IMG/VR virus record: IMGVR_UViG_3300043783_000023
Coordinates: 1-22,240 of that record
Source: a virus
Length of the DNA: 22,240 nt
Direction: 5' to 3' (one strand)
Notes under the pieces: model-generated
The model's input: only the letters and a program-made list of their open reading frames with translations
Told to the model about the DNA's origin: nothing
The model's database searches: none
Program-made: the position numbers and the translations under genes
In this document: one piece after another, positions 1-22,240 of the stretch
Numbering within the stretch: the stretch's first letter is position 1
Layout: every line of letters begins with the position of its first letter

Positions 1-2
1 CA

Positions 3-401
3 AGCGGTGAACGAGTTGGCGAGTTACAATGCCTGCGCTGCGCCCACGAATGGCTCCCGCGCAAGGGCCGCACGCCGAAATGCTGCCCCTTCTGCCTGTC
101 CGCTTACTGGAGCGTGCCGTTCAAGCGATTCACGTCGCAGAAGGATATCAAGGCGGAGCAGGCGAAGATCCGAGAGCGGGTGACGAAGCGGCAACAGGAG
201 CGAGCGAGGAAGGCGTTGCGGAATAGGCTGGAGCGGTCGGCGAGGAAGCTGGGGCCGGAGGCGCGGGAGATTATAACGTCGATATTCCCAGTCACGCAAC
301 CGAAGTCAGAAGTCACGATAGAAGAAACGCGGCGGATGTATCCTCTGCCAGTCAAGCCGAGTGGAATGCCCCCACCGCCGAAGTTCGATGAGGATGAATG
401 A
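3..401 (+). CDS. Zinc-ribbon protein, 5' end missing
   Basis: The reading frame is open from the window edge, so the true start lies upstream; an internal GTG at 114 would cut off the metal-binding part and is unlikely to be the start. The first visible residues hold a treble-clef/zinc-ribbon pattern: CLRC, then about 15 residues later CCPFC, with the HEW and AYW aromatic positions usual in ribbons of the form CxxCxxxW...CPxCxSxxW. The remaining ~95 residues are a highly basic, Arg/Gln/Glu-rich helical segment (about residues 45-85) and a Pro-rich acidic tail. Such ribbons are common in phage DNA- or RNA-binding proteins and beside homing endonucleases. A nucleic-acid-binding role is inferred; the exact function is unknown. 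Confidence 0.7.
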   Translation, partial: SGERVGELQCLRCAHEWLPRKGRTPKCCPFCLSAYWSVPFKRFTSQKDIKAEQAKIRERVTKRQQERARKALRNRLERSARKLGPEAREIITSIFPVTQPKSEVTIEETRRMYPLPVKPSGMPPPPKFDEDE

Positions 402-436
402 TCCGCGAAATATTACCTAATTGTGGAGGCCAAACA

Positions 437-571
437 GTGGAGCGAGCACTCACTATGTATCGCATGTGGCACTGCTTTGACTGCGGCTTGGAGTTCACGA
501 TGAAGACACGAGAGAGTCCATTATTGTGTCCGCGATGTGGAATATTTTTCGACACGGAGCCAAGAGAGTAA
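437..571 (+). CDS. Small zinc-ribbon protein (44 aa)
   Basis: This short gene starts at GTG 437, preceded by a good ribosome-binding site (GGAGG at 425-429, seven bases of spacing), and stops with TAA at 569-571. It encodes about 44 residues with two knuckles, CFDC and CPRC, separated by about 14 residues: a minimal zinc ribbon (WHCFDCGLEF...LLCPRCGIFF). It has no other domain. It sits directly between the truncated zinc-ribbon gene upstream and the next gene, whose ATG lies one base after this stop. It may be a small regulator or nucleic-acid-binding accessory protein; nothing shows the target. Confidence 0.65.
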   Translation: MERALTMYRMWHCFDCGLEFTMKTRESPLLCPRCGIFFDTEPRE

Positions 572-572
572 A

Positions 573-884
573 ATGGACGCCAACTCCCCCCGCTCCCGCA
601 TCGTCGTCCCTGAGCGCACGCTGATGAAGATCCGTCAGCGCTGGCTGGAGTGGCAACCTCAGTTGAAATTGGAAGCCCAGGTCCGCCCCTCTCACCTGTG
701 CTTCGACGAAGGCTGGCACCGGGGATGGATGATATCGCTTCTGCAACAGGGAGTGGCTATGCGCCAAGTGCGACGGTCGGCGCTCGACGATCCCCGCCAG
801 CCGATGAGCGAGTTGCAGCGTAGGGTTAGAATGTATCTTGAGAAACGAACAAGGAGAATAAATAATGTCACCAGCCAGAGGTGA
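573..884 (+). CDS. Hypothetical phage protein (103 aa)
   Basis: The start is taken as ATG 573, one base after the preceding stop; an in-frame GTG at 537 would overlap the zinc-ribbon gene. The product is about 103 residues, basic and largely helical, rich in Arg and Gln (PERTLMKIRQRWLEWQPQ, ending LQRRVRMYLEKRTRR). I recognise no catalytic motif, membrane segment or signal peptide. The 3' end overlaps the next gene by 20 bases and contains that gene's ribosome-binding site (AAGGAG at 851-856), so the two are probably translationally linked. I do not recognise the family; a nucleic-acid-associated role is possible from the charge alone. Confidence 0.55.
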   Translation: MDANSPRSRIVVPERTLMKIRQRWLEWQPQLKLEAQVRPSHLCFDEGWHRGWMISLLQQGVAMRQVRRSALDDPRQPMSELQRRVRMYLEKRTRRINNVTSQR

Positions 885-1527
885 GTTGGTAAGCAACCGA
901 CCATTACGTGGCGATGAGTTGCAGAAGATCATCGAAGCCGATGTCCACGATGTCCTCACCCGCGACTGCATGATGACCTCGCGTGTTGCCTATGGCCGGG
1001 TGAGCTACGAACTCCGCGTCGTGCTCCACTTTGACAATCCGGCGTTCAAGGAATCCACCTCGGTCATCCGTTCCAAGCCTGCATCCGACAATCAAGTGGA
1101 AGCGCAACCGGAACTGGCGGCATTGGAGTCAGCACCGCCGCTCGCCAAGCCTCGGTCTACTATTACAGTTTGTGAGAATTGTGGTGACATAAAAGAGGGG
1201 CATCACAATGATAATGACTGTACACAACCTGCTCTAGATAAAAGTGGATTAGCTACTAAATGGAAGCCTGTCACCAGCGATGCTAGCTACGTCTCCGCCA
1301 CCCAGCGCGACCGCACCATCGACTCGCCAAACGTGGCACGCATCGAGCACGGCCTGCCGATCAGCGTCGTGCGCCAGGGCCGGGACACGGGAGGGAACGC
1401 GATCTCGGTTGAGGAAGGCGTGCTGTATCCCAAGGATACGGTGCAGGATGTCGTGGTGCCGCCGCAGGATCACGATCTGACGCGGATGGTCAAGAAGGCG
1501 TTCGACTCGGGGGATAATCTTCTGTGA
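865..1527 (+). CDS. Hypothetical protein with a possible Cys/His metal site (220 aa)
   Basis: ATG 865 follows AAGGAG (851-856) with eight bases of spacing, so the start is well supported. The N-terminal ~70 residues look like a compact alpha/beta domain (LQKIIEADVHDVLTRD, YGRVSYELRVVLHFDNP). A Pro/Ala-rich linker follows, then a short segment with C103, C106, H113, H114 and C119 (CENCGDIKEGHHNDNDC) that could bind a metal ion. The C-terminal third is polar with no recognisable motif. The DNA encoding the Cys/His segment (about 1153-1262) is noticeably richer in A and T than the flanks, as if it had a separate origin. The gene ends in a GTGA overlap with the next. Function unknown. Confidence 0.65.
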   Translation: MSPARGELVSNRPLRGDELQKIIEADVHDVLTRDCMMTSRVAYGRVSYELRVVLHFDNPAFKESTSVIRSKPASDNQVEAQPELAALESAPPLAKPRSTITVCENCGDIKEGHHNDNDCTQPALDKSGLATKWKPVTSDASYVSATQRDRTIDSPNVARIEHGLPISVVRQGRDTGGNAISVEEGVLYPKDTVQDVVVPPQDHDLTRMVKKAFDSGDNLL

Positions 1528-1757
1528 TACTGGCATGGCAAGTGGCGCGAGGAGTCGCATGGCTGAAGAAACTGGTCAGCGCTTCCGAGTCCATCGCAGG
1601 CTCCTTGCAGCAACTCGTCGCCATCGAACGCCAGCGCACTCCTGCTCGTCGCGACATCAAGAAGGCTGTGGTCGAAGTCGCATCGGTCGCGGACTGGAAC
1701 CGGGCGTATGATGAAGCGCATCCGGTGCTGGACGCGGAGGAAGGTGAGGTATCGTGA
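1524..1757 (+). CDS. Small hypothetical protein (77 aa)
   Basis: GTG 1524 overlaps the previous stop (GTGA), and the stop at 1755-1757 overlaps the next GTG in the same way, so this gene is translationally coupled on both sides. The 77-residue product has an amphipathic helical N-terminus (WQVARGVAWLKKLVSASESI) and an acidic C-terminus (DEAHPVLDAEEGEVS). No conserved motif, membrane span or signal peptide is evident. The tight overlaps and unbroken frame support it as a real gene of the packaging-proximal operon; its role is unknown. Confidence 0.6.
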   Translation: MILAWQVARGVAWLKKLVSASESIAGSLQQLVAIERQRTPARRDIKKAVVEVASVADWNRAYDEAHPVLDAEEGEVS

Positions 1758-2428
1758 GATCCGACGCCGAAACCCGTGAACTATGTTACAAAGCTATCGG
1801 CGTCGATCCGAACGACGTAGCTAACTTCCCCAAGCTGGCCTTCGCTATTCGCTGCGTTGGCGGCCAAGATAAAGCTATCGAGTACCTCCGCTCCGCCGGG
1901 ACCGTTCCTGCCTTACGTTTCCTTGCCGTCTACGACGATCTTATCCTGCCTGAGATGGTACGTCGTCTCCTTCCCATCGAGGCATTCTGTGTAGCGGCGA
2001 AAATAACCTTCGGCCAATTCGTAACCGATCTATCCTCGGCGGTGCGACAAGTACGCCAGTTTGAGGGTTCCGTTAGAGCGGCGGAAGCGCATCCTAAAAT
2101 TGTAGAAGTGTCGTCGGCACTGGCTGAGGCGGGAGATATAGACCATGCTGTGCTAAACATGAAGCACATGGGATTCCTGCCGCTGCCCAAGGGATCGCAG
2201 GTGTCGGTGAACGTTAACGCGAATGCCAACGCCAACGCGCAATCCGCCAGCGTGTCCACGGTTGCGCCATCGCCGGAGAATACTATCCGGCGGCTGGTGG
2301 GAAAGTTCAATCTGCCAGCGCGAGAACCGGCCCAGTTGCCAGAAGCGCGGGAGGCGGTGCCGCTGGTAATGGAACGCGAAGGTGAGGCAATGACGGTCGA
2401 ACAGGAATACGAAGAGGACGAAGACTGA
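1754..2428 (+). CDS. Probable terminase small subunit-like protein (224 aa)
   Basis: Starts at GTG 1754 in a GTGA overlap and ends in a TGATG overlap with the methyltransferase gene. The ~224-residue protein is predominantly helical. Residues ~100-150 (VRAAEAHPKIVEVSSALAEA, then MKHMGFLPLPKGSQV) resemble a segment I associate with phage small terminases and similar HTH-type DNA-recognition proteins, where 'GFLP.PKGSQ' follows a helical DNA-binding/oligomerisation region. An Asn/Ala repeat (NVNANANANAQ, ~153-163) and a Pro-rich, acidic tail follow. The position just upstream of the large terminase also suits a small subunit, which would recognise the packaging site and regulate the motor. The assignment rests on weak motif likeness and position; it could be an unrelated DNA-binding protein. 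Confidence 0.5.
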   Translation: MRSDAETRELCYKAIGVDPNDVANFPKLAFAIRCVGGQDKAIEYLRSAGTVPALRFLAVYDDLILPEMVRRLLPIEAFCVAAKITFGQFVTDLSSAVRQVRQFEGSVRAAEAHPKIVEVSSALAEAGDIDHAVLNMKHMGFLPLPKGSQVSVNVNANANANAQSASVSTVAPSPENTIRRLVGKFNLPAREPAQLPEAREAVPLVMEREGEAMTVEQEYEEDED

Positions 2429-3036
2429 TGCGTGTTCTGGATTTATTTTGTGGTGCTGGTGGAGCCGCGATGGGATTGCACCGCGCTTGGCCTGGCGCAG
2501 AGATCGTTGGAGTGGATATTAAACCGCAGCCACGCTACCCATTCATATTCGTGCAAGCGGATGCGATGGAATATCCGTTAGGGGGATTTGATTTCGTGTG
2601 GGCTAGTCCGCCCTGTCAGCACTATACCCAGATGTTAAATCATGGGCTCACTTCCCGAGACGGTCATCCCGATCTTATAGGCAAGGTACGCGCCAGATTA
2701 TTTCGTAGTAGAACTAAGTGGGTAATAGAGAACGTCGCGGGTGCTCCGCTAGTTGATGCCGTCATGTTGTGTGGTTTGATGTTCGGCCTGCAAACCCTAC
2801 GACATCGGTATTTTGAGTCTCCAATCTGTTTGCGGGCACCCCAACACATAAAGCACGTCGGTAAAGGAATCCGCAATCAGCGTGACGGTGGGCAATATTA
2901 TCGTTGCTATGGCCATGAAACTGGCCAGCGCCAGTGGGGTAAGGCGATGGGCATTGATTGGATGAAGACTCCTGAGTTGGCGCAGGCCATTCCTCCAGCC
3001 TATTCCGAATACATAGCGAGGCAACTTGTACTGTAG
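2428..3036 (+). CDS. DNA (cytosine-5) methyltransferase, compact phage type (202 aa)
   Basis: The enzyme transfers a methyl group from S-adenosylmethionine to C5 of cytosine in DNA. Signature motifs are in order: motif I DLFCGAGG (residues ~5-12, SAM binding), motif IV ASPPCQ (~59-64, catalytic Cys63), motif VI ENV (101-103), a motif VIII-like RHRYFE (125-130) and a motif X-like IPPAYSEYI (188-196). At 202 residues it is much shorter than restriction-type Dcm/HhaI enzymes (over 300), with a reduced target-recognition region. Compact forms like this are common in phages. ATG 2428 overlaps the preceding stop (TGATG), and the end overlaps the large terminase by 11 bases. Self-protection of phage DNA against restriction is the likely role; sequence specificity cannot be read. 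Confidence 0.9.
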   Translation: MRVLDLFCGAGGAAMGLHRAWPGAEIVGVDIKPQPRYPFIFVQADAMEYPLGGFDFVWASPPCQHYTQMLNHGLTSRDGHPDLIGKVRARLFRSRTKWVIENVAGAPLVDAVMLCGLMFGLQTLRHRYFESPICLRAPQHIKHVGKGIRNQRDGGQYYRCYGHETGQRQWGKAMGIDWMKTPELAQAIPPAYSEYIARQLVL

Positions 3037-5299
3037 CCGCCACGTTGCTCGACGAATAGCCCTCGCCGAATCCGACCTCCGCGACCAAGGCATTCCCTTT
3101 GAATTGACCCGCCACGAAGTCGCCGAGATCGACGCCTTCGAGGATGAACTCCGGCGCGGCGGCAAATACCTATTCGGCCAAACCGGACTCCCCATCGCTA
3201 CCCAGAATCTCGAAGAGTGGCAGTCGCGCTGGATGCTCAACGAACAACTTCTGGTGATGTGCGATGCCCAGTACGCTCTCACCCGCTACGGTTGGGTAAC
3301 CGATGAGGAAGGCGTTATACGACGCTTCAGCTTCCGCATGGCGCAACAGTTGTTGTTCAACGTGATCGCGGACCTCGAAGACCGTGACGCGGCGATTGAA
3401 ATAATGATCCTGAAGGCGCGGCAGCTCGGCATGACCACAGTCGTCGAGCTCCTGATCATGTTCCGTATCATCTTCTCGAACGGCGTCAACGCCATCATCG
3501 CCTCCGCCGACCGGCAGAAATCCAAGATGATGGGCAAGAAACTTCTGATGGGCTACGATATGCTTCCCATCTGGCTGCGGCCCCAGTACACCTCGCGTGT
3601 GGAGACGGAAAATGGAGAACTCACGTTCGGCCAGCTCAATTCTGGCGTCTATGTACAACACGGTAACCAGATGTCCGGCATTGCTCGCGGCAGCACTCCG
3701 ACTCTATACCACCTCTCCGAGTGCGCGTCTTTCACCAATGCAAAGGAACAAATTGAAGCGTCTCTATTCAAGGCTGTCCACGCTTCACCTTCGATATTCG
3801 GAATCCTTGAGAGCACTGGAGAAGGTGACGAAGGTTGGTGGGCGGAAACTTGGCACTACTCGAAAGCCAACTGGGCCTCGCGCACCTGCCGCCTCTGCCC
3901 GATCTTCTTCCCCTGGGTCATCGGACGCGACCTCTATCCGAAGCCTGCGTGGCTGAAGATGCGCCCGGTGCCCGAAGCGTTCTACGAGCATCGACTCCCC
4001 GACACCAAGGAACACGTCGCTCGTGTCGAAGCTTACATCGCCAACACTCCTCTCCTCTCCCGCCAACTCGGCCCGCGATGGACCATGCCCATCGAGCAGC
4101 AATGGTTCTGGGAAGTCGGTCATGAGGAACACAAGGCCAAGGGTATGGAAGGGATTTGGTATCAGGAGATGGCCGGGGACGATATCGAAGCCTTGCAGCG
4201 CTCCACGGAATCCGTCTTCGGCCATGACGTGATGGTTAACGTAGAGAAGGCAGCAGCTACATCTTTTCTTGAATACGCGATCACTGGGCAGTCCATTGAG
4301 GACGACCCCAACAACGGCAAGGGGATGCCAAATACGGAGGATATTGATTATGGAACATCAGATAAACCAAGGCAGAGGGAAGTGGTCACCTTCAACTCCA
4401 ATCGTGGTGATTCCTATCGCTGGGAGCTTATTCCCCTCCATCACGACATGGCTTACGTCAACTCCCTCAAGACTAAACCTGATGCGTTCCGCGAGTACGC
4501 GAATGGTAGACTCATGGTGTTCTGCCCTCCGACTCCCGGTATCGACTACTCTATCGGAGTTGATACTTCTAATGGGATGGGAGAAGACTCCACAGTTATC
4601 TGTGTTACTGCGCCCGCTCAGAGACGTGGCCAGCCGGATATACAAGTTGCGGAGTTCCGTTCTGCCTATGTCTCCCATGTTGAGGCATATGCTTTTATAA
4701 TGTGCATCGCCACCTACTACTCCCGCTACATGGAAGACTCGACCCCGCACCGCAATCCCATCGTCGGCGTGGAGCAGATAGCGAGCGTGGGAGACGTGGC
4801 CCAAGTGCAGATGCGCAAGATGGGCTACACCCGCTTCCCCTCGTTCATCCGCTACGACGGCAAGGATCTCAAGAAGCAGAAGTCGAAGAAGATCGGCTGG
4901 TACACCAACGTTTGGTCGCGGCCCATTCTCGTAGACAGCTTCGTCCACTCCGTCCAAAATGGCTGGTACGTCATCAACTCTCCGTGGCTGATCGACGAAT
5001 GCAAACATTTCGAGGTCCACTACACCGCCAGCGGCAAGGAGAAGAAGGAGCATGAGGAAGGAGAGCATGACGACGGGCTGTTCGCGGCGGCGATCTCGGA
5101 AATAATAGTGAACGATCTGAAGTCCATGACCGAACGCTCTAAGAAGCGATTCGGTGCCGCCGACCAGCAGGCGCTCCCGCCGATCAACGTAGAAAAGTAT
5201 GCCGGGAATGTTTTCTCTACCAAGCGCGAGGGGAATCGTGCTATATCTATGAGCGATATCATTTACAGTTCCACAGCCGAGCTAGATAGGTGGCGCTGA
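3026..5299 (+). CDS. terL: Terminase large subunit (DNA-packaging ATPase/nuclease, 757 aa)
   Basis: This motor protein cuts concatemeric DNA and pumps it into the capsid through the portal. The N-terminal ATPase has a Walker A-like KARQLGMTT (residues 130-138), a Walker B-like LYHLSE (227-232) with the catalytic Glu, and a coupling motif ESTGEG (262-267). The C-terminal RNase H-like nuclease shows GVDTSNGMGEDST (Asp512), VGVEQ (Glu582) and EHDDGLFAA (Asp681/682), the expected three-acid metal site. At ~757 residues it is long for the family; an acidic, low-complexity stretch around 423-450 separates the two domains. The start is taken as TTG 3026 behind GAGG (3018-3021), overlapping the methyltransferase. 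An internal start cannot be excluded, since the next ATG is at about codon 70. Confidence 0.93.
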   Translation: MYCSRHVARRIALAESDLRDQGIPFELTRHEVAEIDAFEDELRRGGKYLFGQTGLPIATQNLEEWQSRWMLNEQLLVMCDAQYALTRYGWVTDEEGVIRRFSFRMAQQLLFNVIADLEDRDAAIEIMILKARQLGMTTVVELLIMFRIIFSNGVNAIIASADRQKSKMMGKKLLMGYDMLPIWLRPQYTSRVETENGELTFGQLNSGVYVQHGNQMSGIARGSTPTLYHLSECASFTNAKEQIEASLFKAVHASPSIFGILESTGEGDEGWWAETWHYSKANWASRTCRLCPIFFPWVIGRDLYPKPAWLKMRPVPEAFYEHRLPDTKEHVARVEAYIANTPLLSRQLGPRWTMPIEQQWFWEVGHEEHKAKGMEGIWYQEMAGDDIEALQRSTESVFGHDVMVNVEKAAATSFLEYAITGQSIEDDPNNGKGMPNTEDIDYGTSDKPRQREVVTFNSNRGDSYRWELIPLHHDMAYVNSLKTKPDAFREYANGRLMVFCPPTPGIDYSIGVDTSNGMGEDSTVICVTAPAQRRGQPDIQVAEFRSAYVSHVEAYAFIMCIATYYSRYMEDSTPHRNPIVGVEQIASVGDVAQVQMRKMGYTRFPSFIRYDGKDLKKQKSKKIGWYTNVWSRPILVDSFVHSVQNGWYVINSPWLIDECKHFEVHYTASGKEKKEHEEGEHDDGLFAAAISEIIVNDLKSMTERSKKRFGAADQQALPPINVEKYAGNVFSTKREGNRAISMSDIIYSSTAELDRWR

Positions 5300-5800
5300 A
5301 TGTATTGGCGTGAAGTCAGCAAGTGTGACAAATCCGCGATTGCTTTTGTTCAGCCCCATTACTCCATTGCCACGCCAAACGCCCAAGAGCTGGGACCACC
5401 GGGAGTAAAGCTGGTACTAATGGGAACCGACAATAAAGCTGTGTGGGGAAGCCACCGTCCTGCGCCGTGGGCTAAACGGACTCATGGCGTAAAACGCATG
5501 GATGGATTCGAGGGTCACTCCTGTTTTATATTTCGTAACGACGGCGGTCCTCTAAGTTCTGAAATCATCCGACAGGCTGTGGCGATTACGGCTATGGAAT
5601 GGAACCTTGCTCCGTTCATCACTTACGTTGCCATCGACAAGGTTAAACGAAAGCGCGATCCGGGGCGCTGCTTTAAGCGGGCTGGATTCGTGCCAGTGCG
5701 AATAAAAAACAAGACTAAGCACGGCCCGATGTTACGAATGGAAATGAGTCAAGACGAGGTATGTCGATGCGTTAAGGAATTTCTTGTGGGGGATTGCTGA
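5300..5800 (+). CDS. Mom-like / GNAT-fold protein, putative DNA-modification enzyme (166 aa)
   Basis: ATG 5300 follows the terminase stop with no gap, and the gene ends in a TGATG overlap. Two segments stand out: FRNDGGPLSSEIIRQAV (78-94) and TYVAIDKVKRKRDPGRCFKR followed by AGF (~108-130). The second fits the C-terminal acetyl-CoA-fold signature in which a Cys/Phe-Lys-x-Ala-Gly-Phe helix closes the GNAT fold. The N-terminal HYS (20-22) and VWGSHRP segments recall phage Mu Mom and related phage proteins. Mom modifies adenine bases in phage DNA and blocks many restriction enzymes. The neighbouring cytosine methyltransferase makes a DNA-modification role plausible. A generic acetyltransferase is the main alternative. 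The gene is AT-richer than the terminase. Confidence 0.5.
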   Translation: MYWREVSKCDKSAIAFVQPHYSIATPNAQELGPPGVKLVLMGTDNKAVWGSHRPAPWAKRTHGVKRMDGFEGHSCFIFRNDGGPLSSEIIRQAVAITAMEWNLAPFITYVAIDKVKRKRDPGRCFKRAGFVPVRIKNKTKHGPMLRMEMSQDEVCRCVKEFLVGDC

Positions 5801-6225
5801 TGGCTATTCACCTTTTTTACTTTGAGTCTCCGACCGGCGATATCCAACTCCCCCCGAACGATGAATGCTACTTCACCTTCTGCCCTGCTGGCTACGACCG
5901 CCGCGAGGCCAACACTCTTGCGGAAGTGGACGCCTTGCAGAAGCGGCTCCAGCAGCAGACCTACGAGCGCCAGCATTCCGAGTGGGAGCGCGACGAACAA
6001 ACCTGGGCGGCATCGCGCAAGTGGGTGAGCGACTCGCTGCACGCCACCCTGCGATCATCCTGCACGTCTGAGTACGAGCGCGAGTTCATCCGAAGTTATA
6101 TCCAACTCAAGGAAGAGAAGCGTGCCAAGTACCGCTCGCGGTTCATCTGCGACCGGGCTTACCTTGAATTGAGAGAGAATGATCGCGCTCGTAACGCCGA
6201 AGAAACTCTGGGTGAATCCTTGTGA
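5800..6225 (+). CDS. Conserved-looking hypothetical phage protein (141 aa)
   Basis: ATG 5800 shares a base with the preceding TGA (TGATG), and the sequence begins MAIHLFYFESPTGDIQLPPN. Residues ~1-40 form a compact, aromatic-rich N-terminal part. From ~45 the protein is a long charged helix or coiled coil (ALQKRLQQQTYERQHSEWER) with a second helical block (YEREFIRSYIQLKEEKRAKY). No catalytic motif, membrane segment or signal peptide is visible. It lies between the Mom-like gene and the portal and is coupled to the next gene by a GTGA overlap, so it is probably made with the packaging genes. I cannot assign a function. Confidence 0.65.
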   Translation: MAIHLFYFESPTGDIQLPPNDECYFTFCPAGYDRREANTLAEVDALQKRLQQQTYERQHSEWERDEQTWAASRKWVSDSLHATLRSSCTSEYEREFIRSYIQLKEEKRAKYRSRFICDRAYLELRENDRARNAEETLGESL

Positions 6226-6431
6226 GACTCTGCTTCGTCTTCTCGACGGGTGGCATCTCCCTCTGCGACCACGAAGACGCGCCGCCGATCATTGAGCTAG
6301 GCGAAGAAGTCGAGGACGAACATGGTAATGTGTATGCAGCTGAGAGACGTAGGGTTATGGAACGTCTTAGCCTCCTGACTCACATCGACCCGGTTAACGG
6401 GATCGTATTCTACGAAGAGGTCCATCGCTGA
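6222..6431 (+). CDS. Small acidic hypothetical protein (69 aa)
   Basis: GTG 6222 overlaps the previous stop (GTGA), and its TGA shares a base with the portal ATG (TGATG), so the gene is coupled on both sides. The product (MRLCFVFSTGGISLCDHEDA...) is about 69 residues and acidic, with a probable beta-rich N-terminus and a short basic helix (AAERRRVMERLSLL). No motif is recognised. The conserved operon position immediately before the portal and the tight overlaps argue that it is real. Confidence 0.6.
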   Translation: MRLCFVFSTGGISLCDHEDAPPIIELGEEVEDEHGNVYAAERRRVMERLSLLTHIDPVNGIVFYEEVHR

Positions 6432-8500
6432 TGCCCGGTGACGACGGCTACGACGTACCCTATCGCCAGTGGCAAGCCCCGCCTGCGGCATCGAAGGACG
6501 ATACAAAATTAGGATGGTTGCAAGAGTGCCAAGAAACTGGGGTGGCGTGGCTGAAATGCCAACGCGGCACCTCCGACTGGCGTAAATCCCTCGACGTGAT
6601 CTCCGGCAAGATCATGTCGGCGGATATTCCGCAGTACCGTTCGCAACTCAACACGAATCACCTCAAGCGGAATATTAGAGAGATCGTCGGCGTCCTCTCT
6701 AAACTCCGTCCGCTGTGGGGATACTCTTCCAACAACCCGGCCTTCGCGGCGCAGGCGAATCAAATGAACCTGCTGACCCGCGCCATCTTCCTAGAGAACG
6801 ACTTTGACCGCTCGATCAAAGAAGCACTGCAATATGCCGCAGCCACATGCACTGGATGGATACGTCCGATTTACTCCCGCGATCTGGTTAGCGGGGAAGG
6901 TTCTATCCAGCTTCTTAGCTATGGCGCTCCTTGTGTGCTTCCGACTCAGTTGCCTCCGTCAGGAAATTTTCAAAAAGCCTACGCCATGACCCTGCTTGAC
7001 GAGATGCCGATATTCATGGCGCACGCCCTCTTTCCTACGAAGCAGCATCTCCTGAAGCCGACCTCCTCTCTCTACTGGTACTCGAACGAAATCCACAAAT
7101 CGGCGCAAGGCAATATCTGGAAGCGCATCTTCGGGAAATCCACCTCCTCCGGTCCCAGCAACATGCCCGACCTGATGATCCCCATCCGCTACACTACGAT
7201 CATCGACCTCACGCGAAACACCACCCAGCAGATGATCCCGATGGGCGAGTTCGGCTCGACGTGGTACTACGAAGTCCCATTCATCGGCATGGATATCCCT
7301 GATGGCAATGGTGGAATGCGCAAAGCCGATGACAACGACGCTCGCCTCTATCCCTACCGCCGCCTGATGATCTCCTCCGAGAGCGTAGTCCTCTACGACG
7401 GCCCTTCATTCAACTGGCACGGACGCTCGGACCTGATTCCGTTCTCAACCGACCACTGGCCGTGGGAACCTCTGGGATTCTCGATGGTGCGCGACGGCTA
7501 CGATCTTCAGCAGACCATCACCGAGCAGGAGCGTGGCATGGCGGACAAGAAACGGGCGCAGCTTGACCCGGCGCTCGGTTACGATATCAACTCTGTGAGC
7601 AGCCGTGAAGCCAAGGCGTTCGACCCCATGCAACCCCGCGCCCGCGTTGGCTACGACGGCTCCCAAGTTGACAAGCCGTTCGTGATGCCCATCGACCCGC
7701 AGATTATCAAGCTCGACCCCACCGACTTCACTTGGCTCGAATACCTCCAGACCTCAATGGATTCGCAGCACGCGATCAAGGACGCACTGGCACTCGCCAA
7801 AGCCCGCATGGCAGGCGACGACTTGGAGAAATTACTGGAAGCTCTAGGCCCTATCATCGAGGATATGTCTCGCTCGATGGAGCCTCCCATTCGTGAGATG
7901 GCGGATCAGACGAAATATCTGATTCTGCAATATCTCCCCACCGCTCGCGTCATGCAATATATCGGCGAAGACAATATCACCCGCGAAACCTTCGACTACG
8001 ATCCTTCTCGACTTGTGCCATCGCACATGCCGGGAGAGAATCCGGGCACCGCCGACGCGCCTGCGAAATCCGCCTTCGATCAGATCAAGCGTGCGCGAAT
8101 GTTCGCGGGCAATCTGAAATATATGGTGACACCGCATTCGGCGCATGAGATCACTCAGCTAAAAATGCAGCTAGGACTTGTGCAACTCAAGAAAGCGGGC
8201 GTGAAGATAGATTCGCAGACACTCGCCGAGAGTTGGAATATTCCTAATTACGGACAAATAAAAGGAAGCACTGTGATGGAAAAGTGGCGTGAGGAGCAGG
8301 AAGAAGATTTACAATTCGCTGCTCGCATGAAAGAGATCGGAGTCGATGCCATGCCATCGCAACCCGGTGCGCCCGCTCCCGGCAAGTCCGGTCCTGAAGG
8401 TCGTCCCGCGTCTGGCAATCAAGCGCCAGCATTGAAGCAGCGCACCGATGGATCATCAACGATTACACAATCTGAAGGCGGGGGTCAAAACATACAGTGA
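6431..8500 (+). CDS. Portal protein (head-to-tail connector, 689 aa)
   Basis: Portal proteins form the dodecameric ring at one capsid vertex through which DNA enters and leaves. The ~689-residue length, the position after the large terminase and before the scaffold/coat genes, and the all-helical N-terminal region (HLKRNIREIVGVLSKLRPLW) fit a large podovirus-type portal. A mid-protein block around residues 335-360 (FSTDHWPWEPLGFSMVRDGY), followed by a helical stem region (DLQQTITEQERG), matches what I associate with this family. The C-terminal ~60 residues are low-complexity (Pro, Gly, Gln, Ser) and probably disordered. ATG 6431 overlaps the previous stop; the end overlaps the next gene by GTGA. 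The family is assigned by context and pattern, not by a catalytic motif. Confidence 0.8.
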   Translation: MPGDDGYDVPYRQWQAPPAASKDDTKLGWLQECQETGVAWLKCQRGTSDWRKSLDVISGKIMSADIPQYRSQLNTNHLKRNIREIVGVLSKLRPLWGYSSNNPAFAAQANQMNLLTRAIFLENDFDRSIKEALQYAAATCTGWIRPIYSRDLVSGEGSIQLLSYGAPCVLPTQLPPSGNFQKAYAMTLLDEMPIFMAHALFPTKQHLLKPTSSLYWYSNEIHKSAQGNIWKRIFGKSTSSGPSNMPDLMIPIRYTTIIDLTRNTTQQMIPMGEFGSTWYYEVPFIGMDIPDGNGGMRKADDNDARLYPYRRLMISSESVVLYDGPSFNWHGRSDLIPFSTDHWPWEPLGFSMVRDGYDLQQTITEQERGMADKKRAQLDPALGYDINSVSSREAKAFDPMQPRARVGYDGSQVDKPFVMPIDPQIIKLDPTDFTWLEYLQTSMDSQHAIKDALALAKARMAGDDLEKLLEALGPIIEDMSRSMEPPIREMADQTKYLILQYLPTARVMQYIGEDNITRETFDYDPSRLVPSHMPGENPGTADAPAKSAFDQIKRARMFAGNLKYMVTPHSAHEITQLKMQLGLVQLKKAGVKIDSQTLAESWNIPNYGQIKGSTVMEKWREEQEEDLQFAARMKEIGVDAMPSQPGAPAPGKSGPEGRPASGNQAPALKQRTDGSSTITQSEGGGQNIQ

Positions 8501-8703
8501 ATACGAGCATCCAGCGCACCGAGCATCATCACCTGATCCGCGAGCGCACCTTCACCGTCTCCCGTCCATCGGTAGAGACGATAGCAGGCATCATCGACAA
8601 CCTCTGCGGCGAGCACATGACCGGACAGGTGGTGATTAACATGTCGCAGGGAACAATCGCTAACGTACAGGTAAAGGAATCGACGCGAATATCACTCACC
8701 TGA
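8497..8703 (+). CDS. DUF2292-like small protein (68 aa)
   Basis: GTG 8497 overlaps the portal stop (GTGA). The C-terminal half (TGQVVINMSQGTIANVQVKE, then STRISL) closely follows the pattern of the DUF2292 family, whose members end in a two-stranded 'G.vti.iqdG.v..ie..e.irl' module. The N-terminal half is a short helix. DUF2292 proteins are small, found in bacteria and phages, and have no established function. Translational coupling to the portal suggests co-expression with head genes. Confidence 0.6.
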   Translation: MNTSIQRTEHHHLIRERTFTVSRPSVETIAGIIDNLCGEHMTGQVVINMSQGTIANVQVKESTRISLT

Positions 8704-8710
8704 AGAAAGG

Positions 8711-8860
8711 ATGTGCCAATTGACATACTTGCTCCGTGCTTTAACGGTACTGTGGATTGCAGCGCATATCTGCCTGCCCACGTGCCAAGCACAAGCGATC
8801 AACCGCGCCCGTAGGCCACCGTATCGGAGGCGGAAGTATGCACGGTGGTTTACGAAATAG
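8711..8860 (+). CDS. Short hydrophobic peptide with basic tail, possibly secreted or membrane-bound (49 aa)
   Basis: An open frame from ATG 8711 to TAG 8858-8860 encodes about 49 residues: a hydrophobic stretch (YLLRALTVLWIAAHICL) followed by CQAQAINRARRPP and a strongly basic tail (YRRRKYARWFTK). AAAGG (8706-8710) abuts the ATG but is nine bases from an in-frame TTG at 8720, so initiation may be at 8720 (46 residues). The hydrophobic segment could be a signal peptide with a site near TCQAQA, or a single membrane span. No family is recognised, and the short length makes it uncertain that it is a gene. Confidence 0.35.
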   Translation: MCQLTYLLRALTVLWIAAHICLPTCQAQAINRARRPPYRRRKYARWFTK

Positions 8861-8861
8861 G

Positions 8862-8972
8862 TTGACAATGCAATCGCGCCTGTGATTCACTCGCACTAGA
8901 GATTCCAACGTCGTTCAGTGTGGAACGCAACGAAGGGCTCCGGGGTTCACTCCCCCGGAGCTTTTTTATTTT
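8862..8972 (+). ncRNA. Non-coding interval: possible short RNA ending at a terminator
   Basis: Between the small peptide and the 22-codon ORF there is no convincing gene. A perfect -35 hexamer TTGACA sits at 8862-8867, but no good -10 lies 16-18 bases downstream (GATTCA or TTCACT), so promoter activity is doubtful. The interval contains a hairpin CGTTC/GAACG (8912-8916 with 8923-8927, six-base loop) and then the strong terminator. If transcribed from here it would yield an RNA of about 75-85 nt; it may equally be the 3' untranslated end of the portal operon. Confidence 0.25.
8937..8972 (+). terminator. Rho-independent terminator after the portal operon
   Basis: A nine-base-pair perfect stem, GCTCCGGGG (8937-8945) with CCCCGGAGC (8953-8961), closes a seven-base loop and is followed directly by six T residues and then ATTTT. 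This is a textbook intrinsic terminator. It separates the packaging/portal transcription unit from the head genes. The loop TTCACTC superficially resembles a tRNA T-loop, but no other tRNA arm is present. Confidence 0.9.
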
Positions 8973-9000
8973 GCCCAATCTAAGGAAGGAGGACAACACT

Positions 9001-9069
9001 ATGAGCATCGAGACTGGCTTCGGCCCTGTCGCCAACAAACGTCGGCACAAGGGAGGCAAGAAAAAGTAA
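9001..9069 (+). CDS. 22-residue basic peptide with a strong ribosome-binding site
   Basis: ATG 9001 is preceded by AAGGAAGGAGG (8982-8992), about as good a Shine-Dalgarno sequence as any in the window, at eight bases of spacing. The frame runs 22 codons to TAA 9067-9069 and encodes MSIETGFGPVANKRR followed by HKGGKKK. The extreme C-terminal basicity resembles the tail of the Gly/Lys-rich protein encoded just downstream. It could be a real micro-protein, a leader peptide controlling the structured RNA that begins immediately after its stop, or a remnant. The strong ribosome site is the main evidence. Confidence 0.45.
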   Translation: MSIETGFGPVANKRRHKGGKKK

Positions 9070-9160
9070 CCGTCCCCGACCCGGAAACGATACGGGTAAT
9101 GCCGTGTCTCCGAGATCGGATCAACCGAGGTAAGGGACGGCTCTGACAGGATGCCGTCCC
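9070..9160 (+). promoter_or_regulatory. Candidate structured cis-regulatory RNA with two competing pairings
   Basis: CCGTCCC at 9070-9076 can pair perfectly with GGGACGG at 9134-9140, closing a junction that holds ACCCG/CGGGT (9079-9083 with 9093-9097) and TCGG/CCGA (9116-9119 with 9125-9128). The same GGGACGGC (9134-9141) can instead pair with GCCGTCCC at 9153-9160, giving an eight-pair hairpin followed by CTCTTT. The two states are mutually exclusive, as in attenuators and riboswitches. The next gene's ribosome-binding site (GCGGAGG, 9170-9176) follows within ten bases. I do not recognise a known riboswitch class. Confidence 0.4.
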
Positions 9161-9183
9161 CTCTTTCACGCGGAGGATTCAAG

Positions 9184-9387
9184 ATGGCATACGGACGATC
9201 AACCGGGGCTCGCATGGGCGGCAAGGGCGGAGGCGGCTTCTCTCTAAAGACCGACATGTCCGACTCAGGAATGTCTCGCACCAAGAGTGGTCAAAAGAAA
9301 CCATTCGGCAAGTCTGGTGGGCATGGCTTGCGTGGATCGCAGATGGGCAAGGGCAAGGCCGGAAAACAAGCGAGGCGCAAGGTCTAA
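9184..9387 (+). CDS. Basic Gly/Lys/Ser-rich small protein (67 aa)
   Basis: The start is ATG 9184, behind GCGGAGG (9170-9176). An in-frame ATG at 9151 lies inside the structured RNA and is not preferred. The 67-residue product is almost wholly low-complexity and very basic (MGGKGGGGFSLKTDM, GKSGGHGLRGSQMGKGKAGK, then QARRKV), with few hydrophobic residues, so it is probably disordered. Its stop overlaps the next ATG (TAATGG). Possible roles include binding DNA or RNA, or an internal-virion role during head assembly; neither is shown by the sequence. Confidence 0.6.
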   Translation: MAYGRSTGARMGGKGGGGFSLKTDMSDSGMSRTKSGQKKPFGKSGGHGLRGSQMGKGKAGKQARRKV

Positions 9388-9665
9388 TGGCCGCAGCCTC
9401 ACCCACGATGCCACCACCTCCCGGCGGAGCGCAGGCACCCACGACTCCTTCGGCTTCCCCGTCCTCTCCCGCTCCGAATCCCAAGCTGGAACAAGGATCG
9501 AAGATGGTGATTCAGGTGGTGCAGGGATTACGTAACATCGCGCAGGCATTCCCGGCGGCGTCGAAACCGATCTCAGAGATCAATAATTTAATGCGCGAGG
9601 TTCAAATGGCGATGATGCGCGGAGCGCAACCTTCCGAGCCAGCCGCGCCACCGACGAACGGGTAA
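9387..9665 (+). CDS. Small virion-module protein with a shared LRxIAxxFP motif (92 aa)
   Basis: ATG 9387 overlaps the previous TAA by one base. The N-terminal ~38 residues are Pro/Ala/Ser-rich and probably disordered; the C-terminal half is helical: VVQGLRNIAQAFPAASKPIS followed by EINNLMREVQMAM. The same pattern (LRxIAxxFP, then E....VQxAM) recurs in the next gene, so the two appear to be paralogues or share a domain. The position between portal and scaffold suggests a head-assembly accessory role. No known family name is assigned. Confidence 0.6.
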   Translation: MAAASPTMPPPPGGAQAPTTPSASPSSPAPNPKLEQGSKMVIQVVQGLRNIAQAFPAASKPISEINNLMREVQMAMMRGAQPSEPAAPPTNG

Positions 9666-9677
9666 CAAAGGAGACTT

Positions 9678-10073
9678 ATGCCAACTACCGTGCAATCTTT
9701 AGTATCTGCGAACGCAGGAACTTCCGCAGGCGACCTTCAGCCTTTGCTGGCGAACGACGCATTCTGTTCCGCTGCCAACGCCGAACTCAAGACGCTCGAC
9801 AATGCTGTTGTGGCCAACGCTGCCCTCAGCGAGAAGTCAGAGAATTTAGTAACCGCGATTCATACCTTCGCCGGTGCGGTTGGCAGCCTGCGTGCGATTG
9901 CCAAGCGCTTCCCTGAAACTTCGACCTATGTTGCTGAAGCCGTCAAGCAGGTGCAGTTAGCAATGGGCGTGGTCAAGGGGAATGTTCCGAAAACTAATCC
10001 CGCGCCGACGCCTGCGCCAGCGCCATCGCCAGCGCCAGTTCCACCGACGCCAGTTCCAGCACCGAAACCGTAA
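9678..10073 (+). CDS. Helical protein with a Pro-rich tail, related to its upstream neighbour (131 aa)
   Basis: ATG 9678 follows AAAGGAG with normal spacing. Residues 1-105 are helical and Ala-rich; LRAIAKRFPETSTYVAEAVK then QVQLAM (about residues 74-99) matches the LRxIAxxFP...E....VQxAM segment of the preceding gene. Residues ~106-131 are an almost perfect Pro-Ala/Pro-Thr repeat (PAPTPAPAPSPAPV...), likely an extended, disordered tail. It probably belongs to the head-assembly module, but its role is unknown. There is no signal peptide, so the Pro-rich region is not a cell-wall spanner of the usual exported type. Confidence 0.6.
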   Translation: MPTTVQSLVSANAGTSAGDLQPLLANDAFCSAANAELKTLDNAVVANAALSEKSENLVTAIHTFAGAVGSLRAIAKRFPETSTYVAEAVKQVQLAMGVVKGNVPKTNPAPTPAPAPSPAPVPPTPVPAPKP

Positions 10074-10085
10074 TAAGGAGACACC

Positions 10086-10916
10086 ATGCAGACTTATGCA
10101 GAGTTATTGAAATCTCAGGGAGCAACAGACGACGACATCAAAGTGCTGGCGACTCCACTCGCCGAGCGCGTCTACGCCAAGCAGCAGGAAGCCATCGTTG
10201 CCGCGCAAGCCGCCGCCGACAAAGCTGCCAAGCAGGCTGAGTCGTACCAGAAATGGTACAACGAGCAAGCCCTCCCCTACGTCTCCGAAGTCGAATCCAA
10301 ACTCAAGGTCAGTGAAGCTACTCTGACCGGGGAACGCGCTCGCCTGAAGGCATTGCAAGAAGCGGGCCTGATCGAAGTGGCCAACCAAGACGAAGCGGCC
10401 AAAAAGGCGGCAGAGGAAGCCGCGAAAGCAGGCAACGTGAATTTTGATCCAACCAAATTTGTCCCCCGAGAGCAATTCAATGAACTCGCCATTAAAGCCG
10501 CCGACTCTATCACCCTGGTCGCCGACCTCGCACAGGAACATGCCGCTCTCGGTCTTCCGCCTGTATCATGGCGCACGCTGAAGGCCGAAGCGGCAACGGC
10601 GAATCAAGACGTTGAGTCCTACTGGAAGACCAAGTTCAACGTGGAGCAGAAGCGCTCTGAACGTGCCGCCACTGAGAAAGCGGCTTACGAGAAGCAGATC
10701 GCGGACGCCGCCGTGGCCAAGTATCGCCAAGAGCATCCGGCGTCTGGAGTCAACCCGGCTCTCGGCTTCGGCGCTCCCTCGACCAATCCATTCACCAACA
10801 AGATTCCCTCCGCCTCCGACGCCACTATTCCGTGGAACCGTTCGGATTCGGAGAAGGTTAATTCACGCATCAACAAAGTTCTGGCAGCACATCCCGATAT
10901 GACGGGCAACGCATGA
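10086..10916 (+). CDS. Probable capsid scaffolding protein (276 aa)
   Basis: ATG 10086 follows AAGGAGACACC. The 276-residue protein is dominated by charged Ala/Lys/Glu/Gln coiled coil from ~30 to 115 (AKQQEAIVAAQAAADKAAKQ; EVESKLKVSEATLTGERARL), with a second helical block at ~175-225 and a Pro/Gly/Ser-rich C-terminus with a short conserved-looking end (EKVNSRINKVLAAHP). This composition and the place just before the major capsid gene are typical of tailed-phage scaffolds, which direct coat-protein assembly and then leave the head. A small homing-endonuclease gene now separates it from the coat gene. The assignment rests on composition and context only. Confidence 0.65.
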   Translation: MQTYAELLKSQGATDDDIKVLATPLAERVYAKQQEAIVAAQAAADKAAKQAESYQKWYNEQALPYVSEVESKLKVSEATLTGERARLKALQEAGLIEVANQDEAAKKAAEEAAKAGNVNFDPTKFVPREQFNELAIKAADSITLVADLAQEHAALGLPPVSWRTLKAEAATANQDVESYWKTKFNVEQKRSERAATEKAAYEKQIADAAVAKYRQEHPASGVNPALGFGAPSTNPFTNKIPSASDATIPWNRSDSEKVNSRINKVLAAHPDMTGNA

Positions 10917-11413
10917 GTGACATTTACAAGTCGGCAGGTAAGCGTGGTCAGTGGAAGGCCGAGGAGTTCGATGGCCTAAAACCTACGGTCTATGACTGGG
11001 TGCGGATGGCAGCTTTCATCGACGGTGAGGGCTGTATTCAAATCAACCCGTATAAGAAGACGCGCAAGGTTCAAGTACGAATCGTGATAATTAACACGAA
11101 CGAAATTCTTCCATTGTGGTTGCAAGAAACATTCGGTGGACACATTGTTCTACGTACCTTTGACAATCCCAATTGGAAGACCTCTTACGCTTGGAGTTGT
11201 ACGGCGCAGCGTGCTTGCTGGATTCTGCACAACTGCTTGCCGTGGTTCCTGCTGAAGTCGGCGCAGGCAAAATTGTTGATGGAACTCCAAGAGCATATTG
11301 ACACTACGCCTCATGGTAGGGGCACCAGACTTTCAGAAGCAGATCACATATATCGTGATGCGATACATTCTCAAGTAAAGAAGCTCAACGCTAAAGGGCC
11401 GAGAGTTGACTAA
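10913..11413 (+). CDS. LAGLIDADG-family homing endonuclease (166 aa)
   Basis: ATG 10913 overlaps the scaffold stop (ATGA). The motif MAAFIDGEG at residues 32-40 is a LAGLIDADG helix with the catalytic acidic residue (Glu39), followed by CIQI on the first beta strand. Residues 102-123 (CWILHNCLPWFLLKSAQAKL) match the second conserved helix seen in single-motif enzymes, which act as homodimers on a long asymmetric DNA site. It is free-standing rather than inside an intron or intein, wedged between scaffold and coat genes. Its codons are AT-richer than its neighbours, which fits recent acquisition. A good ribosome site for the coat gene directly follows, so the insertion leaves coat expression intact. 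Whether it still cuts cannot be read. Confidence 0.8.
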   Translation: MSDIYKSAGKRGQWKAEEFDGLKPTVYDWVRMAAFIDGEGCIQINPYKKTRKVQVRIVIINTNEILPLWLQETFGGHIVLRTFDNPNWKTSYAWSCTAQRACWILHNCLPWFLLKSAQAKLLMELQEHIDTTPHGRGTRLSEADHIYRDAIHSQVKKLNAKGPRVD

Positions 11414-11424
11414 GGAGAAAAACC

Positions 11425-12558
11425 GTGGCTGATCCGAGTTTTGATCAAATAAGTGCAACTACACTAGCCGATCTTCGCGATGACGTCGTGATAGATAACT
11501 TCTTTGTTGACTCAACGACTTTGCGCAAGCTCCGCCTTGCCGGTGCCCTCGACGACTATGCGGGCGGCACTGCCATGCAGAATCCGTTCCAGTACAACCG
11601 CGTGAACGGCGGCGCTATCGCTCCTGGCACCGACGTGAACGTGTCCCAAGTGCAGATTCTCGCCGCGACCGCCTTCCAGCCCAAGGAATACTTGGAGCAG
11701 ATCGGCGTCAACCTTTTTCAAGTCGGCGTCATCAACGCTGGCCCTGCTGGCAAGGTGAAGATCATAGATGCTTACATGACCAACGCGGTGCAAGCGGCGA
11801 ACACCGATCTCGGCATCGACATTTTTCATCACGGGCAGAACATCTCCGGTTCGAACCGCATCGTTTACATCAACGGTTTCGCCGAGGCCATGAACGACGG
11901 CGTGACCAACTCTTGGGACGGCAACATCTTCACCACCTATGGCGGTCAGACCCGCAATGGCGCAGTCGGCAACACTCTCAACTCTATCCCGATATGGCTG
12001 GGTGACCAGAACGGTAACACTGGCCAGCTCGCCTATAAGCCTCTCGTCGAAGGCATCCTCAATTGCGTGCAGCCGCCGGACTTCGGTGTGATGAACAAAG
12101 CCGCCTACGCCTACGCTCTTGAACGCCTTGATCCCAAACAGCGCTATGGCGAGGAGCAGGACGTGAAGATGGGCATGAGTGGATTCCGCGTCATGTCCAC
12201 CATGTTCTTCGTGGATAAACTGTGCCCATCGACAAAGTACGGTCAGTTACTCCCAACCGGCCTGTCGCAAACCACGGCGGTCAAACCTGCTACCTTTACC
12301 TCAGCAGCTTCGGGCATATCGTCTATCTCTAACCTCCCGGCTAACAAGACTATCTCCCCCGGCGAACCGATCTTCGTGCTGCGTTCGCAAGGCTGGAAGG
12401 TGCGACCGACTACCGATCCTGAATACAACTTCAACTTTACGCCGTGGGTGCGGTCGCAGACCAACGCGGATCTGGTCGTAGGATTCTTCAAGATCGCGCT
12501 GAACATCTATTGCCTCTCACCGAGAGACAACATGCATTTCTATGGAGCTGGATTCTAA
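11425..12558 (+). CDS. Major capsid protein (377 aa)
   Basis: GTG 11425 sits seven bases after AAGGAG, a strong site suited to a highly expressed gene. The 377-residue product begins with a short N-terminal arm (SFDQISATTLADLRDDVVID) and has features I associate with HK97-fold coat proteins: an early MQNPFQYNRVNGGAI loop, a long helical spine-like segment (VKIIDAYMTNAVQAANTDLG, ~112-131), a Gly/Asn-rich domain and a beta-rich C-terminus ending HFYGAGF. The codons are strongly GC-biased, unlike the endonuclease gene before it. Context (after the scaffold, before small decoration-like genes) and size support coat protein; the exact family was not checked by search. Confidence 0.8.
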   Translation: MADPSFDQISATTLADLRDDVVIDNFFVDSTTLRKLRLAGALDDYAGGTAMQNPFQYNRVNGGAIAPGTDVNVSQVQILAATAFQPKEYLEQIGVNLFQVGVINAGPAGKVKIIDAYMTNAVQAANTDLGIDIFHHGQNISGSNRIVYINGFAEAMNDGVTNSWDGNIFTTYGGQTRNGAVGNTLNSIPIWLGDQNGNTGQLAYKPLVEGILNCVQPPDFGVMNKAAYAYALERLDPKQRYGEEQDVKMGMSGFRVMSTMFFVDKLCPSTKYGQLLPTGLSQTTAVKPATFTSAASGISSISNLPANKTISPGEPIFVLRSQGWKVRPTTDPEYNFNFTPWVRSQTNADLVVGFFKIALNIYCLSPRDNMHFYGAGF

Positions 12559-12567
12559 GGAGACGCT

Positions 12568-13224
12568 ATGGCAGACGTTTTCGTAAAACCGCCGTTTTAC
12601 CTCTCGGCCAAGTACCTCAACGATGTCAATGATTCGTTGCAGGGCGGGCAGTTGACATCCATGCCGACGGGGTTCTCGCAGTACCAGCAGAACATCCCCG
12701 GCGACCGTATCATCCTCGATGATACGACTGCCTACGCGCTCTCCGACACCGCTATTGGCACGCTCTATGGCGGCGTCTACATGTACGTCAACACGCTATC
12801 GACTGGAGGCACGCCAGCGGTCGGCACTCTGGCCTATTTCACTGGCGCATCCGTGGGATCGACAGCCGCGTCCGGCGGACCATCGACGCAGTACCAGGTG
12901 ACATCGACTGCTACTCCGACCACTCTAGTCCCGACGCAAGTCCTCGGAGTGTTCATCAACGTCATTACTGCTGGAAACCTCGGCTGGATTCAGGTCATGG
13001 GCGTGGCGGGAGTTCTGTTCGACTCAACTGTCTCGGCAGTTACCTCCGGCGGCACGGTCATTGCCAAGGCATCGGCGGTGGTAGCCTCCACGGCGGATAA
13101 CCTTACCTCCGGCACCGCGATGACCGCGTTGATAACCGGATCGGTCATCGGCATATCACTCGCCACCGTTACTACTTCCACCGTCGTCAAGGTGGCAATT
13201 ACCCGTGGCCTAAGCCGGATCTAA
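12568..13224 (+). CDS. Probable capsid decoration/head protein (218 aa)
   Basis: ATG 12568 follows AAGGAGACGCT. The 218-residue protein has a short polar N-terminus (VFVKPPFYLSAKYLNDVN) and is otherwise dominated by Gly/Thr/Ser/Val-rich beta strands (GGTPAVGTLAYFTGASVGST; VIAKASAVVASTADNLTSGT), with almost no charged residues in the second half. That is typical of decoration proteins or beta-prism head fibres that stud the capsid. It immediately follows the coat gene, where such proteins are usually encoded. No catalytic motif or signal peptide is evident. Confidence 0.6.
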   Translation: MADVFVKPPFYLSAKYLNDVNDSLQGGQLTSMPTGFSQYQQNIPGDRIILDDTTAYALSDTAIGTLYGGVYMYVNTLSTGGTPAVGTLAYFTGASVGSTAASGGPSTQYQVTSTATPTTLVPTQVLGVFINVITAGNLGWIQVMGVAGVLFDSTVSAVTSGGTVIAKASAVVASTADNLTSGTAMTALITGSVIGISLATVTTSTVVKVAITRGLSRI

Positions 13225-13225
13225 G

Positions 13226-13243
13226 TCGCTCAAAATCGAGCGA
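13226..13243 (+). promoter_or_regulatory. Small intergenic hairpin between two head genes
   Basis: TCGCTC (13226-13231) pairs with GAGCGA (13238-13243) around the loop AAAATC, in the 36-base gap after the decoration-like gene. No T-run follows, so it is not an intrinsic terminator. It lies shortly upstream of the next ribosome site (AAGGAG) and may stabilise or punctuate the mRNA. Confidence 0.35.
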
Positions 13244-13260
13244 AGCGAGAAGGAGACGCA

Positions 13261-13638
13261 ATGGCGAACACGATAGTCTACGGATACCCGCAGCCAATTG
13301 GCGGCAAGATCCAGATGAAGGTGGACCATTATGGTCCTGCCTCCTACGTGCAATACGTCGCCGCAACCGGCGTAGGCGATGTAATCAATGCCTCCGACGT
13401 GGGGGTAGGCGGATTCGAGTCCGCAGGCGCTACTTGGTCCTCCTATTCTAACTCCGGCAACTACATCGTCAACATCAAGCTCAATACGGCTACGCAGACG
13501 CAACCTGGGTCAGCGGTCGCCAAATTCACCGTGCAGTGGTTCACGACTTCCGCCGCGTTCGGCACGATTTCAACCGAAGCCACCGCGACGACTAACCTGT
13601 CGGCAGAGTACGTGCGCCTGGCACTCGACTGTGTTTAG
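13261..13638 (+). CDS. Probable small structural (head) protein (125 aa)
   Basis: ATG 13261 follows GAAGGAGACGCA. The 125-residue product is beta-rich and Gly/Ser/Thr-heavy (MANTIVYGYPQPIGGKIQMK, VQYVAATGVGDVINASDVGV, NYIVNIKLNTATQTQPGSAV), suggesting a beta-sandwich. It lies last in the coat-protein transcription unit, just before a strong terminator. A decoration or minor head protein is the most likely identity by context; there is no diagnostic motif. Confidence 0.6.
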   Translation: MANTIVYGYPQPIGGKIQMKVDHYGPASYVQYVAATGVGDVINASDVGVGGFESAGATWSSYSNSGNYIVNIKLNTATQTQPGSAVAKFTVQWFTTSAAFGTISTEATATTNLSAEYVRLALDCV

Positions 13639-13663
13639 CGATTGAGGGGGGAGTACACTTGAT

Positions 13664-13688
13664 GGCGCGGCTTCGGTCGCGCCTTTTT
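13664..13688 (+). terminator. UUCG-loop intrinsic terminator after the capsid genes
   Basis: GGCGCGGC (13664-13671) and GTCGCGCC (13676-13683) form an eight-pair stem (one G-U) closed by the very stable C(UUCG)G tetraloop at 13672-13675 and followed by five T residues (13684-13688). It lies 26 bases after the preceding stop, so it should end the capsid transcript. It overlaps the earliest possible starts (13659/13662) of the next gene, which argues for a later start there. Confidence 0.88.
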
Positions 13689-13781
13689 AACAGGGACTTA
13701 CGATCCGCCAATCCATTTTCCCAAAGGAGAGTGGAGGGCCAGAGCAGACCGGGCGGATCACCTATTGAGGATTTAGAAGAG

Positions 13782-14810
13782 ATGGCCTTACTCGATCTTC
13801 AGACGGAGTTACGCGGCGCGGTACCAAAGCTGCCTCTAAGTTATACGAAGACTCTCATCAACCGTGCCTACGCCGACCTCCGCCGCCAAAACCTCTGGTC
13901 CTTCCAACTCTTCGAGGGCCAGTGGATCGCACCGCCGCAAGTCGCCTCGACCGGCACCGTTACCACGACTCAGGGCTCCGTTCTTGTCAACTTAGATGCC
14001 ACTGCTACCGCCGCCATCAACACCCTCGCAACCTCCCAACCCTACTCCCTTATCACCCAGCGTCAGTTCCGCATCGCCAGCGGGGGCATCTACAATATCT
14101 GGGGATACAATCCGACGGCTAACGCAGGGAACGGTCAGTTGACGCTGGACCGCTGGTACGGCGAGCCATCGCTAACCAACGCCCAGTTCTCCATATTCCA
14201 GTGCTACTACGTCCCCATCGTCCAGAACTCCCCCATCCGCGACTTCCGCACTTGGATTAGCGTCCGCGACATGCAGAACTTCATCGACCTCTACACCGAG
14301 CGCTATCAGATGCGTGACATCGACGTGCAAGACCCACAACGGACTTGGTACGGCATCCCCTCGGATGTGATCCCTTATCAGAACGACCAGAATCCAGCCT
14401 CGCCGACCTACGGTTCGCTCATGTTCTTCCTGTGGGGGATTCCGACGTTCAATGTGAACTATCAGCTTTATGGGATTCGCGCTGGAACCGATCTCGTGAA
14501 GCCGACTGACACTTTGCCTTTGGTTATAGGACAGGATGTTGTTATAGCTAGAGCCAAATACTACGCCTACGAGTGGGCGGAGGCGAACAAGGATACGACG
14601 CCACGCAACTCAGGACCGGATTTTAAATTTCTCATGGGCGCTGCTAATAAAGAGTACGACACGTTGTTTAGAAAGTATCGTCAAGAGGACCGCGAAAGAG
14701 TTGACAACTGGTTCTCGACGCGCACCCGCTCGAACTACGCCAAGTGGCTGGCCTTCTACAACACTCAGGGCGGTGTGGCTTCCCCCGGATTCGCTGGAGT
14801 GCAATCCTGA
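13782..14810 (+). CDS. Probable head-tail adaptor / tail accessory protein (342 aa)
   Basis: The frame is open from 13659, with possible starts at TTG 13659, ATG 13662 (GGGGGAG nine bases upstream), GTG 13731 and ATG 13782. I use 13782 because the earlier ATG lies under the UUCG terminator and the GTG is only one base from its Shine-Dalgarno, but this is uncertain. The product begins MALLDLQTELRGAVPKLPLS, with an N-terminal helical segment (LINRAYADLRRQNLWSFQLF), then an aromatic-rich beta domain (YYVPIVQNSPIRDFRTWISV), and ends in a charged helix (YDTLFRKYRQEDRERV). Position between capsid genes and tail fibre and this organisation suit a connector that seals the portal. No diagnostic motif confirms it. 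Confidence 0.55.
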   Translation: MALLDLQTELRGAVPKLPLSYTKTLINRAYADLRRQNLWSFQLFEGQWIAPPQVASTGTVTTTQGSVLVNLDATATAAINTLATSQPYSLITQRQFRIASGGIYNIWGYNPTANAGNGQLTLDRWYGEPSLTNAQFSIFQCYYVPIVQNSPIRDFRTWISVRDMQNFIDLYTERYQMRDIDVQDPQRTWYGIPSDVIPYQNDQNPASPTYGSLMFFLWGIPTFNVNYQLYGIRAGTDLVKPTDTLPLVIGQDVVIARAKYYAYEWAEANKDTTPRNSGPDFKFLMGAANKEYDTLFRKYRQEDRERVDNWFSTRTRSNYAKWLAFYNTQGGVASPGFAGVQS

Positions 14811-16129
14811 TGCAAGCCTATACCGGATTCGCACAGCAGGGCGACGTTCAAGTAGTCACCGCTGGCCTATCCTCGACCACCGTGGTCGAAGGCTCCTACC
14901 CTCTCTGCACTGTAACAGTGAATTTGCATTCTGGTGGACTCGCCACCATCTATTCCGACAACGGCATCACCCCTCTGGCCAATCCCTTCACTGCGAACGC
15001 CAACGGTCAGTTCACTTTCTACGCCGCCAACAATCGCTACGACGTGATCCTTTCCAACAACGCTGGCTCCGGCCCCGCGTCCCCGATCACCATCTCTGAT
15101 ATCCTGCTGAACGATCCCGCAGGTGGCGCAGGCACGGTCAGCTCGGTCTTCGGTCGCACTGGGACAGTCATCGCTCAAACCGGAGACTATGCTGTCGCTC
15201 AGGTGACCGGTGCAGCTCCGCTGGCATCCCCCACACTGACCGGCGTTCCTACTGCACCGACCGCTTCTTTTGGCACTACTTCTACCCAGCTTGCTACGAC
15301 CGCGTTTGTTCAGGCGGCTATCCCGTCCATCGGCGTGACCAGTTTCAACTCCCGCACTGGTGCCGTCGTACCGACGACCGGCGACTACACCGTCTCCCAA
15401 GTTACCGGAGCCGCTCCGCTCGCCTCACCGACTTTCACCGGAGTCCCGGCTGCTCCGACTGCATCCTTTGGCACCAATACGACTCAGCTTGCGACCACGG
15501 CATTTGTGCAAGCCGCGCTACCCTCGACTGGCGTAATCACATGGAACACTCGCTCGGGTGCGGTCGTCCCCGTGAGCGGCGATTACACTGTAGCCCAAGT
15601 CACCGGCGCGGCCCCTTTAGCTTCCCCTGTGCTGACCGGCACCCCAACCGCTCCCACGCCATCTATCGGCGACGTATCCACCAAGATCGCTACCACGCAA
15701 TTCGTCAATCAGGCTGGTCTGTCGCCGATCATTACCGTTTACACGATCCTGACCTCGGCGCAACTCCTGGCATTGCACGGCACTCCAATCACCCTCGTTG
15801 CCGCGCCTGGCGCGGGATTTGCCGTATACCCCGTCGCCATCTCGCTTGGCTACGACTACAACACGACCGCATACACGATCAACGGCGACTCCCTGATCCT
15901 CGACTGGAACAACGCTGGCACGGTGTTCAAGATCACCTTTGCCGAAACCGGATTCCTCGATCAGACGGCATCGCAGATCGCATCGCTGGCCATCACCGCC
16001 GCGCATGGAGCCCTGACCCTGCTCAACAATCAGCCTTATACCATTGGCGCGTCGGGGGGATCGAATATGACTTTGGGGAATGGAACCTTGACGGTGTATC
16101 TTTATTACGTGTTGTTGACATTGCAATAG
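14810..16129 (+). CDS. Tail fibre protein with three internal repeats (439 aa)
   Basis: ATG 14810 overlaps the preceding TGA (TGATG); in-frame codons upstream belong to the previous gene. The N-terminal ~110 residues (MQAYTGFAQQGDVQVVTAGL...) are a beta-rich domain that probably anchors the fibre. Residues ~114-305 contain three tandem modules of 65-66 residues, each with 'RTG.V.....GDY.V.QVTGAAPLASP' followed by 'TG.P.APT.S' and an ATTAFVQAA-like helix, resembling phage tail-fibre repeats. The C-terminal ~130 residues form a separate domain (YTILTSAQLLALHGTPITLV...) and probably include the receptor-contacting or trimerising tip. Fibres bind the host surface. No chaperone gene is obvious nearby. 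Confidence 0.8.
   Translation: MQAYTGFAQQGDVQVVTAGLSSTTVVEGSYPLCTVTVNLHSGGLATIYSDNGITPLANPFTANANGQFTFYAANNRYDVILSNNAGSGPASPITISDILLNDPAGGAGTVSSVFGRTGTVIAQTGDYAVAQVTGAAPLASPTLTGVPTAPTASFGTTSTQLATTAFVQAAIPSIGVTSFNSRTGAVVPTTGDYTVSQVTGAAPLASPTFTGVPAAPTASFGTNTTQLATTAFVQAALPSTGVITWNTRSGAVVPVSGDYTVAQVTGAAPLASPVLTGTPTAPTPSIGDVSTKIATTQFVNQAGLSPIITVYTILTSAQLLALHGTPITLVAAPGAGFAVYPVAISLGYDYNTTAYTINGDSLILDWNNAGTVFKITFAETGFLDQTASQIASLAITAAHGALTLLNNQPYTIGASGGSNMTLGNGTLTVYLYYVLLTLQ
15149..15721 (+). repeat. Three tandem fibre repeats of 195/198 bases
   Basis: The units begin at 15149, 15344 and 15542, so the periods are 195 and 198 bases (65 and 66 codons); the third unit is slightly shorter. All share QVTGAAPLASP and an STQLATTAFVQAA-type end; the third has diverged to STKIATTQFVNQA. 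Synonymous codons differ between copies, so the duplication is not recent. Confidence 0.8.
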
Positions 16130-16142
16130 GAGGAACTATGAT
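16115..16142 (+). promoter_or_regulatory. Near-consensus sigma70 promoter before the membrane/lysis genes
   Basis: TTGACA (16115-16120) and TATGAT (16137-16142) are separated by 16 bases: a perfect -35 and five of six -10 positions. It spans the end of the tail-fibre gene and the start of the next. The -10 box contains the ATG of the 16138 gene, so a transcript from here (start near 16149) would lack that start codon and would serve the genes from 16311 onward. Chance occurrence is possible but this is the best match I saw. Confidence 0.5.
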
Positions 16143-16314
16143 AAGCACAATCCTGCTGGTGTTTGCGTTCGTACTTGCTGTGATCGCGGTGTTCGTGGGG
16201 CCATACGCTCCCGCACCCAACTTTCGCTGGCATCTGGGCTGGGCATCTCTAGCCTGCTATTACCTGAGCGTGTTGCTTGGCGGTCTTGGCTACGGGGGCC
16301 ATCCACTGCGATGA
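16138..16314 (+). CDS. Small two-span membrane protein (58 aa)
   Basis: ATG 16138 follows AGGAGG (16128-16133), which overlaps the tail-fibre stop. The 58-residue product has two hydrophobic segments: ISTILLVFAFVLAVIAVFVG (residues 2-21) and LGWASLACYYLSVLLGG (~34-50), separated by a short polar loop (APAPNFRWH). Small double-span proteins of this type are frequent in phages next to lysis genes. Holin-like activity is possible, but a more holin-like protein lies at 18972. The stop overlaps the next start (ATGA). Confidence 0.6.
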   Translation: MISTILLVFAFVLAVIAVFVGPYAPAPNFRWHLGWASLACYYLSVLLGGLGYGGHPLR

Positions 16315-16622
16315 CCTCCCTCTGGGCTTTCATCGTCGCGCATCAAACCATTGCCTCGCTGACGGCTTACTTTCTATTCTCCAACTTCGTCTCAGCGCTG
16401 CCCAGCCCGAACATGAACAGCAATGGATTCTACAAGTGGGCTTTCGCGTTTTCGACCAGCATCGGAGCGGCGCTACCACGCCTCTTCCCCAGCCTGCGAT
16501 TGAACGATCCAACCTCTGGCACGCAGACTTACTTTGGCAAGCCCCCAGACCCGGCAGCGGTAGCCCAAGTCGAGGCACACAAGGTAGCAGCAGCAGAGAC
16601 ACAGGTAAATAAAACGACTTAG
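16311..16622 (+). CDS. Phage membrane protein of the holin-cassette region (103 aa)
   Basis: ATG 16311 overlaps the previous stop (ATGA). Residues ~13-31 (TIASLTAYFLFSNFVSALPS) form a likely membrane span, followed by NSNGFYKWAFAFSTSIGAAL as a second amphipathic or membrane helix, then an Ala/Gln/Lys-rich soluble C-terminus. The pattern 'AYFLFS....ALPsP...S..FY.W.F' resembles small membrane proteins I have seen in many phage lysis regions with no proven function. A holin or anti-holin is a reasonable but unproved guess. Confidence 0.55.
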   Translation: MTSLWAFIVAHQTIASLTAYFLFSNFVSALPSPNMNSNGFYKWAFAFSTSIGAALPRLFPSLRLNDPTSGTQTYFGKPPDPAAVAQVEAHKVAAAETQVNKTT

Positions 16623-16633
16623 GAGTTGAAGAT

Positions 16634-16909
16634 GTGGCTGCTTTCACGCTTGCATTTTATGAACTATCTGATCGTGAGCAAATCAGCGTTCTCCTCGCTG
16701 TTATGGGGGCTATTGGCGCTGGCGTGTTTGCTGCTTTTTGTTGGATGGTTAAATTTGCAATCCATCGGGAGGTTGCTCGGATGGATAAATTCCTCCGAGA
16801 TCGGGAGCAGTTTGAAGAAGATCAGGATAGATTCAGGGAGTGGGTCCGGGGGATATTCTACATCTATGGAATGCTCCCACAGCCCCGCGATCCAAACGAT
16901 CTCAACTAG
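16634..16909 (+). CDS. Single-span membrane protein with a charged helical tail (91 aa)
   Basis: GTG 16634 lies eight bases after AGGAG (16621-16625). The 91-residue protein has a short N-terminus, one membrane segment (ISVLLAVMGAIGAGVFAAFC, ~17-36), then a highly charged helix (REVARMDKFLRDREQFEEDQ...) and a short Pro-rich end. This N-in membrane plus coiled-coil layout fits a spanin or holin-like accessory protein. Its first 230 bases also lie within another unbroken frame starting at 16626/16632; this frame has the more natural charge pattern, so I prefer it. The 3' end overlaps the next gene by about 44 bases. Confidence 0.55.
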   Translation: MAAFTLAFYELSDREQISVLLAVMGAIGAGVFAAFCWMVKFAIHREVARMDKFLRDREQFEEDQDRFREWVRGIFYIYGMLPQPRDPNDLN

Positions 16910-17249
16910 CGTCACGTTTGGATTCCTGATTGCGGCGATATTTATGTTCGCCACGGCGATTGAGAAGAATATTCCTCGCGCCGAAGTGGTCAGCTACCGA
17001 ATGCAGGTGATGGGAAAGATTGATACCTATAATTACTGGATACGTGAAATCAGAGACGATGGCCAAGCAGGACAGCCATATCTTTGGCGCGAGTGTATCG
17101 AGCCGTCGCATCCTGACTTCGATCCAGGAATGACGGTTGTTGTGTGGACCAAGGATCTAGGCTGCAAGAGTTTCTATGACCAGCAGCACACGGGATGGAA
17201 AGTATTCAGGGATGCGGAAGGTAAATTCATCGACTGGAGAGCGCAATGA
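16866..17249 (+). CDS. Membrane-anchored hypothetical protein (127 aa)
   Basis: The start is taken as ATG 16866; the same frame is open from 16626, so a longer 205-207-residue form is possible. There is one membrane segment (SVTFGFLIAAIFMFATAIEK, ~15-34) followed by a ~90-residue soluble domain with regular aromatic spacing (MGKIDTYNYWIREIRDDGQA ... MTVVVWTKDLGCKSFYDQQH), a Cys pair, and an end GKFIDWRAQ. The soluble part would lie on one face of the membrane. I do not recognise the family. It is coupled to the next gene by ATGA, and its ribosome site is weak, so it may depend on translation of the overlapping upstream gene. Confidence 0.5.
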   Translation: MECSHSPAIQTISTSVTFGFLIAAIFMFATAIEKNIPRAEVVSYRMQVMGKIDTYNYWIREIRDDGQAGQPYLWRECIEPSHPDFDPGMTVVVWTKDLGCKSFYDQQHTGWKVFRDAEGKFIDWRAQ

Positions 17250-17479
17250 ACGGAACACAGGCTTACGACGCGGTACAGAATGGACTGGATGGCGTGCCAC
17301 AAATCGGATGGCGCGGGGCATGGCCGGAGGACAAGGCAATCGCTAACGATGACGGCGTGGTAGACGTATGGGTAGCCACTGCTCCCCGTCCTCAGTTATA
17401 TACGCTGTCGAAGGGGGATGCGGCAGCGACGGACTGGGTGCTTGCACAAGACAATGGTGATCGACCCCCAAGAACGTAA
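17246..17479 (+). CDS. DUF2829 / Tad2-like protein, putative anti-Thoeris factor (77 aa)
   Basis: ATG 17246 overlaps the preceding stop (ATGA). The 77-residue product begins MNGTQAYDAVQNGLDGVPQI and continues GWRG, then ends near TLSKGDAAATDWVLAQ. This follows the DUF2829 pattern: an N-terminal 'eAl..l..G..v.r.gW' helix-strand and a C-terminal 'D..A.DW.v' segment. Some DUF2829 proteins (Tad2) sequester the Thoeris signalling nucleotide and so protect phages. It is a little shorter than typical members (about 85-100 residues), and the middle strands are reduced, so ligand binding is uncertain. It may be an uncharacterised member without this activity. Confidence 0.45.
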   Translation: MNGTQAYDAVQNGLDGVPQIGWRGAWPEDKAIANDDGVVDVWVATAPRPQLYTLSKGDAAATDWVLAQDNGDRPPRT

Positions 17480-17491
17480 ACGAGGATAGTT

Positions 17492-18100
17492 GTGGTTCAC
17501 AACTTTGTTTCTACCAAACTTGCGATTCTGGTGATATCCTCCGGCGTTGGCGTTGGATTTGCGTGGAGACTTATCCCAATGGACGCTTCGACATCCACCG
17601 CCGCGCTTCAACTGCTCACTCCTGCTGCTGTTTTTGTCTTTGCTTACTTGAATCGCAAGGGGCAGAAAAAAGCCGAGGAGCAGGCTGAGGCAGCCAAGGA
17701 AGCGGCAATAGAAGTTAAGAAAACATTGATTACCGTTGGGGATAAAACGGCTGAGGCGACCAAGGAGGTCAAGGCGGCTCTGCTTGACTCCAGTACAGCC
17801 ACGAAGACCAGCTTGGAAATCATCACGGGATTTGCCCGTGACACTCACACCCTCGTCAACAGTCGAACGGGTGAGATGCTGAGACGGGAAGCTGTCATTT
17901 TACGCGCCTCTGCTGTTATGGCTCGCCAGTTGGCCTTGGAGACTGGCAATACAGCGGAGCGGGCAAAAGCGGCTCTCTTGTTAGAGGATGCAGCAGACGA
18001 GGCTGAGAAACGTGCAGGCGAACATGACAGTAAGCAGGCAATTGTCGATGCTGGACATACTATCGTGAATAAAGTTTCGGCAATAGAAGATGAAACATGA
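17492..18100 (+). CDS. Two-span membrane protein with long coiled coil (202 aa)
   Basis: GTG 17492 follows GAGGA with short spacing. The N-terminus holds two hydrophobic segments (LAILVISSGVGVGFAWRLI, ~10-28; LLTPAAVFVFAYL, ~41-53), then a long Ala/Lys/Glu coiled coil (KKAEEQAEAAKEAAIEVKKT and on to ~115). The C-terminal half contains THTLVNSRTGEMLRREAVIL and a terminal EHDSKQAIVDAG, elements I associate with phage-encoded membrane-proximal proteins of unknown function near holins. A holin-accessory, spanin-like or superinfection-exclusion role are possibilities; none is shown. It overlaps the next gene by 11 bases. Confidence 0.55.
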   Translation: MVHNFVSTKLAILVISSGVGVGFAWRLIPMDASTSTAALQLLTPAAVFVFAYLNRKGQKKAEEQAEAAKEAAIEVKKTLITVGDKTAEATKEVKAALLDSSTATKTSLEIITGFARDTHTLVNSRTGEMLRREAVILRASAVMARQLALETGNTAERAKAALLLEDAADEAEKRAGEHDSKQAIVDAGHTIVNKVSAIEDET

Positions 18101-18245
18101 GAAAGAAGAGATCAAAGCGGAACTCGAACGCCTGCGCCGGATCATCCCCGGCCAGTACGATACCGTTATCAGTTGGGCGGTCAGGCAGCGAATTGCGGAT
18201 TTGGAACAAAAGTTAAAGGAGTTGAAGAATGACGACCACAAATGA
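18090..18245 (+). CDS. Small coiled-coil protein (51 aa)
   Basis: The gene runs from ATG 18090 to TGA 18243-18245; it overlaps the preceding gene by 11 bases and the next (ATG 18229) by 17. The 51-residue product is charged and helical (MKHEKEEIKAELERLRRIIP, then ...WAVRQRIADLEQKLKELKN), with a break at the Pro-Gly in the middle, consistent with a helical hairpin. No known family is recognised, and no strong ribosome site precedes it, so expression probably relies on coupling. The ribosome-binding site for the 18229 gene (AAAGGAG) lies inside it. Confidence 0.5.
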   Translation: MKHEKEEIKAELERLRRIIPGQYDTVISWAVRQRIADLEQKLKELKNDDHK

Positions 18246-18975
18246 TCTCAAGACAGCGATGGACGCGGTTAACATACTCGGCAAGCAGGTCACTCTAGCG
18301 TCTACCCCGCCGATCCAGTTCAGCTTCGACAGCGGCCAGCAGCTCCAGCAGGGAAACTGGAGCTACCACGACGGCGGCACCTTTGGGATCGGAGGAGTCG
18401 CTACCCGCACCCACACCACCTCTCAACAAAAGGACGGCTCTCAACTATTCAGCATCACCGGGCCGTATCGAGCGACCGGCTTGTGGTATCTGGCGGTGTC
18501 TACGGTCGGCTGGAAGAGCGGCCAGCATACCCTCTCCTGTGACTATATGAACGTTTCAGGGCCGGATGGTATGCACGAACTCGACGGTCGGTTGCAAGAC
18601 GCCAATGGATTTGGAGAAAATTGCAGCACCGCTTGGGTAAAGCATTACCCAGACGTAGCCCCGGACGACGCGGTTGTAGTTTCTGATCCAAAGGGAGCGT
18701 GGGCAGACACTAAAGTACGCTTGGCTAACGCATTCCCGGTCGGCAGCTGGGTTCATCGAGCGACGGTTATGAATATTGACTTCGAGAAAGAACTCTTTGG
18801 CATTGTGAGCGTGCAGATCGGCTCGAATGTTTATCCAGTCAATCAGAACTTCAAGGCAATTCCGAGCAACTGGACGAGAAACGAGATGCTGATTCAGGTG
18901 CAGCCTTATTGCGCCGCCGATACGGGAAATGGGCCTCCGTTGTCTGTGGCGGTCAACAATCTGGGGCTCGTATGA
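18229..18975 (+). CDS. Hypothetical beta-rich protein (248 aa)
   Basis: ATG 18229 follows AAAGGAGTTGAAGA. The 248-residue protein has no membrane span or signal peptide. It is rich in Gly, Trp, Tyr and Ser with regularly spaced strands (QQGNWSYHDGGTFGIGGVAT; QLFSITGPYRATGLWYLAVS; WKSGQHTLSCDYMNVSG), a pattern usual in beta-sandwich or carbohydrate-binding folds. It lies between the membrane cluster and the holin/endolysin pair. A virion-surface or cell-wall-binding role is conceivable; nothing catalytic is seen. I do not recognise the family. Confidence 0.6.
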   Translation: MTTTNDLKTAMDAVNILGKQVTLASTPPIQFSFDSGQQLQQGNWSYHDGGTFGIGGVATRTHTTSQQKDGSQLFSITGPYRATGLWYLAVSTVGWKSGQHTLSCDYMNVSGPDGMHELDGRLQDANGFGENCSTAWVKHYPDVAPDDAVVVSDPKGAWADTKVRLANAFPVGSWVHRATVMNIDFEKELFGIVSVQIGSNVYPVNQNFKAIPSNWTRNEMLIQVQPYCAADTGNGPPLSVAVNNLGLV

Positions 18976-19175
18976 ACTGGGAAGGTTATGCTTGGATCGT
19001 ATGGTTGGCCGCGTTTTTTATTCTCGAAACCATTGGTCTATGGAAGCGTCCGACCGGAGGCATGACCCTCACCTTCTTCATCGAGAATCACTTCCCGCGA
19101 GGGTTGCTGGCGGCGGTGATTGGATTCCTGGCGCTTCATTTCCTAGATCCATCTGAGAGAGACACAAAGGGATGA
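18972..19175 (+). CDS. Candidate holin (67 aa)
   Basis: ATG 18972 overlaps the previous stop (ATGA), and its own stop overlaps the endolysin start in the same way. The 67-residue product has two membrane segments, WIVWLAAFFILETIGLWK (~8-25) and RGLLAAVIGFLALHFL (~43-58), joined by a polar loop (RPTGGMTLTFFIENHFP), and a short charged tail (DPSERDTKG). Size, topology, charged C-terminus and direct coupling to the endolysin are classic for a class II-type holin, which permeabilises the inner membrane at a set time. The pattern resembles a group of small phage holins, but function is inferred. Confidence 0.7.
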   Translation: MNWEGYAWIVWLAAFFILETIGLWKRPTGGMTLTFFIENHFPRGLLAAVIGFLALHFLDPSERDTKG

Positions 19176-19597
19176 TTACCGCCGACCGATCTACGTGGCC
19201 AACCGCTACGCCTGACCGGCCTAACGCCAAGCTATGGCAGGTAGCACACGCAATCGCCATAGCAGAGGGGTACTACCAGCCGGATTCCAATCTCTTCCGT
19301 CTCAACAATCCGGGGGACATCAGCGACGGATACCTTACCTTCGGCGGCGAGCATCACTCCGGCTCGAATGTCACCCATTTCCCTGACGCCCTCACCGGAT
19401 GGCAATGGCTATACGACAAACTTAACCGTATCGCTCAGGGGAAATCCAGTGTATATTCGCCTGAGATGACGTGGCGGGAGTTGGGAGAGAAGTGGGCCGG
19501 GGATTCCAAGGACTGGGTAGCTAACGTCACACGGGAGTTGGAAGTCGATCCGCAGTTCAGTTTTGGAAGTTATATAACTAATGAACCAGCGTTATGA
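19172..19597 (+). CDS. Lysozyme-like endolysin (peptidoglycan hydrolase, 141 aa)
   Basis: ATG 19172 overlaps the holin stop (ATGA). The ~141-residue product has WQVAHAIAIAEGYY (Glu32 is a plausible catalytic acid) followed by FRLNNPGDISDGY (45-49 NNPGD), FGGEHHSGSNVTHF and GWQWLYDKLNRI, then MTWRELGEKWAGDSKDWVAN. This arrangement recalls lysozyme-like transglycosylases in phages, with 'NNPG', a helical alpha domain and a terminal W-A-D/N helix. The protein has no signal peptide, so it needs the holin to reach the wall. Cleavage of the glycan chain is the expected reaction. The 3' end overlaps the next gene by 17 bases. Confidence 0.7.
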   Translation: MITADRSTWPTATPDRPNAKLWQVAHAIAIAEGYYQPDSNLFRLNNPGDISDGYLTFGGEHHSGSNVTHFPDALTGWQWLYDKLNRIAQGKSSVYSPEMTWRELGEKWAGDSKDWVANVTRELEVDPQFSFGSYITNEPAL

Positions 19598-20030
19598 TCG
19601 CGGAGGCGGCGAGGAACGCACGCTCGAACACATCGAGGAAGACCTTGACCAGATTGTAGGCTTCCTGAAACCACGGCCAACATTCATCAAAATTATATTC
19701 GGGGGACATATGCCAGGACCAGTAACTCTCACTATCGGACAGAAAACCACTGCCAGCGTTGCCGTATTTGATCAAAACGGCGTTGACATGACTGCGAAGT
19801 ACGATTTCAATGCCAACCCGATTGCGTGGACGCTCGACAACACCACGTTCGATTCACAGTCGGCGACCGGACCGGACAGCGCGAACTCGGATGTTATCAC
19901 GTCGCTGGCGGCAGGAACCGCTAACCTGACAGCGGTGACCAACGGTCTGACCGATATCGAGCAGGTTATCAATCAGGCAGCGGCTCAGGTGCCGACCAGC
20001 GTAAAGATCAATTTCAGTACACCTCAGTAA
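19581..20030 (+). CDS. Bacterial Ig-like domain protein (149 aa)
   Basis: ATG 19581 overlaps the endolysin end by 17 bases. Residues 1-43 are a charged segment (GEERTLEHIEEDLDQIVGFL). From residue ~44 the sequence is an Ig-like beta-sandwich: PGPVTLTIGQKTTASVAVFD ... IAWTLDNTTFDSQSATGPDS ... SLAAGTANLTAVTNGL, close to the Big_2 pattern of surface proteins. An in-frame ATG at 19710 with GGGGGA three bases upstream could give a shorter Ig-only form. Ig-like domains on phage particles or phage-encoded surface proteins are thought to help adhesion to carbohydrates. Function here is inferred. Confidence 0.6.
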   Translation: MNQRYDRGGGEERTLEHIEEDLDQIVGFLKPRPTFIKIIFGGHMPGPVTLTIGQKTTASVAVFDQNGVDMTAKYDFNANPIAWTLDNTTFDSQSATGPDSANSDVITSLAAGTANLTAVTNGLTDIEQVINQAAAQVPTSVKINFSTPQ

Positions 20031-20043
20031 TTGGAGGCACCAC

Positions 20044-20409
20044 ATGAAAAGAACACTCGTAGTTGCGCTCGCGCTCGCTCTGTCGTTTGCCGGATGCGCC
20101 AAGAAAGTAGCCGCCCCTCTCCCTGGCGCTATCAATTCCTTCGACCAGATGAGCTATACCACGCTCATGGATGCGCAGGCGGGGATCAATGCGGTCAAAG
20201 CTGACGTGGCGTCAGGCAAGGTTGCGCTGACCGCTGCCCAGAAAGGCGTGCTCAACCAAGCCATCGCCGATTACAATATCGCTGAGGCGTCCTATCAAGC
20301 CTACCATTCAGGCTCGACTTCAGATACCGCTGGACTTACTGCGGCGATTAACCAGATCGTCGCCGATATTGCGGCACTGGCACAGAAGATTCAGTCAGGA
20401 GGGAAATAA
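20044..20409 (+). CDS. Phage-encoded lipoprotein (121 aa)
   Basis: ATG 20044 follows GGAGG. Residues 1-17 (MKRTLVVALALALSFAG) are a signal peptide with a lipobox: Cys18 in LSFAGC is the likely lipidation site. The remainder is a soluble helical domain rich in Ala, Gln and Asp (MDAQAGINAVKADVASGKVA ... QKGVLNQAIADYNIAEASYQ). The product would be exported and anchored to the membrane. Phage lipoproteins in this position include outer-membrane spanin subunits and superinfection-exclusion proteins; this one is longer than Rz1-type spanins and shows no match to either. The 3' end carries the next gene's ribosome-binding site. Confidence 0.65.
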   Translation: MKRTLVVALALALSFAGCAKKVAAPLPGAINSFDQMSYTTLMDAQAGINAVKADVASGKVALTAAQKGVLNQAIADYNIAEASYQAYHSGSTSDTAGLTAAINQIVADIAALAQKIQSGGK

Positions 20410-20410
20410 C

Positions 20411-20752
20411 ATGTCCTTGGCATTGTTGATCGCATCGCTCGTAGCTACCGCGCTTGGAAGCATCAAGGGCGTTCCTTCTGAAATCGGCACCATCACCGGC
20501 AGTATTTCCTCGGTGCTCGGAGTTCTCTTCAAGAATGGCGTGGGCACGCCTGCGCAGGCCAGTACCACAACGCTCGTGATCGCCTCTCTGCAAGCGCTGA
20601 TTGCCCAGTTGAAGAATACGCCGGGGCTGAGTGCCGATGCTTTGACGGATATCACCCTGCTGAGTGATGCGCTGGCGGCAGCGGTGACACAGAACGCAAC
20701 CATCACTACGGTAGTGCCTACAAATCTGCAACCAATCACGCCGATTACATAG
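20411..20752 (+). CDS. Hypothetical protein with hydrophobic N-terminus (113 aa)
   Basis: ATG 20411 follows AGGAGG with normal spacing; the in-frame region upstream belongs to the lipoprotein gene. The product begins MSLALLIASLVATALGSIKG, a moderately hydrophobic segment without a clear cleavage site, and continues with an Ala/Leu/Thr-rich amphipathic region (STTTLVIASLQALIAQLKNT). It may be membrane-associated. No motif is recognised. Immediate spacing behind the lipoprotein gene suggests the two are expressed together. Confidence 0.5.
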   Translation: MSLALLIASLVATALGSIKGVPSEIGTITGSISSVLGVLFKNGVGTPAQASTTTLVIASLQALIAQLKNTPGLSADALTDITLLSDALAAAVTQNATITTVVPTNLQPITPIT

Positions 20753-20761
20753 GAGGTTGAA

Positions 20762-20926
20762 ATGGCGAACAAAGAAGGCTATCCCTGGTCCTGCGAACGC
20801 GACGGCATGAACGTCAAGGATATCGCCGAGCGTCCGGTCATTGGACTTGTAAAAACTCACACCGAGCGGCACGATTCCGAGACGGGGAGAGAGTTGGATC
20901 ATTCGTTGGGAAGCCGCAGCACATAA
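20762..20926 (+). CDS. Small hypothetical protein (54 aa)
   Basis: ATG 20762 follows AGGAGG (20752-20757), a strong ribosome-binding site. The 54-residue product is charged and hydrophilic (MANKEGYPWSCERDGMNVKD ... TERHDSETGRELDHSLGSRS). It has one Cys and no membrane segment. Its TAA lies 16 bases before the next start. No family is recognised; the ribosome site and intact frame are the only evidence. Confidence 0.5.
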   Translation: MANKEGYPWSCERDGMNVKDIAERPVIGLVKTHTERHDSETGRELDHSLGSRST

Positions 20927-20942
20927 TACGGGGTTTCCATAG

Positions 20943-22240
20943 GTGAGCTATCTTACCTTTAACGCATTTGCGGCTGCGCCATTCAAATTAGCGGCGTTAA
21001 CAGGTATTGGGCCAGGAACGACCGATTTAGGGTTTGGCACCGCCTATGTTCCACAAACTATAACGGCCTTTCAAATCTCCGGCAACGTAGTAACCTTTCA
21101 GTGTCAAAACTCGCAGCTTGCTGGCAATCCAACTACCATTTCAGGGCTATCAATCGGAACCTATCTTAATGGGCAGACCCTCACGGTTTTATCGGCTGGC
21201 CTCTCAAATACACAGTTCAGTTGTAATTTTACTCACGCCAACGTAGGCCTTACTTCTGATTCTGGGATAGCCACACAAGGCATCGCGGGATCGCAACTGG
21301 ATTTTTTGAACATACTGGGCTCGGGAAGTTCGGGAACCACGCAGCCTTATTACGCTCCCAGTATTGTATTTACCTTTTCCTCTACAGCCGGGACGCTCAC
21401 GCCGATAGGTTCTGGGACCACTGTCAACGATGCGAGTGGAGGACACGGCGGAAGTTCTCTCTATTCACTTGAAACTGTTTTAGGGTCGGGATATGTAATT
21501 CCTGCGGGAACTGTAACGGTTTTTGTGACAATTCCCACCAACTCCAACAATCCAACCTATAGCGATTCAAGTCCTGAGTTCATTGTAGCTGACACTACAA
21601 GCACGACGCTGGCAAGCGACCATAATCCATCCACTAGCGGACAGAGCGTTACGTTCACGGCAACGGTTCAATCTACTTATTATTCAGCAACCGGCCAAGG
21701 GGGAGGCTACCCAGAGGGAGGAACCGTAACCTTCTTCGTGGATAGCGTTCAGCTCGGAAGCCCGGTCAGTCTTACTCATTTAGGAACCAATCCAGGTCGT
21801 TCCACAGCGGCAATATCTACCTCATCTCTTACAGCTGGATCGCATTCGATTGTGGCAGTGTATTCTGGCTATACGGGACCAACCTATGTAGAAGAACTTC
21901 CGAGCACCTCTTCGCCTTTGACTCAAGTTGTAACTGGCATGATCCCTACCACAACGACGGTAACCACTAATATAGACCCTTCGGATTTTGGGGAACTGGT
22001 AACATTTACCGCCATTGTTAATGGGCCGGGAGGCACTGGCTCGCCAACCGGCACCATCACCTTCAACATCGACGGGATCAACGTAAACAGCACACCTGCG
22101 ATCCCCGTAAGCACTGGCGTTTCTCAAGCGCAATATTCCATTTCCACCTTGAGCATCGGAGTTCATCCGGTATTCGCTTCTTATTCCGGCGACTCTCAAT
22201 ACCTCCCTAGCGTATCGCCGATCATCGACCAAGTGGTGAT
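20943..22240 (+). CDS. Large Ig-like-repeat surface or tail protein, 3' end missing
   Basis: An in-frame TAG at 20940-20942 fixes the earliest possible start at GTG 20943; the frame then stays open through the window end (over 430 codons). The first ~215 residues are a beta-rich domain (MSYLTFNAFAAAPFKLAALT...). From ~21591 there are two Ig-like domains of the Big_3_5 type (QSVTFTATVQS, GTVTFFVDS, AGSHSIVAVYSG; then ELVTFTAIVNG, GTITFNIDG, YSGDSQYLP). These repeats are abundant in large surface proteins of Acidobacteriota. The gene is AT-richer than its neighbours. It may be a phage tail or receptor protein or a gene acquired from the host; the missing C-terminus prevents a firmer call. Confidence 0.7.
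   Translation, partial: MSYLTFNAFAAAPFKLAALTGIGPGTTDLGFGTAYVPQTITAFQISGNVVTFQCQNSQLAGNPTTISGLSIGTYLNGQTLTVLSAGLSNTQFSCNFTHANVGLTSDSGIATQGIAGSQLDFLNILGSGSSGTTQPYYAPSIVFTFSSTAGTLTPIGSGTTVNDASGGHGGSSLYSLETVLGSGYVIPAGTVTVFVTIPTNSNNPTYSDSSPEFIVADTTSTTLASDHNPSTSGQSVTFTATVQSTYYSATGQGGGYPEGGTVTFFVDSVQLGSPVSLTHLGTNPGRSTAAISTSSLTAGSHSIVAVYSGYTGPTYVEELPSTSSPLTQVVTGMIPTTTTVTTNIDPSDFGELVTFTAIVNGPGGTGSPTGTITFNIDGINVNSTPAIPVSTGVSQAQYSISTLSIGVHPVFASYSGDSQYLPSVSPIIDQVV
21591..22240 (+). repeat. Ig-like repeat units within the terminal gene
   Basis: Two successive Ig-like units are visible at 21591-21935 and 21936 to the window end. Each has the core '.VTFTA.V....G.(V/I)TF...G....S......S....G.H....Y.G....Y'. 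The second is cut by the window edge, so more units may follow. Confidence 0.6.

Follow-up and report, generated by a model that had tools for sequence, protein, structure and literature searches.

Whether DNA modification in a phage can be tied to the packaging of its genome is a question raised by a 22,240-base window, a single record of a soil-type bacterial virus, in which two candidate DNA-modification genes flank the large terminase. All three genes lie on the + strand: a small C5-type DNA cytosine methyltransferase (MTase; 202 aa, positions 2428 to 3036), the terminase large subunit (757 aa, 3026 to 5299), whose TTG start falls within the MTase gene, and a 166-aa protein with a predicted GNAT fold (5300 to 5800). 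The initial annotation had given this arrangement with exact coordinates. MTase and terminase share 11 bases (3026 to 3036), and the terminase stop TGA (5297 to 5299) directly precedes the ATG of the 166-aa gene at 5300. The initial annotation had proposed that the three genes are likely co-translated and that genome modification is coordinated with packaging. The first proposal suits the geometry of the locus. The MTase ATG at 2428 has one base in common with the stop of the preceding gene (TGATG, 2426 to 2430), the stop of the 166-aa gene has one in common with the ATG at 5800 of the following gene (TGATG, 5798 to 5802), and these stop-start overlaps, taken with the 11-base overlap, fit translational coupling as far as can be judged from the sequence.

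The surrounding genes belong to a backbone seen in related viruses, up115-up220-up77-up224-terminase-dn143-dn69-portal, which is clearest in the closest loci. The gene preceding the MTase, up224 (1754 to 2428, +), had no family match of note in profile searches and is a putative small terminase by position alone; it lies upstream of the terminase in the related loci L007, L008, L010 to L013, L016, L051, L052, L054, L055, and L095. Downstream are dn143 (5800 to 6225, +), recognized by synteny as the gene directly 3′ of the terminase in relatives, the small gene dn69 (6222 to 6431, +), also found in L007, L009, and L010, and a P22-like portal protein (6431 to 8500, +; PF16510, 0.0017; PHROG 156, 0.0052), which is syntenic with the annotated portal of phage Tunturi_1. 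For dn143 the open reading frame list gives a TTG at 5794, and L007 favors the ATG at 5800. The MTase and 166-aa genes are accessory to this backbone, at the up224/terminase and terminase/dn143 junctions, respectively.

All three open reading frames are considered real genes because of their PHROG matches, which for the terminase were to PHROG 2 (2.5e-10) and PHROG 5989 (7.4e-10). A search with the terminase recovered 37 viral loci, and its TTG start is at the same position as an ATG, GTG, or ATT start in relatives. Among phage records, only Tunturi_1 and Tunturi_2, phages of Tunturiibacter, matched it over at least 80% of its length (29% identity), and by these sequence relationships the host is probably acidobacterial. 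The Tunturi phages are described as podovirus-shaped (PMC11924767). Terminase genes in five loci (L037, L038, L039, L040, and L043) carry in-frame inserts of 852 to 1119 bases that contain no stops and have an intein-like beginning, and in the L052 record both terminase pieces lie in a single frame of 1019 aa.

The call of a cytosine-C5 MTase, made firmly in the initial annotation, was upheld. The protein matches PHROG 363 (1.5e-30) over residues 1 to 198 and PF00145 (6.7e-5; 22.9 bits against a cutoff of 22) over residues 1 to 104 only. The catalytic Cys63 of SPPC and Glu101 of ENV are present in 73/73 aligned rows, the window included, with Arg125 in 70/73 and Arg127 in 71/73; one relative (L047, 71% identical) has an in-frame stop and was excluded from both the alignment and the MTase tree. 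A separate target recognition domain would find little space in 202 aa, with only about 55 residues between motifs VIII and X. Small MTases are common in phages, with matches in 297 of 50,697 phage records. Members of PHROG 363 from Mycobacterium phage Optimus and Streptomyces phage Wakanda have the same length and motifs and are 47 to 50% identical over their full length to the window MTase, which differs from them only in its location at the up224/terminase junction.

The 166-aa protein is confidently predicted to be a GNAT fold, with the topology covering the whole domain. Folding from the single sequence was poor (pLDDT 41) and was superseded by a model built from an alignment of 66 of the 77 available sequences (the window plus the 76 viral loci that encode relatives), which reached a pLDDT of 92.4 and a pTM of 0.89. 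Using this model, Foldseek returned 10 solved chains at an E value of 0.001 or better, mostly spermidine N-acetyltransferases, and in a separate structure comparison 585 of 998 chains had Z scores of at least 8, with a top Z of 12.0. The 50 matches listed in that comparison were all acetyl- or acyltransferase-type entries or complexes containing one. At the sequence level the protein belongs to PHROG 24928 (9.3e-23), as do all 66 aligned rows, a family given in PHROGs as of unknown function. Pfam models matched none of the 66 rows, NCBIfam gave just two stray single-member matches, and PDB sequence searches with the protein and its profile found no relevant match.

Within this family, the window protein and that of L001, which are 76% identical, diverge at near-invariant positions; for example, the window has FVQPHYSIA where the family consensus is LADRHYSRQ. 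Selection was assessed by comparing each accessory gene to its nearest usable relative. Non-synonymous difference was 0.18 for the 166-aa gene against L001 and 0.19 for the MTase gene against L046, with synonymous sites saturated in both comparisons, which points to clear purifying selection on both genes relative to those sequences. Such selection between the window and L001 argues against decay of the 166-aa gene, and the subgroup formed by these two may differ in substrate.

Co-occurrence of the three genes in related phages had been named beforehand as the comparison that could overturn a link between modification and packaging, and the trio proved not to be conserved. Neither an MTase nor a GNAT gene was beside the terminase in the neighborhoods of any of the 37 terminase-related loci, and a GNAT profile matched none of 45 whole records, although the same profile recovered five of six control records, missing only Mu. 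PHROG 363 was detected in 10 of the 45 whole records, 7 of them selected for their MTase. Among 38 terminase-selected records the MTase family occurred in three (Tunturi_1, G158, and G150), never beside the terminase. The nearest long records, G127 (62,366 bases) and G130 (62,116 bases), carry neither gene and are probably near complete, since the circular Tunturi_1 record is 63,169 bases. Because the records are mostly fragments, these absences are not absolute.

Both genes are missing at the terminase of the closest loci. In L007 (terminase 91% identical) the gap is 2 bases at the GNAT site and 8 bases at the MTase site, with dn143 starting within the end of the terminase and up224 reaching the terminase start; in L010 (88% identical) the corresponding gaps are 109 and 32 bases. 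The terminase end itself is intact in the window. Asp-Arg-Trp-Arg is kept, encoded with AGG-TGG in place of the CGA-TGG of L007 (window 5285 to 5302 versus L007 10242 to 10260), a change that leaves the amino acids the same, abolishes the overlapping ATG, and yields a ribosome-site-like AGGTGG ahead of the GNAT ATG.

Composition also sets the two accessory genes apart. The MTase, the GNAT gene, and a homing endonuclease have GC3 values of 0.50, 0.52, and 0.54, respectively, compared to 0.616 to 0.711 for the other 13 genes measured, and they are the only genes with a negative codon fit. All three are compositional outliers of the window, with a foreign composition. The homing-endonuclease-like gene (10913 to 11413, +) matches the PHROG 5046 HNH endonucleases (2.1e-20), with LAGLIDADG_1 just under its cutoff, and precedes a major-capsid-like gene.

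The terminase/dn143 junction is a site of changing content. In 6 of 12 near loci compared, the window included, it is occupied by small open reading frames that do not resemble one another, encoding 39 aa (L010), 84 aa (L008, resembling an HTH protein), 59 aa (L009), 74 aa (L011), 64 aa (L095), and the 166-aa protein of the window. The gaps at this junction in L007, L012, L013, L016, L051, and L055 are 2 to 80 bases, and more distant loci have longer inserts in the space before the portal. In two loci a gene that by eye resembles IS200/IS605 TnpB lies between terminase and portal (L024, 6250 to 7434; L036, 13037 to 14221).

On the other side of the terminase, MTases have arrived repeatedly. 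One occupies the same slot as the window MTase in L055 (terminase 49% identical), while the MTase lies one gene further upstream in L051 and L095, two genes further in L052, 3.5 kb upstream on the other strand in L054, and far away in L049. In a tree of 32 of the 73 aligned rows, the window MTase pairs with that of L046 (support 95/83), a record without a terminase of this family, and the L055 MTase clusters with those of L059 and L060; at least four changes on the tree are needed to account for the label “same terminase family.” A shared ancestry of the MTases in this slot was ruled out by the placement of the window and L055 in different supported groups, and these different branches therefore imply repeated gains. 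Two MTase gains at the same site suggest a degree of positional preference. Besides the window, five of nine records have a small C5 MTase no more than 4 kb upstream of the terminase, compared to 1.6 expected (P = 0.004 for the upstream side alone, 0.058 counting either side), a post hoc excess in that the 4-kb limit was set after the data were seen and one record is just 5.3 kb. As regards the MTase in these phages, the initial statement that modification and packaging are usually encoded apart went too far.

These observations are best explained by a tailed phage, a relative of the acidobacterial Tunturi phages, that very probably gained two accessory genes in separate events, each fitted scarlessly into an existing gene junction, one before and one after the large terminase. 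Because close relatives lack both genes, the trio is more likely to represent two recent acquisitions than dedicated packaging-linked marking. In this sequence of events, the MTase would have entered the up224/terminase junction and the GNAT-fold gene the terminase/dn143 junction, and both would be expressed with the late operon via the stop-start overlaps and the ribosome-site-like sequence. The MTase would then make 5-methylcytosine in phage DNA, and the GNAT-fold protein would transfer an acyl-type group, with a DNA base as the most likely target, protecting against host restriction. Position beside the terminase would supply late expression, with no functional tie to packaging needed. Morons are accessory genes lodged in late operons of phages, and the window genes resemble them in lying at precise gene junctions, in their foreign composition, in their absence from sister phages, and in occupying a slot with changing content; they differ in that their expression seems to rely on overlaps.

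Gene positions were used to ask whether the GNAT family keeps company with packaging or with modification genes. In the 76 viral loci of the GNAT family, a terminase could be placed by PHROG 2 in 32 records and an MTase by PHROG 363 in 33. Taking one match per record and counting records as independent, although some are near copies (L180/L181 and L148/L156), the GNAT gene was within 5 kb of the terminase in 10/32, compared to 9.2 expected by random placement (P = 0.43). It was within 3 kb of the C5 MTase in 17/33, compared to 4.8 expected, a count never reached in 3000 simulations. Direct neighbors gave the same picture. Among 104 of the 109 same-strand direct neighbors (leaving out L175, a piece of the GNAT gene itself, and L189, L193, L195, and L197) were 10 PF00145, 3 Dam, 2 N6_N4, 1 D12, and 2 Terminase_6C proteins. 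Control genes 6 to 8 open reading frames away (118 of 121, leaving out L181 twice and L195) included 2 N6_N4 and 1 D12; PF00145 was absent among the 25 families listed of 40, so it accounts for at most 1/118. The GNAT family is linked to modification genes, not to the terminase, which makes a DNA-modification role of the 166-aa protein plausible. In Paenibacillus phage Lily, for example, a PHROG 24928 protein adjoins Dam-type and C5 MTases (LILY_60 to LILY_62), although that cluster lies in a helicase/RuvC gene region rather than beside the terminase. An exception favoring the initial annotation is L123 (2361 to 6614), where a small-terminase-like gene, a GNAT gene 53% identical to that of the window, a C5 MTase gene divided between two frames, and the gene for the large terminase stand in succession; it is an independent instance of a packaging cluster that contains modification-type genes. 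The direct neighbors also included a few phosphoadenosine phosphosulfate reductase-like genes (PHROG 33262, 3/104; PHROG 424, 2/104), and a gene just upstream of the GNAT gene in L149 (7128 to 7946) has the same look by eye.

A less probable, though still serious, alternative is that the GNAT-fold protein targets a protein or small molecule, such as host RNA polymerase, the ribosome, or a polyamine, and meets MTases simply because both reside in accessory regions. In fold comparisons, protein N-acetyltransferases and spermidine acetyltransferases match best, the sequence relation to Mom is not significant, and phage GNATs that modify host proteins have been described (PMC7824862). Against this alternative stands the excess of C5 MTases among direct neighbors over control genes from the same loci. 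A same-strand C5 MTase also lies within 3 kb in 7 of 27 bacterial-genome loci, mostly Paenibacillus, a figure from narrower home-made models that give 15/76 in the viral loci. In addition, both families keep the Mom His-Tyr pair without exception: His20-Tyr21 is found in 66/66 rows of the GNAT family and His58-Tyr59 of Mom in 16/16 Mom-type rows.

That the protein is a true Mom enzyme making the Mu-type adenine modification is doubtful. The solved Mu Mom structure (8bv8_A) matches the model with a Z of 11.3 and an rmsd of 3.1 over 133 residues, and the HYS motif and an Arg-Asn before a helix align between the two proteins. However, 8bv8_A ranks 43rd, level with unrelated GNATs in what amounts to a tie with the top Z. 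A search of the Mu genome with a PHROG 24928-family profile found no match at an E value of 1, and hhalign against Mom was not significant (E = 0.032, probability 1.6%). In a profile test of Mom membership, a score of 20.0 exceeded those of all 60 column shuffles (at most 17.0), but because the negative control, an unrelated MTase profile, scored higher (23.0 over 14 columns), this was not taken as evidence. Ser124 of Mom, mutated in 8bv8, pairs with Gly83 by MAFFT or with Ser87, retained in 74/77 rows of the 166-aa family, by hhalign. Mom is also longer (241 aa), and relatives of the window protein adjoin C5 and Dam MTases rather than Com regulation. As a phage gene linked to DNA modification with Mom-like fold and motifs, the 166-aa protein may plausibly work like Mom, but it has a PHROG family of its own and cannot be filed as Mom. 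The moderate Mom-like/GNAT call stood for the fold, and profile comparison gave no significant support to membership of the Mom family.

A dedicated unit in which MTase, terminase, and GNAT-fold protein mark DNA during loading is highly improbable: the coupled gene geometry, L123, and the repeated placement of MTases upstream of this terminase speak for it, and the absence of the trio from all relatives examined, the random distance of the GNAT family from terminases, and a foreign composition in both accessory genes but not in the terminase leave the proposed coordination of modification with packaging unsupported.

A more speculative reading, and one we consider rather unlikely, is that PHROG 24928 represents, after Mom, another family of GNAT-fold proteins that modify DNA bases. 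It would partner with C5 MTases, for instance by adding an acyl group to the base that the MTase targets or by marking the same sites, and would be portable, traveling with its partner or alone in phages and prophages of several phyla; in the window and L123 the partners would have been built into the packaging operon. Searches of a library of open-access papers found none on a terminase with MTase and Mom-like genes at its two ends and none on PHROG 24928 as a DNA modifier. The trio itself matters less, as an instance of late phage operons taking in anti-restriction-type genes at exact junctions with translation unbroken. If the GNAT-fold family does modify DNA, a phage family of “unknown function” would gain a testable role as a second GNAT-based DNA modification besides Mom, and such a role for an unassigned family would be the most useful outcome of this analysis.

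Follow-up and report, generated by a model that had tools for sequence, protein, structure and literature searches.

The RNA element and its surroundings

The window analysed here is the complete 22,240-nt stretch of a phage record (IMGVR_UViG_3300043783_000023). An RNA element occupies positions 9070-9160; it is flanked by two small genes and belongs to the head-building region in a group of soil phages. Terminase-like and portal-like open reading frames (ORFs) lie upstream, and on the 3' side of the RNA the order is a Gly/Lys-rich gene, a Pro-rich gene, a probable scaffold gene and the gene for the major head protein; some of the family matches underlying this context are weak. No family in Pfam or PHROGs was found for the 67-aa protein encoded directly downstream of the RNA. 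In the list below, P1, P1b, P2 and P3 are stems of the upstream state, J1/2 and J3/1 are junction strands, and H is the downstream hairpin.

3026-5299, upstream of the RNA: terminase-like ORF
6431-8500, upstream of the RNA: portal-like ORF
8986-8992, plus strand: Shine-Dalgarno sequence AAGGAGG of the tiny ORF, with comparable sites at other loci
9001-9069, plus strand: tiny ORF of 22 codons for a very basic peptide (MSIETGFGPVANKRRHKGGKKK, then stop); its TAA stop codon (9067-9069) abuts the 5' strand of P1
9070-9076, plus strand: 5' strand of P1, CCGTCCC, pairing with 9134-9140
9079-9084, plus strand: 5' strand of P1b, ACC-CGG, pairing with 9125-9131
9085-9088, plus strand: junction strand J1/2, AAAC, among the most conserved unpaired stretches
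9089-9108, plus strand: hairpin P2, GATACGG/CCGTGTC (9089-9095 with 9102-9108), with variable loop and length
9109-9120, plus strand: hairpin P3, UCC..GGA (9109-9111 with 9118-9120), adjoining P2 with zero linker
9121-9124, plus strand: junction strand J3/1, UCAA, largely kept in the seed alignment
9125-9131, plus strand: 3' strand of P1b, CCG-A-GGT, with A9128 bulged, pairing with 9079-9084
9134-9141, plus strand: shared switching strand GGGACGGC (GGGACGG at 9134-9140, extended to 9141), both the 3' strand of P1 and the 5' strand of H
9153-9160, plus strand: 3' strand of H, GCCGTCCC, competing with the 5' strand of P1; a partner strand is present in 43 of 43 loci
9172-9176, plus strand: Shine-Dalgarno sequence GGAGG of the next gene, as read from the sequence
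9184-9387, plus strand: small Gly/Lys/Arg-rich gene (67 aa), the first after the RNA
11425-12558, downstream of the RNA: major head protein

The GGGACGG at 9134-9140 has two alternative partners. It can pair with CCGTCCC at 9070-9076 to form P1 or, extended by one pair, with GCCGTCCC at 9153-9160 to form H. P1 closes a compact three-way junction made of P1b, P2 and P3 and the strands AAAC and UCAA. Folded in isolation, the upstream state had an energy of -36.3 kcal/mol (z = -4.4; 1 of 200 dinucleotide shuffles was as good), and the downstream hairpin H alone reached -19.4 kcal/mol (z = -4.2; 0 of 200 shuffles). A hairpin as good as H arose in about 0.7% of base shuffles of the 40 nt downstream in the window. 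The two states were close in energy, with a mean difference (H state minus P1 state) of -1.6 kcal/mol over 40 loci and of -2.8 kcal/mol in the window. A preliminary description of this DNA had given the pairing positions of both helices, which proved exact to the base. It had also named a single stable fold as an outcome that would speak against a switch; the states were instead nearly isoenergetic and neither dominated.

The same description placed a 22-codon ORF with an excellent ribosome site upstream, with P1 starting at the first base after its stop, exactly as is found in the window. Just 5' of this tiny ORF lies a strong terminator-like hairpin (8932-8966; 14 pairs with a T-rich tail), preceded by a TTGACA box at 8862-8867. 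About ten relatives carry a promoter-like TTGACA-N16-18 followed by such a terminator, an arrangement that resembles late promoters dependent on antitermination. In the window itself the -10 is weak, and the scan called no promoter there. Further downstream, an ORF between the scaffold-like and head-protein genes (10913-11413) showed a sub-threshold match to LAGLIDADG homing endonucleases, and a tail-fibre-like ORF (14744-16129) contains internal repeats (GAAPLASPTLTGVPTAPTASFGT...).

Occurrence in related phages

Relatives were gathered from IMG/VR by searches with the 67-aa protein, the head protein and the RNA pattern, and the element was located with two covariance models (R1 and R2) combined with reading by eye. 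The element was found in 43 loci of a single lineage of tailed phages, with the aptamer domain in 41-43 of them. Both of the mutually exclusive stems proposed in the preliminary description recur across these 43 homologous loci. In the most distant carriers (L119, L120, L130, L131, L136 and L138) the head protein is only about 31-37% identical. Five loci with weak model matches (L119, L120, L131, L026, L040) and three with little or no model support (L130, L136, L138) were accepted by eye, as their position, tiny ORF and both stems fit.

When 84,980 bacterial and archaeal genomes were scanned with a strict pattern, only two matches were returned. One of these, L086, sits on a contig titled as a Methanoregulaceae MAG (an archaeon bin) that carries the head protein, tiny ORF and RNA of this lineage; it is probably a misbinned phage contig. 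The other, L087, was dismissed as a chance match of 18 bits that covers the core only and lacks P1. A further candidate, L092 (17-21 bits, without tiny ORF), was likewise set aside as a likely chance match. The scan thus indicates, without proving it, that the element is absent from bacteria, as a diverged bacterial version could escape so strict a pattern.

Within the phage collection, the only relatives that bear names were the Tunturiibacter phages Tunturi_1 and Tunturi_2, which were isolated on an Acidobacteriota host and share 31% (head protein) and 28-29% (portal) identity with the window. The RNA element was found in neither of them. In a quick, midpoint-rooted head-protein tree with some long branches, the element appears to date back to the ancestor of a 54-row clade and to have been lost several times. 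The L012 clade has kept an H-like hairpin and has no three-way junction, and the clade of L027, L028, L034 and L037 has neither. Some close relatives can dispense with the element. L012-L016 and L135 were noted as relatives in which the tiny ORF is still followed by a downstream hairpin and the three-way junction is absent.

The preliminary description recognised no known class and called for a covariance-model search of Rfam. With Rfam 15, neither the window nor ten relatives gave a match at the gathering cut-off, and nothing convincing appeared at E <= 10; the weak matches (ctRNA_p42d on the upstream terminator, sot2652 and others) were far below the cut-offs and were discarded. No description of the element was found in the literature covered, which did not extend to a 2017 survey of 224 RNA candidates.

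Conservation of the junction, the competing stems and the tiny ORF

Compensatory base changes, which the preliminary description had proposed to look for in homologues, turned out to be abundant. Among 31 aligned sequences, 14 of the 21 aptamer pairs showed two-sided changes and 92.6% of the cells can pair. The covariation score was 0.425 in an alignment fitted to the structure, which favours the fold; shuffles gave 0.146 and slid partners no more than 0.091. We also applied a purpose-written tree-based null; since gappy columns were left out, its printed 3' coordinates may lie as much as two bases too low. The top seven column pairs among all those tested were all proposed pairs; four of them had E <= 0.004, and two pairs in P1/P1b had E of about 0.13-0.14. 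G-U cells outnumbered A-C cells (52 versus 24), which suggests that the plus strand is the RNA.

The changes were spread over the individual stems. In P2, five of the six modelled pairs changed on both sides, and three pairs reached E = 0.004 against the tree-based null. The closing pair of P3 is U-A in 18 loci and C-G in 12 (E = 0.004). The two enclosed hairpins of the preliminary description correspond to P2 and P3 within the junction closed by P1, an aptamer-like fold with strong compensatory change. In P1b, the A-U pair at 9079/9131 is replaced by G-C, C-G or U-A, and a continuous helix of 6 bp (CTCTGG/CCAGAG) is possible in L079. The junction strand J1/2 reads GGAAACGA without exception in ten seed sequences and varies to UGAC, ACAAC, AGAAC or AAUG in relatives; the junction letters drift within the lineage, more than those of a rigid small-molecule pocket usually would. 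A G.G mismatch at the third pair of P2 (GAG...GUC) recurs in L021, L023, L018, L061, L119, L120 and L130 and is possibly a recognition feature.

Conservation of both P1 and H was assessed by a swap test, in which the shared strand of each locus was scored against its own partner strands and against those of other phages. Own partners were strongly preferred for P1 (z = 10) and for H (z = 7.4, or 8.3 with the extended shared strand), and none of 20,000 permutations reached the observed total for either helix; these values are somewhat optimistic, because the shared strand was placed in each locus by maximising P1 and H jointly, which favours own partners. Between disjoint pairs of nearest relatives, the own partner of P1 beat the swapped one in 18 of 19 comparisons and lost in none. 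The corresponding counts for H were 10 versus 3 with 6 ties, or 13 versus 5 with 1 tie (P ~0.05), so phylogeny-aware evidence from these comparisons lends modest, marginal support to H by itself. When the downstream stretch was base-shuffled for comparison, H was individually significant (P < 0.05) in 21 of the 43 loci. Of the nucleotides counted in both helices, 279 of 305 are able to pair in both. The three strands also change together in single loci: in L079 the outer pair is altered in all three (GCGTCCC / GGGACGC / GCGTCCC), and in L018 and L023 the 3' strand of H tracks the shared strand (GGGACGA / TCGTCCC).

All 43 loci have a tiny basic ORF of 12-28 codons with a Shine-Dalgarno-like site 5' of the RNA. 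Its stop codon is TAA or TAG only, and P1 starts 0-5 nt past this stop in 39 of the 42 loci scored. In the few loci that were read, the frames behind the stop soon reach another stop, and readthrough of the stop codon or frameshifting was set aside for that reason. Close pairs of equal length differed mostly at third codon positions (3, 1 and 9; 1, 1 and 5; and 2, 1 and 8 differences by codon position), which marks the tiny ORF as protein-coding and implies that it is translated; more distant pairs, aligned without gaps, showed no such excess. Arg is present in the tiny ORF of every one of the 43 RNA-bearing loci and missing from the tiny ORFs of seven RNA-less relatives (L012, L027, L028, L034, L037, L101 and Tunturi_2), an association that has few independent losses behind it, with distant RNA-less phages having Arg in comparable small ORFs.

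A candidate two-state switch in the head operon

The structure with its exclusive stems is very probably real; it is conserved in one phage lineage, is apparently unnamed, and is likely to regulate the head operon in cis. Several possible outputs of the two states were considered. A conserved T-run after H was not found among the 43 loci, where the letters following the hairpin read, for example, actaaaaaagg in L138, ataaaaac in L102 and accccacttt in L079. The T-rich run that the preliminary description saw behind H is weak in the window (CTCTTTC, 9161-9167) and absent or C/A-rich in most relatives. An intrinsic terminator was rejected as the role of H, as the T-run is not conserved. It is highly improbable that H terminates transcription with P1 as its anti-terminator, as in transcription attenuation: H is short and rich in G+C, and four of the eight bases that follow it in the window are T, but the T-run is missing in most relatives and a terminator scan did not call H. 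Forced-state folding of 40 loci revealed no consistent dependence on the state in the cost of opening the ribosome site, the start codon or the whole initiation region (P = 0.12, 0.12 and 0.85, respectively). In some loci (L023, L039) the C-rich strand, once freed, was seen to mask the next Shine-Dalgarno sequence or start codon, but no consistent direction emerged over the 40 loci, and masking was discarded as a common output.

We consider it somewhat probable that the element is a cis-acting two-state mRNA switch that couples the tiny ORF to the head operon, with the ribosome, the Arg-rich peptide or both as input. In one state, P1 would close a sensor consisting of the three-way junction of P1/P1b, P2 and P3. 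In the other, pairing of the downstream strand with the 3' strand of P1 would create hairpin H and open the sensor. Through the choice of state, the tiny ORF and the head-gene operon that follows would be coupled in their expression, with translation of the following gene, elongation and RNA stability as candidate outputs. A terminating ribosome is suggested as the most likely input because P1 sits right at the stop codon of the tiny ORF: with a ribosome footprint of the usual size, a ribosome terminating there would cover the 5' strand of P1 and favour H. Binding of a basic phage protein may provide a second input, probably together with the first, and the leading candidate is the Arg-rich product of the tiny ORF itself, which would amount to autogenous control. 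More tentatively, an Arg-containing basic peptide of 12-28 residues may bind the junction RNA that starts at its own stop codon, flip the states and so set head-gene expression, which would represent a new class of phage-encoded switch.

Two of these components can also be read on their own. A purely ribosome-driven attenuator, in which the terminating ribosome picks the stem and the junction is a ligand-free folding scaffold, agrees with P1 starting within 0-5 nt of the stop in 39 of 42 loci and with the exclusive use of TAA and TAG; it leaves the conserved unpaired AAAC and UCAA and the zero-length joint of P2 and P3 unexplained, however, and we regard it as rather unlikely. That H would be the sole functional element, next to a decaying or accessory junction, has a very small probability: the L012 clade does retain an H-like hairpin without the junction, but the junction stems covary more strongly than H.

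Other readings assign the junction a different activity. A metabolite riboswitch, whose junction would bind a small molecule or ion and steer P1 versus H for the head genes, would account for the compact three-way junction, its conserved letters and the classic shared-strand expression platform. Such a role is nevertheless unlikely, as the strict genome scan yielded, apart from one chance match, only a misbinned contig from this phage lineage, no metabolic genes were recognised nearby, and the junction letters vary within the lineage. A riboswitch widespread in bacteria found no support in that scan. A self-cleaving ribozyme or RNase processing site that cuts between the tiny ORF and the head genes and is switched off by H might be suspected from the compact junction, the conserved letters and the position between two genes; with no Rfam ribozyme family matched and no known catalytic core recognised, we give it very little credence. 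The preferred reading remains that of a cis-acting switch between the tiny ORF and the head operon.

The likeness of the element to a riboswitch or a leader-peptide attenuator lies in its exclusive stems, and we do not claim membership in either class. Of the features expected of a riboswitch, we found a sensor domain with compensatory base changes and an expression platform exclusive with P1 (the shared strand in 43 loci, with P ~0.05 for H in the phylogeny-paired comparison), and did not find a terminator or ribosome-site access that depends on the state. Riboswitches with a shared P1 strand have the same plan, namely a P1-closed junction domain whose 3' strand is re-used downstream, at nearly equal energies. 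In contrast, the present element occurs only in phages in these searches, lies between two head-region genes, has no Rfam match and no known ligand, and showed neither a terminator nor conserved sequestration of the ribosome site.

A comparison with leader-peptide attenuators of the trp/his and erm types leads to a similar picture. Here too a short ORF with a good ribosome site, translated to judge from the codon-position pattern, ends at the first strand of the exclusive stems. The downstream hairpin did not prove to be an intrinsic terminator. The parallel drawn in the preliminary description is therefore reasonable for the placement of P1 behind the stop and does not extend to a terminator output. 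Unlike these attenuators, the element has a conserved basic protein instead of a codon run for one amino acid, lacks a T-run, and has an elaborate conserved junction inserted. Like autogenous mRNA sites that bind the product of their own operon, such as phage coat-protein operators and ribosomal-protein leaders, the element is a structured RNA; it lies among virion genes and next to a gene whose basic product could bind RNA. Phage coat-protein operators each consist of one hairpin, whereas two exclusive states are conserved here and protein binding is putative.

Descriptions of structured RNA switches that belong to the virion operons of phages are scarce, and few phage-linked candidates were found in the literature. 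The present element keeps one architecture, with covariation, across phages that share about one third of their capsid residues, and follows a simple positional rule: stop codon, then P1. A possible parallel is the pRNA of phage phi29, in which a phage RNA likewise forms a compact three-way junction and has packaging and head genes close by. Unlike for pRNA, nothing suggests a stand-alone RNA here, and the competing hairpin and the position at a stop codon fit an element acting in cis within an mRNA.
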